Below, piece by piece: positions 1 to 64,000 of a DNA stretch of 64,000 bases; positions within the stretch are counted from its first letter, which is position 1; every line of letters starts with the position of its first letter. Source of the stretch: Candidatus Accumulibacter necessarius (GTDB taxonomy: Bacteria; Pseudomonadota; Gammaproteobacteria; Burkholderiales; Rhodocyclaceae). The stretch lies in assembly GCA_017302435.1 (NCBI GenBank), contig JAFLDL010000015.1, forward strand, positions 1 to 64,000. Direction: 5' to 3'. The notes under the pieces are model-generated. The model saw only the letters and a list, made by a program, of their open reading frames with translations, made no database searches and had not been told where the DNA came from. A program made the translations under genes and the position numbers.

Positions 1-241
1 CCAGCAGCACGCCACGGCCGCCGCCGGTGCCGGCGATGAAGTCGCCGGGATGGGTGGGGTGGTGGTCGAGGTTAACGTCAAGGTTGGCCAGACGGTCGCA
101 GTCGGCGATCGGCTACTGGTGCTCGAAGCGATGAAGATGAAGACACCGGTAGTGGCGAGTCGCGCAGGACAGGTGACCCGTGTCCTGGTATCGCCGGGGG
201 ACCCAGTGGAGGGCGGTCAGGCCCTGGTGACCATCGCCTGA
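1..241 (+). CDS. Biotin carboxyl carrier protein or domain of a decarboxylase, 3' end only
   Basis: The reading frame is open from the first bases and stops at 239-241, so the gene begins before the window. The visible part is a biotinyl/lipoyl-attachment domain with the biotinylation motif EAMKMK; the second lysine-flanked methionine context marks the biotinyl lysine. It is preceded by an Ala/Gly-rich linker, as in the gamma subunit of methylmalonyl-CoA or glutaconyl-CoA decarboxylases or the C-terminus of the oxaloacetate decarboxylase alpha chain. Such carriers move the carboxyl group from the carboxyltransferase to the membrane beta subunit, which is encoded next, 98 bp downstream on the same strand. 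Whether it is a free subunit or the tail of a larger chain cannot be seen here. Confidence 0.85.
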   Translation, partial: QQHATAAAGAGDEVAGMGGVVVEVNVKVGQTVAVGDRLLVLEAMKMKTPVVASRAGQVTRVLVSPGDPVEGGQALVTIA

Positions 242-339
242 GATAATAGCTCAAACAGGCAGGAACAAGTTCCTGCCGTCTGCAACTCAATGCGCCGGCG
301 GGCCGCTGCTGCGCTCGCCTGGCGCGAGGACTGAAGCGT

Positions 340-1545
340 ATGGAAGGCATTCATTTTCTCGACCTGTTCCAGGGTATCGCCACTCTGGTCGCGTCCGAGC
401 CGAAGATCATGTTCGGGCGCATCTTCCTGATGTTGCTCGGCTTCTTGCTGATCTACCTGGGCTCCAAGAACATTCTCGAGCCCCTGCTGATGATCCCGAT
501 GGGGCTCGGCATGTCGTCGGTCAACGCCGGCGTGATGTTCCTCGAGGGCAGGAAGATGGGGACGCTGTTCGTCGACCCCTTGATGTCTGACCCGATCGAT
601 CTGATGAACATCATGCAGATCGACTGGCTACAACCGATCTACACGCTGACGTTCAGCAACGGTCTGATTGCCTGCCTGGTGTTCATGGGCATCGGCGTCC
701 TGCTCGACGTCGGTTACGTGATGGCGCGGCCCTTCCAGAGCATGTTCATCGCGCTCTTCGCCGAGTTGGGGACGATCGCCGTCTTCCCGATCGCTATCTG
801 GTTGGGCCTCAATCCGGGCCAGTCCGCGGCCGTGGCCACCATCGGTGGCGCTGACGGCCCGATGGTCTTGTTCACCTCGCTGGTGCTGGCCAAGGACCTG
901 TTCGTCCCGATCACCGTCGTCGGGTACCTGTATCTGGGTCTGACCTATGGCGCCTACCCGTATTTGATCAAGTGGCTGATACCAAAGCACATTCGGGGGA
1001 TCAGCATGGTCACGGATCGCGGCCCCAAGATCAGCCGTTCGCAGAAGCTCACCTTCGCGGTAGTGGCCTGCACGCTGCTATGCCTGCTGTTTCCGGTCGC
1101 CGCGCCCCTCTTCTTCTCTCTGTTCCTTGGCGTCGCGGTTCGCGAAAGCGGCATCGACGCATTTACCAAACTTCTCGGCGAGGTCTTCCTTTATGGTGCA
1201 ACCTTCTTCCTCGGGCTGACGCTGGGCGTACTCTGCGAGGCGAATACCCTCCTCGACCCGACGGTACTGAAGCTGTTGCTCCTGGGGATGCTGGCCTTGA
1301 CGATCTCTGCTCTGGGTGGAATAGCGGGCGGTTACATTCTGTATTTCTGGACCGGCGGCAAGTACAACCCGATGATTGGAATTGCCGGCGTCAGTTGCGT
1401 CCCAACTACCGCCAAGGTTGTCCAGAAGATTGCCACTGACGCCAACGCCGGTGCCATTATCCTGCCGCAGGCCCTGGGAGCGAATATCAGTGGAGTGATC
1501 ACCACGGCAATCATCGCGGCTACTTATGTAGCACTACTGCGATAG
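340..1545 (+). CDS. oadB: Sodium ion-translocating decarboxylase, beta subunit (OadB/MmdB/GcdB family)
   Basis: A 401-residue polytopic membrane protein. The family decarboxylates the carboxybiotin carrier and uses the energy to export Na+. The sequence keeps the signature GGADGP (Asp172), matching the essential aspartate of OadB, and a C-terminal segment with AGVSCVP followed by ALGANISGV, which corresponds to the other functional region. Length is normal for the family (about 375-430). It follows a biotin carrier on the same strand. The substrate (oxaloacetate, methylmalonyl-CoA or glutaconyl-CoA) cannot be told from the beta subunit. In a PHA-accumulating organism a methylmalonyl-CoA decarboxylase feeding propionyl-CoA would make sense, but that is inference. 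Confidence 0.93.
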   Translation: MEGIHFLDLFQGIATLVASEPKIMFGRIFLMLLGFLLIYLGSKNILEPLLMIPMGLGMSSVNAGVMFLEGRKMGTLFVDPLMSDPIDLMNIMQIDWLQPIYTLTFSNGLIACLVFMGIGVLLDVGYVMARPFQSMFIALFAELGTIAVFPIAIWLGLNPGQSAAVATIGGADGPMVLFTSLVLAKDLFVPITVVGYLYLGLTYGAYPYLIKWLIPKHIRGISMVTDRGPKISRSQKLTFAVVACTLLCLLFPVAAPLFFSLFLGVAVRESGIDAFTKLLGEVFLYGATFFLGLTLGVLCEANTLLDPTVLKLLLLGMLALTISALGGIAGGYILYFWTGGKYNPMIGIAGVSCVPTTAKVVQKIATDANAGAIILPQALGANISGVITTAIIAATYVALLR

Positions 1546-1681
1546 CCGCCGAAAGCGGGGCTCGCGTGGGACAGGGTCTGTCGGTTTGATGCCGACAGAC
1601 CAACGAGTCTGAGGTTCGTCGTTTGACCTGAAGAAAACAGGGCCGCTGCCTGTCGGTTACCCAGCGGCTGCCCGCCGGGAG

Positions 1682-2257
1682 TTACTTCTCGGCGTCGCTC
1701 GCCTGCTTCCCGGCATCGGACGGAAAGCCGGGAAGCGGGATGCTGGTAAACAGGGTACGGGTCTGAGTCTTGAGCTGGTCCTGCATCTGATGGAGCATCT
1801 TCCGGCTCTGCTCCATATAGGTCGCCATCATCGTCTGCATCGCCGGACCCTGGAAATTCATGAACTGCGACCACATGTCGTTCTGCATCTGGGTACTGTT
1901 TTCGCCGTAGAGCTGCTGCGACTGGTCCTGCAGCTTTTTCTGGAAGTCGACGAAGGACTTGATGTTGGTTTCCAGATACTTGCCGAGCATTCCCTGCATC
2001 GCGTGACCGTAGAAGCGAATCATCTGAGCGAGTAGATCGGTAGTGAACAACGGGATACCAGCCGCCTCCTCCTCGAGGATGATCTGGAGCAGGATGCTGC
2101 GCGTAATGTCTTCGCTGGTCTTGGCGTCCAGCACATTGAAGTCCTCCCGGGAAAGCACGAGGTCCTTGACATCGCTCAACGTGATGTAGGCGCTCGTCTT
2201 GGTGTCGTAAAGACGACGGTTCGGGTATTTCTTGATCAGTCGCGACTGCTCGGGCAT
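1682..2257 (-). CDS. phaR: PhaR, polyhydroxyalkanoate synthesis regulator
   Basis: A 191-residue protein starting MPEQSRLIKKYPNRRLYDT, the hallmark of the PHB/PHA accumulation regulator DNA-binding domain; the rest is the PHB-accumulation regulatory domain followed by a Gln/Met-rich helical tail. PhaR proteins bind both DNA and PHA granules and repress phasin and phaR genes until granules form. The start was chosen at 2257 because GGAGGAAGG lies about 10 nt upstream and the family N-terminus begins there; a longer frame to 2326 runs into the promoter. It is followed downstream by nothing on its strand and lies just after the terminator of the reductase gene. Confidence 0.95.
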   Translation of the reverse strand: MPEQSRLIKKYPNRRLYDTKTSAYITLSDVKDLVLSREDFNVLDAKTSEDITRSILLQIILEEEAAGIPLFTTDLLAQMIRFYGHAMQGMLGKYLETNIKSFVDFQKKLQDQSQQLYGENSTQMQNDMWSQFMNFQGPAMQTMMATYMEQSRKMLHQMQDQLKTQTRTLFTSIPLPGFPSDAGKQASDAEK

Positions 2258-2312
2258 GACGACCCTTCCTCCATGTACAGATGACTCGGCGAGCGCTGCT
2301 CGACGCTCTTTG

Positions 2313-2333
2313 GTGCAATGCAGCACAATTATA
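2313..2333 (-). promoter_or_regulatory. phaR promoter -10 with overlapping/adjacent GTGC-N6-GCAC palindrome
   Basis: On the minus strand a perfect TATAAT (2333 to 2328) lies about 70 nt before the phaR start. Immediately downstream is the inverted repeat GTGC-N6-GCAC (2313-2326), TGC-rich like sites described for PhaR proteins. No good -35 is visible. PhaR is commonly autoregulated, so this could be its operator, but that is inference from position and composition. Confidence 0.45.
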
Positions 2334-2341
2334 CGCCAGCC

Positions 2342-2371
2342 AAAAAAAACAGGCCCCTATTGGAGCCTGTT
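2342..2371 (-). terminator. Rho-independent terminator after the acetoacetyl-CoA reductase gene
   Basis: On the minus strand, AACAGGCTCC-AATA-GGGGCCTGTT forms a 10-bp stem with one T-G wobble and a 4-nt loop, followed by a run of T. It begins about 29 nt after the stop codon of the reductase gene and separates it from phaR. Confidence 0.88.
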
Positions 2372-2399
2372 CTGACCTCCCTGAAGCAAAAACCTGCCC

Positions 2400-3143
2400 T
2401 TACTGATAGTACAGACCACCACAGATGTTCATCGTCGAACCGGTCATGAAGCCAGCGATATCCGAAGCGAGATAGGCACAGGCACCACCGATCTCTTCCG
2501 GCTTGGCCAGCCGCTTCATTGGCACCGTGTCGATGATGCCCTGCAGGATCTCCGGCTTGATGGCCATCACCATCGGAGTCGCCACATAACCGGGGCAAAT
2601 CGCGTTGACCGTCACCCCCTTGGCGGCCAGCTCGGCGGCCAGCGCCTTGCTGAAGCCGATCACCCCCGCCTTGGCGGCCGAGTAGTTGGTCTGGCCGGCC
2701 TGACCCTTGAGGCCGTTGAGCGACGAGATATTGATGATCCGGCCCCAGCCGCGCTCGGCCATCTTCGACGAAACCTGCTTGGTCATGTTGAAGAGACTAT
2801 TCAGGTTGGTTGAAATCACGGCATTCCACTGCGCCAGCTCCATCCGTGCAAACATCTTGTCACGGGTGATGCCGGCGTTGTTGACCAGAATGTCGATCGG
2901 ACCCGCCTTCGCTTCGGCCTCGGCAGCCAGGGCGACACAGGAATCGTAGTCGGAAACGTCACCGGCAACACAGATGAAGTCGTTGAAACCAGCTTCCGAC
3001 ATGGCCTTTGTCCACTCTGCCGGCTTGTCAAACTCCGGATGGTAAGCGGCGACCACCTTGTGGCCAGCCTTGGCCAGTTCCTGGCAGATGGCCGTGCCGA
3101 TTCCACCCATAGCACCTGTAACCAAAGCAACACGTTGCGTCAT
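2400..3143 (-). CDS. phaB: Acetoacetyl-CoA reductase (PhaB), NADPH-dependent SDR
   Basis: A 247-residue classical short-chain dehydrogenase. It reduces acetoacetyl-CoA to (R)-3-hydroxybutyryl-CoA, the monomer for PHB synthase. Visible motifs are TGAMGGIG for cofactor binding, NNAG, the catalytic Ser in ISSLNG, and the YSAAK active site. The segment GLKGQAGQTNYSAAKAG is characteristic of PhaB rather than FabG. The start at 3143 was chosen because the SDR fold begins there and AAAGGA is about 8 nt upstream; the frame extends to 3176 without a better start. It sits next to phaR. No PHA synthase is present in the window. Confidence 0.93.
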   Translation of the reverse strand: MTQRVALVTGAMGGIGTAICQELAKAGHKVVAAYHPEFDKPAEWTKAMSEAGFNDFICVAGDVSDYDSCVALAAEAEAKAGPIDILVNNAGITRDKMFARMELAQWNAVISTNLNSLFNMTKQVSSKMAERGWGRIINISSLNGLKGQAGQTNYSAAKAGVIGFSKALAAELAAKGVTVNAICPGYVATPMVMAIKPEILQGIIDTVPMKRLAKPEEIGGACAYLASDIAGFMTGSTMNICGGLYYQ

Positions 3144-3484
3144 AGCTCTTTCCTTTTCTGTTGACGATTGAAACAAATGACGGCACTACGCCGCCAGGAT
3201 TACAACACCTGCCGAAAATCCAGGACCTCGACTTCGGCACCCCCCCTGCATGAGCACTGTTTGCCACCCATCCGGCGACCTAGCTGGCGCTGACTCTGAC
3301 CGGGATCCCGGCGACGATCGCAGTCCCGATCAATCAACGCAGCCAACTGCCGATTCTGCATTGCAGCATCAGCGCTGTCAATGCCAAAAGTGCCCACAAC
3401 CCTGCCCCAGGACGCGGCGAGCTCATCGTCATACTGGCCACCCCGCCGCCAGTACCGCGTCGGCTCGACAGCTATAATGTCCGC
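3144..3484. other. Intergenic region between divergent phaB and a small membrane protein gene
   Basis: No convincing gene is seen here. It holds a 7-bp inverted repeat TGCCGAA/TTCGGCA (3210-3216 and 3233-3239) with a 16-nt spacer and a TATAAT at 3473-3478 for the rightward gene. No clear promoter for phaB could be picked out. Confidence 0.5.
3473..3478 (+). promoter_or_regulatory. Candidate -10 element for the 3485 gene, placed for a leaderless mRNA
   Basis: A perfect TATAAT whose last base is 7 nt before the A of the ATG at 3485, the usual distance from -10 to the transcription start. No Shine-Dalgarno sequence fits between. No consensus -35 is visible, so this is tentative. Confidence 0.4.
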
Positions 3485-3718
3485 ATGCATATCATCGTGA
3501 TCGCCTGGCTGTACGTGACCGTATTGATGGCACTGACCGAAACCAGTGTCGTCGCCGGCGTCCTGTCGCTGGTCTTCTACGGGCTGCTGCCGGTGGCCCT
3601 GCTGCTGTGGCTTTTCGGTGGCCCGGCGCGGCGTCGGCGCGCCGCCCGCAGGCCGGAGCCGGGGAATCCCCGGGCCGGCAGCGCAGACGACGAAGTGCGT
3701 ACGCCCGACCTTGACTAA
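3485..3718 (+). CDS. Small membrane protein of unknown function
   Basis: A 77-residue protein with two predicted membrane helices (about residues 2-20 and 22-44), followed by a short basic stretch (RRRRAARR) and an acidic end. The positive charges after the second helix suggest a cytoplasmic tail. I do not recognise a characterised family. It overlaps the 3' end of the convergent pgeF gene by 4 bp. Its promoter and start suggest leaderless translation. Confidence 0.7.
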   Translation: MHIIVIAWLYVTVLMALTETSVVAGVLSLVFYGLLPVALLLWLFGGPARRRRAARRPEPGNPRAGSADDEVRTPDLD

Positions 3719-4587
3719 TCCGCCGACAACCAGATCAGCGAGGCCATGCGCCCGGTAACGCCGTCACGACGGTACGAAAAAAAGCTCGCCTCCTGCGCCA
3801 CCGTGCAATAGCCGCCGCCATAGATGGCCTCGACACCGAGACGGCATAGGCGTTGGCGTGCGAGCAGGTAGATATCGGCCAGCCATCTGCCCGCCGGCGC
3901 AGCGGCGCGCGGTGGATTTTCCACTCCCCCAACGAAACCCGGTTCAGATATCGGCACGGACTTGAACGCTGCTGCCGCCTCCCGATCCGCATCAAGGAAC
4001 GCCGTCCGCACCTCGTCGCCAACTTCAAAGGCCAGCGGGCCGATGGCAGGCCCCAGATAGGCGATCAGGCCTCGGCCGGGAACGCCCATGACGGCCACTG
4101 TCCGCTCCAGGATCCCTGCCTGCAGGCCGCGCCAGCCGGCGTGCGCGGCAGCAACGACGGCGCCAGCCCGGTCACAGAGCAAGACCGGCAGGCAGTCTGC
4201 AGTCATCACCGCACAGACAACGCCAGGGGCGCGTGCAAAGGCTCCGTCGGCAACCACGACATCGGCCGAGTTCCTAGCGGCAACCGCATCTATGACCGTC
4301 GTACCATGCACCTGCTGCAACCAGCAGGGTGGGGCCGGCAGATATTGATCAAGCTGCTGACGATTGCGGGCTACCGCCAAAGGATCATCGCCCACGTGAT
4401 CGCCAAGATTGAGGCTTTTGAACGGAGGACCACTCACCCCGCCCTGGCGGGTCGTGATCAGACTGTGCACGCTCGCCGGTGCCGGCCAGTCGGGAACGAT
4501 CCAGTTCGGGTTCAAGGGGCAAGGCTCAAAGGCGTCGGCCGGGATTGTCGCGTCACTGCTCGCCCAGGTCATCGTCGTCAGTCTCAT
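3715..4587 (-). CDS. pgeF: PgeF/YfiH family laccase-domain protein (peptidoglycan editing factor, purine nucleoside phosphorylase)
   Basis: A 290-residue protein of the multicopper-oxidase-like YfiH family, which acts on purine nucleosides and, as PgeF, keeps aberrant muropeptides out of peptidoglycan. The zinc-binding His, Cys and His are visible in QQVHG, TADCLP and AAHAGW, and the N-terminal SLNLGDHVGD motif is present. Three starts are possible (TTG 4596, ATG 4587, ATG 4572) and none has a clear ribosome-binding site; all lie inside the 3' end of rluD, so the two genes are translationally coupled. The rluD-pgeF order is common in proteobacteria. Confidence 0.9.
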   Translation of the reverse strand: MRLTTMTWASSDATIPADAFEPCPLNPNWIVPDWPAPASVHSLITTRQGGVSGPPFKSLNLGDHVGDDPLAVARNRQQLDQYLPAPPCWLQQVHGTTVIDAVAARNSADVVVADGAFARAPGVVCAVMTADCLPVLLCDRAGAVVAAAHAGWRGLQAGILERTVAVMGVPGRGLIAYLGPAIGPLAFEVGDEVRTAFLDADREAAAAFKSVPISEPGFVGGVENPPRAAAPAGRWLADIYLLARQRLCRLGVEAIYGGGYCTVAQEASFFSYRRDGVTGRMASLIWLSAD

Positions 4588-5671
4588 CGCAGCCAATCGC
4601 GATCACTTCAGCATTCTCGTCCCAAACCTCACCGCCGTCTTCGTCGTCGTCACCCGCCTGGCGACCACGGGCGGCAAGGGCCTCCAGCCGCAGCGTCTTG
4701 ATCAGCGCCGACATATCCTCTGGCAAGTCCGAGTTCCAGAACATCGCCCGACCAGTCAGCGGATGAGTCAGTGCCAGGCGACACGCGTGCAGCGCCTGGC
4801 GAGAAAACAGCGGTCCCCGCGGCACGCGGCTGGCACCGCCACCGTAGGCCGGGTCGCCCACCAGGGGGTGTCCGACCGCGGTCATGTGCACACGTATCTG
4901 GTGCGTCCGCCCGGTTTCAAGCGCACATTCGATCAACGTGCAGGCGACGAACTGCTCCAGGACCCGGTAGTGCGTGCGCGCCGGCTTGCCCGTCTTCACC
5001 ACGGCCATTCTCGTTCGGAGGGTCGGATGCCGGCCGATTGGCGCATCAACGGTTCCTGAGCGGTCGATGATGCCGCGCGCCAGCGCACGATAGTAGCGCT
5101 GGACGCTGCGCGCCTGCAGTTGCCGCACCAGATCGGTCTGCGCCTCCAGTGTCTTGGCGACGACCATCAGGCCACTGGTATCCTTGTCGAGGCGATGGAC
5201 AATACCGGCCCGTGGCACGATGTCGAGTTGCGGCGCATGGAACAGCAAGGCGTTGAGCAAGGTACCGCTCCAGTTGCCACTGCCCGGATGAACAACCAGA
5301 CCGGCCGGCTTGTCGATGACGATCAGGCTGTCATCCTCAAACACCACCTGCAGGGGAATATCCTCAGGCGTAGACGATTCTGCGCGTTCATCGCTTGCCT
5401 CGGCGAGCTGGATGGTTTCGCCGGCCCAGAGTTTGTGTCGTGGCTCAACGACTGGCGCCCCACCCACCGCGACCCTGCCCTCGCGTATCCAGCCCTGCAG
5501 GCGGCTACGCGAATGCCGCACCAGCAGGCGCGCGAGCACCTGATCAAGCCTTTGTCCGCTGGAATCTGCGGGCACGATCAGGGCAATTTTGAGGTTTGCG
5601 CTATAATCGCCTGGCCCGATATCCCGCCCTGGCGCATCCGCCGGCGACTTTCTTTTCTCTGGATCTCTCAT
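4553..5671 (-). CDS. rluD: 23S rRNA pseudouridine synthase RluD
   Basis: About 372 residues with an N-terminal S4 RNA-binding domain (after the segment GQRLDQVLARLL) and a RluA-type pseudouridine synthase domain containing the catalytic aspartate in HRLDKDTSG and the later GRTHQIRVH motif. RluD modifies U1911, U1915 and U1917 of helix 69 in the large ribosomal subunit. The C-terminus is unusually acidic (DDDEDGG, DETDDDD). The start is uncertain: ATG at 5671 or 5674 coincides with the bamD start on the other strand, and no ribosome-binding site is visible. The frame stays open to 5779. Confidence 0.9.
   Translation of the reverse strand: MRDPEKRKSPADAPGRDIGPGDYSANLKIALIVPADSSGQRLDQVLARLLVRHSRSRLQGWIREGRVAVGGAPVVEPRHKLWAGETIQLAEASDERAESSTPEDIPLQVVFEDDSLIVIDKPAGLVVHPGSGNWSGTLLNALLFHAPQLDIVPRAGIVHRLDKDTSGLMVVAKTLEAQTDLVRQLQARSVQRYYRALARGIIDRSGTVDAPIGRHPTLRTRMAVVKTGKPARTHYRVLEQFVACTLIECALETGRTHQIRVHMTAVGHPLVGDPAYGGGASRVPRGPLFSRQALHACRLALTHPLTGRAMFWNSDLPEDMSALIKTLRLEALAARGRQAGDDDEDGGEVWDENAEVIAIGCDETDDDDLGEQ
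5602..5607 (+). promoter_or_regulatory. Candidate -10 element of the bamD promoter, inside rluD
   Basis: A perfect TATAAT on the plus strand about 65 nt before the bamD ATG. It lies within the 5' coding end of the divergent rluD gene. No consensus -35 is evident at 16-18 bp spacing. Confidence 0.4.
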
Positions 5672-5672
5672 C

Positions 5673-6467
5673 ATGCGTAGTTTAGCGGTTATCGCAACGC
5701 TTTTTGTCGCCTCGCTGATCGCGGGCTGTGGTCTTCTCCCGGAAACCAAGGATGAAACCATCGGCTGGTCGGCCAACAAGCTTTACACGGAAGCCAAGGA
5801 CGCCCTCAACGAAGGTGCCTACGCCAGGTCGATCAAGTACTTTGAGAAACTCGAATCGCGTTATCCCTACGGCCGCTACGCGCAGCAGGCGCAGATCGAC
5901 ATCGCCTACGCCTACTGGAAAGACCAGGAGCCAGCTTCGGCGATTGCCGCCTGCGATCGCTTCATCAAACTGCACCCGAACCATCCCAATGTCGACTACG
6001 TGTACTACCTGCGGGGGCTGATCAACTTCAACGAAGACCTCGGCCTGCTCGGGTCCATCAGCAATCAGGACATGACGGAACGCGACCCCAAGGGTGCCCG
6101 GGAATCGTTCGACGCCTTCCGGGAACTGGTCACGCGCTTTCCCGACAGCAAATACACGCCGGATGCGATCCTGCGCATGAAGTACCTGGTCAATGCCCTG
6201 GCCTCGCTCGAGCTGCATGTCGCCCGCTACTACATGAAACGCGGCGCCTATCTGGCGGCAGCCAACCGGGCCCAGTACGCCGTCTTGAACTATCCGGAGG
6301 CGCCGGCGACCGAGGAAGCTCTGTTCATCATGGTCAAGGCCTATGACTCGCTCGGCCTCACCGATCTGCGTGACGACGCCGAACGCGTGATGCGCAAGAA
6401 CTTTCCGAACAGCGTCTACTATGTCCGCGGCCTCGAGCGCAAGGAGCCGTGGTGGAAACTCTGGTAG
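5673..6467 (+). CDS. bamD: Outer membrane protein assembly factor BamD (ComL)
   Basis: A 264-residue lipoprotein. The signal peptide ends in the lipobox LIAGC, with the lipidated Cys at residue 19. It is followed by tetratricopeptide repeats, including the typical ALNEGAYARSIKYFEKLESR and later YYMKRGAY segments. BamD is the essential lipoprotein of the BAM complex that inserts beta-barrel proteins into the outer membrane. Length matches the family (about 245-270). It is divergent from rluD with overlapping start codons. Confidence 0.96.
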   Translation: MRSLAVIATLFVASLIAGCGLLPETKDETIGWSANKLYTEAKDALNEGAYARSIKYFEKLESRYPYGRYAQQAQIDIAYAYWKDQEPASAIAACDRFIKLHPNHPNVDYVYYLRGLINFNEDLGLLGSISNQDMTERDPKGARESFDAFRELVTRFPDSKYTPDAILRMKYLVNALASLELHVARYYMKRGAYLAAANRAQYAVLNYPEAPATEEALFIMVKAYDSLGLTDLRDDAERVMRKNFPNSVYYVRGLERKEPWWKLW

Positions 6468-6540
6468 GACTGCCGTCCCGCCGCTGCTGCAGCGGCAATC
6501 AATGCCGCACGATTCATCGCTACACGACCGGTTGACCGCT

Positions 6541-8955
6541 TTAGACCGACTGCTTGATCGCGAGGACGGCCTGGTTGCGCAGGGTCCTCAGCAAGGATAA
6601 CTCCTTTTCGGAAATCACGATCTCGCCTGCCAGGGCGCGGTCGGCATAGATCATGGCCACCGCATTCCCCTTGATGCAGAGCGGAAAAACGACGAATGTC
6701 TCGGCGGCCACTGCCTTGCGGAACCACTCCGGGATGCGCGCCGAGATCTTGGGGTCGTTGGTGTCGCTGATCAGGATATCAAACCCGTTGGCAAGCGCCG
6801 CGTGAAAGATATCCGGTGCAAAGACGAGTGAAAACCTGAAGCGCCTGGCAATCTCCAGCGCATCGGGACCAAAGCCGAAGCGACCCAGCATCGAATTGCT
6901 GCGCGCTTCACGGATACACAGGATGACGCGCTTGAACCCTTTCGCCCGGTAGATCGTTTCGAGCGTGATACGCAGAACATCGTTCAGCTTGAAGTCGCTG
7001 ACCAGGGCATTGCTCACCTCCTGTATGCCGGCCAACAGAATCACTTCGCTGGCGGCGGCAGCCGTCGCGGAAACGGCTTCAACACCATGCTCGAGCACTG
7101 GGTCGCCCTCTGCCGCAGCTGGAACGACGTCCGAAAGTAGCGTGCCGTTCAAGCCATTGTCAGCGGCCGGCGTCGCCTCGATCGTTGACGAACCGCTGTG
7201 GGCTCCGCCCCAGGCCCTGATCTGCTTGCCGAAGCGCGTCTGCTGCAGATTCAGATGAATGCTGCGGGCAAACTGCGCCATCTGTTCAAGCGACTTGTCC
7301 AAGGATCTGCGCAACTGCTGCTCGTCGAGGGCGATGGCCTCCCCGAAACGCGTCGCGATCGTCCGCAGTTCTTTCTGCTGCCGCTCGGCTGCCGTATCAG
7401 CGATCACCGTGCATAACTCGTTCGACAGCGCCGAGAGAACGCGCAAGCGATCCTCAGGGTTGAGCGGGCGACGAATACTGCCCGCCGGAAGCCGGCGCAT
7501 GCTGTTAACGATCAGTCTTGGAAATCCCCAGGCCTGGGCAATGCCGACGCCGAGATCCTCGAACGATATCCCCAGGACCTGCAGCGCGGCAGCCTCTTCC
7601 GAGCAGCCTTTCTGCACCATTGCGCGTCTGATTTCGGCGCTTTCTTCGGGAAAGTAGTACTGACTCAGCAGACGGCCCAGGTTGTGGAACATCGAGCAGA
7701 TGAATACCTGCTCGATGTCCTGGCGGGAGGCACTGCTGCTGCCGATTTCCCTGGCCAGCACACCCGCCAGATTGGCCCGCAGGAACTCGTCCTTGAGCTG
7801 ATTGGCATTATCCTTGTGCTGCAGGTGCTCGAGGAGGAGCACCGTGATGGCAATACTGCGCACTGCATCGAGGCCGAGAACGACCACTGCGCGCGAGACG
7901 GTACTGATGTTGCCACCCCCTGCCTGCTGGTAGTAGACCGAGTTGACCATCCGCAGGAGCTTGTTGGTCAGCGAGAAATCCTTGAGGATCGCGTTCGACA
8001 CTTCGGAAATGCTCTGATTCTCGGAGGCCGTAATCCGGTTGATCGCCCCGACCGACTCCGATAGAGCCGGAAAATCGCTCTTGTGCCGCATCCGCCGCAG
8101 CAGGAAGTCGATCGTGCTCTGCCTGGAATCGGTGGCAGCCGCCGCGGCTTCCGGCTCAAGGTAGTCGTCCAGCGCCTCGCGCATCTGCGCCGCGGATTCG
8201 TATCGGCTCTCCGGATCACGAGCCAGCGCCCGATGCAGGAGATGCACCAGGCGCTCGTCAAACAGGCTGCTGGTTGCCGGCGGGAGCCGGATGTCCTCGC
8301 TGCTGATGCGCTTCATCACCTGCTGGACGTTATTGCCCGGAACCGCGCGCTCACCGGTCAGCAACTCGTAAAAAACCAGGCCAGCAGAAAAAATGTCGGA
8401 CCGCTCGCTGCTCATGCGCTGCGAGATGTATTCCGGCGCCATGTAGGCTGGCGTCCCGGTCAACTGGCCGCCATCGTCCGCCACTGCCTCAACACGCGCT
8501 GCGATACCAAAATCCATCACCCGCGGCACCCCCTCGTCGTCGATCAGAATGTTGCTCGGCTTGAGGTCACGATGAATGATTCCCGCCGCATGCGCGTGGG
8601 TGATCGCATCGAGGATCGGCTGCATGATCGCAATCGCCCGGGTCGGCGTCAGTGCGCCGCCGGCCTTCAGGTACTCGGCAAGATTCTTGCCCGGCACATA
8701 CTGGAAAACAAGATAGAGCTCCCCCCGCTCCTCGGCCGCCTCGAAAATCGGAACGATGCTCGGGTGGCGCAACTGGCTGACCATCCGCGCCTCTGCCAGC
8801 AACTGGCGGTTCTGCGATGCATCCGGGCGAGCGAAGTGCACCGTCTTGATCGCCACCTGCCGCTGCAGATGCGGATCACGCGCGAGATAAACGATGCTTT
8901 GGGCGCCACGACCCAGCTCACGCATGATCTCGAAACGCCCAACGTGCTTGCTCAT
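6541..8955 (-). CDS. Serine/threonine protein kinase fused to HDOD and GAF domains
   Basis: An 804-residue cytoplasmic protein with three modules. Residues about 7-265 form a Hanks-type kinase: GRGAQSIVYLA loop, Lys37 in VAIKT, catalytic HRDLKPSN at 128-135, DFG at 148-150, and an APE-type MAPE motif. Residues about 292-500 form an HDOD domain (SDFPALSES, then VVVLGLDAVRSIA). Residues about 625-800 form a GAF domain. HDOD proteins relate to HD-GYP signalling, so it probably couples phosphorylation to a second-messenger or stress response; the signal is unknown. Its ATG overlaps the rmuC stop by 4 bp (ATGA), so the two are co-translated. No transmembrane segment is seen. Confidence 0.93.
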   Translation of the reverse strand: MSKHVGRFEIMRELGRGAQSIVYLARDPHLQRQVAIKTVHFARPDASQNRQLLAEARMVSQLRHPSIVPIFEAAEERGELYLVFQYVPGKNLAEYLKAGGALTPTRAIAIMQPILDAITHAHAAGIIHRDLKPSNILIDDEGVPRVMDFGIAARVEAVADDGGQLTGTPAYMAPEYISQRMSSERSDIFSAGLVFYELLTGERAVPGNNVQQVMKRISSEDIRLPPATSSLFDERLVHLLHRALARDPESRYESAAQMREALDDYLEPEAAAAATDSRQSTIDFLLRRMRHKSDFPALSESVGAINRITASENQSISEVSNAILKDFSLTNKLLRMVNSVYYQQAGGGNISTVSRAVVVLGLDAVRSIAITVLLLEHLQHKDNANQLKDEFLRANLAGVLAREIGSSSASRQDIEQVFICSMFHNLGRLLSQYYFPEESAEIRRAMVQKGCSEEAAALQVLGISFEDLGVGIAQAWGFPRLIVNSMRRLPAGSIRRPLNPEDRLRVLSALSNELCTVIADTAAERQQKELRTIATRFGEAIALDEQQLRRSLDKSLEQMAQFARSIHLNLQQTRFGKQIRAWGGAHSGSSTIEATPAADNGLNGTLLSDVVPAAAEGDPVLEHGVEAVSATAAAASEVILLAGIQEVSNALVSDFKLNDVLRITLETIYRAKGFKRVILCIREARSNSMLGRFGFGPDALEIARRFRFSLVFAPDIFHAALANGFDILISDTNDPKISARIPEWFRKAVAAETFVVFPLCIKGNAVAMIYADRALAGEIVISEKELSLLRTLRNQAVLAIKQSV

Positions 8956-10301
8956 GTCTCTTCCTCTGCCGGCGCAAGCTCTTCGAGATCACCGAGACGC
9001 AACTGTGCTTCGATCACCGGCAGCGCTTCAACCCCTTTCAGCTTGCGCTCGATCTGTCGCGTCCGGACGCCCGCCGATTCGATGCTCCTGCTGGCCTGCT
9101 CGAGCTTGCGCCGGGTTACCTCAAGAGCCTCGCCGAACTTGCCAAACTCGGTCTTGACCGCACCCAGGACCGCCCACACCTCGGACGAGCGGCGCTCGAT
9201 GGCCAGCGTCCGGAAACCCATCTGCAGACTGTTGAGCAGGGCGGCCAGCGTCGTCGGCCCTGCAATGCAGATTCTCAGATCGCGCTGCAGGCTATCAACC
9301 AGCCCCGGTCGCCGCAGCGCTTCTGCGTACAACCCCTCGGTCGGCAGATAAAGGATCGCGAAATCCGTCGTGTACGGCGGCTCGACGTACTTGTCGCGAA
9401 TCTTTTTGGCCTCGTCGCGCAGGCGCACTTCCAGCGCCTTGATCGCCGTATCGAGCGCCGGCGGATCGGCGCGCTCCTGCGCATCGAGCAGGCGCTGATA
9501 GTCCTCGAGCGGGAACTTTGCATCGATCGGCAGCCACACCGGCCGTTGTTCGTCCTCCCCCGTCGCCAGCCCGGGCAGACGTATGGCAAACTCCACCCGA
9601 TCGGGACTGTCTGGCCGGGTTGCCACGTTCTTGCCATATTGCTCGGCGGTCAGCAGTTGATCCAGCAGCGCCTCCAGCTGCACCTCACCCCAGGTACCGC
9701 GCGTCTTGACGTTGGTCAGGACCCGCTTCAGGTCGCCGACGCCGGTGGCCAGCGTCTGCATCTCGCCAAGCCCTCGATGGACCTGTTCGAGGCGATCGCT
9801 GACCAGCTTGAAGGATTCACCAAGCCGCTGCTCGAGCGTCGCATGCAACTTTTCATCGACTGTTCGACGCATCTCGTCGAGCTTGAGCGCATTGTCGCTC
9901 TGCATCGCGGCGAGCCGTGCCTCAAGGGCCAGCCGCAGGCTCTCGAAACGCTGCTCATTGCTGTTGGTCAGGCGCGACAGTTGCTGCGCAAAGGACTCCA
10001 GTTGCTGCGCCTGCAATTTCCCGAGCTGGGCCAGTTGCGCGGCCAGTGTCTGTGCCAGGCGGCTCAGCGACAGCGACTGCTCCTCCCGGTCGCCGCGCGC
10101 GGCGTTTGCCGCCTCCTGCCGTCCCTGGGCCAGTTCCTGGCGCAGTTCGCGCTCGAATCGATCAAGACCGCCCTGAATGTCGCGCCAGCGCGCATCAAGC
10201 ATTGCGCGCGCCAGTCCGGCACGTACCAGCACCAGCGCCTGCAGCGCGATCACCACGATGCCAGTCGCCAGCGCGACATACAGCAGGCCGCCCTCAGTCA
10301 T
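8952..10301 (-). CDS. rmuC: DNA recombination protein RmuC
   Basis: A 449-residue protein with one N-terminal membrane helix (about residues 5-28), a long coiled coil (about 40-190) and a PD-(D/E)XK-like nuclease region. The segments TRGTWGEVQLE and LPIDAKFPLEDYQRL are typical of RmuC. RmuC limits inversions between short repeats and has been linked to replication-transcription conflicts and phage defence. It is followed by the kinase gene with a 4-bp overlap and preceded at 52 bp by the DUF748 gene on the same strand. Confidence 0.95.
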   Translation of the reverse strand: MTEGGLLYVALATGIVVIALQALVLVRAGLARAMLDARWRDIQGGLDRFERELRQELAQGRQEAANAARGDREEQSLSLSRLAQTLAAQLAQLGKLQAQQLESFAQQLSRLTNSNEQRFESLRLALEARLAAMQSDNALKLDEMRRTVDEKLHATLEQRLGESFKLVSDRLEQVHRGLGEMQTLATGVGDLKRVLTNVKTRGTWGEVQLEALLDQLLTAEQYGKNVATRPDSPDRVEFAIRLPGLATGEDEQRPVWLPIDAKFPLEDYQRLLDAQERADPPALDTAIKALEVRLRDEAKKIRDKYVEPPYTTDFAILYLPTEGLYAEALRRPGLVDSLQRDLRICIAGPTTLAALLNSLQMGFRTLAIERRSSEVWAVLGAVKTEFGKFGEALEVTRRKLEQASRSIESAGVRTRQIERKLKGVEALPVIEAQLRLGDLEELAPAEEET

Positions 10302-10353
10302 GCGCTGCCTCTTTCAGGTAAAGGCTTGATCGACCGACAACTGCCAGGAGGTC

Positions 10354-13300
10354 CTATTTCAAGGACATGACCACCCGGCGTTCCTTGCCCGGTGCAGCCG
10401 ATTCCGCCTTGCCGTCGGGCGCGACGAGCTTCACCGGCAGCTGGAACAGACGTTCCGAGGGAACCTCATGGGCAACCAGCCAGTCAAGCACGGCTTTTGC
10501 CCGCCGGTCGGCAAGATGACGTAGATCCTCTTCATCGACCGTGGAGTTGGTCAGGATCAGCTTCTCCATTTCCTCTACCGGCAGCCCCTTCACGAGGCCA
10601 ATCAGATTGCGCGGCTTGGGAAACTTTTCGGCCCGGTACACTTGCTCAAGCAATACCGGATATTCTTTCGAACTGACCTCGACCGCGTCCGCCGAGCCGC
10701 TCTCGACGGCTTTCTTGGTCAGTTCCTCGCGTTTCAACGCCCGCACCTTGCGCTCCAGACGAGCGCGCTTCAATCCCTCGGGGTCGCTCTCCGAGTCCGC
10801 ATGCCCTTCGATTTCAAGCCGGAGCGCCGGCCGGTCGAGCAACGCCCTGGCCAGATTCTCCAGGCGCTGCTGCGACGCCTGCGTGATCGCCGCTCGTCCG
10901 GCATCGAATTCGATTTGCGACAAATCCTCGCCACCGGCGAAAACCGACCCCAGCAAGGCAAAGGGCGAGGTCACTGCCTTGACCAGCAGGTTCATTATCA
11001 CCTTGACGACCAGACCGCCGACACTGAACTCCGGATCATCGAGCGAACCGGCCATTGGCAGATTGATGTCGATCTCGCCTCTCAGGTTCTTGAGCAGGGC
11101 CACGGCAAGGGTAACTGGCAGCTTGGTGGCGTCGGGGCTTTCGACCGCTTCGCCGAAGGTGAGCTGATCAAGAAACACCCGGTTCTCGGCGACCAGCTGC
11201 CTGTTCTCGATCTTGTACTTGACGAACAGCGACAACTTGCCTTTCTCGATCGCATAGCCGGCATACTTTGCCGAGTACGGCGACAGCGAGGTCATTTCGA
11301 TGCCCTTGATATCGGCCTGCAGGTCGAGATAGGGGACAGCCGACAGCGGGTTGAGTCGCCCGCTGACGTTCAGCGGCGCGATATTGTCATAACTGCCGCG
11401 CAGCTCGAGAGTTGCGACGCTATCAGCCGCCGATGACAGCCCGCTGATGGTGCCACCGATTTTCTTCAGATTCGCCGAGTAATTCGGCTTGATGAAATTG
11501 TCGCTGAACCTGATATCGCCACCCTGCAGCGTGATTTTCCCGATCTTTACCGGCAGCGGCGCCTTGCCGGTGGCAGCCACCGGTGCGACGGCCTTGCCTC
11601 CCCCGGCAACCACCGCTGGCGCCACCGGCGCCGCTTCGCTCTGGCGAACAATCTGCAACAGGTTGAGCTTGCCTTCACGATTGATGATCACACGGGCGAA
11701 GAAGTCGGCCAACGCCACTTCGCCGATCGACACCGAATCCGGATTCAGACGCAGGTCGAGCCTGGCCAGATAGAGGGACTTCCACTTCAGGAAATCGGCA
11801 GAATTCATTTTGTCGACCGCGTAGAAATCGCCCACCGTCACCTGCCCGGTGAACCCCCCGCTCAGCCCCGTGCGATCTGCCGCCGCTGTGGGCTCCTGAC
11901 GCAACTGGACGGCACCGTCCAGAGCCACCTGGCCACGCGTGACATCGATGTTCAAGTGCTCGGTAAAGTAAGGCTGCAGCGGAAGCAGTTGCAGGGCCTT
12001 GACCGCTACCTTGAGGTCTGCAGCAAACGGGAAGGCCTGGATGTTGCCACCCGCCTCGATCTCACCCTTTGCATTCAGCCTGAAACGGGTCGTCAACTTG
12101 GCGATGCTGCCGGGCTTGGTGGACAGATTCTCGGCGTCGACGCTCATCCCCTCAATCGTGTGCGTCGCCGCCGGCGACACGGCAGCATCCTCAAAGCGCA
12201 GCGCGATGTCTTCGCCATGAAACTTGCCGACGGTCAACTTCCAGGGAGCCGCGGTATCCTTCTGCGAGGCCGCGACAACGCGCAAGGCAGGGGGCTGCAC
12301 AAAGTCGATGCTGCCGTCAGCAGCGCGCCGGATCAGCAGCCCGCCGCCACGACCGGCCACTTCATCGATCACCACTTCGCGCTGCGCGAGATCGAGCCGT
12401 CCTCCCTTGACCGAAGCAGCGTTGCCCTTGATCCACGGCTCAGCCTGCAAGCGCCACGCCGCATCGAACTCGGCCGGAGTGCCACCCTTGCTGGCGAGCT
12501 TTCGCACGCTCAGATCAAGCCCTTCGATACTCGCGTTGAACGGTTTGCCATGCGACTCGTCCAGCCAGCGCAGCACGCCGCCCGTCACCTTCAGCTCACC
12601 CAGTGACCACTCTGGCGGCGCAGACTTGTCCGGAGTTTTTGTTTCGGGCGCGGCAGCCCCGCGCGCCACGAGCTCCCGGCTGAAGAACTCGATCCAGTTG
12701 ATTGTTCCCTGCCGACTGACCCGCGCATGAATCTCGGGAGAATCGACTGACACGCGGTCGATCACGAACTGCTGCCGCAGCGGATCAAGCGTACCTACGA
12801 GCAGCTCCAGACGCTTGAGAGAAACCAGTGGCGCGCCGGAAGGATCTTTGACCTCCACATCGTTGATCACCAGGCTGCCCGAGAGTGCGAGCGCCGACGG
12901 AGTGCCTGCCTGCCGACGGAAGCTGAGCTTCAGATCACTGTCGAGCACACCGGAAACCGACTGGATTGGCAAGCGTATCGGCAGGTAATCGAGATACTTG
13001 CCCAGTTGCAGGTCACGAAAATCAAGCGCCAGTTCGCTTTCCATGGCCTCGGCGAAAGGTTTGCTCCTGCCCTGGACGATCAGCGGAGAACCATTGATCG
13101 ACGCCGAGAACGCCGGCTCAACGAAGATCTCGGTGGCAGCGGGCAAGCTCGAGACAAAGGGCAAGGCAATGGTGACATCGCTGATGACGTGCTTTTCGCC
13201 AAGCAACTGGTCTTCGAAGTCGATCTTGCCGCCGCTGATCTGGATGTTGTTGAGCGAGAACGCGGGCGTCGGGTCGTCGGACGGCGGCCTCGCCAGGAAC

Positions 13301-13713
13301 TCGTCGATCAGGTCCGAGAAGTTGAAGCGTCCGTCAGGCAGGCGGACGACCCGCAACGCCGGACCGACGAGCTTCAGCTCACTGATCACCGGCCCGCCAC
13401 GAAAGATCGAACTGGACTCGACGTTGAAGTACAACTGTTCAAAGCCCGCCGCCTTACCGCTGCCGTCCTTCTCCTGGACCGCAAGGCCGTCAACTTGCAC
13501 CGAAAGCGTGTAGGGGTTTATGCTCAGGCCTTCGACGGTCACCGGTCGTTGCAAGGCCTTGGCAAGCTGGTCGACCAGGATCGATTTGACGACCGGTGGC
13601 AGAACCAGAAACCCGAGCACGCCGATGACGAGCAAGACCAGCGCGATGCGCAACCCGTATTTTTTGATTCTCCTGGCGGCAGTCGCGCTGGAGGCAGAGG
13701 TTGTTTCAGTCAT
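10354..13713 (-). CDS. Large DUF748 (AsmA-like) protein with C-terminal OmpA-like domain
   Basis: A 1119-residue envelope protein. A basic N-terminus (ARRIKKYG) is followed by one membrane helix at about residues 20-42. A long beta-rich repeat region of the DUF748/AsmA superfamily follows, the class that includes bridge-like lipid transporters such as YhdP and TamB. The C-terminus carries an OmpA/MotB-like peptidoglycan-binding fold: FDAGRAAIT, then IEGHADSESDP and RRAKAVLDWLV. The start at 13713 fits the membrane-anchor N-terminus; the frame continues to 14097 over the divergent response regulator and is rejected there. Some intermembrane role is likely but the cargo is unknown. Confidence 0.88.
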   Translation of the reverse strand: MTETTSASSATAARRIKKYGLRIALVLLVIGVLGFLVLPPVVKSILVDQLAKALQRPVTVEGLSINPYTLSVQVDGLAVQEKDGSGKAAGFEQLYFNVESSSIFRGGPVISELKLVGPALRVVRLPDGRFNFSDLIDEFLARPPSDDPTPAFSLNNIQISGGKIDFEDQLLGEKHVISDVTIALPFVSSLPAATEIFVEPAFSASINGSPLIVQGRSKPFAEAMESELALDFRDLQLGKYLDYLPIRLPIQSVSGVLDSDLKLSFRRQAGTPSALALSGSLVINDVEVKDPSGAPLVSLKRLELLVGTLDPLRQQFVIDRVSVDSPEIHARVSRQGTINWIEFFSRELVARGAAAPETKTPDKSAPPEWSLGELKVTGGVLRWLDESHGKPFNASIEGLDLSVRKLASKGGTPAEFDAAWRLQAEPWIKGNAASVKGGRLDLAQREVVIDEVAGRGGGLLIRRAADGSIDFVQPPALRVVAASQKDTAAPWKLTVGKFHGEDIALRFEDAAVSPAATHTIEGMSVDAENLSTKPGSIAKLTTRFRLNAKGEIEAGGNIQAFPFAADLKVAVKALQLLPLQPYFTEHLNIDVTRGQVALDGAVQLRQEPTAAADRTGLSGGFTGQVTVGDFYAVDKMNSADFLKWKSLYLARLDLRLNPDSVSIGEVALADFFARVIINREGKLNLLQIVRQSEAAPVAPAVVAGGGKAVAPVAATGKAPLPVKIGKITLQGGDIRFSDNFIKPNYSANLKKIGGTISGLSSAADSVATLELRGSYDNIAPLNVSGRLNPLSAVPYLDLQADIKGIEMTSLSPYSAKYAGYAIEKGKLSLFVKYKIENRQLVAENRVFLDQLTFGEAVESPDATKLPVTLAVALLKNLRGEIDINLPMAGSLDDPEFSVGGLVVKVIMNLLVKAVTSPFALLGSVFAGGEDLSQIEFDAGRAAITQASQQRLENLARALLDRPALRLEIEGHADSESDPEGLKRARLERKVRALKREELTKKAVESGSADAVEVSSKEYPVLLEQVYRAEKFPKPRNLIGLVKGLPVEEMEKLILTNSTVDEEDLRHLADRRAKAVLDWLVAHEVPSERLFQLPVKLVAPDGKAESAAPGKERRVVMSLK

Positions 13714-13866
13714 GGCAACGGACCACAGGCTGGCTGGGGAAAGCGTCAATTTAGCACGAAGAGGCATTGCCCGCCTGAAAGCGAGCCGCGGATCGCGCGG
13801 CCGGCGCCCGCTGGCCACCAGCGGTCTCCAGGCGCTGACGCCACCCCGTTCCCGGCAACACGGACA

Positions 13867-14277
13867 ATGAATTCGCCTTTGTCGCCCAGGGTCGTCGTCG
13901 TCGATGACAGCGACCTGATGCGAACGCTGCTGCGCGGCATCCTGCGCGATAACGAATACCAGGTCGTCGGCGAAGCGAAGAACGGGATCGGCGCGCTCGA
14001 ACTCGCCGAACGTCTGCGGCCTGACATCATCTGCATGGACGTGATCATGCCCGAGATGGGTGGCCTCGAAGCGCTGCAGACGATCAAGGCAATGCACCCC
14101 GAAATCATCGTCGTGATGCTGACCGACAGCCCAACGGTGGAAAACGTCCGCGAATCGATTCAGGGCGGCGCCAGTGGCCTGATCATCAAGCCATTCAACC
14201 CCGGCAAGGTGCTCGACACCATCGGCCGGGCCTGGCAGTCAGCCAGGCGACCCGCCGCGCCACCACAAGCGCTCTGA
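13867..14277 (+). CDS. CheY-like single-domain response regulator
   Basis: A 136-residue receiver domain and little else. The acidic pair is Asp13-Asp14, the phosphorylation site is Asp58 (in CMDVIMPEM), Thr86 is in the ML-T position and Lys108 sits in the IIKPF motif. With no output domain it probably acts by protein contact, as CheY does. No histidine kinase is adjacent; the divergent DUF748 gene and the convergent gloB give no hint of its partner. The start at 13867 begins directly with the fold, although the frame is open far upstream. Confidence 0.9.
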   Translation: MNSPLSPRVVVVDDSDLMRTLLRGILRDNEYQVVGEAKNGIGALELAERLRPDIICMDVIMPEMGGLEALQTIKAMHPEIIVVMLTDSPTVENVRESIQGGASGLIIKPFNPGKVLDTIGRAWQSARRPAAPPQAL

Positions 14278-14285
14278 AGCCGCCT

Positions 14286-15047
14286 TCAGAAGCTGTTCTT
14301 CCACTCGCGCAACGCGGCAAATACCGCCACCTCATCCGCCGCCGCAGGCGCCCGGCGGCGCGCTGATGCTGCCACTTCCGGTTCGCCGCACCGCAGGAAG
14401 GGGTTGCTCGCCTTTTCAATCGCCATCGTCGAAGGCACCGTCGCCAAGCCGCTGGCGCGAGCCCGTGCGACCTCGTTGACCCGGCTTTGCAGCCGACGAT
14501 TACCGGGCTCGACCGCCAGCGCGAAGCGCAGGTTCGCCTGGGTGTATTCATGTCCGCAATAAACCCCCGTCTCATCCGGCAGCGCCGCCAGCCGCGCCAG
14601 CGAATCGGCCATCTGCGCCGCTGTCCCTTCGAAAAGACGGCCACAGCCGCCGGCGAACAAGGTATCGCCACAGAACAGGCAGCCTGCGCCATAATACGCA
14701 ATGTGCCCCAGCGTATGTCCGGGCACCGCGATTACCTGAAACTCGACGTCACAGGCCGCGATGCGCACCGTCTCGCCGCCAGATAACGGCCTGCTGAGGC
14801 CGGTAATCGACTCCGCCGCCGGGCCGAAGACCTCGGCCGGATAGTGCGCCAGCAGTTCCGCCACCCCGCCCTGATGATCGGCATGGTGATGGGTGACCAG
14901 GATGCTGGCCAGCGACAGCCCCTCCCGGTCAAGCAGATCGAGCACCGGGCGCGCATCGCCAGGATCGACGACCGCGGCTGATGCGCCTTTGCGCAGCAGC
15001 CAGATGTAGTTATCCTTGAAAGCCGGAATACGGATGACGTTGAACAT
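14286..15047 (-). CDS. gloB: Hydroxyacylglutathione hydrolase (glyoxalase II)
   Basis: A 253-residue metallo-beta-lactamase fold enzyme that hydrolyses S-D-lactoylglutathione to lactate and glutathione, completing methylglyoxal detoxification. The metal site THHHADHQGG is present and further ligands occur in the GHTLGH and YCGHEYT motifs. Length is normal. The gene is divergent from the yafS-like methyltransferase with only 27 bp between starts, and this gloB-yafS-rnhA-dnaQ order is the same as in Escherichia coli. Confidence 0.96.
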   Translation of the reverse strand: MFNVIRIPAFKDNYIWLLRKGASAAVVDPGDARPVLDLLDREGLSLASILVTHHHADHQGGVAELLAHYPAEVFGPAAESITGLSRPLSGGETVRIAACDVEFQVIAVPGHTLGHIAYYGAGCLFCGDTLFAGGCGRLFEGTAAQMADSLARLAALPDETGVYCGHEYTQANLRFALAVEPGNRRLQSRVNEVARARASGLATVPSTMAIEKASNPFLRCGEPEVAASARRRAPAAADEVAVFAALREWKNSF

Positions 15048-15074
15048 TGCTGGATTTTGGAAGAACTGCAGAAA

Positions 15075-15797
15075 ATGTCAATTCCCGGCCTCGACACCTG
15101 GCTGCAAAGCCCGCAAGGGCGCTATGTCATGGCCTGGGAGCAAGCCAGGATCGATGCCGTGGTGGCCGACCTTTTCGGCTACCACGCGCTCCAGCTGGGT
15201 CTGCCGCAGCGCGAACTGCTGCTCCACAACCGCATCCCCCTGCGCCAGGTGGTCAGCGACTCAGGCAGGGTTGACGTCCGCTGCGACCTGCGGCACCTGC
15301 CCTTCGCCGCGCACAGCATCGATCTGGTGGTGATGGCGCACGCACTCGAATTCCACGACGACCCGCACCAGATTCTGCACGAAGTCGAGCGCGTCCTGAT
15401 TCCCGAAGGGGAACTGATCATTACCGGTTTCAACCCGATCTCGATCTGGGGCCTGCGCCAACGGCTTCCCAACTGCCCTGGCGACTTCCCCTGGCACGGT
15501 CATTATCTCTCGGTACGACGTCTCAAGGACTGGCTGCAACTGCTGGGCTTCGAGGTTGAACGCGGCAGCTTTGGCTGTTACGCGCCGCCGTGCACCCATG
15601 AACGCTGGCTGCAGCGCTGGCACTTCATGGAATCCGTCGGCGATCGCTGGTGGACGTTTGCCGGCGGCGTTTACCTCCTGCGCGCGATCAAGCGCGTGCA
15701 TGGCATGCGCCTGATACTGCCGAGCTGGAAACAGCAGCGGTCGCCGCGCAAGGCCCTGTCCGCCGTCAGCAAGAAGGAAGCGCCGCATGAGCGATGA
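15075..15797 (+). CDS. SAM-dependent methyltransferase, YafS-like
   Basis: A 240-residue class I methyltransferase of the type-11 family. The core shows [21 protein letters not shown], where the acidic and hydrophobic pattern after motif I marks SAM binding, then [20 protein letters not shown]. The glycine-rich motif I is weak. It occupies the position of E. coli yafS between gloB and rnhA. The substrate is unknown. The ATG at 15075 was chosen over the upstream TTG at 15057, with GGAAG about 13 nt upstream. It overlaps rnhA by 11 bp. Confidence 0.85.
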
Positions 15798-16248
15798 AGA
15801 CGTCGTGATCATCCACGCCGACGGCGGCTGCCGAGGCAACCCGGGACCCGGCGGCTGGGGGGCGCTGCTGCAAGCCGGAGACCGCGAGAAGGAACTCTGG
15901 GGAGGCGAAGCGGCCACCACCAACAACCGGATGGAGCTGACTGCGGCCATACGCGCACTCGAAGCGCTCAAGCGACCCGCAACCGTTCATCTGCATACCG
16001 ACTCGCAGTACGTGCAGAAAGGCATCAGCGAGTGGATTCGCAACTGGAAGCGCAACGGCTGGCGCACCGCCGACAAGCAGCCGGTGAAGAACGCCGACCT
16101 CTGGCAACGCCTTGACGAACTGGCTGCCCGGCACCAGATCAAATGGTGCTGGGTCAAGGGGCACGCAGGACACGCCGGCAACGAACGGGCCGATGCTCTG
16201 GCCAATCGTGGCATGGACGAACTGCAGCGCACCCGCAACTCCCAATAA
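15787..16248 (+). CDS. rnhA: Ribonuclease HI
   Basis: A 153-residue enzyme that cleaves RNA in RNA-DNA hybrids. The four catalytic carboxylates are visible in context: Asp in [16 protein letters not shown], Glu in NNRMELTA, Asp in LHTDSQYV and Asp in GNERADALA. The basic handle region, [15 protein letters not shown], is retained. It overlaps the upstream methyltransferase and is followed 21 bp later by dnaQ. Confidence 0.98.
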
Positions 16249-16269
16249 CCCAGGCAACGGAGAGCGCCC

Positions 16270-16989
16270 ATGCGCCAGATCTTTCTCGATACTGAAACAA
16301 CCGGCCTCGAGCACAAGCAGGGGCACCGGATCATCGAAATCGCCGGCGTCGAGATGCGCAACCGGCGACTGACCAACCGCCACTTCCACAGCTACCTGAA
16401 TCCGGAACGGGAGATCGACACCGGCGCCCTCTCGGTGCACGGAATCAGCCGCGAGTTTCTCCTCGACAAGCCGCGTTTTGGCGACATCGCTGCCGAATTT
16501 CTCGACTTCGTACGCGGGGCCGAACTGGTCATCCACAACGCCGCTTTCGACGTCGGCTTCCTCAATGCGGAGCTCGCCCTGCTTGACATGGCCCCCGTTG
16601 ACACGGTCTGCCACGCGATCTGCGACACCCTGCGCATGGCCAAGGAGCTTTACCCCGGCAAGAAGAACAACCTCAACGCACTCTGCGAACGCTACGGCGT
16701 CGACAACTCGCACCGCACCCTGCATGGCGCCTTGCTCGACGCGGAGATTCTGGCGGAGGTCTATCTCGCGATGACCCGCGGCCAGGAAAGCCTGATCATC
16801 GATCTCGGTGACGATCCTTCGGGCGGGATCGAGGCGGCCCGCAGAACGTCATGCAGCAGCCAGGCCCGCACGCAGATCGTCAGGCGCGCCAGCCCGGAGG
16901 AACTCGCTGAACACGAGCAGGTATTGGCCGCCGTCGAACAGGCGAGCAAGGGCCAGTGTCTGTGGCTGCACACCGGGACCGGTCGCTGA
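16270..16989 (+). CDS. dnaQ: DNA polymerase III epsilon subunit (3'-5' proofreading exonuclease)
   Basis: A 239-residue DEDDh exonuclease. Motif Exo I is FLDTETTGL, Exo II is in VIHNAAFDVGFLN, and Exo III is HRTLHGALLDAEILAE. The C-terminus is the polymerase-binding tail. It proofreads replication as part of the Pol III core. The gene follows rnhA on the same strand, as in E. coli, where they are neighbours but divergent. Confidence 0.97.
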   Translation: MRQIFLDTETTGLEHKQGHRIIEIAGVEMRNRRLTNRHFHSYLNPEREIDTGALSVHGISREFLLDKPRFGDIAAEFLDFVRGAELVIHNAAFDVGFLNAELALLDMAPVDTVCHAICDTLRMAKELYPGKKNNLNALCERYGVDNSHRTLHGALLDAEILAEVYLAMTRGQESLIIDLGDDPSGGIEAARRTSCSSQARTQIVRRASPEELAEHEQVLAAVEQASKGQCLWLHTGTGR

Positions 16990-17124
16990 TTCGACGTGAG
17001 GCGATTGCCAGCAATCGCGCGCTCACATGCCGGCCGAGGGTGCGCCGCCCACACCGCAGCTTTACGCAGCGCGCGCCGCGACGGGCGTTAACAGAGCGCT
17101 GTTCGTGCGAGAAAGTACCGTGAA

Positions 17125-17514
17125 TCAGCTGTCGCCGGGTGTTTCGGGCGTCCGCCTTGGCCGTCGAACGTGTCGTTTCGGCGGCCGGGCGTCAGGCGAG
17201 CGGGCTTCAGGCTGGGCATCCGAGACTGCTTCAGGTCTGGCAGCGGGCGGCCGCGGGTCGGGCCTCGGGCCAGAGGGCCGTGGTCCGCTCTTCCGTTGTT
17301 CCGGACGCCGGCCGGTGCCGGGTGCACCCTGGCGCCGCTCCTGTTGCCGATCGGGCTGTCTGTCCAAAGGCCGGTCCGACTCACGGTTTCCCGGAGCGAG
17401 CGTGATCTCGATCTCGATGATTTCATCCCATTGCTCGTCAGTGCGATCGCGCTCGGGGATGCTGAGAAGTTCGCGGAGCCGACGCCGCGGATCCAGAGGG
17501 GGCGTTTCATTCAT
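17125..17514 (-). CDS. Hypothetical protein with conserved N-terminal helix and disordered Arg/Pro-rich tail
   Basis: A 129-residue protein. The first about 40 residues (LDPRRRLRELLSIPERDRT, then DEQWDEIIEIEI) look like a folded helical unit. The remainder is almost entirely Arg, Pro, Gln, Asp and Ala and is predicted disordered and basic, as in some RNA- or DNA-binding proteins. I do not recognise its function. The ATG at 17514 has no strong ribosome-binding site. It is convergent with dnaQ. Other frames here are also open because of the GC bias, so confidence is moderate. Confidence 0.6.
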   Translation of the reverse strand: MNETPPLDPRRRLRELLSIPERDRTDEQWDEIIEIEITLAPGNRESDRPLDRQPDRQQERRQGAPGTGRRPEQRKSGPRPSGPRPDPRPPAARPEAVSDAQPEARSPDARPPKRHVRRPRRTPETPGDS

Positions 17515-17665
17515 GCCGCCATTATGACTCACACAGCCGCTGTCGTTCAACAAGCATGAACGTTACGGGCGGGCAAGAGGGTCAATACCGGCCCAAGGCC
17601 ACCTGAAACGGCCCCGGCTGCGGGAAAAAGCGATCGCGGCGGTGCGGCACGAGGAAAGGCGCAGG

Positions 17666-17694
17666 AAAAAGGCCCGCTGCGAGGCGGGCCTTTT
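17666..17694 (-). terminator. Rho-independent terminator, likely usable on both strands
   Basis: GGCCCGC and GCGGGCC (17671-17677 and 17684-17690) form a hairpin flanked by AAAAA on the left and TTTT on the right. On the minus strand the T run follows the hairpin, about 80 nt after the stop of the 17776 gene. Confidence 0.8.
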
Positions 17695-17775
17695 AATTCC
17701 CCGACACCCCGGAGTAACCCAAGGATCGGCGGACTCGATGCTGCCGGTAACCGCGGCAGGAAAACCGGCGAATGA

Positions 17776-18060
17776 TCAGTGCTGGGCCCGCAGGCTGGCA
17801 GCAAAAGTGGTCTGCAGAACTTCCGGGAACTGAAAGCGTGCAAGGGTATCGTGGATATCTGCCTCGTTGATGCCGCCACTGCCATCCTGAAAGCGGATTC
17901 CGAGCGGTCGACCGTTGGCCGCCAGGGTGGCGAAAGCAAAGCGCCAGCGCTGCGCTTCAGCCAGCCGCTCGCGCAGCTCGTTTTCATTGCTGATTTCCAC
18001 ACCCGCCTGCTTGAGTGAATCGAGGAACTGGTCAAAAGACTCGCTGCTTAAGCTACCCAT
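17776..18060 (-). CDS. Hypothetical small protein
   Basis: A 94-residue soluble protein beginning MGSLSSESFDQFLDSLKQAG. It is helical at the N-terminus (DQFLDSLKQAG, ELRERLAEAQRWRFAFATL) and ends FAASLRAQH. The start at 18060 is decided by AGGAG about 9 nt upstream. A terminator lies about 80 nt after its stop, so it is probably monocistronic. The family is not recognised; the pattern of short amphipathic helices is compatible with a Nif11- or DUF-type small protein, but that is only a guess. Confidence 0.7.
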   Translation of the reverse strand: MGSLSSESFDQFLDSLKQAGVEISNENELRERLAEAQRWRFAFATLAANGRPLGIRFQDGSGGINEADIHDTLARFQFPEVLQTTFAASLRAQH

Positions 18061-18239
18061 TATCTTGTTCTCCTGTCGAAGTGTACCTGCATGCCACCCA
18101 TGGGCCGAATAACGCTCGCTCCGGATAGCGGTTGACAAGAGCCATCAAGAAAACCGCTATCGCCGAGCGAAGGCGTCGATCGTTGTGGATGGGCGCTGCG
18201 GTCACCATGCCGAAGACGTCAGGCGACCCCGCAAGCGTA

Positions 18240-18245
18240 TAGAAT
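18240..18245 (+). promoter_or_regulatory. Candidate -10 element for the U32 gene, placed for a leaderless mRNA
   Basis: TAGAAT (with TATAGA two bases earlier) ends 7 nt before the A of the ATG at 18252. No Shine-Dalgarno sequence is seen before that ATG. The -35 is not recognisable. Confidence 0.35.
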
Positions 18246-18251
18246 GCCGCC

Positions 18252-20180
18252 ATGACTCAGTCGCGGACATGCATGTCGAAAAGCCACCCATGCCTTGAGC
18301 TCCTTGCCCCGGCCAGGAACGCGGACTTCGGTATCGAAGCGATCGTCCACGGTGCCGACGCCGTCTACATCGGCGGACCAGCCTTTGGCGCCCGCGCCAG
18401 AGCGGACAATTCGGTCGCCGACATCGAGCGTCTTGCGAGCTACGCGCATCGCTACCAGGCGCGCGTCCTGGTCGCACTGAATACCCTGCTCAAGGACGAG
18501 GAACTCGAACCGGCACGTCGCCTGATCTGGCAACTGCACGCTGCCGGCGCCGACGCCCTGATCATTCAGGACATGGGTCTGCTCGAACTCGACCTGCCGC
18601 CAATCCAGTTGCACGCCAGTACGCAGACCAATATCCGCTCGGTCGAGAAAGCCAGATTCCTCGAAGACGTCGGCTTTTCGCAGATCGTTCTGGCGCGCGA
18701 ACTGGCGCTCGATCAGATCCGGGCAATTGCCGCAGAAACCAGCGCCGTGCTCGAGTTCTTCGTGCACGGCGCCCTCTGCGTCAGTTACAGCGGCCTGTGC
18801 AACCTCAGCTACGCGCAGACCGGGCGCAGCGCCAACCGTGGCGACTGTTCGCAGGCCTGCCGGCTGCCCTACTCGCTGGCCGACCAGAAGGGGGAAATCG
18901 TTGCCGCCAACCGGCACCTGCTGTCGATGAAGGACAACCATCAGGCGGACAACCTGCGCACTCTGATCGACGCCGGAATCAGCTCGTTCAAGATCGAGGG
19001 ACGCCTGAAGGACCTCGCCTACGTCAAGAACGTCACGGCGTATTACCGCCTGCAGTTCGACGAAATCCTCGCCGAACGCCCCGACCGCCGGCGCAGCTCA
19101 TCGGGTGACAGCCGCTTCCTGTTCACGCCGCAGCCCGAGAAGACCTTCAACCGCGGCGCCACCGACTACTTCGTGACTGGCCGCAAAGGCGATATCGGCG
19201 CTTTTGAATCGCCCAAGTTCATCGGCGATGAAATCGGCACGGTCAGCTGGCTGGGACGCGACAGCTTCGAGCTGAAAAGCCAGACACCCCTGCACAATGG
19301 TGATGGGATCACCTGGTTCGACGCCGCGCAGGAAGTCCATGGCCTGCCGATCAACCGGGCCGAAAAATGCGACCGCGGCTATCGCCTGTTCCCGCAACTG
19401 CGCGACGGCAAACCGCTTCCCCCCGACCTTCAGGTTGGCACCCGGATTTACCGCAATCGCGATCAGGCATTCGAACGTCAGCTGGCAAAGAAGTCGGCCG
19501 AGCGCCGGATCCCGGTTGGACTGCGCCTGACCGACCATGCCGAGGGCTTCACCCTGACGATGACCGATGATCAAGGCGTCAGCGGTGATGCCAGGCTTGC
19601 TCACGTCAGGGAAGTGGCGCAAGACGGCGAACAGGCGCGGACGACGGTGCGTCAGCATCTCGGCCGACTGGGCAACACGCTCTACGCCGCGACGAGCATC
19701 GTCGTCGAGTTCGCCGCGGACTGGTTTCTTCCGGCAACGGTGCTCAACCAGTTGCGGCGTGACGGCGTCGCCGCTCTCGACGCCGCCCGCCTCGCGGCCT
19801 ACCAGCGGCCGCCACGCCGCCAGCCGCTCGAGCCACCAGCGACCTATCCCGAGCACTCGCTCGACTACCTGGCCGGCGTGTGCAACCAGCGAGCACGCGC
19901 CTTCTACGCCCGCCACGGCGTGCAGGTGATCGAACCCGCGTACGAATGCGGCCAGGAAAAGGGCGAGGTATCGCTGATGATTACCAGGCACTGCCTGCGC
20001 TACAGCTTCAATCTGTGCCCGAAGCAGGTCAAGGGACTGCGCCCCGATCCGATGATCCTGATCAACGGCAACGAAAAGCTCACCCTGCGCTTCGACTGCA
20101 AGGCCTGCGAAATGCACGTCGTCGGCAAGCTGAGGAAGCAGCGAACGCTGCGCCTCAGCGAGAAATGGCCGACAGTGTGA
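18252..20180 (+). CDS. rlhA: U32 peptidase-family protein, RlhA-type 23S rRNA C2501 hydroxylation factor
   Basis: A 642-residue protein of the U32 family. The N-terminal barrel shows LLAPARNADFGIEAIVHGAD and the signature EFFVHGALCVSYSGLC. Cysteines in GDCSQACRLPY and in the C-terminal CGQEKGEV...CPKQ...CKACEM regions fit a metal or iron-sulfur site. The length and the C-terminal collagenase-like domain match E. coli RlhA (about 650 residues), which is needed for 5-hydroxycytidine at 23S C2501, rather than TrhP (about 450). A second in-frame ATG lies at 18273; neither has a ribosome-binding site. Confidence 0.85.
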   Translation: MTQSRTCMSKSHPCLELLAPARNADFGIEAIVHGADAVYIGGPAFGARARADNSVADIERLASYAHRYQARVLVALNTLLKDEELEPARRLIWQLHAAGADALIIQDMGLLELDLPPIQLHASTQTNIRSVEKARFLEDVGFSQIVLARELALDQIRAIAAETSAVLEFFVHGALCVSYSGLCNLSYAQTGRSANRGDCSQACRLPYSLADQKGEIVAANRHLLSMKDNHQADNLRTLIDAGISSFKIEGRLKDLAYVKNVTAYYRLQFDEILAERPDRRRSSSGDSRFLFTPQPEKTFNRGATDYFVTGRKGDIGAFESPKFIGDEIGTVSWLGRDSFELKSQTPLHNGDGITWFDAAQEVHGLPINRAEKCDRGYRLFPQLRDGKPLPPDLQVGTRIYRNRDQAFERQLAKKSAERRIPVGLRLTDHAEGFTLTMTDDQGVSGDARLAHVREVAQDGEQARTTVRQHLGRLGNTLYAATSIVVEFAADWFLPATVLNQLRRDGVAALDAARLAAYQRPPRRQPLEPPATYPEHSLDYLAGVCNQRARAFYARHGVQVIEPAYECGQEKGEVSLMITRHCLRYSFNLCPKQVKGLRPDPMILINGNEKLTLRFDCKACEMHVVGKLRKQRTLRLSEKWPTV

Positions 20181-20226
20181 ATCGCCGGCGGCCTCGACCC
20201 GAAGCCGCTGTCACGCTCACCACCGC

Positions 20227-20430
20227 TCAGTAATGCGGCGGCAGTTCCTCGCGCGGGGACTGCTCGCGCGAAGCGGCCAGAACGTCCTGGAGTTGCTGTT
20301 GCAGCTGGCGCAGTTGCCGCTGCAACAGTTCGATCTGCTGCTGCTGTCGGTAAACAGTGAGATTGACTTCTTCCATCAGGTCCTCGGCCAGGCTGATCCG
20401 GGACTCGAGTTCGACAAGACGTTGTTCCAT
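20227..20430 (-). CDS. slyX: SlyX family protein
   Basis: A 67-residue protein that is almost entirely coiled coil (heptads of Leu through residues 3-55, rich in Gln) and ends PPHY, as SlyX proteins do. Function is unknown in the family. It lies 20 bp downstream of the metallophosphoesterase gene on the same strand and may be the last gene of that transcript. Confidence 0.88.
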   Translation of the reverse strand: MEQRLVELESRISLAEDLMEEVNLTVYRQQQQIELLQRQLRQLQQQLQDVLAASREQSPREELPPHY

Positions 20431-20450
20431 CGTAGATTCTCTGGGCAGGA

Positions 20451-21911
20451 TCAGCCGGGCTCGACGTCGAGGCGGTTAATGATCGGCGTCAGGGCATCGA
20501 CAGGATATACCAGAGGAATCATCTGGTCGTTAACGCGGGTGAATACGCCGACCTGATCCAAATTGGCGCTGAACAGCACATGGTGATTGGCGATGCCATC
20601 GACGTTGAGCCAAAGCGTGTCTTGGCGATCCATCGGCGTATGGCCAACGATGAAAGGGGTGCCCTTGTCGAGTTGCAGCGCGCGCCGAAAATGCTTGACA
20701 TCACTCCGACCGTAACCCTGAGGCCTGTTCGGCCGGCGCAGGCGATTGTTGATCAGTTCGAGGATCAGCGACGGATGACGGTGGATATTCACCAACATCT
20801 CCTTGCTGACCCTGGTCGTGGGTGCTGCGGCGTGGCAAGCGACAAAGTCCCTCGAAGCGACCACGTAGGGCAACAGCCGGTAAAACTCGCCCATGGCTTT
20901 AAGGTAAGCGGCACCCCGCCGCTCGCTGAGTTCCTTCGCCCACAGCAGGCCCTGCGGAATCCCGTCCTTCGACATGTCCTCGGAAAACGAGTCGTGGTTG
21001 CCACGAACATAGAACACCTGCGCCGGAAAACACAGCTTGAGCTTGAAGATAAGGTCCATCAGCAGCATCGAGCTGTCCATCTCCCTGAGTTGCCCGTCTA
21101 CTTCGGAATGCACCGCATCGCCAAGAATGACCAGAGCGGCCGTGCCCTCATCCAGCGCATCGAGAAAAGCGTTCTGGCTCAAGACCGTCAGCAGGTTGTC
21201 GATCTGGGCATGCATGTCTGCGACCAGAATCGGGGTGAGCGCGTCGGGCAGCACCAGCAATCCGCCGGGCAATCCTCTGTCGTCTGTGGCTCGATAAACC
21301 TCCCTCTGGAGCCCGTCATTGACCGCTTCGATGAGTCGCAAAGCGTCGTCCCTGGGCAATAGCTCGATCGGACCGCCGAAGATTTCGCGCAGCCGTCGGA
21401 ACTTGCTTTCGCGGATCCACATCGCTTTAGCGGGTGCCGGTCCAATCGAGGTACCAAGGTCGCTCAAATTGCGAAATATCAAAGCGTCACGGCCATAGAT
21501 GACCACCAGGTGTTGCTCGTCAACAGCAGCGGGGTAGTCGAACAACGCTTGCTGGACCTCGTCGCCCGAACCCAGGGACAGCCATGATTTTGGTGACAGG
21601 CGTAGAAAGCCGTTGATCCGGCGACGATGGGCGCTGGGGTCGACGATGATGAAGCTGTTCAGCCTGACCAGTTCACCGTTCTCGTTGAGTCGCGTCTCCG
21701 GGTAGAGATGAAGCCGTTTGTCGTTGAAACCGAGCGAAATCTCGATCGGCTGGCCATCGAGAGGAACACGCACCTTGGTACTTCCCAGCCGGTAGGCGTC
21801 GCCCAGCTTGAGGTTATGTCCCCAACCGAAGCCCAGTCGGGCAAGAGCCGCTCGCAGCCACACCAACAGGCTCGACAGCTTGAACCAACGTCGCGCGGCG
21901 ATCCGCTTCAC
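20451..21911 (-). CDS. Calcineurin-like metallophosphoesterase with N-terminal FHA-like domain
   Basis: A 486-residue protein. Residues about 105-158 resemble a forkhead-associated fold (SLGSGDEV, then DEQHLVVIYG and FRNLSDLGTSIG, similar to the usual DLGS-NG ending), though the first GR motif is degenerate. The phosphoesterase domain shows metal ligands in order: ADMHA (231-235), GDAVH (264-268), GNHD (304-307), ACH (358-360) and VGHTP (422-426), the PPP pattern. It begins within the stop codon of the upstream P-loop gene (ATGA overlap 21908-21911), so the two act together. It probably dephosphorylates a protein or nucleic-acid end; the substrate is unknown. Confidence 0.85.
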   Translation of the reverse strand: MKRIAARRWFKLSSLLVWLRAALARLGFGWGHNLKLGDAYRLGSTKVRVPLDGQPIEISLGFNDKRLHLYPETRLNENGELVRLNSFIIVDPSAHRRRINGFLRLSPKSWLSLGSGDEVQQALFDYPAAVDEQHLVVIYGRDALIFRNLSDLGTSIGPAPAKAMWIRESKFRRLREIFGGPIELLPRDDALRLIEAVNDGLQREVYRATDDRGLPGGLLVLPDALTPILVADMHAQIDNLLTVLSQNAFLDALDEGTAALVILGDAVHSEVDGQLREMDSSMLLMDLIFKLKLCFPAQVFYVRGNHDSFSEDMSKDGIPQGLLWAKELSERRGAAYLKAMGEFYRLLPYVVASRDFVACHAAAPTTRVSKEMLVNIHRHPSLILELINNRLRRPNRPQGYGRSDVKHFRRALQLDKGTPFIVGHTPMDRQDTLWLNVDGIANHHVLFSANLDQVGVFTRVNDQMIPLVYPVDALTPIINRLDVEPG

Positions 21912-22522
21912 GGCGGCGATTGTGTTTCGCGGAAACGGCGCGGACGGCCGTCGATCCCCTCGCGGAGATACACCTTGAATCCCTGCTGGTGAAGATACTC
22001 GGCAACGCGGCGAAATACGTCAAGTTGAGCAGCACAGATCTCCAGGCTGAGTTGAGCATCGACCGGGTGGGTACTATGGCGCGCTCGTTCGGTACGGCGC
22101 TCAAAGACCACTTCCGCAGGGGGCAGGAGAAACTCGAACACATAACGGCGATACCAGTCGACCGAAAAGAAAAAGCGCTTGCGAGGCGGCAGCACGATAC
22201 GATCGAAATCGACAGGGGGCAGCGGATCACGATCCAGGAACTCGGCATCAAAAACCGACACGGCGTTGGCCAGGCCCCGAAACGGTAGGCCCAGGTGAAT
22301 CTCGCGCGGGCGCACGGACAGGATTTCGGATCGCCACCAGTGCTTTCTGCCAAGGTCCAGGTAGCCCTCCTCCGACCAGCCACCCAGACGCACGATCAAG
22401 GTACTCTTACCCGCGCCGGGAGGGCCGGTCACCAGGATCTGGCCAAACCGGATATCACCCGGAAAATCGATTCCCTTGAAATGCTGCAGCGCTTCGATGG
22501 GCTGCGTTGATAGCTCTGACAT
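21908..22522 (-). CDS. P-loop NTPase, kinase-like, partner of the metallophosphoesterase
   Basis: A 204-residue protein with Walker A GPPGAGKST at residues 33-41 and an arginine-rich C-terminal lid region (ERRTERARHS). The fold resembles small-molecule or polynucleotide kinases, but no named family is recognised. The ATG at 22522 is preferred to the TTG at 22540. It overlaps the metallophosphoesterase by 4 bp and follows a phosphate transporter on the same strand. A kinase and PPP-type phosphatase side by side recall bacterial Pnkp, but no ligase domain is present. Confidence 0.78.
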   Translation of the reverse strand: MSELSTQPIEALQHFKGIDFPGDIRFGQILVTGPPGAGKSTLIVRLGGWSEEGYLDLGRKHWWRSEILSVRPREIHLGLPFRGLANAVSVFDAEFLDRDPLPPVDFDRIVLPPRKRFFFSVDWYRRYVFEFLLPPAEVVFERRTERARHSTHPVDAQLSLEICAAQLDVFRRVAEYLHQQGFKVYLREGIDGRPRRFRETQSPP

Positions 22523-22592
22523 GGCTGCAGGCACAAGCAATCAGTGAAGGGTGGCCGGCGACTGGAAGCCGAAGGTGAGAGTCGCAATCATT

Positions 22593-23855
22593 TCAGGAAA
22601 AAGCTGCTCTCAGGAGATAGAAAAGGATGGCTCCCAGGAGGGCCCCGACGGGGACGGTGATAAACCACGAAGCGATGATGCCGCCGACCACCCGCAGGTC
22701 GAGGGCGCCAATACCGCGAGCGATACCGACACCCATCACCGCACCGACTGCGATGTGGGTAGTGGACACCGGCAGCCCCAAGCCGGAAGACGCCACGGTC
22801 ACGAACGCGGCAGCGACGGTTGCACAATAGGCGCGGGTTGGAGTCAGCTCGGTGATGCCGTGGCCCAGGGTAGCCATCACCTTGTAACCGTAGGTCGCCA
22901 AGCCAGCAACAATGCCTAAACTGCCGATTAACAATATGAACGGGGTGATTGCCGAACTGGCGGATACCTCCCTCGTCACGATGATCTGAATGACCACGGC
23001 CATCGGACCAATGCCATTGGCCACCTCGTTCGAACCGTGCGCAAAAGCCATCGCCGCGCCGGTGAACACCATCTGCGGCATGAACAACCGCTCGACGCTG
23101 GCGTATTGGGAGGCTCTGTCGGCGTAATCATCGAGCGTGATGCGGTTCATCATCAGTCTAACGGCAACGCCCAGGAGGACGCCAATCGCGACCGCGAGGG
23201 TCTGACCCTCAATGCCGCCAAGACTGATGTTTACATGTTTGAGACCCTTGCTGATGGTGATCAGCGAGACGATCCAGCCGACCAGGAAGGCATACATCGG
23301 GCCCCAGTATCGCGCCTTGGCGATGGGATCCACGGTATTGAAAATCAGCTTGCGGATACTCATGGTCAGCAGCAAGGCGACGGCACCGCCCAGAATCGGC
23401 GAGAGGAACCAGCTGGCGACGATTTCGCCCATCATATCCCACTGCACCGCATCAATGCCCAGTGCCGCGACACCCGCTCCGCATACGGCGCCAACGATCG
23501 TATGGCTGGTGGCCACTGGCCACCCGCGCATGCTGGCCAGCATCAACCAGGTGCCTGCTGCCAGCAAAGCACCAATCATGGCAAAGACCAGGAGTTGCGG
23601 CACCGGCTCGAAGAGCCTGCCATCGATGATGCCGGTCGAGATCGTGTCCGCCACTTCTCCACCGGCCAGATAGGCCCCGCAAAACTCCATTATTGCCGCC
23701 AGGACGAGCGCGTGCCTGATGTTTATCGCCCCCGAACCAACCGAGGTGCCCATGGCACTGGCAACGCCGTTGGCACCGATTCCCCAGGTCATATAGAGGC
23801 CGCCGGCAACGGCTAGGACATAGAAAAGGGTTTGATGCTGCTCGATGATTTCCAT
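22593..23855 (-). CDS. pit: Inorganic phosphate transporter, PiT/PHO4 family (420 aa)
   Basis: A polytopic membrane protein with the duplicated PiT halves. The second half has the canonical signature AFAHGSNEVANGIGP and the PVSTTHI motif; the first has GIGANGVASAMGTSVGS, where the usual GANDVAN aspartate is replaced by Gly. The GTSVGSG pattern groups it with PHO-4/PiT proteins, many of them sodium:phosphate symporters, and it differs from the 337-residue Pit at 33984. It imports phosphate across the inner membrane. The DUF47 gene lies 109 bp upstream in the same direction. Confidence 0.92.
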   Translation of the reverse strand: MEIIEQHQTLFYVLAVAGGLYMTWGIGANGVASAMGTSVGSGAINIRHALVLAAIMEFCGAYLAGGEVADTISTGIIDGRLFEPVPQLLVFAMIGALLAAGTWLMLASMRGWPVATSHTIVGAVCGAGVAALGIDAVQWDMMGEIVASWFLSPILGGAVALLLTMSIRKLIFNTVDPIAKARYWGPMYAFLVGWIVSLITISKGLKHVNISLGGIEGQTLAVAIGVLLGVAVRLMMNRITLDDYADRASQYASVERLFMPQMVFTGAAMAFAHGSNEVANGIGPMAVVIQIIVTREVSASSAITPFILLIGSLGIVAGLATYGYKVMATLGHGITELTPTRAYCATVAAAFVTVASSGLGLPVSTTHIAVGAVMGVGIARGIGALDLRVVGGIIASWFITVPVGALLGAILFYLLRAAFS

Positions 23856-23964
23856 TCGCCCGCCCTTAGCGGTGGATCCCTTCAGTGAAGACGCCGGCGT
23901 GCGAGTCGCAATCGTGATGACCGGCGCCGAGAACGGAGTTGCTCATGTCCCAGGTTCTTGGTGA

Positions 23965-24645
23965 TCAACGGGCGACCAGCAGACGAACCTTATCGCCGAC
24001 TTTCTCCGCGTAGTCAGCCAGATTGCCAACCCACTGGATCAACTGGTACCAGAACATCACCGACACCGGCTTCAGGTTGTCTTCCTGCGAAAACAGGGCG
24101 CGGGCAAGCGCCATCCCCATTACGTCAGTATCACTCTCCATGTTGCCCAGTTCGACGACCAAGTCATCGACACCACTCGCTTCACGCCCACGGAAGCCGG
24201 TCTCCTGCAGCTCTTGGAGCCTTTCGACTATCGCCTGCGCCTGCCGGCAAGTATCGATGCAACGGCATACCAATCGCATCAGCGGCTCCGCCATGCCGGC
24301 GTGCACTTCCATCTTACGCTCTACCAGCAACCCGGCAATGTCCTGCGCGGTGTCGGCGATGGCATCCTGCATCGCCAGCAGCTCCAGGAGATCCTGCCGG
24401 TCGACGGCCAGAACCCTGCTTCTCGGCAAACGGTCACACATTTCGTTCCTCATCGAGTCAGCCTCACGCTCCTTGACGAAGATCGCGTTCTTGCGTTCTT
24501 CCAGCTGCTCCTGATCATCGTCAATCAGTGCCTGAAACAAGGGCTGCACTTCCTCGACGCATTCGATAACCATCCGCATGTGCTGTTGCAGAGGCTTGAA
24601 TGGCGACTTTCCAAACAAAGCTGCCATCGGGTTGCTGGATAACAT
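23965..24645 (-). CDS. DUF47 (TIGR00153) PhoU-like phosphate transport regulator
   Basis: A 226-residue all-helical cytoplasmic protein with the PhoU-like pattern (DRQDLLELLAMQDAIADTAQ and later LADYAEKVGDKVR). DUF47 proteins are encoded beside Pit transporters and are thought to gate or regulate them. Two ATGs are close; the second (24645) was chosen because GGAGG lies 6 nt before it but directly abuts the first (24651). This is the most divergent of the three DUF47 proteins in the window, and it is paired with the PHO4-like transporter. Confidence 0.9.
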   Translation of the reverse strand: MLSSNPMAALFGKSPFKPLQQHMRMVIECVEEVQPLFQALIDDDQEQLEERKNAIFVKEREADSMRNEMCDRLPRSRVLAVDRQDLLELLAMQDAIADTAQDIAGLLVERKMEVHAGMAEPLMRLVCRCIDTCRQAQAIVERLQELQETGFRGREASGVDDLVVELGNMESDTDVMGMALARALFSQEDNLKPVSVMFWYQLIQWVGNLADYAEKVGDKVRLLVAR

Positions 24646-24973
24646 AGGCATCCTCCGCTGAGGCGAGTAAGAAGATCCTGGAAGACAAACGGCGAAACGT
24701 CACCGCTGGGACCTGGCGGCGCTCAGTGCTGGGCGATCAGGCGTAGGTCCCCGGCTGTGCTTCCTTCACGAATTGTATTGCGAAGTGCCACAGATGGTGC
24801 TGTCGAGCGCTGGAGCGACGCCAAAGGAGTTCAACCGCAAGCATGGCGGAACGAGCGGGCTATCGGCACCCGCCGCCCGGCCATTGTTGCTTGGGCGCAC
24901 CAATGAAACTGGACGACGATGACCGACACCGCGGTGCAAAACGGGATAACCGCACTCGCGGGATGACTGCTGA
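24646..24973. other. Gap between the V-ATPase K gene and the DUF47-Pit genes
   Basis: About 330 nt with no supported gene. On the minus strand a TACAAT near 24772-24777 is a possible -10 for the DUF47-Pit transcript, but no -35 accompanies it. No convincing terminator was found after the V-ATPase K gene. Confidence 0.4.
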
Positions 24974-25459
24974 CTACCCCCCTCCAGCCAGGCGGAAGGC
25001 CGGCGGGATGAAGACCAGAACCAGGATCGCCAGGGTTTCGATGATCCCCAAAGTCATCAGGTAGTTGCCAAATCCCTTGCCGGTTTCGGCCATCGCGTCC
25101 GAAGCTGCAGCACCGATGACTCCCTGGTACCAAGCCGACACGCCCATGCCCAGGCCACCAAAAATCCCCGCCCCGAGCATGCCGCCCCAGTTGATCGCCT
25201 GATGAGCAGCAAGTGAGGCATCCAGCGCGGTGTTGATCCAGCCCATGAGAATCATGCCGTAGATCGTTTGCGACATGGGTGCCCCGACAAAAGCGAACAG
25301 CACAAACGGCGCCGCTTTGTCCTGGGCGTAGCATTTCTTCCAGGCTCCAACGGCAGCCGGGCCGGCTGCGCCGACGCCCAGGGAGGACCCGGCCGCAGCC
25401 AGCCCTACCGCCGCCGCTGCCCCGAAACGCCCCAGGCTGACCATCACATCTATATCCAA
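24974..25459 (-). CDS. ntpK: V-type ATP synthase subunit K (rotor ring)
   Basis: A 161-residue protein with four membrane helices formed by a duplicated hairpin. Aligned by eye with Enterococcus hirae NtpK, residues Ser63-Gln64 (in PMSQ), Tyr67 (in IYG), Gln112 (in YQG) and Glu141 (in IIETLAIL) fall at the positions of the sodium ligands Thr64, Gln65, Tyr68, Gln110 and Glu139. The start is TTG at 25459: GGAG sits 6 nt upstream, whereas the nearest ATG (25444) is too far from it. It is the last gene of the V-ATPase operon, 64 bp after subunit I. Confidence 0.92.
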   Translation of the reverse strand: MDIDVMVSLGRFGAAAAVGLAAAGSSLGVGAAGPAAVGAWKKCYAQDKAAPFVLFAFVGAPMSQTIYGMILMGWINTALDASLAAHQAINWGGMLGAGIFGGLGMGVSAWYQGVIGAAASDAMAETGKGFGNYLMTLGIIETLAILVLVFIPPAFRLAGGG

Positions 25460-25523
25460 CTCTTTCTCCTCTCGTTGCGTATGGTAATTGTGCTCTCGAA
25501 TCAGGAAACCGGATCTGCTCTGG

Positions 25524-27284
25524 TCAGACCACAGGCCGCGACTTGTGCTGCCATGGTCGGTAGGAGATGCCACTCCACTGAAGACCGAGATGGCTGGCAA
25601 ATTCAAGTGTATTCAACCGTATACCGTGCACCATCACGCCCATCAGGGCAAGAACGATGTTCACTGTGTGCGCCAGGAAAAGCAACAGCGCGGCCAGCAA
25701 GCCACTAAGCCAGCCATCGAACAGGGGTGCCAGCATGAGGTTGAAGGTCGAGGCGATGGCGAAGCTGGCGGTGCCGACGGCGTAAAGACGGATGTAGGAA
25801 ATCACGTCCACAAAGCTGCCCACGAGGTTCAGCGGCAGCATCACGTGGTTGAACCATTCGTCCTTTAGGCTCTTGCGCGGGGTCATGAACAGCACAATGA
25901 GCACAACGCCGGCGCCGAAAACCCAGGTCATGATCGATGGAAACGGCAGGTTGAGGACGACGGCACGTGCGCTGAAAAACATGAACCAGACCACGCACAG
26001 CCAGCCGATCTGGGCTAGAGCCTGGGGCGTTCGAATCAGATTAACGATGTTCCAGACGTGGGCAATTGACAGGTGGATGGCAGCGATCCAGAAGCAGAGG
26101 TCCTTGATGTGTTCCTCGTCACCCAGCCAGGTCATCTTCAGCGCGGCGAGCGGTGCGGGCAGGTCGGGGATTCCGAAATAGGTACCGGTCAGAACGCCCC
26201 AGACCATCGTGGCGATGCTGGTGATCTTGAGCAAGGTGAACACGTGGGTCGCCACTTGCGGAAACTTCCTCTGTGCCCATAGCGTCAGCCCGAGGAAGAT
26301 CGCGCCGTAGCCGGCATCGCCGACGAGCATCGCGAAAAAGAGGCTGAAGAAAAGCAGAAACCACAGACTGACATCGATTTCCCGGTAGCCGGGCAGAATG
26401 CCGATCAGATCGAACACGGCCTCGATGGGCTTTAGCCACGCCGGATTGCGAATCAGCGTGGGAACCACATCGTCTTCTGCCGGCTCGTCGATGAGCAGTC
26501 CCCATCCGTTCGTTCGCGCGGCCTGGCGAAGGCGGTCGACGTCGTCCGTGGGGCAAAAGCCCTGGAGGTATGCGACGCGCGCCGTTACAGTAACCATGCC
26601 GGCGCGGACCTCGGCCATCTGCAAGGCCTCCGCGGCCTCGGCTCGCAGTCGAGCCACCGCGGCATAGTCGCCGCCGAACTGCGCAACCTGATCGGCGACC
26701 TGGGCTTGTACGGCCTCAAGTTCGGCGACGCGGCTTTCGATATCGGCCAGTGACGTGGTAGGCAGGCGGATTTCCTGCGCGGCAACCTCGGGGTTTTCGC
26801 CGCGCGTGACCAAGGCGAAGAACACCGCCGTCCTGGTGCGAAGCGTCTCCACATACACTGCCTGGTCAGGGATCGCCGGAAAACTTTTGGGGGACGCATG
26901 GAAAAGCCGGATGAAGACGCCGTGCCCGGCCAGCATCGCGACAGCTTGTGGAGAGAAAGAGCCGAAGGGTTGGACGCGTTTCAATTCCTGACGCAAGCGC
27001 TCCAGTTCTTCACTACTTTCCCGACGCTGATGGATCAGCCGCGACAACTCATCGACAACTTCGCCCGGAGATAGCCCGGAAGGGGGCTGCTGTGGCAGCT
27101 TGGGCAGGATCTCACAAGCACGCCGGACGTGTTCGAGATGGCGGCGCGCAGCCTCGATATCCTCGTGCTCGGCCCGCCGGTCAAAGATGAGGTGCATAAC
27201 GCCGAGCTCGCGCAGCGACTGCAAGGCGGAATCCCGACCAGTATCCAGACACAGCACGGTCACCTTTTGCATCGGCGTGATCAT
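25524..27284 (-). CDS. ntpI: V-type ATP synthase subunit I (membrane stator, a-type subunit)
   Basis: A 586-residue protein with a cytoplasmic N-terminal half containing coiled coils (about residues 40-110 and 180-235) and a membrane half with about seven helices starting near residue 320. It carries the ion half-channels and the stator arm. The segments LLFFSLFFAMLVGDAGYGA and IRLYAVG, with the essential arginine of the a-type subunit in the latter region, are typical. It follows subunit D by 44 bp and precedes subunit K. Confidence 0.94.
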   Translation of the reverse strand: MITPMQKVTVLCLDTGRDSALQSLRELGVMHLIFDRRAEHEDIEAARRHLEHVRRACEILPKLPQQPPSGLSPGEVVDELSRLIHQRRESSEELERLRQELKRVQPFGSFSPQAVAMLAGHGVFIRLFHASPKSFPAIPDQAVYVETLRTRTAVFFALVTRGENPEVAAQEIRLPTTSLADIESRVAELEAVQAQVADQVAQFGGDYAAVARLRAEAAEALQMAEVRAGMVTVTARVAYLQGFCPTDDVDRLRQAARTNGWGLLIDEPAEDDVVPTLIRNPAWLKPIEAVFDLIGILPGYREIDVSLWFLLFFSLFFAMLVGDAGYGAIFLGLTLWAQRKFPQVATHVFTLLKITSIATMVWGVLTGTYFGIPDLPAPLAALKMTWLGDEEHIKDLCFWIAAIHLSIAHVWNIVNLIRTPQALAQIGWLCVVWFMFFSARAVVLNLPFPSIMTWVFGAGVVLIVLFMTPRKSLKDEWFNHVMLPLNLVGSFVDVISYIRLYAVGTASFAIASTFNLMLAPLFDGWLSGLLAALLLFLAHTVNIVLALMGVMVHGIRLNTLEFASHLGLQWSGISYRPWQHKSRPVV

Positions 27285-27328
27285 GATAGATTGCCTATCC
27301 CGGTAAGTGGCATCTGAATTCCCTTGCT

Positions 27329-27934
27329 CTAGGTGGCGGATTCTTGTTCGAGGTTCTTTGCTTTGGCCATCTTGGAACGTGCCACGCCGGCGGTCATCTG
27401 GTCGCCGAGAAAAATGCGGATCACCCGAATGTGCTCCCGCGCTTCCGGTATCTTCACCTTTTCAAAGAGATTCACGCGCTGGTTGGTGGTACGCAACTCA
27501 GCGGCGAGCTGGCGCATCTGCTCTTCAAGCACCTGCAGCTCCAGGCGCCGGCGTACTCGCCGCTCCAGCATGTCAACGCCGTCGTCCAGCCACGCTGGCG
27601 TGGCCAACAGATCGGGAACCTGGCGCTCAAAATCGATCCCCTCAAGCAGCGGGATAGCCACACCGGCGATATTTCCCTGTCCAAGGCGTATCTTGCGTAC
27701 GCTTAGCCAGTTCCGCCATTCGACAGGTTCGGCGAACAGGCGCACCCACTTGGCAAGCTCGGCCTGCTCATGCACCTCGGCGTTACGTTCCGCCTCAAGC
27801 TGGCTTTCGAGCTGGCGAACCTCGAGTTGCAGTTGCTGTTTCTTCAATTGCAGCGTCGGCAGGTAGCGCTGGAAACGTTTGAGCGCTTCGCGCTGAGCCT
27901 TCAGTTCGTTCTTGGTGTGTTTGATGTTAGCCAT
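27329..27934 (-). CDS. ntpD: V-type ATP synthase subunit D (central stalk)
   Basis: A 201-residue coiled-coil protein (long helices at about residues 5-60 and 120-175) starting MANIKHTKNELKAQREALKRF, typical of subunit D. It is the rotating shaft that connects the A/B catalytic head with the K ring. AAGG lies about 6 nt before the ATG. It lies 33 bp after subunit B in the same transcript. Confidence 0.93.
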   Translation of the reverse strand: MANIKHTKNELKAQREALKRFQRYLPTLQLKKQQLQLEVRQLESQLEAERNAEVHEQAELAKWVRLFAEPVEWRNWLSVRKIRLGQGNIAGVAIPLLEGIDFERQVPDLLATPAWLDDGVDMLERRVRRRLELQVLEEQMRQLAAELRTTNQRVNLFEKVKIPEAREHIRVIRIFLGDQMTAGVARSKMAKAKNLEQESAT

Positions 27935-27967
27935 GGGTCGCCTTCGCCGTGGTCGCGTCGACTCAGG

Positions 27968-29263
27968 TCAGTGGTTTGGCCAGAACCGGTGAGTGAGTTT
28001 CGACGCGATTCCGGTCTCCGCGGGGTCGAAACTGTCTGCAAGAATCTGCCAGCAAAGGTCCAGTGCCTGTTCCAGCGGGATATTCACCTTGAGGTCCATC
28101 AGCTCGTTCTCGAAGCGTTGGCCGTACTTGAGCAACTTGCTGTCCCAAGGGCTCATGCGGAAGCCCATCGACTGTTTCTCGAGCGTCTCCATATACGAGG
28201 CATAGAGCTGGATCATGGTGTTCATGATCGTGCGGTGGTCTTCGCGCGTCTTGTCATTGACCAGTTGCTTGAGGCGGCTCAGTGAACCGAAAGGCTCGAT
28301 GCGACCATTACGCAGATAGAACTGTCCCTCGGTGATGTAGCCGGTGTTGTCCGGCACCGGGTGGGTCACGTCGTCGCCAGGCATGGTGGTCACGGCGAGG
28401 ATCGTGATCGAGCCGGCGGTGTCGAAGTCGACCGCCTTCTCGTAGCGGGCGGCGAGTTGGGAGTAGAGATCGCCCGGGTAGCCGCGATTCGAAGGGATCT
28501 GCTCCATGGTGATGGCGACCTCCTTCATGGCATCGGCGAAGTTGGTCATGTCGGTCAGCAGAACCAGGACACGCTGATTCTGGAGTGCAAAGCGCTCGGC
28601 TACGGCCAGCGCGATATCCGGCACCAACAGGCATTCCACTACCGGGTCGGAGGCCGTGTGGATAAACAGCACCGATCGTGACAGAGCGCCGTTTTCCTCG
28701 AGCAGGTCGCGGAAGTACAGGTAGTCGTCGTGTTTCAGGCCCATGCCGCCGAGAATGATCACGTCCACTTCTGCTTGCAGCGCGATCCTCGCCAACAGCG
28801 GATTGTACGGTTCCCCCGCGACCGAGAAGATCGGCAGTTTCTGTGACTCGACCAAGGTGTTGAAAACATCGATCATCGGGATGCCGGTGCGCACCATGTG
28901 CCGAGGGATGATCCGCTTGGCGGGATTGACCGACGGTCCACCAATGTCGATGAGGTTTTCGCTTATGCGGGGACCCTTGTCGCGTGCCTGGCCGCTGCCG
29001 TTGAACACCCGGCCGAGCAGCGACTGCGAAAACGGCACCTGCATCGTGTGCCCGAGAAAACGAATCTCGGCGTCGGTGGCAATACCACGCCCGCCAGCGA
29101 ATACCTGCAGGTCCACGCGGCCGCCCTCGAGCCGGATCACCTGCGCGAGTGAAGTGCCCTGCCGTGAGCTGACCTGGGCCAGTTCACGGTAGCCGACGCC
29201 TGTCGCCTGGACGGTGATGACGTTGCCGGCGATCCGCTCTATGCCGTGATAGACCTTATGCAT
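27968..29263 (-). CDS. ntpB: V-type ATP synthase subunit B
   Basis: A 431-residue non-catalytic head subunit. The P-loop is absent, as expected; the sequence shows SGSGQ-type residues near [11 protein letters not shown], the [20 protein letters not shown] segment and the [21 protein letters not shown] region typical of B subunits. Its ATG lies inside the last codons of subunit A (8-bp overlap, 29256-29263), so the two head subunits are translationally coupled in equal amounts. The frame upstream to 29305 is inside the A gene and is rejected. Confidence 0.95.
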
Positions 29264-30989
29264 AGTCCGACACCTCCGCGAGCATCTGCTCAATCTGCTG
29301 TTCAATCTGCCGGAATTCCGTGGACTGCTGCTCCAGCCGGTTCCAGTCCCTGGTCGTCTGTGTCAGGCGCTGGAAGAAACGGCGTGCGCCATCCTTGTCG
29401 TCGAAGCTCATCTTGCATCTGAGCATCCGATGAATGCGGTCGAACACGTAGCGCTGCCGCTCGGCGCTGCTGGCACCATCGACGTCGTGGTAGGCGTCCT
29501 GCTGCAAATAGACCGCGTCGAGGTACTCGCTCTTGAGAAAGACAACAAAATCGTCAATTGAAGTGCCTTCCTCACCGACTACTTTCATCATTTGCTTGAC
29601 ATCGTTGCCAGCGTGCAGCATCTCGCGGGCGAAGCTCACTTGGTCTGCCGAGACTACGCCCGGATACTGACTCCAACTGTCGAGCGGATCAATGGCCGGG
29701 AAACGCCGCTGGTCCGAGCGCTCCCGGGACAGCCCGTGAAAGGCTCCCACGACCTTCAGCGTGCTCTGTGTGACGGGTTCCTCGAAGTTCCCGCCGGCGG
29801 GACTCACCGTCCCGCCGATGGTCACAGAGCCCAAGCTGCCGTCCTTCAGTCGGACGATACCTCCGCGCTCGTAGAAGGCAGCAATTACCGATTCGAGGTA
29901 GGCTGGGAAGGCCTCCTCGCCGGGAATCTCCTCGAGGCGACCGGACATCTCGCGCAGCGCCTGTGCCCAACGTGAAGTGGAATCCGCCAGCAACAGCACA
30001 TTCAGGCCCATCTGGCGGTAATACTCGGCGATCGTCACCGCCGTGTACACTGACGCCTCGCGAGCAGCAACCGGCATGGAACTGGTATTGCAGATGATCA
30101 GGGTACGCTCCATCAGGCTCTTGCCGGTACGAGGGTCGGTCAGTTGGGGAAACTCGCGCAGGGTCTCGACGACCTCGCCCGCCCGCTCACCGCAAGCTGC
30201 GATGATCACGATGTCCACGTCGGCGTAGCGACTTGTAATCTGCTGCAGCACCGTCTTGCCGGCACCAAAGGGCCCGGGGATACAGTAGGTACCGCCTCGT
30301 GCCACCGGATAGAAGGTGTCAACAATGCGTACCTTGGTCACCAGGGGCTCACTCGGTCGCAGCCTCTCGGCATAAGCCCGGATCGGGATCTTTACCGGCC
30401 AGCGTTGCATCAGAGTCACCTGGACCGGTTCGTCGTCCGCGTCACGCAGCGTGGCAATCGGCTCGCCGACAGTATAGTCCCCGGGCCCTACGATCCGCTC
30501 CACGGTCAATGCGCCTTTCAGCTTGAACGGCACCATGATGCGGTGCTGAAAGATGCCCTCGGGTACCGTGCCGAGCGTCTCGCCAGCGGTCACGCGGTCG
30601 CCCGCTACAGCCGTGGGCGTGAACGCCCAACTTCGGTCTCGGGGCAACGCATCGAGATAGACCCCGCGCTGCAGGAAGAAGCCACACTGCTCAGCCAGTT
30701 GCGGGAGCGGGTTCTGGAGACCGTCGAAGATTTGTGTCAGAAGCCCAGGGCCAAGTTCGACCGCCAGCAACTCGCCGGTAAACTCGACCCGGTCGCCTTC
30801 CCGCAGCCCGGTGGTATCCTCGAAAACCTGGAGGTCCGCATAGGTTCCGCGAATGCGGATCACTTCGGACTTGAGCCGACGGCTTCCCGTCACCGCGTAG
30901 GCCACCTCATTCTGGACCACCGCTTTGGTAAACTCGACAGTCAGCAGGTTGCCACTGACGCCGATGATTGTTCCGCTTTTTTCGTTCAT
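29256..30989 (-). CDS. ntpA: V-type ATP synthase subunit A (catalytic)
   Basis: A 577-residue catalytic subunit. The Walker A GPFGAGKT is the V/A-type form, followed by the ERAGEV and the long non-homologous insertion region near residues 110-190 that marks V-type rather than F-type ATPases. The arginine-finger-facing region and the [10 protein letters not shown] and [14 protein letters not shown] motifs are present. It lies 7 bp after the DUF2764 gene and overlaps subunit B by 8 bp. Confidence 0.97.
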
Positions 30990-30996
30990 GTGTCAC

Positions 30997-31584
30997 TCAT
31001 TTCGCTGGCGCAGGCACGACGCATCCGGACTTCCGGAACGCTCCCAACCCCACAGTGTCCTGCTGTTTCGTCATCGCCTCGGTGAAGTCTTCGACCTTGC
31101 GCTGCCCCGCGGCCTCGGTCAGCCCGGCCCAGCGCTCGGCGATGCGCAGCTTGACCGCAAAAGCCAGGACCGTACCCAGGCCGAAGGGATCGGCCAGCGC
31201 CAGTTCGTCCGCGATACGCCAGCGGCCACGGTCGAGAGCCTGCTCGCGCTCCAGGGGCGTGTGTTGAGCCAGGGCGTCGGTAACCACTTGCGCCAGACCG
31301 ACATCAAATCCCGCGTGATCCCGCTGAAAGGCTTGGGAGTCGACGCCCAGACGTGCCGCTCGAAAGCGCGCCACGGCGTTGCGCAGTTGCGTCTCGCGGG
31401 CGGCCCAGGCCGCCGCAAAGGTGTTTCCCGCTATTGAGCGCCCCTGCATCACAGCCTCCAGAATCGCTAGGTGCTCGGTCTTGAGGACGCCGACGCAGCG
31501 CGACTGGAGTTCACGCGAAGAAAAAGGCGGCTGATCACCGAAGAACAACATCGGCAGGCTCGCGACCAGATAGTGGTAGGACAT
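30997..31584 (-). CDS. DUF2764 family protein, V-ATPase operon-associated
   Basis: A 195-residue soluble protein beginning MSYHYLVASLPMLFFG, typical of DUF2764, a family found between atpE and atpA in chlamydial and spirochaetal V-ATPase operons. Its role is not established; by position it may replace the missing subunit C (the peripheral connector to the ring). GAGG is about 6 nt before the ATG. It is followed 7 bp later by subunit A and preceded by subunit E at 18 bp. Confidence 0.85.
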   Translation of the reverse strand: MSYHYLVASLPMLFFGDQPPFSSRELQSRCVGVLKTEHLAILEAVMQGRSIAGNTFAAAWAARETQLRNAVARFRAARLGVDSQAFQRDHAGFDVGLAQVVTDALAQHTPLEREQALDRGRWRIADELALADPFGLGTVLAFAVKLRIAERWAGLTEAAGQRKVEDFTEAMTKQQDTVGLGAFRKSGCVVPAPAK

Positions 31585-31602
31585 GGTCCGCCTCGCGCTG
31601 CG

Positions 31603-32241
31603 TCAGGTCTTGTCGCCGGTACTCGCCGCACGCGCGGCGCGATGGACAATCTCCGCCAATTGGGGGCGCACGAAACTGGCCAGCGCCTCGGCGATGGCCG
31701 ACTTGGTAAAATCGTGGTAAACGCGATCGTTTTCAAGTGTGACGCGGAAACCCTTGCGCACACCGTGGTCGATATTGATGTCAACTCCACTGACGAGGTG
31801 TCGCCGGTACTGGTCGGCGAAAAAGCTAACGATCTCTGCTTGGTCGCGCTCGCCAATGATGAACTCGATACGGCTTTCCGTGCCATTCTTCGCGGCATAG
31901 GCTTCGGCCATCTTGACCATCATTCGCTTGAGGGTGTCGGGGTCGAGAGCCTGGTCAGTCGAGGCGCTTACGATGTCCTGGATGATGTTCTCGATGGCCT
32001 GCCCGACGCCAATCAGCAGATCTCTCGCCGCCTGCTCAAGCGTACGCGTGCTACGCTCAACATACACTTCGGCGTCCTTCTCGGCTTTTTCCAGCCTTGC
32101 CCTTGCTGCGGCCTCGGCCTCGTTCATGAGGGCGGCAGCGCGATCCTGCGCTTGCGAAACAATCCGCTCGGCTTCTTTCGTTCCGCTTTCGATCGTTTCC
32201 TTGTTGATCTGGTCTATCAAGTGTTGCAGCTCTATAGCCAT
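31603..32241 (-). CDS. ntpE: V-type ATP synthase subunit E (peripheral stalk)
   Basis: A 212-residue protein with a long N-terminal helix (about residues 1-85, rich in Ala, Glu, Lys and Arg) and a small globular C-terminal half, as in the E subunits of peripheral stalks. It is the first gene of the V-ATPase operon. The ATG at 32241 was chosen because AGGA lies 6 nt upstream and the family N-terminus MAIELQHLIDQI begins there; the frame continues to 32319 without a better start. Confidence 0.9.
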   Translation of the reverse strand: MAIELQHLIDQINKETIESGTKEAERIVSQAQDRAAALMNEAEAAARARLEKAEKDAEVYVERSTRTLEQAARDLLIGVGQAIENIIQDIVSASTDQALDPDTLKRMMVKMAEAYAAKNGTESRIEFIIGERDQAEIVSFFADQYRRHLVSGVDINIDHGVRKGFRVTLENDRVYHDFTKSAIAEALASFVRPQLAEIVHRAARAASTGDKT

Positions 32242-32660
32242 AAGATGTCCTACCCACATGTTGATGGCAAATCCGCCCGCATTTGACTCAAGTATGGCCG
32301 ACATCTGCCCAACCGTCAAAGGCCAGCCTCCTGATCCTCGCCTGCCCCCAGGCAGTGATGACTAAAGCCTGCCGCGGAATCAAGGCCAAACCGTGCCGAA
32401 CGATATTGACAACTCGAGTCCTGCGCCAGAGGCGAAAGACGAGATCAAACAACGCGCCGCCAACGGGCAGACTATAGGGTCATTGCAGGCGGTAGTTGTA
32501 CGTGACGGAACTACTCCAGGCGTCAAGACCTTGTGGTAGCATCATCGGCGATTATCAAGGCAGCGAAGCACTTGCCCTCCATGTGATCGGCAGTGCAGAT
32601 CACCATCACTATCGGTAGCGCGTAGGCACGCGCACCAAATTCTCACCGGGAAAGCTCGCC
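32242..32660. other. Divergent intergenic region between the V-ATPase operon and uspA
   Basis: About 420 nt without a supported gene. On the minus strand TATAGT (near 32473-32478) is a possible -10 for the V-ATPase operon, without a clear -35. No FNR-type TTGAT-N4-ATCAA palindrome was found, although uspA genes are often controlled that way. Both promoters must lie here. Confidence 0.5.
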
Positions 32661-33086
32661 ATGCGCAAAGCACTTGTCGCAGTAGACGCCTCAGCCGCCG
32701 CCCACAGAGCCGTGCGACACCTTGTCGCCCTGGCCAGCGTGCACCCGTTGATCGAGGCCGTCCTGCTCAACGTTCAGCCCGAGGTCGATAGCCTGGGCCT
32801 GCGCAGTATCGAACAAAGAGAAGCGGTCGAAGCCGTGGAAGAGAGCCGCGGCGGCGAGATCCTGCAGCAGGACTGTCAGGTACTCAAGGCCGCCGGTGTG
32901 ACTTTTACGCCGATAATCGAAATCGGGCCGGCGGCCGAAACGATCGCCCGCGTTGCCCGTGAAAAAGGATGCGACGGCATCGTCATGGGAACCCGCGGGC
33001 TGGGCGCCGTTTCCAGTATCCTGCTGGGTTCCGTCAGCAGCCACGTGCTTCATCTGAGTGAGCTGCCAGTAACGCTCATCAAGTAG
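32661..33086 (+). CDS. Universal stress protein UspA family, ATP-binding type
   Basis: A 141-residue single Usp domain. The C-terminal motif MGTRGLGAVSSILLGSVS matches the G-2X-G-9X-G(S/T) nucleotide-binding signature, so it is the ATP-binding (MJ0577-like) class. Such proteins are made under starvation, anaerobiosis or energy stress. It is monocistronic, with a strong terminator 4 nt after its stop, and is divergent from the V-ATPase operon. Confidence 0.94.
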   Translation: MRKALVAVDASAAAHRAVRHLVALASVHPLIEAVLLNVQPEVDSLGLRSIEQREAVEAVEESRGGEILQQDCQVLKAAGVTFTPIIEIGPAAETIARVAREKGCDGIVMGTRGLGAVSSILLGSVSSHVLHLSELPVTLIK

Positions 33087-33089
33087 GAC

Positions 33090-33126
33090 AGAGAGAAAAC
33101 GCCCCGTTCCGGGGCGTTTTCTCTCT
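33090..33126. terminator. Strong bidirectional terminator between uspA and the DUF47 gene
   Basis: A perfect 17-bp inverted repeat, AGAGAGAAAACGCCCCG and its complement, with a 3-nt loop TTC. The stem includes a TTTT run on each strand. It starts 4 nt after the uspA stop and lies 116 nt after the stop of the convergent DUF47-Pit-DUF47 operon. Confidence 0.93.
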
Positions 33127-33241
33127 AGCAGTAGCGAACAGCCCAGAAGGCCTTTCCGCGCTACCGAAAGAGCGTGGGCAGCGAACCCCCCTTGGTTGCC
33201 AGCTGTTGAGACAACCAGTGGTCGGGGCGCTTGGCTACATC

Positions 33242-33877
33242 TCAGGCATTCTGCAGCAAAATCTCTTCGAGCGTCTGAGCCGATTTCTTGCTGGCCCGCA
33301 GAACCTTCTCCTGCAGCGCATAGAACTGCCGCATGCGCATCGCCCGCAAGGCTGCCGCGTCATCGCCCTCAGCGTCGAACAAAGCCTTGATCGCCTTGTA
33401 CATCACCGCAACCGACTTCTCTTCGATGCGTTCGATTTCGAGGCACAGATTGACCGTCTCCTGATTGCGCTGCCGTTCCTTCAGCGAGGCAATGGCCCGC
33501 GTCAGTCGACTGCAGGCGTCAACGGTCATCGACGCCAGTTCGTGCGACTCCTTGCTCGCCTCGGTCACATTGTAAATGCTGACCGCCTGTGCGACATCCT
33601 GCACCGCGTTCATCACGCGGTCGATGTCCAGGGTCAGCGCGTAGACCTGGTCACGATTGAGCGGCGTGACGAAGGACTTGTGCAGCATCGTCATCAGGTC
33701 GTTCTTGATCTGGTCCGAGCTGGCCTCGTTCATGTTGATTTCCTCGATCAGCGCCGCCACGTCCTGCTTGCTGACCCCCAGACTGCTGACCAGGCGCAGC
33801 ATGGCATTGGCGCCGGCCAGTACGCGCTCGCTGTGTGCCGCGAGCAACTCAAAAAACTCGGACCTCTTCGGTAACAT
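33242..33877 (-). CDS. DUF47 PhoU-like protein, downstream copy
   Basis: A 211-residue all-helical protein starting MLPKRSEFFELLAAHSERVL. It is a close relative of the 35011 protein, sharing the KRSEFFELLAAHSE start, the FVTPLNRDQV segment (TPINRDQI in the other) and a REFYALQEKVL-like end. DUF47 proteins are predicted accessory regulators of Pit transporters; here one lies on each side of the same pit gene. It is the last gene of the operon before a strong terminator. Confidence 0.9.
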   Translation of the reverse strand: MLPKRSEFFELLAAHSERVLAGANAMLRLVSSLGVSKQDVAALIEEINMNEASSDQIKNDLMTMLHKSFVTPLNRDQVYALTLDIDRVMNAVQDVAQAVSIYNVTEASKESHELASMTVDACSRLTRAIASLKERQRNQETVNLCLEIERIEEKSVAVMYKAIKALFDAEGDDAAALRAMRMRQFYALQEKVLRASKKSAQTLEEILLQNA

Positions 33878-33983
33878 GGGTAACTTCCTTTATTGACTGT
33901 AGTGATGACCATTGACTGATTCTGGTGGCGCGCTTCAACGAACGCCCCCATTGCCGGGGCGTCCGTTCGGCCAGCGCCTCGGC

Positions 33984-34997
33984 TTACAGGAACTTGGTAC
34001 CGATATACCAGAAGATCGCAGCGATCAGGCCCGAGGCCGGAATCGTCAGCACCCAGGCGACCAGCAAGTTCGCGGTGATCGCCCAGCGCACTGCCTTGAC
34101 GTCGGTGGCCGCGCCGACGCCGATGATCGCGCCGGTGATGGTATGCGTCGTCGACACCGGAATGCCACCCAGCGTCGCCAACCCCAGCGTGATTGCTCCG
34201 CCCATCGAGGCACACGAACCGCTGATCGCATTGAGCTTGGTGATCTTGGTCCCCATCGTCTTGACGATTCGCCAGCCACCGAGGTAGGTTCCCCAGGCAA
34301 TCGCGAAGTAGCACGAGTAGATCACCCAGGTGGGCAGCGTCGCGACGTCCTTTGTCGCCACGCCGGCAGTGATCATCAGCAGCCAGATGATGCCGATCGT
34401 CTTTTGCGCGTCGTTGCCGCCGTGGCCCAGGCTGTACGCGGCCGCAGCGAACAACTGCCCGCCCTTGAAGAACTTCCCGGCCTGATACGGCGAGGTGCCG
34501 CGGAAGATCCAGGCGACCAGCACCATCAGCAAGCCACCGATGATCACCCCGACCAGCGGCGAAATGATGATGAACGCGAGGATCTTGCCAAAACCCTCCC
34601 AGACGATCGGCGCCCCCGAACCGGCCTTGGCCACCGTCGCTCCGACCAGCCCACCGACCAGCGCGTGCGAGGACGACGAAGGAATGCCGTAGTACCAGGT
34701 GATGATGTTCCAGGCCAAGGCGCCGATCAAGGCCCCGAAGATCACGTAGTAATCGACGAAGCTCGGGTCTACCGTCCCCTTGCCAATCGTCGCCGCCACC
34801 TTGAGCTGAAACACCCAGAGGGCGGCAAAGTTGAAGAACGCGGCGAACAACACCGCCTGTTTCGGGGTCAGGGCACCGGTCGCGACGATTGTCGAGATGG
34901 AGTTCGCGCCATCGTGAAACCCGTTCATGAAGTCGAACGCCAGCGCAATTGCTATCAGCAGCGCCAACGTCCAGATGCTCATATTTAGGCCTTCCAT
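33984..34997 (-). CDS. pit: Inorganic phosphate transporter, Pit family (337 aa)
   Basis: A shorter Pit with about ten membrane helices. Both signature halves are intact: FDFMNGFHDGANSIST at the N-terminus and the SLGHGGNDAQKTIG segment in the second half, with PVSTTHTITGA. This class includes low-affinity Pit proteins often coupled to protons and metal-phosphate. The start may be ATG 34997 (GAGAGG 9 nt upstream) or ATG 34982 (GGAAGG 7 nt upstream). It is flanked by DUF47 genes in one operon, 13 bp and 106 bp away. Confidence 0.92.
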   Translation of the reverse strand: MEGLNMSIWTLALLIAIALAFDFMNGFHDGANSISTIVATGALTPKQAVLFAAFFNFAALWVFQLKVAATIGKGTVDPSFVDYYVIFGALIGALAWNIITWYYGIPSSSSHALVGGLVGATVAKAGSGAPIVWEGFGKILAFIIISPLVGVIIGGLLMVLVAWIFRGTSPYQAGKFFKGGQLFAAAAYSLGHGGNDAQKTIGIIWLLMITAGVATKDVATLPTWVIYSCYFAIAWGTYLGGWRIVKTMGTKITKLNAISGSCASMGGAITLGLATLGGIPVSTTHTITGAIIGVGAATDVKAVRWAITANLLVAWVLTIPASGLIAAIFWYIGTKFL

Positions 34998-35010
34998 TTT
35001 CGGCTACCTC

Positions 35011-35649
35011 TCAGGAGTTTTCGATCAGGATCTCTTCGATCATCTTCGCCGCTTCCTGACAGCAGTCGAGGACCTCTTCCTGAAGCGAGTAGAACTCCCG
35101 CATCTTCATCGTCTGCCACACGTTTGCGCCCTCCTGAAACAGTGCGGTGATCGCCTTGTGCTGCACCTTGTCGGCCTTCGACTCGATTTCCTCGATCTCC
35201 TTGCACAGATTGAGCGTTTCCGCGCCACGAGCCTTGTCTCCCAGCGCGGCGACCGCACGGTTCAGACGCAAGCAGGCGTCGGCACTCAGGGAAGCCATCT
35301 CGCGCGCTTCGACCGTCGACTGTTTGATGCTGTACATGCCCACCGCATTGGCAACGCTCTGCAGAACGTTCAGGGTCATGTCGAGATCGCTGATCAGCGA
35401 GTGAATCTGGTCCCGGTTGATCGGCGTCGTGAAGGACTGATGCAGGCGCTCGATGACCTTGTTCTTTATTTGATCCCCATTGTGCTCGTGTTCATTGACT
35501 TCGGCGACCAGGGCCGCAAGGTTTGCACCCGCATCACCCAAGCCATTGACCAGACGCAGCGTCGCGTTGGCCCCGGCGACGACCTGTTCGGAATGCGCTG
35601 CGAGAAGTTCAAAGAATTCCTTGCGTTGCGGCATCAGACTGCTAAACAT
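35011..35649 (-). CDS. DUF47 PhoU-like protein, first gene of the DUF47-Pit-DUF47 operon
   Basis: A 212-residue helical protein (QRKEFFELLAAHSEQVVAGAN, later TPINRDQIHSLISDLDM and EFYSLQEEVLDCCQEAAK). The family is expected to bind phosphate-related ligands or Pit itself. A very strong ribosome-binding site, GGGAGG, lies about 4 nt before the ATG. It precedes pit by 13 bp. It is clearly a paralogue of the 33242 protein, so the operon probably arose by duplication. Confidence 0.9.
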   Translation of the reverse strand: MFSSLMPQRKEFFELLAAHSEQVVAGANATLRLVNGLGDAGANLAALVAEVNEHEHNGDQIKNKVIERLHQSFTTPINRDQIHSLISDLDMTLNVLQSVANAVGMYSIKQSTVEAREMASLSADACLRLNRAVAALGDKARGAETLNLCKEIEEIESKADKVQHKAITALFQEGANVWQTMKMREFYSLQEEVLDCCQEAAKMIEEILIENS

Positions 35650-35839
35650 ACGACCTCCCTTGGTTATCTGCTCTTGCGAGCACCACTCAGTTAAGGCTGC
35701 CCACGCCGATCGATTGTCGGCGCCACGTCAGCTACTACAAAAATCAAGTGCGGCAATGGACGTCCCGCAAGAAAAACCTTGCCGGTGAAGCGCTGCAGAC
35801 CATCCATTGCCCCCAGTATCCACCCCGATCTCTACCCCC

Positions 35840-36649
35840 TCAGCCCTTCTTCTTGCTCTTCGATACGGTCGAGAGTGCGGCCAGCAACTCCTTCATCTGC
35901 TCGAGCCTCTGCTCGGCAAACAGGCGTACGCCGGCACGCAGGATGTCGGACTTGCTCGCGGCCCAACCCGCAGCCTTCGACAGTTCGGCGCGCACGGCCT
36001 CGATCGCGGCCTCTTCGCTCTTCAGCAGCTCAACCGTGTAACGGACGAGTTTGTCGCCTTTTTCCTTGGCCGCCTTTTCGAGCTTCTCGACGGCTTCCTC
36101 GATCTCGGCCTTGACAGCCTTCTTGCCTGTGGGCTCCTTTGCCAGGGCTGGCGCAGCGGCTACCGCCTCGGTCTTGGCCGGCTTCTCGGGCACGCTCGCT
36201 TTGGCCGCTGCGGTCTTCTTGCTCACCGCCTTCGCTGCAGGCGTGGTGCCAGCCGCCGGCGGGGCTTCTTTTGCTTCAGCCTTCTTGCTGGCCTTGGGTG
36301 CTTTCGCAGCGGTCACCGGCGTCACGTCGGCAGCCGGTTTGGTGGCGGCCTTGGTCGCGACTGACTTCGTCGCGGCCGGTTTGGCGGCAGTCGTCTGGGC
36401 TGCTGGCGCCTTGCCGGGCTTGCTGGCAGCCGGCTTGGCGGCCGCAGTCTTGGCAACAGCCTTGCGCGGCGGTGCCGCGACAACGGGAGCTTCGACTTCG
36501 CGCGCGGCAGCAACAGGAGCCTCGGGCTCCGGTGGCTCGACCAGGGGAACGTCGGTTGCCACCAGACGCTCGGCGAGCGACGCGTCTTCCTTTTTCAGGC
36601 TGGCCCGCAAAGCGGTCTTGTTGCTGCTGTTACGTGTAGGTGTCGTCAT
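35840..36649 (-). CDS. Histone H1-like Ala/Lys/Pro-rich protein, partner of ParA
   Basis: A 269-residue protein in three parts: a short N-terminal region (LKKEDASLAERLVATDVPL), a long disordered stretch of AAKPAA/KPAA-type repeats (about residues 60-190), and a helical C-terminal domain (EIEEAVEKLEKAAKEKGDKL, later ILRAGVRLFAEQRLEQMKELLAAL). KPAA repeats bind DNA in PhaF, AlgP and histone H1-like proteins. Its ATG shares one base with the ParA stop (TGATG), so the two are co-translated. It could be a nucleoid-to-cargo adapter; the cargo is not known. Confidence 0.72.
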   Translation of the reverse strand: MTTPTRNSSNKTALRASLKKEDASLAERLVATDVPLVEPPEPEAPVAAAREVEAPVVAAPPRKAVAKTAAAKPAASKPGKAPAAQTTAAKPAATKSVATKAATKPAADVTPVTAAKAPKASKKAEAKEAPPAAGTTPAAKAVSKKTAAAKASVPEKPAKTEAVAAAPALAKEPTGKKAVKAEIEEAVEKLEKAAKEKGDKLVRYTVELLKSEEAAIEAVRAELSKAAGWAASKSDILRAGVRLFAEQRLEQMKELLAALSTVSKSKKKG

Positions 36650-37314
36650 CAGGTGTCTCCCAGTTGTTTAAGAACGGCTGCGATCAGCTTGCGGACTTCT
36701 TCCTGTGCGGCCTCAGCGGCAGGACCGAGCTGAAAGACGGATGCCCCGATCACCGCACTTTGCGCATAAGCGTTTCGCTGGCAGAGCATAGCATCGAGGA
36801 TCGGCAAGGTAAATTCATGCAACAGTTCCAGCACATCCGTTGCCAACGCCGTGTTTTGCACACGATTGGGGAGAATGCAGCCGTGCAGGCGATGGCTTTG
36901 CTCCATGCGATTGAGGATCAAGCGCTCGACCGCAAGAGTCGACCAAAGGTCGGTCGGGCTCGGCACCGCCGGGATCAACGCCAGGTGCGCCACCGCGAGC
37001 GCGGCGAGAGTCGATGGATGGTAGATCGACGGCGGGGTGTCGAGTACGACGTAATCCGCTTCCTGCTGCAGTTCTGCAACGTGCTTGATCAGTTCCAGAC
37101 CCGACATCTTGCGCACGTCGAGTTGCAGATCGGAATCGAGCAGAGGGGCCGACTCGGCCCAGCGAAACGCGCTTTCCTGCGGATCCAGGTCCACCAGCAG
37201 CACTGAAGCACCAATGGCGTGGAACCCCCCCCCAAGTTGCATGGCCACCGTGGTCTTTCCCGCCCCGCCTTTCTGTGAGACGACGGCGACGACCCGACCT
37301 AGTGACATTGACAT
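36649..37314 (-). CDS. ParA/MinD-family ATPase
   Basis: A 221-residue ATPase with the deviant Walker A KGGAGKTT (residues 15-22, signature Lys15), the switch VDLDPQESA and DTPPS motifs. Proteins of this size without an N-terminal HTH move plasmids, chemoreceptor clusters, carboxysomes or other cargo on the nucleoid. It is not next to a ParB gene, so it is not an ordinary chromosome or plasmid partition locus. The start at 37314 fits the fold and AAGG lies 8 nt upstream. The next gene, coupled to it, encodes a KPAA-rich DNA-binding-type protein. Confidence 0.88.
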   Translation of the reverse strand: MSMSLGRVVAVVSQKGGAGKTTVAMQLGGGFHAIGASVLLVDLDPQESAFRWAESAPLLDSDLQLDVRKMSGLELIKHVAELQQEADYVVLDTPPSIYHPSTLAALAVAHLALIPAVPSPTDLWSTLAVERLILNRMEQSHRLHGCILPNRVQNTALATDVLELLHEFTLPILDAMLCQRNAYAQSAVIGASVFQLGPAAEAAQEEVRKLIAAVLKQLGDT

Positions 37315-37363
37315 GACACATGCCTTTTGAGGAGCTTGTTGATGTGAACCTGCATAACTGATT

Positions 37364-37391
37364 ATTATCCCACTGAAAAAAAAACGGACAA
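37364..37391 (-). promoter_or_regulatory. Candidate promoter of the parA operon
   Basis: On the minus strand TTGTCC (37391-37386) and GATAAT (37369-37364) are spaced 16 bp apart, with a T-tract between them. Transcription would start near 37357, giving a leader of about 43 nt before the ATG at 37314. Confidence 0.5.
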
Positions 37392-37581
37392 GGCGAATTG
37401 GTCTTGAAAAGGGCCATGAAATGGGCCATTTTTTGCCAAACACCCCGGTTTCTGACTTAAGTCAACGAATGCCCGCAAGCGAGCAAGCCATGACGGGGCA
37501 AGAACACGCGCCAGACCGGTAGTCGACGCGGGGGGAGCGTTGGCGGCCAGGCTTGTGCGGCGAGTGGCGCATGGCGCGCGC

Positions 37582-40275
37582 TCAGCCGTCGGCAAGAATG
37601 TTGAGTGTCCTGGCCCTAAACACGGCTTCACGGCGGCTCGATGCGCGTAGCTTGCGGTAGATGTTCTGGGTATGCCGCTTCACCGTCGCGCGTGAAATGC
37701 ACAGTTCCTCCGAAATTTCGACGTTGCTCAGCCTGACAGCGAGCAGTTTGAGGATCTTCAATTCGCGCCGGGTGAGGTCGGCACCCACTTGCTGCCGACC
37801 CGCACTCACGAGCCAGTCGTCGTTGAACGCAGAAAGAACCTGCGCGACGTAGCGCTCATTGCCTCCGCCAGGGTCCAGGCGCTTGAGCGGTTGCAGCAGC
37901 TCCTGCCCCTGATCGACGAACAGCCGGATGAAGCCCCCGGGCTGCGCGAGAGCCACGGCACGACCCAGCCGATCACAGGCTGCGTCCTGTTCACCCAGCG
38001 CATACTGCAGTACGGCTTGCAAGGCGAACACCTCGATGAGGAAGCGAACGTTATGCCTGGCTGTGAGTTCAGCCTCCAGCAACTGCAGGAGACGAGCAGC
38101 CTGCTCTCGGCTCTCGGCAGTGCCTTCGGCGATCCACACCCGGGCCAGCGTCAGGTGGGGGGCATTGAAGAAGTGATAGACGAACTGCACCGGCCCCGGA
38201 TCGAAGTTCCGAGCCCACGCCCGCGCCTCATCGACGCGCCCCTGGCGCAGTGCGAGCTCAGCCTGGCAGGCCTGGGCACGAAACAACGCCGGAGAATCGC
38301 CGTTGCGCAGCAGATGCTCGCAGACTGCATCGACGATCTCGCGCGCCCTGTCGGCCTGCCCCAGCGCCTGATAGACCGCTGCCAAGACAAATGAGATTTC
38401 GGTCCGGTAGCCGAGACGCGGCGCCTGCTGCGGCGCGAGTGCCGGCAGCAGCGTCGCCTCCGCCAGTGCCAGCTCGTTGCGTTGATACTGGACAAGACCG
38501 TGGAAGTACCGCCCGAGGCCAAGGCCGCCATCGCTGCCGATGTCGGTCTCGGTCAGCTTATAGCGCTGATTGGCGGTCCACTGCAGCGCAGACAGGTCGG
38601 CCGCCATCCAGTCGAGGAAACACAGCGTCGCCACCAGCGGCGCCTGCGAGGTATCGATCGGTCCCGACGCACGCGCCAGCACCTGATGAATCCACTGCCG
38701 CGCGCCGACCAGGTCGCCGCTCATCTGCCGTGCGCCGGCAACCATCGCCTGGGCGGTGACACGTGCCTGCATGCAGTCGGCAGGCAAGCGCTGCAGCGCC
38801 TGCTCGGCGCACGCCATGGCACGGTCGGCCTGCCCCTCGAGGTAGCTCTGCAGACTGCGTAGCGCCAGGACGCTGCCGCAGACCAGATCGAGAACGGGTA
38901 GCGCCAACGCCCCGGCATCACTCTCGACGAGCCTCTCGATTCGATCCAGAACCGCCGGAGTCTCAAGCTGGCGCCCCTGGTGATGAATCAACCAGGCTTT
39001 CAGCAGCAGCATTTCGGGGTCGTTCTCGATCGTGTCCGCTGGCAGCAGGCGCAGGCAACGCTCTAGCCGATGGCGCTGCCCCCGGTCAAGGAGTGCGCCT
39101 TGATGACGGGCCAGAAGGCGCGCCGCGGCGACCGCACCCTGACCGGCGAGCGCCTGCGGGATCGCTTCTTCAAGCAACGACTGCGATTCCAGCCAGCTTG
39201 CCGCCCGCCAATGGAGTTCAGCAATCTCGACTGCTGCATACTGTTTGCCAAGCTGGCGCTGCAGGAACTCCTGAAACAGCCGATGGTAGCGATACCACTC
39301 AAGTTTGTCGTCGACGGCAATGCCAAGGATTGCGCCACTCGCCACCAGCTGGATGAACTCCTGGCCATCCAGCTGTCCTTCAACCCGGCCGCCCGCCCCC
39401 AGCAGCTCATCGCACAGGGGCACACAAAAGCGGTCGAGGATCGAGGCTCTGAGCAGACAGTCACGCGCCATGTCGGACTGCTGTGAAAGCACTTCCTCGG
39501 TGAAATACTGCTGTACCTGTGGGGTGGCACCACTGAAGCCGCGCCCGAGTTCATCAATGCTCATACCCTGGCGCAGCGCCAGGGCCGCGAGACGAACACC
39601 AACCGGCCACCCCTCGCTGCGATGCTGCAAGGTCTCGAGGGATGCGCCTACAAGCGTACGCCCGGAACAACGTTGAATCAGGATGGCCGTCTCGCGCTCA
39701 CTGAACTGGAGGTCGCCCATGCGCACCTCGCTCATCGCCTCGCGAGCGCGCAGCGCTCCGAGCGCAAGCTGGGGATCGTGACGAGTGATCACCACCAGGT
39801 GTAGCCCATCCGCCGGATGCGCCAGCAAGCGGTCGAGCAAGGCATGGGTCTGTGACGAACGGATACGATGAAAGTCGTCGAGCACCAGCACAAGCGGTGC
39901 GGACAGCGCTTCGAGATCGTTGCTCAGGCAACCGGCAAGAGCCGCCAGCGACGGTGGCTGCCCGACGTTGAGGTAGTCAAGCGTGTCAACGCAGGCATTG
40001 GGACACACCGTCCGCGCAGCGGCGACCAGGTAGTTGACGAAAACAACCAGGTCACTGTCTTCGGCGTCGAGTGACAGCCAGGCGGACAGGCCATCGCGGC
40101 CAGCCAGCCAGTGCGCAATGAGCGAAGTCTTGCCATACCCGGCAGGCGCCGCAAGCAGGGTCAACGGCAGCGCGCTGCCCTCTTCCAGCCGGGTCAGCAA
40201 CTCGCCGCGCGCAACGAAGTCACCGGGGACCCGAGGACGATGCAGCTTGCTGCGGATGATCTGGACGGAGGGCAT
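37582..40275 (-). CDS. Large LuxR-family regulator with N-terminal STAND ATPase (MalT-like)
   Basis: An 897-residue signal-transduction ATPase. Residues about 35-45 hold the P-loop APAGYGKTSL, a NACHT/STAND NTPase region follows, then a long helical repeat region (TPR/SPW-like, about 380-820), and a C-terminal LuxR HTH (LTRRELKILKLLA, VEISEELCISRATVKRHTQNI). MalT-type regulators bind an inducer and ATP, oligomerise and activate transcription. The inducer is unknown. The start at 40275 is supported by AGG 5 nt upstream; the frame continues to 40404. It lies upstream of parA in the same direction, but 267 bp away with a separate promoter. Confidence 0.9.
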   Translation of the reverse strand: MPSVQIIRSKLHRPRVPGDFVARGELLTRLEEGSALPLTLLAAPAGYGKTSLIAHWLAGRDGLSAWLSLDAEDSDLVVFVNYLVAAARTVCPNACVDTLDYLNVGQPPSLAALAGCLSNDLEALSAPLVLVLDDFHRIRSSQTHALLDRLLAHPADGLHLVVITRHDPQLALGALRAREAMSEVRMGDLQFSERETAILIQRCSGRTLVGASLETLQHRSEGWPVGVRLAALALRQGMSIDELGRGFSGATPQVQQYFTEEVLSQQSDMARDCLLRASILDRFCVPLCDELLGAGGRVEGQLDGQEFIQLVASGAILGIAVDDKLEWYRYHRLFQEFLQRQLGKQYAAVEIAELHWRAASWLESQSLLEEAIPQALAGQGAVAAARLLARHQGALLDRGQRHRLERCLRLLPADTIENDPEMLLLKAWLIHHQGRQLETPAVLDRIERLVESDAGALALPVLDLVCGSVLALRSLQSYLEGQADRAMACAEQALQRLPADCMQARVTAQAMVAGARQMSGDLVGARQWIHQVLARASGPIDTSQAPLVATLCFLDWMAADLSALQWTANQRYKLTETDIGSDGGLGLGRYFHGLVQYQRNELALAEATLLPALAPQQAPRLGYRTEISFVLAAVYQALGQADRAREIVDAVCEHLLRNGDSPALFRAQACQAELALRQGRVDEARAWARNFDPGPVQFVYHFFNAPHLTLARVWIAEGTAESREQAARLLQLLEAELTARHNVRFLIEVFALQAVLQYALGEQDAACDRLGRAVALAQPGGFIRLFVDQGQELLQPLKRLDPGGGNERYVAQVLSAFNDDWLVSAGRQQVGADLTRRELKILKLLAVRLSNVEISEELCISRATVKRHTQNIYRKLRASSRREAVFRARTLNILADG

Positions 40276-40429
40276 GTCAACCTGACCCGGCGGCCGCAAC
40301 CTGAACTGAACGGCGCCGTGTGAACTGAAAGAACGCGATGATACGTCAGGCAAAGGGAAGTGCGTATTCATTCCGGCGCTGATTCGCTGCCCGGCTGGTG
40401 CCATACAGGCAACGACAGGATGTCGTCCG

Positions 40430-41332
40430 TCAGCGCTTCGCTAGGTCGAGCAGTCTTTCGATCTGCGCGTCCTTGTCCTGCCAGAGTTGCTGCATCCACT
40501 GCTGGAAGGCATCGCGAACTGCCGGGTCACCGGCGTAGTCGCCAGTCGCCAGATGCCTGGGCACCGGCAGTGTCTGCACACGAACCTGCACGCGCTTCAT
40601 CCTGCCGCAGAGGAACTGCCAGAAATTCGGCGCACCGTCGGGATAGACGATGGTCACATCGAGAATGGCGTGGAACCTGTCACCCATGACATTCAGCGCC
40701 AGCGCGATGCCACCGGATTTGGGCTTCAGCAGGTGGCGATAGGGTGACTGCTGCTGCCGATGCTTGGCCGGAGTGAAGCGGGTACCCTCACAGAAATTCA
40801 TGACACTCGTCGGGATCAGCGAAAACCTCTCGCAGGCCAGCCGGGTTGCTTCCTGGTCCCGGCCACGCAGTTCCGGACGCGCCTTGAGGACTTCTTCACT
40901 GTGTCGACGCATGAAGGGAAAGTCGAGTGCCCACCACGCCAGCCCCATCACCGGCACCCAAATCAGCTGTTGCTTGAGGAAGAACTTGAGCAGCGGAATG
41001 CGCCGCGTCAGAAGGTGCTGCAGCACCAGGATGTCGGCCCACGATTGATGATTGCAGTTGACCAGATACCAGCCGCGCGGATCGAGACCTGCGATGCCCT
41101 CGACATCCCAGCTTGCTTTCTGGGTGAGCGCCATCCAGCCACTGTTGCATGCAATCCACGCCTCCGCGATGCGCACGAGCAGCGGGTCGAGGCGCAGGCG
41201 GACAGCCGTGAACGGCAGCATCAGCTTGAGCATGGCCAGAAGCAGGAGAAGGGGCACCCAGATCAAAGAGTTGACTGCCAGCAGCAGGGACGCGAACAGG
41301 CCGATCAGCGGCGCGGGGAGAGAATTCAGCAT
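40430..41332 (-). CDS. Lysophospholipid acyltransferase family protein (PlsC-like)
   Basis: A 300-residue inner-membrane protein with an N-terminal hydrophobic hairpin (about residues 5-45) and the HX4D catalytic motif NHQSWAD, followed by FPFMRRHS and the FCEGTRF motif of glycerophosphate acyltransferases. It is closest in layout to the YihG-type acyltransferases, which act on lysophospholipids. The ATG at 41332 was chosen because the membrane segment starts there; the frame extends to 41446. It lies 22 bp after rbgA. Confidence 0.87.
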   Translation of the reverse strand: MLNSLPAPLIGLFASLLLAVNSLIWVPLLLLLAMLKLMLPFTAVRLRLDPLLVRIAEAWIACNSGWMALTQKASWDVEGIAGLDPRGWYLVNCNHQSWADILVLQHLLTRRIPLLKFFLKQQLIWVPVMGLAWWALDFPFMRRHSEEVLKARPELRGRDQEATRLACERFSLIPTSVMNFCEGTRFTPAKHRQQQSPYRHLLKPKSGGIALALNVMGDRFHAILDVTIVYPDGAPNFWQFLCGRMKRVQVRVQTLPVPRHLATGDYAGDPAVRDAFQQWMQQLWQDKDAQIERLLDLAKR

Positions 41333-41354
41333 CGGCCAGGCGGGCGTGCCCCCG

Positions 41355-42293
41355 CTACTCGTCGGTTTCCGGGCCGGCCGGCAAGTCCCTGTCCGGCGCC
41401 AGCTGCGGGTTTTCCGTCTGGCCAAGTTCGGCCGCCAGCATGACACTGCGCGTCATCGGCGTCTCCAGGCTGACGCGCCCGAGCAGGCCATCGCGGTAGT
41501 CCTGCAGCAGCACTTTCGCGGCTTTCCCGAGATCGGCTTCGCCGCCGCGCATGCGCAGGCCGCGCCGTTTGGCGATTCCCTCGATCACCGCCACCGCGTC
41601 GATGTCAGCGTGGCCCTCGGCCGGGAGGCCGTAGCGCTTCGCGAGCAGCGCCGGGTAGCGGGCGAGCAGCAGGCCGGCAAGAAAGGTCGCGACCTCCTCG
41701 TCGATCATCGCGTTGCGACCGACGGCATTGCTGGCGGCGAGCATCAGGCCGTCACTCGGATGCTCGATCTTCGGCCACAGCAACCCGGGGGTATCGGTGA
41801 TCGAATGCCGGACGTCGAGCTGCGAAGTCTGCTGCGACCGGGTGACCGCCGGTTCATCGCCAACCTTGGCCAGTTTGCGCTTGAGGACGACATTCATCAG
41901 CGTCGATTTACCGACGTTCGGGATGCCCATTATCATCATCCGCAATGGCTTGGTGCTTTCCTTGCGATGCGGCGCCAGGGTCTGGCAGAGGGCGGGGAGG
42001 CGTGCCAGGTCGCCGGGCTTCTTGCACGACACGGCCACCGCGCGTACCCCCTCCTGGCGGTTGTAGTAGTCGATCCACGCCTGCGTGATCAACGGGTCGG
42101 CCAGATCGGCCTTGTTGAGCACCTTCAGGCAGGGACGCTGGCGATGCAGGCGGAGTTCGTGCACCATCGGATTGGTGCTGGCCTCAGGTAGACGCGCATC
42201 GACCACCTCGATGACGACGTCGATCGAAGCCATCGTCTCGGCTGCCTTCTTGCGCGCCGAAGTCATGTGACCGGGGTACCACTGAATGGCCAT
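41355..42293 (-). CDS. rbgA: Ribosome biogenesis GTPase RbgA/YlqF
   Basis: A 312-residue circularly permuted GTPase: the G4 motif NKAD precedes the P-loop GIPNVGKST and the G3 DTPG. It starts MAIQWYPGHM, the family hallmark. RbgA-type GTPases assist late assembly of the large ribosomal subunit. The start at 42293 fits; the frame continues to 42377. It is divergent from a methyltransferase gene and precedes the acyltransferase gene. Confidence 0.93.
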   Translation of the reverse strand: MAIQWYPGHMTSARKKAAETMASIDVVIEVVDARLPEASTNPMVHELRLHRQRPCLKVLNKADLADPLITQAWIDYYNRQEGVRAVAVSCKKPGDLARLPALCQTLAPHRKESTKPLRMMIMGIPNVGKSTLMNVVLKRKLAKVGDEPAVTRSQQTSQLDVRHSITDTPGLLWPKIEHPSDGLMLAASNAVGRNAMIDEEVATFLAGLLLARYPALLAKRYGLPAEGHADIDAVAVIEGIAKRRGLRMRGGEADLGKAAKVLLQDYRDGLLGRVSLETPMTRSVMLAAELGQTENPQLAPDRDLPAGPETDE

Positions 42294-42421
42294 GAGAGGT
42301 CCGACTGCCTGAAAGTTGTCATTATCCCACCTGTGCGCCCGCCTCGCTGCTCCTCCTGCGGCCACAAGCGCCGGCAAAGCGCTAAAATGCAGCCCTCTTC
42401 CCCACCAGCGTCAGGAAATTC

Positions 42422-43246
42422 TTGTCGGCAATCCCCGAAATCAGGCCGGACCAGTCGGTCGAGCTGCTCAAGGAGCTGCACATCCTGACCCGCGACGGCA
42501 AGCTCAACCAGGACAGCCGGCGCAAGCTGAAGCAGGTCTATCACCTCGTTCACTTCATCGAGCCACTGCTCGCCGAACTTTCTGCGGCCGGTAGCAGCCT
42601 GACCCTGGCCGATCACGGCGCGGGCAAATCCTACCTTGGCTTCATCCTCTATGACCTCTTCTTCAAGCGCCGCCAGGCTGGCCACATCTACGGCGTCGAG
42701 GCGCGCGAGGAACTCGTCGAAAGTTCTCGCAGCCTGGCCAGTCGCCTCGGCTTCACGCGCATGTCCTTCCTCGCCCTGCGAGTCGATCACGCGATCGATT
42801 CGCAGGCGCTGCCAACAGTCATCGACATCGTCACTGCGCTGCATGCCTGCGATAGGGCAACTGACGATGCGATCCGCTTCGCCCTCCAGAAGCGGTCGCA
42901 GTTCATCGTCCTCGTGCCGTGCTGCCAGGCCGAAGTCGCCACCCTGCTCCGCGGCAAGAAGAATGAATCCTTAGCCAGGACATCGCTGTCGGAACTCTGG
43001 CGGCATCCGATCCACACCCGCGAATTCGGCAGCCTGGTCACCAACGCCCTCCGCTGCCTGCAGCTCGAAGCGCATGGCTACCAAGTGACGGTCACGGAAC
43101 TCGTCGGCTGGGAGCACTCGCTGAAAAACGAGCTGATCATCGCCAGATACACCGGCGCATCGCGTCACAACGCTGCAGTGCGGCTCGAACAGATCCTGCA
43201 TGAACTGAATCTTCTGGACGAGCTGCGGGCCCGTTTCATCGATTGA
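42422..43246 (+). CDS. SAM-dependent methyltransferase (PF13679-like)
   Basis: A 274-residue protein with motif I as LADHGAGKSYLGFILYDL and a cysteine region, VLVPCCQAEV. Proteins of this group resemble the methyltransferase-like RNA-modifying family and are conserved in betaproteobacteria. The start is TTG at 42422, supported by AGGA 5 nt upstream. A TAAAAT at 42383-42388 may be its -10. The substrate is unknown. Confidence 0.8.
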   Translation: MSAIPEIRPDQSVELLKELHILTRDGKLNQDSRRKLKQVYHLVHFIEPLLAELSAAGSSLTLADHGAGKSYLGFILYDLFFKRRQAGHIYGVEAREELVESSRSLASRLGFTRMSFLALRVDHAIDSQALPTVIDIVTALHACDRATDDAIRFALQKRSQFIVLVPCCQAEVATLLRGKKNESLARTSLSELWRHPIHTREFGSLVTNALRCLQLEAHGYQVTVTELVGWEHSLKNELIIARYTGASRHNAAVRLEQILHELNLLDELRARFID

Positions 43247-43306
43247 CCAGTCGATGCACCACCTGCACGCGCATTGAGCCGGCGAGCCGGCAAACAAGGA
43301 CCGTGA

Positions 43307-43624
43307 ATGGAAAAGTGGATCACACGCGGCGCGTCCGCGATTGTCGCAGCCGGTAGTACGGCCATGTTCTGGACTTTCGGCGTCTTTCTTGCGGTACCCT
43401 GGCACGAGAGCCGGATGCTGGCACTCAACGCGGTCGAGCTGCAAGTGCTCGGCATCCCGCTGATCGGCGGCCTGCTCGTCGCCTGGGGCGCGCTGCACAT
43501 TCTCGCGCTGGCCGACCGGACCGCCAACCCGGCCCTGTACCGAAGCCTGTGCATCGCGCTGGTGATCGGCTCGCTACTGGCGGTGTATGGCGGCATGTCG
43601 TGGAGCAGCGCGCGCCTTGCTTGA
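43307..43624 (+). CDS. Small integral membrane protein, unknown function
   Basis: A 105-residue protein with about three membrane helices (residues 8-30, 43-68 and 78-98) and little soluble sequence. No family is recognised. It lies 60 bp after a methyltransferase gene in the same direction and may be cotranscribed with it. An end with SSARLA follows the last helix. Confidence 0.65.
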   Translation: MEKWITRGASAIVAAGSTAMFWTFGVFLAVPWHESRMLALNAVELQVLGIPLIGGLLVAWGALHILALADRTANPALYRSLCIALVIGSLLAVYGGMSWSSARLA

Positions 43625-43806
43625 GCGTGGCGGTCGCCGCACTGCAAATCAGACGGCAAAGGACTTCATCGTTTGTGCGACGATTGTTGAGGACAAAGTC
43701 ACGGCGACCGGTATCGGGCTGAACTAGAATGATTAACAGGTGAGCGGCGGGGCCAACCGGCACCCCGCTTGTATATCAACCCGAGTCGCATTGGATGGTG
43801 ATCCGA

Positions 43807-44706
43807 ATGAAAGTCCAGAAGAGAGTTCAAAAGGCAGTCTTCCCGGTCGCCGGTCTCGGCACGCGTTTCCTGCCGGCGACCAAGGCCAGCCCGAAGGAAA
43901 TGCTGGCAGTGGTGGACAAGCCGCTGATTCAGTATGCAGTGGAAGAAGCCTACGCAGCCGGCATCCGGGAAATGATCTTCGTCACCGGCCGCAACAAGCG
44001 CGCCATCGAGGATCACTTCGATACCGCCTACGAACTCGAGGCCGAACTCACCGTCGCGGGCAAGAACGACCTGATGGCTCTGGTCCATTCGATCAAGCCG
44101 GAAGACATGGATTGTGTCTATGTACGCCAGCCGCGGGCGCTGGGCCTGGGCCACGCAGTTCTCTGCGCCGAACGGCTGGTACACGGCGAGCCCTTTGCGG
44201 TGCTGCTCGCCGACGACCTGATGATTGGTGAGCCGCCGATCATGCAACAGATGACCGAACTGTTCGCCGAGCGCCAGTGCAGCATCCTGGCCGTGCAGGA
44301 AGTGCCGAGGAATCAGACCAACCGCTACGGCATCGTCAAGGGCAAGCCTCTGTCCTCTGATCTGGTCAACATCGACGGCCTGATCGAGAAACCGCACCCG
44401 AGCGTCGCACCCTCCAATCTGGCGGTCGCCGGCCGCTACGTCCTCACCCCGGCGGTATTTGACCAAATCCGCGAGCAACCGCGTGGTGCTGGTGGAGAAA
44501 TCCAGCTGACCGACGGCATTGCTGCACTACTAGCCAGCGAACAGGTACTTGCCTATCGCTATCACGGCAAACGCTACGACTGCGGCAGCAAGCTCGGCCT
44601 GATGCAGGCCAGCGTCGTCCTCGGGGAAGTTCACCCTGACATCGGCCGCGAGTTTTGCGCCTGGCTAAGGGACCGGCAAAAGCTTGCGCAGGCAATCGGC
44701 GTATAG
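43807..44706 (+). CDS. galU: UTP-glucose-1-phosphate uridylyltransferase
   Basis: A 299-residue nucleotidyltransferase that makes UDP-glucose for capsule, LPS and glycogen-type polymers. The N-terminal signature [18 protein letters not shown] and the DEXH-like ADDLMI segment are present, with IEKPHP and a GEIQLTDGI motif near the C-terminus. The ATG at 43807 is preferred over the ATG at 43795, as GGTGA precedes it at a suitable distance. A GC-rich hairpin follows the stop. Confidence 0.95.
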
Positions 44707-44712
44707 ACTTGG

Positions 44713-44740
44713 CCCGCCGGCTGGACCAGCGGCCGGCGGG
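44713..44740 (+). terminator. GC-rich hairpin after galU
   Basis: A perfect 9-bp stem CCCGCCGGC/GCCGGCGGG with a 10-nt loop starts 6 nt after the galU stop. There is no T run, so it may be a stabilising or weak terminator rather than a classical intrinsic one. Confidence 0.4.
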
Positions 44741-45015
44741 AGGGGGGCATGCACTGGGCCGGCTGCCGGCGGGGCGCCACAATCAGTTCGCCAGCAGTGG
44801 CTCGACGACGGGCTCCGGGCTGCCACTCCAGCTCAGTCGAAACGCTGCACCGCGGCGCAGATTGCCAACCAGCGCCGGTCTGAAGCAGGCCAGGTTGGTG
44901 CCACTCTGTCGGACCCGCACAGAAAAGTCGGGGGATCACGCTCTCGCCGATCGGTCTTCGGCTGGCGATCGGTCACGGATGGATCCCCGACCCACTTCCG
45001 TCCGCCGCACCGGAC

Positions 45016-45043
45016 TTGCCGCAGCGCCATCCCGTGCTATAGT
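45016..45043 (+). promoter_or_regulatory. Candidate nadB promoter
   Basis: TTGCCG (45016-45021), 16 bp, TATAGT (45038-45043). The predicted start near 45050 gives a leader of about 25 nt before the TTG start codon at 45075, so this also supports the short start. Confidence 0.55.
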
Positions 45044-45074
45044 TGCAGCCCCTTGTTGGCCGGACGATCTCCGC

Positions 45075-46664
45075 TTGACGCTTCGTTTCGACGTTCTCAT
45101 CATTGGCAGCGGCCTGGCCGGACAAGCGGCGGCACTACGGCTTGCGCGAACCCGCAAGGTAGCGCTGATCAGCAAGCGCACCCTGGAGGACAGTGCGTCA
45201 AGTTGGGCGCAGGGCGGTATCGCAGCCGTGCTGGACAACCGCGACTCGATCGAGGCCCATATCCGCGACACGATCACCGCTGGTGCTTTTCTCAATGACG
45301 CACGCGCCACACGCTTTGTCATCGAGAACGGTCGGCGCGCGGTCGACTGGCTCATTGAACAGGGCGTTCCCTTCACCCGTGACGAAGGTGGTTACCACCT
45401 TGCCCGCGAGGGCGGTCACAGCGCGCGTCGCGTGATCCACGTCGCTGACACCACCGGCCTGGCGGTGCAGAACACCCTGACCAGCTTGATTCGTCGGCAA
45501 CCAAACATCACCGTCCTGGAAAACCACATCGCTGTCGATCTGATTACCGGAGGAAAGCTGGGGCTGAATGAGCAGCGCTGTCATGGGGCTTACGTGCTCG
45601 ACAGTAGCAGCGGTGAGGTGTTGACGCTGGGTGCCAGAAGCACCCTTATCGCTGCCGGCGGCGCCGGGAAAGTCTATCTCTACACCACGAATCCGGACAC
45701 TTCAACCGGAGACGGGATCGCGATGGCGTGGCGTGCCGGCTGCCGGGTGGCGAATATGGAATTTATCCAGTTTCATCCGACCTGCCTCTACCACCCGCAG
45801 GCGAAATCCTTCCTGATCTCCGAGGCGGTACGCGGCGAGGGCGGACGCCTGCTGCTGCCCGACGGCAGCCGCTTCATGCCAAGCCACGACCCACGCGGCG
45901 AACTGGCACCACGCGACGTGGTGGCCCGGGCCATCGACTTCGAGATGAAGAAGCGCGGGCTGGATTGCGTCTATCTCGACATCTCGCATAAGCCGGCGGC
46001 TTTTCTGGCCGAGCACTTCCCGAACATTCTGGCGCGCTGCCTCGAACTGGGTATCGACATTGCCCGCCAGGCGATCCCGGTCGTCCCGGCCGCGCATTAT
46101 ACCTGTGGTGGCGTCGTCAGCGACCTGCGTGCACGCACCGATATCGCGGGTCTCTACGTCGCTGGCGAAGCTTCCTGCACCGGCTTGCACGGGGCCAATC
46201 GCCTGGCCAGCAACTCGTTGCTCGAATGCCTGGTATTCGCTGAAGCGGCGGCCAGTGACATCCTGCAACAGCCTGCAGGCGATCTGCCACCGCTGCCAGC
46301 GTGGGACGCCAGCCGCGTCAGCGACCCCGACGAGGAGATTGTCATCGCTCATAACTGGGATGAACTGCGACGCTTCATGTGGGATTACGTCGGCATCGTC
46401 CGCACCACCAAGCGACTGCAACGGGCACAGAACCGGGTCCGCCTGCTGGCGCGCGAGATCGACGATTTCTATTCGCACTTCAGGGTCAGCCACGATCTGA
46501 TCGAACTGCGCAACCTGGTGGTAACCGCTGACCTGATCATCCGCTGCGCGCTAAGTCGCCACGAAAGCCGCGGGCTTCATTTCAGCCGCAATTATCCGGA
46601 AACGCTGCCACGCGCGCGCAACACGGTGATCAGACGCCGTCCGCGACGTGGGCTTGAGGATTAG
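45075..46664 (+). CDS. nadB: L-aspartate oxidase
   Basis: A 529-residue flavoprotein that oxidises L-aspartate to iminoaspartate in de novo NAD synthesis. It has the dinucleotide-binding motif IGSGLAGQAAAL at the N-terminus, the HGANRLASNSLLE segment and a C-terminal helical domain, all typical of NadB. Length matches E. coli NadB (540). The TTG at 45075 gives the expected N-terminus (LTLRFDVLIIGSG); the frame is open to 44655, but a promoter at 45016-45043 rules out the upstream starts. Its 3' end overlaps the convergent YgfX-like gene by 35 bp. Confidence 0.94.
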   Translation: MTLRFDVLIIGSGLAGQAAALRLARTRKVALISKRTLEDSASSWAQGGIAAVLDNRDSIEAHIRDTITAGAFLNDARATRFVIENGRRAVDWLIEQGVPFTRDEGGYHLAREGGHSARRVIHVADTTGLAVQNTLTSLIRRQPNITVLENHIAVDLITGGKLGLNEQRCHGAYVLDSSSGEVLTLGARSTLIAAGGAGKVYLYTTNPDTSTGDGIAMAWRAGCRVANMEFIQFHPTCLYHPQAKSFLISEAVRGEGGRLLLPDGSRFMPSHDPRGELAPRDVVARAIDFEMKKRGLDCVYLDISHKPAAFLAEHFPNILARCLELGIDIARQAIPVVPAAHYTCGGVVSDLRARTDIAGLYVAGEASCTGLHGANRLASNSLLECLVFAEAAASDILQQPAGDLPPLPAWDASRVSDPDEEIVIAHNWDELRRFMWDYVGIVRTTKRLQRAQNRVRLLAREIDDFYSHFRVSHDLIELRNLVVTADLIIRCALSRHESRGLHFSRNYPETLPRARNTVIRRRPRRGLED

Positions 46665-47064
46665 CCAGCCAACGCAGCCATACGCGCAGCAAACGGAACT
46701 GCTCTACCGACATGCTGTCTCGCAATAGCACAAGACTGTGCAACCGACCCTGACCGAATTCCCGCACGCGAAGAACGATCAGCCAGGAAAAAACTGCCGA
46801 GTCTGGCTGCACCGTAACCGACCGCAAATCACCATCTGGGGAGAGAAACCCGAGTTCACCGTTCTCGGCCAGGCGCAGTCCGACGATTGTCGAAGGTTGC
46901 AGCGTGCGCCAGGCCGACAGCATAACAGGCGGCAGCAGTGAGTAGCTGACCACTGCCGGCCAGGGCGTCAGGAACAAACTGCCGGCAGCCAGAACATGCA
47001 GCACGACCAGGAGCCAGGACAGCAGGCGAGAGCGGCGCAGTCCGATACGAATCGGAATTTCCAC
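46630..47064 (-). CDS. YgfX-like membrane protein
   Basis: A 144-residue protein with two membrane helices at about residues 15-33 and 36-55, followed by a beta-rich soluble part. The arrangement recalls the YgfX (CptA) family, whose members sit beside nadB-like neighbours or SdhE and have been linked to flavinylation or cell-division factors. The similarity is by layout only. It is 29 bp downstream of fabF in the same direction and overlaps the end of nadB. Confidence 0.6.
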   Translation of the reverse strand: MEIPIRIGLRRSRLLSWLLVVLHVLAAGSLFLTPWPAVVSYSLLPPVMLSAWRTLQPSTIVGLRLAENGELGFLSPDGDLRSVTVQPDSAVFSWLIVLRVREFGQGRLHSLVLLRDSMSVEQFRLLRVWLRWLANPQAHVADGV

Positions 47065-47093
47065 CAGCGCCTGCCCCTCGCCCCGAGGCGGTT

Positions 47094-48332
47094 CTAGATT
47101 CGCCTGAAGGCAACCGTAGCGTTGGTGCCACCGAAACCAAAAGAGTTCGAGATCCCGACGTCGATCTTCAACTGACGTGCTTCATTGGCGCAATAGTCAA
47201 GGTCGCAGGACTCGTCCTGATTGAAGATGTTGATGGTCGGTGGCGAAACCTGATGATGAATCGCCAGCACCGTAAACAAGGCCTCGATGCCGCCCGCGGC
47301 GCCCAACAGATGGCCGGTCATCGACTTGGTTGAATTGACCACCAGTTTGCACGCATGCTGGCCAAAAGCGCGCTTGACGGCAACCGTCTCGGCCTTGTCG
47401 CCCAGCGGGGTCGAGGTTCCGTGCGCATTGACGTACTGTACGCTGTCCACATTGACGCCTGCATTCCGCAGGGCGTTGGTCATACAGCGCGCCGCGCCCT
47501 CACCATCCTCGCACGGCGCGGTAATGTGGTGGGCGTCGGCACTCATGCCAAATCCTGCCAGTTCGCAGTAGATCCGGGCGCCACGCGCCTTCGCATGCTC
47601 ATACTCCTCAAGCACCAGCACACCCGCACCTTCACCGAGCACAAAGCCGTCACGATCCCGGTCCCAGGGGCGGCTTGCCGTCTGAGGGTCGTCGTTTCGC
47701 GTCGAGAGCGCACGCGGCGCACAAAACCCCCCCAGACCAAGCCGGGAGACGCAACCTTCGGCACCGCCGGCAATCATTATGTCGGCGTCACCGTACTCGA
47801 TCAGACGCCCGGCATCACCAATGCTGTGCGTTCCCGTCGAACAGGCGCTGACCAGAGAGATATTGGGCCCCTTGTAGCCACACATGATCGAAAGATTGCC
47901 GGAGATCATGTTGATGATCGAACCAGGAACGAAGAAGGGCGATACCTTGCGCACACCACCGGCGGCGAAGTCGTCGCAGGTGCTTTCGATCATCGGTAGA
48001 CCGCCAATCCCTGAACCGATCGATACGCCGATCCGCTCCGGGGCCACCGGCTGCCCGTCAAGTCCTGCATCCCGTATGGCCTCAATCCCTGCCGCCATGC
48101 CGTAATGGATAAATACGTCCATCCGGCGCGCCTCTTTCAGCGAAAGATACTGACCAACATCGAAACCCCGCACTTCTCCGGCAATCCGCACCGGAAAGTT
48201 GGAGGCATCGAAACGCGTGACCGGACCAATCCCCGAACGCCCTGCAAGGATGTTTTGCCAGGCTTCGGTAACCGAGTTACCGACGGGAGAAACGATACCG
48301 AGGCCAGTGATGACGACTCTGCGACGTGCCAA
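47094..48332 (-). CDS. fabF: Beta-ketoacyl-ACP synthase II
   Basis: A 412-residue condensing enzyme of fatty-acid elongation. The active-site Cys is in VSACSTGTHS, and the two His are in NAHGTSTP and MTGHLLGAAGG. The start is TTG at 48332: GGAG lies exactly 6 nt upstream, and the resulting length equals E. coli FabF (413). The ATG at 48356 would add eight residues and has no well-spaced ribosome-binding site. It lies 111 bp after acpP, with no terminator seen between. Confidence 0.96.
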   Translation of the reverse strand: MARRRVVITGLGIVSPVGNSVTEAWQNILAGRSGIGPVTRFDASNFPVRIAGEVRGFDVGQYLSLKEARRMDVFIHYGMAAGIEAIRDAGLDGQPVAPERIGVSIGSGIGGLPMIESTCDDFAAGGVRKVSPFFVPGSIINMISGNLSIMCGYKGPNISLVSACSTGTHSIGDAGRLIEYGDADIMIAGGAEGCVSRLGLGGFCAPRALSTRNDDPQTASRPWDRDRDGFVLGEGAGVLVLEEYEHAKARGARIYCELAGFGMSADAHHITAPCEDGEGAARCMTNALRNAGVNVDSVQYVNAHGTSTPLGDKAETVAVKRAFGQHACKLVVNSTKSMTGHLLGAAGGIEALFTVLAIHHQVSPPTINIFNQDESCDLDYCANEARQLKIDVGISNSFGFGGTNATVAFRRI

Positions 48333-48443
48333 CTTGAACTCCGACGAATAGGACATGCGTGAGCAGGAACTTCCCTTTCACCAGCACTCCCTGCCGGACA
48401 CGACCACTACACGGACCTGTCTGCAGGGACTCCGGCCAGCCAA

Positions 48444-48680
48444 CTACTTCTTGTGAGCGGTCACGTAGTCGATGGCCTGCTGCACGGTGGTGATTTTCTC
48501 GGCCTCGTCGTCAGGGATCTCGCACTCGAACTCTTCTTCAAGCGCCATCACCAGTTCGACCGTGTCAAGCGAATCAGCTCCCAGATCATCGACAAACGAT
48601 GACTCATTCTTGATATCCGCCTCATTGACACCGAGTTGCTCGGCGACTATCTTCTTGACACGCTGCTCAATATTTTCCAT
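48444..48680 (-). CDS. acpP: Acyl carrier protein
   Basis: A 78-residue acidic protein carrying the phosphopantetheine attachment serine in the DSL motif ([11 protein letters not shown]). It holds the growing acyl chain. The ATG at 48680 was chosen because AAGGA lies 8 nt upstream and the length is standard (77-78); the ATG at 48698 is rejected. It follows fabG by 118 bp. Confidence 0.97.
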
Positions 48681-48798
48681 CAATAGGTTCCTTCCCAAGG
48701 TTCAAATGTAAAACAAAACGCGCCATTCTAACAAAATGCCCGCAACTTACCAATTCTCACACCCAACCGCAATCACCCGTACGGGACCGGCCCTTTCG

Positions 48799-49539
48799 TC
48801 AGCCCATGAACATGCCACCGTTGACGTGAATCGTCGTTCCGGTGACATAGGCCGCCCCGGCTGAAGCGAGAAACGCCACCGCCGCTGCCACATCCAGCGG
48901 AGACCCGAGACGACCAAGCGGAACGTTCGCCAGCATGGCATCCTTCTGTCTGTCGTCGAGCGCCCTTGTCATGTCGGTATCGATCAAGCCAGGCGCAACG
49001 CAATTGACCGTGATGTTGCGACTGCCCAGTTCTCGCGCCAGTGCCCGGCTCATGCCGGTGACCCCTGCCTTGGCTGCACAGTAATTCACCTGACCCGGGT
49101 TCCCCGCGTGACCGACAACCGAAGTGACATTGATGATCCGACCCTGCCTCGCTTTCATCATGCCGCGGATGACCGCCCGGGACAGCCCGAAAACAGCCTT
49201 CAGGTCGGTATCGATGACCGTGTCCCAATCGTCGTCCTTCAGACGCATGGCCAGGTTGTCGCGCGTGATGCCTGCGTTGTTGACCAGCACCGTGACCGCG
49301 CCATGGGCTTTCTCGATATGGCGGATCAGCGCATCGACCTGAGTCGCATCGCGCACTTCGAGCACGCAGCCCTCGCCCTTGCTCCCCGCATCGCTCAGAA
49401 ACGCGGAGATTTTCGCAGCGCCCTCCGGGCTGGTGGCCGTTCCGATCACGGTGGCACCAAGCGCGCCCAATTCGAGCGCGATGGCCCGACCGATGCCGCG
49501 CGAGGCACCCGTGACGAGTGCAATCTGTCCATTCAGCAT
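48799..49539 (-). CDS. fabG: 3-oxoacyl-ACP reductase
   Basis: A 246-residue SDR enzyme. Cofactor motif TGASRGIG, NNAG, catalytic residues in the YCAAK motif (Tyr-x3-Lys) and the C-terminal VNGGMFM are typical. It is the FabG of the fatty-acid cycle rather than the PHA reductase at 2400. Its ATG lies within the last codons of fabD (7-bp overlap), so they are co-translated. Confidence 0.96.
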   Translation of the reverse strand: MLNGQIALVTGASRGIGRAIALELGALGATVIGTATSPEGAAKISAFLSDAGSKGEGCVLEVRDATQVDALIRHIEKAHGAVTVLVNNAGITRDNLAMRLKDDDWDTVIDTDLKAVFGLSRAVIRGMMKARQGRIINVTSVVGHAGNPGQVNYCAAKAGVTGMSRALARELGSRNITVNCVAPGLIDTDMTRALDDRQKDAMLANVPLGRLGSPLDVAAAVAFLASAGAAYVTGTTIHVNGGMFMG

Positions 49540-50486
49540 GGCCCTGGCTCCAGGTTGGCAAGGGTGGCTTCAATCGACGCCAGATCAGCCAGTGAAACAC
49601 TCGTCAGGCCGTCGGCACAGCGCTTGGTGAGACCCGCGAGGACCTTGCCCGGTCCGCACTCGACCACCGTCGTGATGTCCATCGCCGCCATCTTGCGGAT
49701 CGTCTCGACCCAGCGCACCGGCGAGTAGGCCTGACGAACCAGCGCATCCTTGATCCTCTCGGGGTCTGACTCGATGGCCACGTCGGCGTTGTTGATCACC
49801 GGTATCTGCGGCGTGGCAAAGCTCAACTGCGCCAGACGGGCAGCCAGCTTGTCCGCCGCGGGCTGGATCAGCGAGGAGTGGAAGGGGGCTGAAACCGGCA
49901 GCAACAAGGCGCGCTTGGCGCCACGCGCCTTGCACGCTTCGCAGGCGCGCTCGACCGCGGCCTTGCTTCCGGCGATGACGGTCTGCCCGGGCCCATTGAA
50001 ATTGACCGGTTCAACGACCCCGCCGCCGCCAACGGCGGCCTCGGCTTCGGCACAGGCGTCAGCAATCCTGTCGTCGTCGAGGCCGAGAATGGCCGCCATC
50101 GCACCGGCCCCTGCCGGCACAGCTTCCTGCATCGCCGCCGCGCGCAGGCGAACCAGCGGCACCGCATCCGCGAAGGGAATGACGCCGGCGGCAACCAGTG
50201 CCGAGTACTCGCCAAGGCTGTGCCCGGCAAGCACCGCCGGCACCTTGCCACCCCTGTCGAGCCACAGGCGATAGACCGCAACACCGGCGGTCAGCATCAC
50301 CGGTTGGGTGTTGACCGTCTGCGCCAGGGTTTCAGCCGGACCCTCGGCAAGCAATTGCCACAGGTCCTGGCCGAGGACTGCCGAGGCTTCGTCGAAGGTG
50401 GCTCGAACAACCGCAGAGTCGCCATAGGCCGCCATCATGCCAGCCGATTGCGACCCCTGACCTGGAAAAACAAACGCGAACGCCAT
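49533..50486 (-). CDS. fabD: Malonyl-CoA:ACP transacylase
   Basis: A 317-residue enzyme that loads malonyl groups on ACP. The oxyanion region GQGSQ at the N-terminus, the catalytic Ser in GHSLGEYSAL and the later AP-FHS segment (SAPFHSSL) are present. It lies 11 bp after fabH and overlaps fabG by 7 bp. Confidence 0.96.
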   Translation of the reverse strand: MAFAFVFPGQGSQSAGMMAAYGDSAVVRATFDEASAVLGQDLWQLLAEGPAETLAQTVNTQPVMLTAGVAVYRLWLDRGGKVPAVLAGHSLGEYSALVAAGVIPFADAVPLVRLRAAAMQEAVPAGAGAMAAILGLDDDRIADACAEAEAAVGGGGVVEPVNFNGPGQTVIAGSKAAVERACEACKARGAKRALLLPVSAPFHSSLIQPAADKLAARLAQLSFATPQIPVINNADVAIESDPERIKDALVRQAYSPVRWVETIRKMAAMDITTVVECGPGKVLAGLTKRCADGLTSVSLADLASIEATLANLEPGPC

Positions 50487-50497
50487 GATGACTCCCT

Positions 50498-51457
50498 TTA
50501 GAACTCGAACAGGACAGCGCCCCAGGTGAAACCGCCGCCAACGCCTTCGAGCAGGACCTTCTGCCCGGCCTGAATGCGCTGGTCGCGAACGGCCTCATCG
50601 AGAGCTAGCGGGATCGAGGCAGCAGACGTATTGCCGTGCCGATCGACGGTCACGATGACCTTGTCCATCGGCAGCTTCATTCTCCTGGCGGTGGCCTCGA
50701 GGATGCGAGTGTTGGCCTGGTGCGGAATCAGCCAGTCGATGCCCGAAGAAGGAATACCGGCAGCCTCGCAACACTCCTCGCCCACCTCCGCCAGAACGCG
50801 CACGGCAAACTTGAACACAGCCTGTCCGTCCATGCGCAGGAAAGGATCGCCAGTCACCTGCCCGCCGCAAACGCTGCCCGGTACCGAAAGGATGCCGTGG
50901 TGCGCGCCATCTGCATGCAAAGCAGTGGCCAGAATTCCTGGTGTCTCGGACGCCTCCACCACAACCGCTCCCGCACCATCGCCGAAAAGGACGCAGGTGG
51001 CACGATCAGACCAGTCGAGAATGCGAGAAAACACCTCGGATCCAACGACCAGCGCCCGCTTGTGACTGCCTGAGCGGATAAACTTGTCGGCAATCGCCAG
51101 AGCATAAACGAAACCGCTGCACACGGCCTGGACGTCGAAGGCTGTTGCACCATGATTGCCCAACTTGCTTTGCAGCAGGCAGGCGGTGCTTGGGAAAATG
51201 AAATCCGGCGTCGACGTCGCGACGATGATCAGGTCGAGATCGGATGCTTCGAGTCCTGCGGCCACCAATGCCCGACGGCCGGCCTCTAGGCCCAGATCGC
51301 TGGCTGTCTGGCCGTCCTCGGCGAGGTGACGGAAACTGATGCCGGTGCGGCTCGTAATCCACTCGTCGCTGGTTTCGATGCCGCGACGCGCGAGGTCATC
51401 GTTGCTGACGGCCTGACCGGGCAGAAAACTGCCGATCCCGGTAATTCGGGCGAACAT
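50498..51457 (-). CDS. fabH: Beta-ketoacyl-ACP synthase III
   Basis: A 319-residue enzyme that starts fatty-acid synthesis by condensing acetyl-CoA with malonyl-ACP. The catalytic Cys is in VQAVCSGF, His in [10 protein letters not shown] and Asn in HGNTSAAS. The start at 51457 is the family start; the frame continues to 51598 inside plsX. Only one base separates its ATG from the plsX stop codon. Confidence 0.96.
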
Positions 51458-51458
51458 G

Positions 51459-52472
51459 CTATGCGATCTCCTGCAGCGGTTGTTGTTGCGCCATCCGTTC
51501 ACTGATCCTTGCCAGAACACCACTTCGGGCCTCTTCGGCAGCTCGCTGCAGGGCGCAGGTAAAGGCCAGAGCATCCGCCGAGCCGTGGCTCTTGACAACG
51601 ATGCCCTTCAGGCCGAGCAAGGTGGCCCCGTTGTACTGCCGATGGTCCACCCGCTTTTTGAACCGCCTGAGCACCGGCATGGCTACCACGGCGGCCAGCT
51701 TGGTGAACAGACTGTGCCGGAATTCCTGGCGCAGGAAAGTGGCCAGCAATTGCGCCAGTCCTTCCGAAGCCTTCAGCGCGACATTGCCGACAAAGCCATC
51801 ACACACGATGACGTCGGCTTCGCCCTTGTAGAGTCCGTCACCTTCAACATTGCCGACAAAATTCAGGCCGGAGTCCCAAAGCAGTTCGGCTGCGCGCTTG
51901 ACCACGTCATTGCCCTTGATCTCTTCCTCACCGATGTTAAGGATCCCGACCGTTGGTCGATCGCGGTGTTCGATCGCGGAGACCAGGGAAGCGCCCATGA
52001 TCCCGAACTGCAGCAGGTGGCCGGGACTGCAATCGACGTTCGCACCCAAGTCGAGCACGTGCGTGTGCCCGGCAAGCGTCGGCAGAACTGCGCAGATCGC
52101 CGGGCGGTCGATGCCGGGCAGCATCTTGAGGACAAAGCGCGAAATGGCCATCAGCGCGCCGGTATTGCCCGCCGAAACGCAGGCATCCGCCTCGCCCTGC
52201 TTGACCAGATTGATGGCGACCCGCATCGATGAGTCTTTCTTGCTGCGGAGCGCCAGCGCTGGCGACTCATCCATGGCGACCACTTCCGTGGCATGGCGAA
52301 CGGCAACGCGACCGACCGCAGCATCGCCAAGAAAGGGCCGAATGCTCTCGGCAAGACCAACCAGGATGACGCGCACGTCGGCATGATCGCGCACGAAACC
52401 AAGCGCCGCCGGCACGGTCACGGAGGGCCCGTGGTCCCCTCCCATGCAGTCGACAGCGACGGTAATGCTCAT
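51459..52472 (-). CDS. plsX: Phosphate acyltransferase PlsX
   Basis: A 337-residue protein that makes acyl-phosphate from acyl-ACP for phospholipid synthesis. The N-terminal [11 protein letters not shown] motif and the NTGALMA and [11 protein letters not shown] segments are diagnostic. It is the first gene after a possible attenuator that separates it from rpmF. Confidence 0.96.
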
Positions 52473-52484
52473 CGGCTGACGGAC

Positions 52485-52528
52485 AAAAGAAAAGGCAGGC
52501 AGCTCACCATTCGGGAAAGCTACCTGCC
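52485..52528 (-). terminator. Intrinsic terminator or attenuator between rpmF and plsX
   Basis: On the minus strand GGCAGGTAGCT and AGCTGCCTGCC form an 11-bp stem with one wobble pair, then TTTTCTTTT. It lies 14 nt after the rpmF stop and 12 nt before the plsX start, so it could reduce read-through from ribosomal to lipid genes. Confidence 0.78.
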
Positions 52529-52541
52529 CAATCCGGAGAAA

Positions 52542-52721
52542 TCACTCGCCAGAACCCTTGACGACTTTCTTGCCCCGATAAAAACCCGAGGGGCTGATAT
52601 GATGCCGCAAATGAACCTCGCCAGTCGTCGGCTCGACAGCCAGCGGCGCGCCGGGCAGCGAATCATGCGCACGATGCATACCACGTTTGGATGGGGATTT
52701 CTTGTTCTGTTGAACAGCCAT
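52542..52721 (-). CDS. rpmF: 50S ribosomal protein L32
   Basis: A 59-residue basic protein read directly from the sequence: it begins [20 protein letters not shown] and ends [10 protein letters not shown]32 is expected here between yceD and plsX. AGGAG lies 6 nt before the ATG. Unlike many L32 proteins it has no cysteine pairs, so it is the zinc-independent form. It lies between yceD (24 bp upstream) and plsX. Confidence 0.96.
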
Positions 52722-52745
52722 AACTGACTCCTAGAATCAAATTCA

Positions 52746-53237
52746 CTAAGCCTTGCCGTGCAAACCGGCGAGGACTGAAAACGGTGACACTGCCGCCGAC
52801 CCTTTCCCACTGCCCGGCAGCGCGCAGTCGTCATGACGCGGCGCGGTCGGCAGCGCCAGGAGGATTTCATCCTCGATCAGAACGGCCACATCGAGTTCTC
52901 GCTGATTGGGAAGAAAATCCCTGGAGTCGTCCTCCAGTTCCTCCTGCGTCAGATCACCGTCACTATCGACGAATTCCAGCACGCTACGCAGCTTCAGCCG
53001 GTACGCCATCGCCTCAAGACAGCGCTGGCAACATAATGCCAGCACCCCATCGACCTCAAGCAGCAACTGTGAGCGCTTGCTCGTCCCAATCCTGCCCGCA
53101 ACCCTAAAAGCCAGGCAACCGGCGGAATCAGTCAACAGATCCGACAATCGCGTCAGCGTCGCGATGGGCAATTCGCCTTGCAGCGAACCTCCTTCACGTC
53201 CAAAATTCCGGCTGTCTATTAGGACACGTCGCGACAT
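52746..53237 (-). CDS. yceD: YceD/DUF177 family protein (23S rRNA accumulation)
   Basis: A 163-residue protein of the DUF177 family, which in E. coli and plants is linked to 23S rRNA accumulation. It has the cysteine cluster ALCCQRCLEA and a later acidic stretch (DGDLTQEELEDDSRDF), and ends in a glycine/serine-rich region. Position before rpmF is conserved throughout proteobacteria. It is divergent from maf, 116 bp apart. Confidence 0.93.
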   Translation of the reverse strand: MSRRVLIDSRNFGREGGSLQGELPIATLTRLSDLLTDSAGCLAFRVAGRIGTSKRSQLLLEVDGVLALCCQRCLEAMAYRLKLRSVLEFVDSDGDLTQEELEDDSRDFLPNQRELDVAVLIEDEILLALPTAPRHDDCALPGSGKGSAAVSPFSVLAGLHGKA

Positions 53238-53353
53238 AAGGGGCGCATGATATTATTTTCGGCTTTTGAAGTCAAAGCAGCGACGCTTCAAAACAAGGTA
53301 TATCCTGATTTTTTCCGCTTGGCCAATGTGTTTGTGCTGCATTTCTCCCCCAG

Positions 53354-53950
53354 ATGACCACACCGCCGCTGATTCTCGCCTCGACCTCTCCGTTCCGACG
53401 GCAATTGCTTGCCCGCCTTGGCTTGCCTTTTGAAGCCGCCAACCCGGCGGTCGACGAGGCGCTCCTGCCAGGCGAAAAGCCGGAAGCGGGTGCACTGCGT
53501 CTTTCGGAAGCGAAGGCCCGTGCTGTCGTCAGCTTGCACCCCGATGCCTTGATCATTGGCAGCGACCAGGTGGCCTGCCTTGACGGCCAAGTTTTTGGCA
53601 AACCGGGAACGCACGAAAATGCCGTGCGCCAGTTGCAGACGATGCGAGGACGCCGCGTCAACTTCTTCACTGGTCTGTGTCTTCTCGACGCAAGCAGTGG
53701 CAGGGCACATCGGCGCGGCGTACCGACGCTGGTAACCTTCCGCGACCTGACGGACACTGAAATCGAAAGCTACCTGCGCCAGGAGCAACCTTACAATTGT
53801 GCTGGCAGCGCGAAGTCGGAGGGCCTGGGAATCGCCTTGATTGCCAGGATCGATGGCGAAGACCCCAACGCGCTGATCGGACTGCCGCTCATCGCGCTCT
53901 GCGATCTGCTGCGACTCGAAAACGTGCCCGTAATCCCGTCATTGCCGTAG
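53354..53950 (+). CDS. Maf/YceF family nucleotide pyrophosphatase
   Basis: A 198-residue protein. The N-terminal [12 protein letters not shown] and the catalytic Asp in [12 protein letters not shown] are Maf signatures. Its location next to yceD, as in E. coli, suggests the YceF branch (7-methyl-GTP pyrophosphatase) rather than the septum-associated Maf, but the sequence alone does not prove it. Confidence 0.92.
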
Positions 53951-53971
53951 GCCTGGGATGGCTACTCGTTC

Positions 53972-54682
53972 ATGAAAGCCGGCAGGCTTTATCTGATCCC
54001 GGTTCCGCTCGGCCCGAGTCCGCTGCTCGGCAGCCTGCCGGAACCGGTTCTTGCGCGGGCCCGCGGGCTCAAGCACTTCGTTGCCGAAAACGCGAAGACA
54101 GGCCGCGCCTTCCTCAAGGCACTGCCTTGCGATTCGCCGCTGGAACAGATCACGATTCGCGAACTCAACGAACACACGCCGGCCAACGTCCTGCCGGAAT
54201 TGTTGTCACCGGCACTGTCCGGAAGCGACCTCGGGCTGATCTCGGAGGCTGGCTGCCCCGCGGTCGCCGACCCTGGCTCCGCCCTCGTTGCGCTGGCCCA
54301 TCGGGAGGGCGTGCAGGTCATCCCGATGGTCGGCCCCTGCTCGCTCGTGCTCGCCTTGATGGCTTCAGGACTAAACGGCCAGAGCTTCGCGTTTCACGGC
54401 TACCTGCCAAGCGAAGCGCAGGAAAGGGAAAAGCGCCTGCGAGAACTGGAGAAGGAATCGCGACAGCAGCAACGAACCCAAATCTTCATCGAAACGCCCT
54501 ACCGCAACCGCCAAATGCTGGCGTCGCTGATCAACACCTGTGCGCCAGGCACGCGCATCTGTGTTGCCACGGACCTGACGCTGGCAGAGGAGCAGATCAC
54601 CACCCGCCCGGTTGCCGACTGGCGGCGCCAGCAGCTACCGGAGACCAACCGCCGACCGACGGTTTTCCTGTTGCAAGCCTAG
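53972..54682 (+). CDS. RsmI-related tetrapyrrole methylase-fold SAM-dependent methyltransferase
   Basis: A 236-residue protein with the tetrapyrrole methylase fold: LYLIPVPLGPSPLLGSLPE, SEAGCPAVADPGSALV and PCSLVLALMASGL. It resembles RsmI (16S rRNA 2'-O-methyltransferase) but is shorter than the usual 280 residues and lacks its C-terminal part, so it is a paralogue and the substrate is unknown. It follows maf by 21 bp. Confidence 0.85.
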   Translation: MKAGRLYLIPVPLGPSPLLGSLPEPVLARARGLKHFVAENAKTGRAFLKALPCDSPLEQITIRELNEHTPANVLPELLSPALSGSDLGLISEAGCPAVADPGSALVALAHREGVQVIPMVGPCSLVLALMASGLNGQSFAFHGYLPSEAQEREKRLRELEKESRQQQRTQIFIETPYRNRQMLASLINTCAPGTRICVATDLTLAEEQITTRPVADWRRQQLPETNRRPTVFLLQA

Positions 54683-54705
54683 CGAACGCGTCGCGTCACC
54701 GGTCA

Positions 54706-55659
54706 TCAACGAAACATCAGGCGGCCAGCGCCAAGCAGGGAACCCACGACACCTTCTGTCGAGTCGGCACGGAAACGCCTGGCAAAACGTTCCGCGATAT
54801 TCTCCCTGATCGTGAATTCGACGATCCTGTCGGCCTTGATCACGTCGCGCGCCACCGAGCCCACCGTACCAAGACCATCGGCAAGACCCAGGCCAACACT
54901 CTGACTGCCGGTCCACATCAGGCCACTGAACAACTCCGGCGTATCCTTCAGCCTGTCCCCGCGCCCGCGCCGAACGACGTCGATGAACTGCTCATGGATC
55001 TCGCGCAGCAAGACTTGGGCGTGCGCCTTCTGCTTCGCGTCCTGGGGCGAGAACGGGTCGAGGAAGCCCTTGTTGTCGCCGGCAGTCAGTAGCCGACGCT
55101 CTATGCCGAGCTTCTCCATTGTCCCGGTAAAGCCGAAAGCGTCCATCAAGACGCCAATCGAACCGACGATGCTCGCCTTGTCGACGAAGATCTTGTCCGC
55201 GGCAGCGGCGATGTAGTAACCGCCGGAAGCGCAGACATCCTCGACCACGGCATAAAGCGGTATCTGAGGGTGCTTGGTACGCAGCCGACGAATCTCGTCA
55301 TGGACAATACCTGCCTGGACCGGACTGCCACCGGGGCTGTTGACCCGCAGGATGACACCGGCCGTCCGCTTGTCGGCAAAAGCCTCTTCCAGCGCATTGT
55401 TGATATTCTGCGCGCTGGCTTCCCCCTGCGCCTCGATCGTGCCATGCAGATGAATGACCGCCGTGTGCCTGGCGTCGGCCAGCTGCTCGGAGCCGCCCCA
55501 ATCAACCACCATGACCAGCACCGCAACCAGATAGGACAAGCCGGCCAGCTTGAAAAAAATGCCCCACCGCCGCTTTGCCCGCTGCTCCCGCAACGCCGCG
55601 AAGGCGACCTTTTCCAGCAACTGCCGTTCCCAGGGTGGTTCGTTTTCAGTGGTACTCAA
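54706..55659 (-). CDS. S49 family signal peptide peptidase-like protease (SppA)
   Basis: A 317-residue membrane protease. One membrane helix lies at about residues 36-55. The catalytic Ser is in CASGGYYIA and the Lys in a later VDKASIVGSIGV segment; NSPGGSPVQAG is also typical. It degrades leftover signal peptides in the inner membrane. It begins in the last codon of the Rieske gene (ATGA overlap). Confidence 0.93.
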   Translation of the reverse strand: MSTTENEPPWERQLLEKVAFAALREQRAKRRWGIFFKLAGLSYLVAVLVMVVDWGGSEQLADARHTAVIHLHGTIEAQGEASAQNINNALEEAFADKRTAGVILRVNSPGGSPVQAGIVHDEIRRLRTKHPQIPLYAVVEDVCASGGYYIAAAADKIFVDKASIVGSIGVLMDAFGFTGTMEKLGIERRLLTAGDNKGFLDPFSPQDAKQKAHAQVLLREIHEQFIDVVRRGRGDRLKDTPELFSGLMWTGSQSVGLGLADGLGTVGSVARDVIKADRIVEFTIRENIAERFARRFRADSTEGVVGSLLGAGRLMFR

Positions 55660-56015
55660 GATATCTGCTCGCTCGGGGTGAAATAAATCTCGCCATCACG
55701 TTCTTCGACGGGTAGCGGCGTCAGGCCTCTGCCGTTACAGCGACCCCCCAGACAGCGGCCGTCCTGCGGCGAGTAAATCGCGCCATGTGTCGCGCACATC
55801 AAGTATAACTTGGAATCATCGAAGAACTCGTTCTGCTGCCAGTCAAGTTCGACCGGAACATGCCCACAGCGATTGAGGTAAGCAAACGCGCGACCCTGAA
55901 AACGCACCGCAAACGCAGCTTCTTCCGTGCCGCGCCAGTCAACGGTAAAGCGGACCCCCGGACCACCGTCAGCCAGATCGGCGGCGAGACAGATCAGGCG
56001 TGCGTTCGCAGCCAT
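55656..56015 (-). CDS. Rieske [2Fe-2S] protein, small
   Basis: A 119-residue single Rieske domain. The cluster ligands are Cys-x-His in NRCGHVPVEL and Cys-x2-His in MCATHGAIYSP. Such small proteins act as ferredoxin-like electron carriers or as parts of oxygenases. It is translationally coupled at both ends: it overlaps the HAD gene by 22 bp and the S49 gene by 4 bp. Partner reductase or oxygenase is not in the window. Confidence 0.92.
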   Translation of the reverse strand: MAANARLICLAADLADGGPGVRFTVDWRGTEEAAFAVRFQGRAFAYLNRCGHVPVELDWQQNEFFDDSKLYLMCATHGAIYSPQDGRCLGGRCNGRGLTPLPVEERDGEIYFTPSEQIS

Positions 56016-56650
56016 TCGGACAGTTCCTCCAGTCCCTGCATGAGAGCCAGCGGCCGCTGCTCAGCCAGCGCAGCTGCCGGATGCGCGCCATAAGCCACGG
56101 CCACGCAGGAAACGCCAGCGTTGTTTGCCATTTCCAGATCGTGCGTCGTATCGCCAATCATTAGAGCCCGCCCGGGGCCCACCGCCAACTCTTCGAGCAA
56201 CTCATCGAGCATCTGCGGATGCGGCTTCGAAAAACACTCGTCGGCACAGCGCGACGCGTGGAAATACTTGCCCAGCCCGCTCAACTGCAGGGCACGGTCC
56301 AGACCGTGCCGGCTCTTGCCGGTCGCGACCGCGAGCAGGAAGCCCGCCGCCGAGAGCTCGGCAATCAACTCCTCAACTCCGTCAAACAACTGCAACTCGT
56401 GGTCGTGCGACAGGTAGTGGCAGCGGTAGCGTTCAACCATCTCCGGATATCGTTCTTCAGGCAAACCAGGCAGGGCGTGCGCGAGGGCGTCACGCAGACC
56501 AAGTCCGATCACGTGCCGCGCCCGCTCGTCCGGCGGAGCGGGCAGACCAAGATCACCACAGGCGGCCTGGATGGCAGCGACGATAGCGCCCGCAGAATCG
56601 AGCAGCGTACCATCCCAGTCAAACACCAGCAGCTCAAACCTTTTCGCCAT
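55994..56650 (-). CDS. HAD superfamily hydrolase, phosphoglycolate phosphatase-like
   Basis: A 218-residue haloacid dehalogenase-fold phosphatase. Motif I is FDWDGTLLDS, motif II is in VATGKSR, and motif III/IV is GDTTHDLEMA with Lys in the CFSKPHP segment. It may act on phosphoglycolate or other small phosphate esters. The ATG at 56650 is 17 nt inside the end of rluC; the longer frame to 56692 is rejected. Confidence 0.9.
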   Translation of the reverse strand: MAKRFELLVFDWDGTLLDSAGAIVAAIQAACGDLGLPAPPDERARHVIGLGLRDALAHALPGLPEERYPEMVERYRCHYLSHDHELQLFDGVEELIAELSAAGFLLAVATGKSRHGLDRALQLSGLGKYFHASRCADECFSKPHPQMLDELLEELAVGPGRALMIGDTTHDLEMANNAGVSCVAVAYGAHPAAALAEQRPLALMQGLEELSEWLRTHA

Positions 56651-57623
56651 ACTCCTGCCTTTCCTTCGCCGAAATACCCTGCACGAAGCCATTCAACGCT
56701 ACCGGCAGCGCCGCCTCAACGACCAGCTCGCTGCCGTCCAGCGGATGCGCCAGGCGCATCCTGGAGGCGTGCAGGAACATGCGCTTCAGCCCTTCTCTGG
56801 CCAGCGCCTTGTTCAGCATGAAGTCGCCATACTTCTCGTCACCGGCGATCGGATACCCGAGATGCGCGAGATGAACGCGAATCTGGTGCGTTCGTCCCGT
56901 TCTCAACTCGGCCTCCAGAAGACTGAAGCGTTCCCAGCGCGCCAGCAGCCTGAAGATCGTATGCGCCGCCTTGCCCTCCTCCGAAACGCGGACCCGGCGC
57001 TCACCCGAGGCCTGTACATACTTGAGCAATGGTAGCCGAACATGACGCAGCGGATCCATCCAGCGGCCGGAAACCAGGACCAGGTAGCGCTTGTCGGCTC
57101 CGCGTCCTCCGCCGGCCGCGCCTTCACGGAACATCTCGTGCAGGGCAAGCAGCGCCGAGCGTTTCTTGCCCAGCAATAGAATCCCCGAGGTTTCGCGGTC
57201 AAGCCGATGTGCAAGCTCGAGAAAGCGCGCCTGCGGCCGCTGCCGTCGCAGCGCCTCGATGACCCCGAAGCTCGCGCCGCTGCCCCCATGCACGGCGATG
57301 CCGGCCGGCTTGTCGACCACCAGCAAGCCCTCGTCTTCGTACACCACCGGCAGATGCACCTTCAGTTCAGCGCCGGCGACAACTTCCTGTTCGACACTGG
57401 CAATCCGCAAGGGCGGAATACGCAGCATGTCTCCGCTCTGCAGCCGATAGGAAACCTCGACGCGCCGGCCATTCACTCGCACCTGACCACTACGCACGAT
57501 GCTGTAGAGGTGGCTCTTGGGCACGCCCTTGCATTGCTTCAGCAGCAGGTTATCGAGCCGCTGCCCGGTCTCATTCTCGGTGATTAGCTGATGGGTAACG
57601 GAGTTTTTGCTAACTTCGGCCAT
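56634..57623 (-). CDS. rluC: 23S rRNA pseudouridine synthase RluC
   Basis: A 329-residue pseudouridine synthase with an S4-like N-terminus (SGQVRVNGRRVEVSYRLQSGD) and the catalytic Asp in HRLDRETSG. RluC modifies positions 955, 2504 and 2580. It differs from RluD at 4553 in lacking an acidic tail. It is divergent from rne, as in other betaproteobacteria, and starts a tightly overlapping set of genes (HAD, Rieske, S49). Confidence 0.93.
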   Translation of the reverse strand: MAEVSKNSVTHQLITENETGQRLDNLLLKQCKGVPKSHLYSIVRSGQVRVNGRRVEVSYRLQSGDMLRIPPLRIASVEQEVVAGAELKVHLPVVYEDEGLLVVDKPAGIAVHGGSGASFGVIEALRRQRPQARFLELAHRLDRETSGILLLGKKRSALLALHEMFREGAAGGGRGADKRYLVLVSGRWMDPLRHVRLPLLKYVQASGERRVRVSEEGKAAHTIFRLLARWERFSLLEAELRTGRTHQIRVHLAHLGYPIAGDEKYGDFMLNKALAREGLKRMFLHASRMRLAHPLDGSELVVEAALPVALNGFVQGISAKERQEYGEKV

Positions 57624-58024
57624 TTTGAATATACTTCACTTGATTTGCGTCTTGAGTTGAAAGAGGCGCTGACCCGTGAGACCGTCGAGCGACGCCGATT
57701 CTGAAGTTATTGCGACGCCCTTTGCGGCAGGCCTCAGCCGCCTCGCTTGCGCCATTTGCGCAGGATCACTCAACGTCAATCACCTGGTTAAGTACGCTCA
57801 CCACAAAGTAGCGATACTACTTGAACTGCGCGCGCCTAGCACCTGTGGAGCGGCCCAGGCAGATTCCCGAGCCCTTGTATTTCAAGGCCCGACGAGCAAT
57901 CGAGTCGGCGAGATACCCCTATTGGTTGAAGTACCGGAAAGCCCCCCAAGCGCCCCGCCGACAACTGATCTGTTGCTGCCTGAACAAGGCTCCGCCCCCG
58001 TGAAAGCGCGCGGGAGCCCAAATT
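57624..58024. other. Divergent region between rluC and rne, including a long rne leader
   Basis: About 400 nt. No supported gene is present; an open frame at 57676-58101 has no ribosome-binding site and overlaps rne. In enterobacteria the rne leader folds into hairpins that RNase E cleaves to regulate itself; a long leader here is compatible, but no hairpin could be assigned with certainty. GGGAG lies 8 nt before the rne ATG. Confidence 0.55.
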
Positions 58025-60847
58025 ATGAAACGCATGCTCTTCAACGCAACGCAGGCCGAGGAACTCCGCGTTGCCATTGTCGACGGTCAGAAGCTCATTG
58101 ATCTGGACATTGAATCGGCCAACAAGGAGCAAAAAAAGAGCAACATTTATAAAGCGGTCATTACCCGCCTGGAACCCAGCCTGGAAGCGGCGTTTGTCGA
58201 TTACGGATCGGAAAGGCATGGCTTTCTGCCCTTCAAGGAAGTCTCCCGCACCTTTTTCCAACCCGGCGTAGACGCTGGTCGTGCGACGATCAAGGAAGCC
58301 CTGCGCGAAGGCCAGGAACTGATCGTCCAGGTCGACAAGGACGAGCGCGGCAACAAGGGCGCCGCGCTGACGACCTTTGTCAGCCTCGCCGGCCGCTACC
58401 TGGTCCTGATGCCGAACAACCCGCGCGGCGGAGGGGTCTCGCGCCGCGTTGAGGGCAGCGAGAGGACCGAACTGCGCGAAGTGATGGACCAGCTGGACGT
58501 GCCGCAGGGCATGAGTCTGATCGCCCGCACAGCAGCGATCGGACGCAGCGCCGAAGAACTGCAATGGGACCTCAATTACCTCCTGCAACTGTGGAAAGCC
58601 ATTGAAGCCGCAGCCCAGCAGCAGAAGGGGGCCTTCCTGATCTACCAGGAGGGTAGCCTGGTCATCCGCGCCATCCGCGATTACTTCCAGCCCGACATTG
58701 GCGAAATCCTGATCGATACCGACGAGGTCTTCGAGCAGGCACAGCAGTTCATGGAACATGTGATGCCGGGGACCGTCAATCGCATCAAGCGCTACCGCGA
58801 CGACGTCCCTCTGTTCTCTCGCTTCCAGATCGAGCATCAGATCGAATCCGCCTACTCACGTCAGGTCAGCCTCCCTTCGGGTGGCGCAATCGTCATCGAC
58901 CATACCGAGGCACTGGTTTCGGTCGATGTCAATTCGGGCCGCTCGACGCGCGGCGCCGACATCGAGGAGACGGCGCTGAAGACCAATCTTGAGGCCGCCG
59001 AAGAAGTCGCCCGGCAGCTGCGCCTGCGAGATCTGGGTGGCCTGATCATCATCGACTTCATCGACATGGAGAATCAGCGCAATCAGCGCGAAGTCGAAAA
59101 CCGCGTGCGCGAGGCGTTGCGGTATGACCGCGCCCGCGTCCAGACGGGCAAGATCAGTCGGTTCGGCCTGCTCGAGCTGTCGCGCCAGCGCCTGCGTCCG
59201 GCACTCGCTGAAACCAGCTACATCCCCTGCCCGCGGTGTTCGGGCACCGGCCACATCCGCAGCACCGAATCCGCCGCGCTGCACATCCTGCGTATTCTCG
59301 AAGAAGAAGCAATGAAGGACAACACGGCCGCCGTTCATGCGCAGGTACCGGTTGACGTTGCGACCTTCCTGCTCAACGAAAAGCGTACTGATGTCCAGGC
59401 GGTCGAACTCCGGCACAAGGTCACCATCGTCCTGATTCCCAATATCCACCTCGAAACGCCCCAGCACACCTTTGTCCGCCTGCGGCAGGACGAAACCGGC
59501 CCGGAAAGTCTGCCGCCCGCATCCTACCGGATGGTTGCGCTGCCAACAGAGGATGAGAGCAAGGACACCACGCCACCTGGTGAGACAAAGACACCACGGG
59601 CGGAAGCGGCAATCAAGGGCATGACGCCATCGCAACCGGCGCCGATCGTGGCCGACAAGCCCGAGCCTGAGGCGGCGGCACCTGATACGGCTGCCAGCCG
59701 CTTTCTGAAGAGGATCGTTTCGTGGTTCCGCCACAAGGAGGCGCCCAAACCCGCTGCCGAGTCCCCGCCGGCACCACGCGCCCGGCCACCTGCCCGTGAC
59801 GCGATGCGCGACCCGCGCCGGGGCAGTGTTCGCGGCCCTCGCCGCGACGAGACGCGTGAGCTGCCAGAGACGCGCGGCAACCGCACGCAGAACGAAGCGC
59901 CACAGACCGCAGCACCGGCCCGCGGCGAGGCGCAGAAACCTCGGGAACCCCGCGAGCCGCGCGAAACAGGGGCGGCGCGGGAGCCTTCTGTCGCACGTGA
60001 GCCGCGTCGCCCGCGAGCGGAACCGCGCACCGAGCGCAAACCACAAACGCCCGCACCCGTCGTTGCAGACAGCACCATCCTTCCACCGGTTGCTGCCCCC
60101 GCAGCAGTTCCGGCAAGCCCGTCGGAGCAGGCCAGCGAAGAGTCCGGCAACACCCCCCGTCGCCGTGGGCGTCGGGGCGGCCGCCGCGAGCGCGGCGAGA
60201 GGACCGAAACCCCACTCGCCGCCCAGAGCGGCGCGATGAATGCGGCGACTGACGTGAGCAGCAGCGGCCCAGTGGAAAGCCTGACCGTCACGCCGGTCGC
60301 AGGCAGCGCTGGCGAAGATAACAAGTCGCTGATTGCCACAACGCCGCCGATCGCCGCCATAGCGGTGACTCCTCCAGCACTGGCCGCTTCGGTCCTGCCT
60401 GCCACCACTTCTGTCGAAGCTCACGGTGCGGTTCCAGATATCGCTCCGATCGTCCTGGTCGAACCGCCAACAGTAGCCGAGTGGCCAGTAGCCAGGGAAG
60501 CCGAGGCGCGCATCGCTGTATCGGCCGCGACCGAGACCCCGGTCGCAGCCGACGCCCAGCCAGTGGCCGAAGCCCTTGCAAGCGTCGAGGCCGCGGCAGT
60601 CGTAGACCAGCATCCGCCGCTGGAAGCCGTCCAGACGGTTAATCCCGTTACCATCAGCACGCCATCGACCACCCTCCAGCAGTCGTTCGAGGAGAGTGGA
60701 CTGATCATGGTGGAAACGAGCCGGGACAAGGCGCAGCCGTTGCCTCAGGAATTCGGCAACAACCAGGCGGCGCCCGCCCCACGCCGCAGGCGGGCCCCGG
60801 CGGCGATTCCGGACGAGCCACTGGTGATGGTCGAAACACGGAAGTAG
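58025..60847 (+). CDS. rne: Ribonuclease E
   Basis: A 940-residue endoribonuclease. The N-terminal catalytic half (about residues 1-500) has an S1 domain and the catalytic Asp residues in VSVDVNSG and IIDFIDM, with the zinc-link CPRCSGTGH near residue 405. The C-terminal half (about 500-940) is low-complexity: Arg/Pro/Glu-rich repeats (REPREP-type), then Ala/Val/Thr/Pro-rich sequence, consistent with the disordered degradosome scaffold. RNase E makes the first cuts in mRNA decay and processes 9S RNA and tRNAs. Confidence 0.97.
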
Positions 60848-60969
60848 ACTGGAGACTCTGAGCGAAGGCCCCTGCTCTGCTGCGCAGGACACCGCGCAGC
60901 AGGTCGACAAGGCCCTCGGCTCGCAGAGAAAGGCCATGCAGGCTAGTCACAGTAATCCAGGAGAAGCCG

Positions 60970-61575
60970 ATGAAACTGTCTCTCGTCGTCTCGTTTTTCG
61001 CGCTGATCTCTGCGCTGCCGTTTCCCAATGTCGCCCATGCCCAAAGCAAGGGACAATCCCCTGCCGAATACCGCGTTGGCGATCGGCTGACTACAGACAA
61101 GGCCGGCTCGCAGACCTACCGTCAGATCGAATGGGATGACCTGATCCCGAAGGGCTGGGACCCTATGGCGGCATTCAAGGGACTCGACCTCGCCCGCCTC
61201 AAGGACAGTGACCCGAAAGCTCAGGAAGCGCTCGAAAAAATGAGATCGGCCTGGGATCAGGCGCCGGTCGAGACGGCACTGAATGGACAACGAGTGCGCA
61301 TTGCTGGTTTCGTCGTTCCTCTCGAGCGCAAGGGTGAACAGGTCCTCGAGTTCCTGCTGGTGCCGTACTTCGGTGCCTGCATCCATGTGCCGCCACCGCC
61401 AGCCAACCAGATCATTCACGTCGTCCCCGAAAAGCCCGTCACCGGAATGCGCACCATGGATGCAATGTGGGTCAGTGGCACGCTCAAACTCGATCGTTCC
61501 GAAACCGGCATGGGCGTTTCTGGTTACCGTCTGCGCGGCGAAGCTCTCGCCCCGTACACCCGGCCGAAGACCTGA
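60970..61575 (+). CDS. DUF3299 exported protein
   Basis: A 201-residue protein with a Sec signal peptide (hydrophobic core SLVVSFFALISAL, cleavage after AHA). The mature part contains VPLERKGEQVLEFLLVPYFG and CIHVPPPPANQ, the DUF3299 signature. Function is unknown, though its members are often found near metal or ABC transport genes. GGAG is 7 nt before the ATG. It is 122 bp after rne in the same direction. Confidence 0.9.
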   Translation: MKLSLVVSFFALISALPFPNVAHAQSKGQSPAEYRVGDRLTTDKAGSQTYRQIEWDDLIPKGWDPMAAFKGLDLARLKDSDPKAQEALEKMRSAWDQAPVETALNGQRVRIAGFVVPLERKGEQVLEFLLVPYFGACIHVPPPPANQIIHVVPEKPVTGMRTMDAMWVSGTLKLDRSETGMGVSGYRLRGEALAPYTRPKT

Positions 61576-61649
61576 GCGGCTAGCCCTCAGCGCCTCCCCC
61601 GAGGAGGCCTGCCAAGCGACCCGTCAGCACTGACCATCCAGCGGCGGTC

Positions 61650-63605
61650 TCAGGCGGCGCTGCGCAAACCCTCGCCGCTCACCGTCTGCCCCAGAACATC
61701 GTTAAAGCTCTGACCGATCTTGCCGAGCGCCTGCACTTGCAGGACGAGTTTCTCCTCGACATGCTGCAGCTCCTCGATACGCTCCTCAAGCGTATCGGTC
61801 GCCTGGTGAATCCGCTTGATGCTCTCGAGACGACGCTTGAGCTGAATCTGGTGCTCGCGAATCTGAATCTCCATCGGTGCCATGATCGCCTTGAGCCATG
61901 ATTCGGCATCGCGGTTGGCACGTTCGAAAGCCTTTCGCACCTGCACCGCCACCTCCCCGAAGAAGCGCTGCGTGACCTGACTCTTTTCATGCGTCAGCAA
62001 CTGGAACATGGTGTTGATGTGAGTGCTGCACCAGTGATCAAGGCGGTCGATCTCCCGCTCGTAGCGCATCAGCGAAAAGCCGATCGGCGCACCCAGCTTG
62101 AGGCCATGTTCAACGGCGAACTTCTTGTAAATGGCTTCCATCATGGTGAGGATTTCTGTTACCTCGCCCTGGGATCGGGCGAGATTGCCGCGGGCAACAT
62201 CGAAGAAATGCTTCATCGCGCCGGATAGCGTCGCGGAAAAGGTCGCGTTGACCATTGCTTCTCGCGTCGTGCTGCTCAGCAAACCAAGGGCATCGAGTCC
62301 AAGGTGAGCGAAGAGATTGTTGGTCAGTTGCGAAAAGACGCTGCGCACAGCGTAGTAACGCTGCAGGCCAGATTCGAATTCCTCCTTCTCGACACGCACC
62401 TTGCCCATCATGTATTCGACGACGCCCTTGTTCTTGCCGCGCAGCTCGGTTAGTTCGGTGACCTGTTCACGCAGGCCGACGAGCCGCGAATCAAGCAGGC
62501 TGCGGGTGCGCTGGTAGCAATCGGTAAACTCGGCGTCGGTATTGTCGCGGACGATCTCCTGCTTGGCCGGAATCACTTCTTCTGAAAGTGCGTACTCGAG
62601 ATCGGACAGGCGGCTGCGCTTGAGCAATTCCGCATCATCGTTGATCTTGGCAACCAGCGCCTTCTGTGCCGAAACCGGGAAAATCTGGTCCTCAGGCAGA
62701 TTGAGCGTCCACGCGCAGGTATCAACCTGCCGGGCAATCTCGGCGTCGATTTCTGCCGCTGACTTGAGTTCGTCCCACAAGCTGTCGATCTTGTTTAGAA
62801 CGACAATGCGACCCTTCTTGCGCCCGCCCGCGGTGCCGATATGTTCGCGCCAGACGGTCAGATCGGACTGCGTGACGCCGGTATCGGCGGCCAGAATGAA
62901 AAGCACGGCATGCGCGTTGGGTAGCAGTGACAGCGTCAGTTCGGGTTCGGTGCCGATTGCGTTCAAACCAGGCGTATCGAGGATGACCAGCCCTTGCTCG
63001 AGCATGGGATGCGGAAAATTGATCACGGCATGGCGCCAGCGCGGGATCTCAACGGTACCGTCGCCGTCAACGCGCAGGACTGCAGAGTCACTGTCGCCGA
63101 TGGCAAAGCCGAGTTTCTCGGCGGTCGCACGATCGACGCGAATGACGTCACTGACGTGGCGCAGAGCATCCTGCATGGCTTCGGCCGAGGTGGTGTCGAT
63201 CGGCACTACTTGCCACTCATCGGCAAAACGCTTGTATTCGCTGATGCTGGCGTTGGATCCGCGACTCTCGATAGGCAGTAACTCGATTGACGGGGCTTTG
63301 GACTTGTCGAACATCAACTCGGTCGGGCACATGGTCGTGCGGCCGGCTGTCGAGGGAAGAATGCGGTTGCCGTAGCCGGCAAAGAAGATGGCGTTGATCA
63401 GTTCCGACTTGCCGCGCGAGAACTCGGCAACGAATGCCACATGCAGACGGTCCTCGCGCAGCTTCTCCAGCAACTGGACGATACGGCGGTCGGTCTGGGC
63501 GTCAGTCAGTTCGTTCTGGACCAGCCAGTCAGCGAACTTCTCGAGAACCCCCGAGATCTGCGCACGCCATTGGCTGTAGGCGGCGAAATGTTGGGCAAGC
63601 GTCAT
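61650..63605 (-). CDS. Dynamin-like GTPase (bacterial dynamin family)
   Basis: A 651-residue protein. The G domain has the P-loop EFSRGKSELINA, G3 DTPGL and G4 NKID, the pattern of bacterial dynamin-like proteins. The C-terminal two-thirds is helical with coiled coils (about 380-650) and no strong transmembrane helix. Such proteins remodel or fuse membranes and in some species help survive membrane damage or phage infection. The start at 63605 was chosen because GGA lies 7 nt upstream; GTG at 63620 is possible. It lies 75 bp after mutM. Confidence 0.85.
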   Translation of the reverse strand: MTLAQHFAAYSQWRAQISGVLEKFADWLVQNELTDAQTDRRIVQLLEKLREDRLHVAFVAEFSRGKSELINAIFFAGYGNRILPSTAGRTTMCPTELMFDKSKAPSIELLPIESRGSNASISEYKRFADEWQVVPIDTTSAEAMQDALRHVSDVIRVDRATAEKLGFAIGDSDSAVLRVDGDGTVEIPRWRHAVINFPHPMLEQGLVILDTPGLNAIGTEPELTLSLLPNAHAVLFILAADTGVTQSDLTVWREHIGTAGGRKKGRIVVLNKIDSLWDELKSAAEIDAEIARQVDTCAWTLNLPEDQIFPVSAQKALVAKINDDAELLKRSRLSDLEYALSEEVIPAKQEIVRDNTDAEFTDCYQRTRSLLDSRLVGLREQVTELTELRGKNKGVVEYMMGKVRVEKEEFESGLQRYYAVRSVFSQLTNNLFAHLGLDALGLLSSTTREAMVNATFSATLSGAMKHFFDVARGNLARSQGEVTEILTMMEAIYKKFAVEHGLKLGAPIGFSLMRYEREIDRLDHWCSTHINTMFQLLTHEKSQVTQRFFGEVAVQVRKAFERANRDAESWLKAIMAPMEIQIREHQIQLKRRLESIKRIHQATDTLEERIEELQHVEEKLVLQVQALGKIGQSFNDVLGQTVSGEGLRSAA

Positions 63606-63680
63606 GTCAGGTTCCAGCACAAGGCAGTAATTTTCACTTTATCACAAACTCTCGTTCAATCAGCAACATGGGACAACGGT

Positions 63681-64000
63681 TCAACGCTGACAATGGGGAC
63701 AGTAGAAAGTCGATCGACCCGCCTGACGGATGGCGCGCACCGGCCGGGCGCAGCTCGGACACGACTCGCCCGCACGACCGTAGACGGCGCACGAAAGCTG
63801 GAAGCAGCCGGCACCGCCATCGCTATGGACGTAGTCGCGTACCGTGCTGCCACCAGCCGCGATTGCCGCCGCCAGCGTTGCGCGGATGGCATCAGCGAGT
63901 ACGCGATAGCGCTCACGACTGATCCTGTTTGCCTTGCGTAGCGGGGAAATGCCCGCCTGAAACAGGCTTTCCGCAGCGTAGATGTTGCCGATCCCAACCA
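63681..64000 (-). CDS. mutM: Formamidopyrimidine-DNA glycosylase (MutM/Fpg), C-terminal part
   Basis: The frame is open to the window edge and stops at 63681-63683. The translated part includes the helix-two-turn-helix region ([19 protein letters not shown]), SDGGAG and the zinc finger with CPSC and CPHC before the terminal QR. Fpg removes 8-oxoguanine from DNA. The N-terminus with the catalytic proline and glutamate lies outside the window. Confidence 0.93.

Follow-up and report, generated by a model that had tools for sequence, protein, structure and literature searches.

The locus described here is best compared with the Na+ V-ATPase of Enterococcus hirae, an enzyme that, according to the accessible part of PMC12018189, performs reversible Na+-coupled work. 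As given in the accessible part of PMC2359735, the Na+ ligands of the E. hirae rotor are Glu139, Gln110, Thr64, and Gln65, together with the carbonyl of Leu61, and a rule is stated there, namely that Na+ transport is predicted where all the ligands are present. Table 1 of the same paper, which reflects the situation as of 2007, lists alpha-, gamma-, and deltaproteobacteria and, in the part examined, no betaproteobacteria. Genes for Na+-pumping V-type ATPases are also described in alkaline aquifer metagenomes (PMC8547479, in the part accessible).

The window analyzed here is a stretch of 64,000 nucleotides from Candidatus Accumulibacter necessarius, a phosphate-storing bacterium of wastewater, and lies on contig C7 of a genome assembly of 88 contigs and 4.56 Mb. 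It contains a seven-gene operon on the minus strand, at positions 24974–32241, with the gene order E, DUF2764, A, B, D, I, K. The layout is as follows. Subunit E (31603–32241) lies in an open reading frame that stays open to 32319; its start was placed at the ATG that aligns with that of the L041 homolog, with the first base at 32241. Its score of 133.9 bits against NF002424 is below the cut-off of 241, and it is 70–83% identical to its counterparts in three Accumulibacter loci. The second gene (30997–31584) encodes a DUF2764 protein, matching PF10962 above the Pfam cut-off, that is probably a shortened C/d subunit, the socket of the rotor. The catalytic subunit A (29256–30989; NF003220, 777.6 bits, cut-off 470) has a P-loop, GPFGAGKT, at residue 239. 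Subunit B (27968–29263; NF002555, 746.6 bits, cut-off 431) is read from a frame open to 29305, and the family match begins at Met15. Subunit D, the central shaft (27329–27934), scores 234.5 bits against NF002565, with a cut-off of 189. Subunit I (25524–27284), the stator with the ion half-channels, scores 405.6 bits against NF004429, below the cut-off of 799; its C-terminal part contains two arginine motifs, SYIRLYAVG and VHGIRLN, whose arginines we take to be functional. The rotor subunit K, or NtpK (24974–25459), is a four-helix proteolipid of 161 residues that belongs to the PRK06649 family (178.3 bits, cut-off 127) and has a TTG start preceded by an AGGAG site. The span of the operon, 24974–32241, had been given exactly in an earlier note on this DNA, as had residues Ser63, Gln64, Tyr67, Gln112, and Glu141 of K.

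Thus, NCBIfam V-type models match six of the seven proteins, with A, B, D, and K above the curated cut-offs and E and I short of them. These six are encoded together, K is of the PRK06649 family, and the DUF2764 gene lies between E and A, a position that it also has in PVC relatives (e.g., L062, L063, and L068). The locus is a bacterial V-type ATPase, and its branch is one that spirochaetes, chlamydiae, and PVC bacteria have as well.

To compare the ion site of K with rotors of known structure, a profile built from 51 K sequences was searched against the PDB. NtpK of E. hirae, 2bl2_A, was at the top of the 42 hits (E 4.3e-16, 62 bits), and the best H+ proteolipid followed at E 7.6e-8. A single-sequence phmmer search of the PDB with K gave eight hits up to E 10, and 2bl2 was not among them. 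In the profile alignment, S63, Q64, Y67, Q112, and E141 are matched with T64, Q65, Y68, Q110, and E139 of 2bl2_A, and P61 is matched with P62. K thus has the complete set of Na+ side-chain ligands, that is, Ser63, Gln64, Gln112, and Glu141, plus Tyr67, whose E. hirae equivalent, Tyr68, presumably has a role at the Na+ site. The earlier note had placed these five residues at the E. hirae ligand positions by eye; the placement is borne out, now on the strength of a profile alignment. The c subunit of the citrus H+ V-ATPase (36qu_g) has Val, Leu, Tyr, Ile, and Glu at the five aligned positions. By this comparison, Na+ coupling is the best prediction for the window's V-ATPase.

The same residues were examined in relatives. 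Ser or Thr63, Gln64, Tyr67, Gln112, and Glu141 are kept in all 82 rows, which comprise the 80 relatives listed among 104 confirmed, the window, and one further Accumulibacter copy; the residues Gln64, Gln112, and Glu141, whose conservation in close relatives the earlier note had proposed as a check, are kept in every one of the 80. This conservation is partly by construction, because the relatives were fetched with DNA patterns that held part of the motif, SQTIY in TM2 and SA..QG in TM3. The rows can, however, be divided by pattern. Where K has the TM2 pattern only, Gln112 and Glu141 are kept in 62 of 62 sequences; where it has the TM3 pattern only, Ser/Thr63, Gln64, and Tyr67 are kept in four of four; and the one sequence with neither pattern in K as read keeps all five ligand residues. 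The 13 sequences with both patterns are informative for Glu141 alone. From 398 genomes of the phylum, an HMM picked a further five full-length K sequences, each outside the window genome, and the four that were read (all but L057) each keep PSSQ..YG, QG, and E. Among the 31 of the 51 aligned K sequences that are less than 45% identical to the window's, the window residue at an average position is kept in 28% of sequences; at the five ligand positions it is kept in 30 or 31 of these same 31, with a single S-to-T change and a single gap as the departures. Judged from these alignments, the ligand set is under selection. Since it is general in the branch, the sodium-type site is a property of the branch and not of this bacterium in particular.

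That generality bears on an alternative, which is that the ion pumped by this V-ATPase is the proton or hydronium; the polar residues would then be a structural signature of the branch and no proof that the cell uses Na+. The motif is common to all 80 listed relatives irrespective of habitat, K of Thermus retains part of the ligand set, and H+ enzymes can still have some of the Na+ ligands (PMC2359735, in the part accessible). In addition, a single-subunit structural model of K, without an ion, has the same four-helix rotor fold as NtpK at 21–22% sequence identity, and a structural comparison aimed at telling Na+ from H+ rotors matched K to H+ rotors equally well. On the other hand, the sets that persist in H+ enzymes are partial, according to the same part of PMC2359735, whereas that of the window is complete, and the plant H+ c subunit mentioned above lacks three of the polar side chains. 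We consider proton pumping somewhat unlikely.

A third possibility follows from the chemistry of the site. Some Na+ rotors switch between Na+ and H+ depending on pH and Na+ supply, and the ring might likewise accept either ion, binding Na+ when this ion is plentiful and the pH neutral or alkaline, and H+ under Na+ shortage or at low pH. Glu141 provides a protonatable carboxylate in the ion site, and no feature of the sequence speaks against such a ring; all the same, we regard it as distinctly improbable. Our preferred reading is that the V-ATPase works, most likely, as an ATP-driven Na+ pump. The sodium pumping predicted in the earlier note accordingly stands in its alignment and in its complete, conserved ligand set, with Na+ the best prediction that sequences allow; the pumping itself keeps the status of a prediction.

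Gene content, rotor fold, ligand set, foreign affinity, and the differing genomic sites are shown by the analysis; which ion is moved, in which direction the enzyme works, and what it does for the cell are inferred, as follows. Each K would bind one Na+ between Glu141, Gln112, Ser63, and Gln64, with Tyr67 holding Glu141. ATP hydrolysis by A and B would drive rotation, relative to subunit I, of a rotor made up of D, the DUF2764 socket, and the K ring. The cell would thereby spend ATP, which in Accumulibacter would come partly from polyphosphate, to obtain a sodium motive force, and the V-ATPase would act alongside the F-type ATPase that is present in relatives.

The genome of the window raises the question of that F-type enzyme, since no match to PF00119 (Fo-a) was found in it, its sole PF00137 match is K, so that no F-type c is seen, and PF00006 is matched four times, by V-A, V-B, FliI, and Rho, leaving no F-type alpha or beta. 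These absences, in a genome rated 100% complete, would fit a V-ATPase that has replaced the F-type enzyme as the sole ATP synthase of the cell. Against this, PF00119 is present in all 40 relatives searched. Moreover, the order in G016 is mnmG-rsmG-parA-parB and then the atp operon, and MnmG, matched in 26 of the 28 genomes of the genus, is missing from the window genome, as it is from one that is 72% complete. When the G016 block was used as a 16-kb DNA query, the matches were limited to the gene at the far end, past mnmG, which was hit in two places, at 72% and 68% identity (40 of 182 candidates scored). We therefore rejected the idea that the V-ATPase makes the ATP, which we find scarcely credible given Fo-a in all the relatives searched and the absence of the atp neighbor as well. 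Because mnmG, beside the atp operon, is likewise missing, an assembly gap is suggested, and one lost contig is the simplest account of the missing block; with completeness at 100%, the artefact is unproven.

The K family was found above the curated cut-off in one of 399 genomes sampled from the order and in one of 398 sampled from the phylum, in both cases that of the window, and a K-type V-ATPase is thus as unusual in this group as had been supposed. Within the genus, the cassette occurs in four of 28 genomes. Because of these counts, vertical inheritance within the betaproteobacteria is unlikely. Among the named matches, K is 98% identical in Candidatus Accumulibacter aalborgensis and 97% identical in an Accumulibacter MAG. 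Across three congeneric loci its identity is 96–98%; in two of them it is the best-conserved subunit, and in the remaining one B alone surpasses it.

A tree of concatenated A and B sequences (FastTree, midpoint-rooted) was made from 58 of the 82 rows, the 24 rows in which A or B is missing or partial being left out. In it, all four Accumulibacter copies group together (support 1.0), and this clade is nested with nine MAGs that are Kiritimatiellae, Lentisphaerae, PVC, or unnamed, four of these nine nearest rows being labelled only 'uncultured bacterium'. A Gaiellales-labelled MAG and a Spirochaetales MAG fall outside that group. Fibrobacterota are a further possible donor, which remains so because all seven of their loci are among the rows left out; in these loci K is 57–61% identical, with subunit I adjoining, and no A, B, or D was seen within the flank examined. 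As judged from gene sequences, the cassette was acquired horizontally, and it adds a betaproteobacterial case to the V-ATPases spread by gene transfer.

The cassette is about 7.3 kb long. Within the flanks examined, the DNA that the window has in common with the other carriers is confined to about 24979–32308, and the four carriers have the cassette at three sites, as follows. One site is common to G014 and G016 (15.7 kb at 93%); a second, in G004 on the same contig as L060, is flanked by genes for a CorC-like protein and for one that has NirB-type nitrite reductase domains; and the third, that of the window, lies within the arrangement Pit1-DUF47...Usp-DUF47-Pit2. Of six Pit loci fetched from relatives, five (G020, G043, G010, G004, and G013) have about 90–260 bp between the matches that flank the cassette site, and the sixth, of G016, has at the site a Usp gene like the window's, without the cassette. 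A search for target-site repeats at the cassette ends gave three 9-mers and nothing convincing, and the GC content, 0.607 for the cassette and 0.617 for the window, gives no sign of recent origin.

The location next to phosphate transport genes had led the earlier note to connect sodium bioenergetics with phosphate uptake. Since the window alone has the cassette in a Pit locus, this proximity is a property of one insertion, and the position beside the transporters looks accidental. A functional unit of Pit and V-ATPase was rejected on the same grounds, that is, the cassette lies elsewhere in the three other carriers and the Pit loci of relatives are without it. The proposed connection is therefore unsupported, with one of four carriers having the cassette beside Pit and with the nearer Pit devoid of its signature aspartates. 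This nearer Pit, Pit1 (22593–23855), matches PF01384 and, at E 7.1e-67, the Thermotoga PiT 6l85, for whose sodium sites no paper was found in a literature search. Its signatures are GANG and HGSNE, with Gly for the first and Glu for the second of the two aspartates expected of a Na+-coupled PiT; in human PiT2, D28 and D506 of the same signatures are critical for phosphate transport (PMC3126765, in the part accessible). The first signature of Pit2 keeps GFHD. A near-full-length Pit1 is found in 24 of the 28 genus genomes, 19 of which keep both aspartates and five of which share the Gly/Glu change. The five form one clade in a tree (support 0.993, with weak inner branches), and dN/dS is 0.13–0.15 for five pairs among four of them, the fifth, G002, being on a long branch and outside the measurement. 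Among the four cassette carriers, the changed Pit1 is confined to the window genome, and a functional tie between it and the cassette is weakened because G004, G014, and G016 keep both aspartates.

The earlier note had also named a sodium-type decarboxylase at 340–1545 as part of a joint sodium context. The protein is a genuine OAD_beta match, and it passes the sodium-pump decarboxylase model TIGR01109 narrowly, with 191.4 bits for a cut-off of 190.6; it also matches a malonate carboxybiotin decarboxylase model, below the cut-off. It is plausibly a subunit of a sodium pump separate from the V-ATPase, but the joint context is unsupported, as the gene lies 23 kb away, with a PHB regulator and a short-chain dehydrogenase as neighbors. 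Ten second F-type c subunits of the genus were read. In those of G004 and G011, the Gln32 position is occupied by Glu, and Glu-Ser and Tyr are present as well, which by the rule in the accessible part of PMC2359735 makes a sodium-type set; the other eight have Met at the Gln32 position. As predicted from such residues, sodium-type rotary ATPases are not wholly foreign to the genus.

In models of enhanced phosphorus removal, the anaerobic acetate uptake of Accumulibacter is driven by a proton gradient. It is tempting to propose, though we hold it rather unlikely, that some Accumulibacter lineages run the anaerobic phase on a sodium circuit, in which a mobile Na+ V-ATPase cassette, obtained from a PVC-type anaerobe and passed from lineage to lineage, would use ATP from polyphosphate to form a Na+ gradient for acetate uptake, and, in this species, the adjoining Pit, having lost both coupling aspartates, would release phosphate without spending the gradient. 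A sodium-type ATPase that only some species have may make the dependence on salt and pH differ from species to species. In a literature search with most subscription papers outside it, no title on a V-ATPase or a sodium gradient in Accumulibacter was found, which shows little; the accessible part of PMC6593406 mentions both subjects, in unrelated places.

Comparison with known systems places the window enzyme as a further member, by horizontal transfer, of a known enzyme type. With the E. hirae Na+ V-ATPase (NtpK, 2bl2) it shares the fold of a four-helix K and the same five aligned side chains, with one Ser for Thr. It differs in the low identity of K given above, in an ion use that is here predicted from sequence, and in an operon in which DUF2764 takes the place of a full-length C and no space for F or G is seen. 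The V-ATPases of Kiritimatiellae and Lentisphaerae (L063, L068, and L074) have the same order, E-DUF2764-A-B-D-I-K, with identities of 75–81% for A, 82–87% for B, and 64–72% for K, and are neighboring lineages in the A and B tree; their hosts are of another phylum, and the four Accumulibacter copies form their own clade. The gammaproteobacterial V-ATPases of Marinobacterium and Methylobacter also keep the ligand set in K, but they have A beyond K, a K identity of only 27–35%, and a distant branch in the tree. The second kind of rotary ATPase in Accumulibacter, with the Na+-type c of G004 and G011, is what we take to be an N-ATPase (alternate, Na+-type F1Fo); it differs from the window enzyme in being F-type, with a single-hairpin c.

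The PiT-family transporter gene Pit1 (22593-23855, minus strand) encodes a protein in which both signature aspartates are replaced, GAND having become GANG and HGSND having become HGSNE. These altered signatures are common to five of 24 Accumulibacter orthologues, all within one clade, and both aspartates are retained in the other 19. Five pairs drawn from four of the altered orthologues give dN/dS values of 0.13-0.15 for Pit1; the fifth orthologue, from the Accumulibacter genome G002, has a long branch and lies outside these pairs. A Pit1 with GANG and HGSNE could be a phosphate carrier that is uncoupled or re-purposed. Across the V-ATPase cassette is the Pit2-DUF47 unit (33242-34997, minus strand), which was compared with the loci of six relatives (L174-L179). 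In all six, a second copy of DUF47 adjoins Pit2-DUF47; it has diverged, sharing about 45-56% identity with the DUF47 of the window. The arrangement suggests that the Pit/DUF47 module has been duplicated repeatedly in a polyphosphate accumulator.

Neither mnmG nor an F-type ATP synthase was found in the window's own genome, though it is rated 100% complete; in another Accumulibacter genome, G016, the genes for the two are neighbours. Gaps of this kind can escape a marker-based completeness score. Judging from the rotor sequences, the alternate F-ATPase of congeners probably has two ion-site types inside the one genus. Second F-type c subunits from eight loci (L011-L016, L018, and L019) combine Met at the Gln32 position with the TM2 sequence ESLAIY, and those from L021 and L022 have EGRAV/ESTAIY instead.

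V-ATPase subunits I and K are paired in seven Fibrobacterota loci (L064-L067, L069, L071, and L073), with A, B, and D absent from the flanks examined, up to 10 kb per side. At L067, the genes near the pair include one for a T2SSE secretion ATPase and another for a RibD-like protein. These loci would represent a split V-ATPase operon. DUF2764 (30997-31584, minus strand) occurs in the V-ATPase operons of the cassette's branch. The top structural matches of its predicted fold are V-ATPase C/d-type chains, of whose length it has slightly over half.
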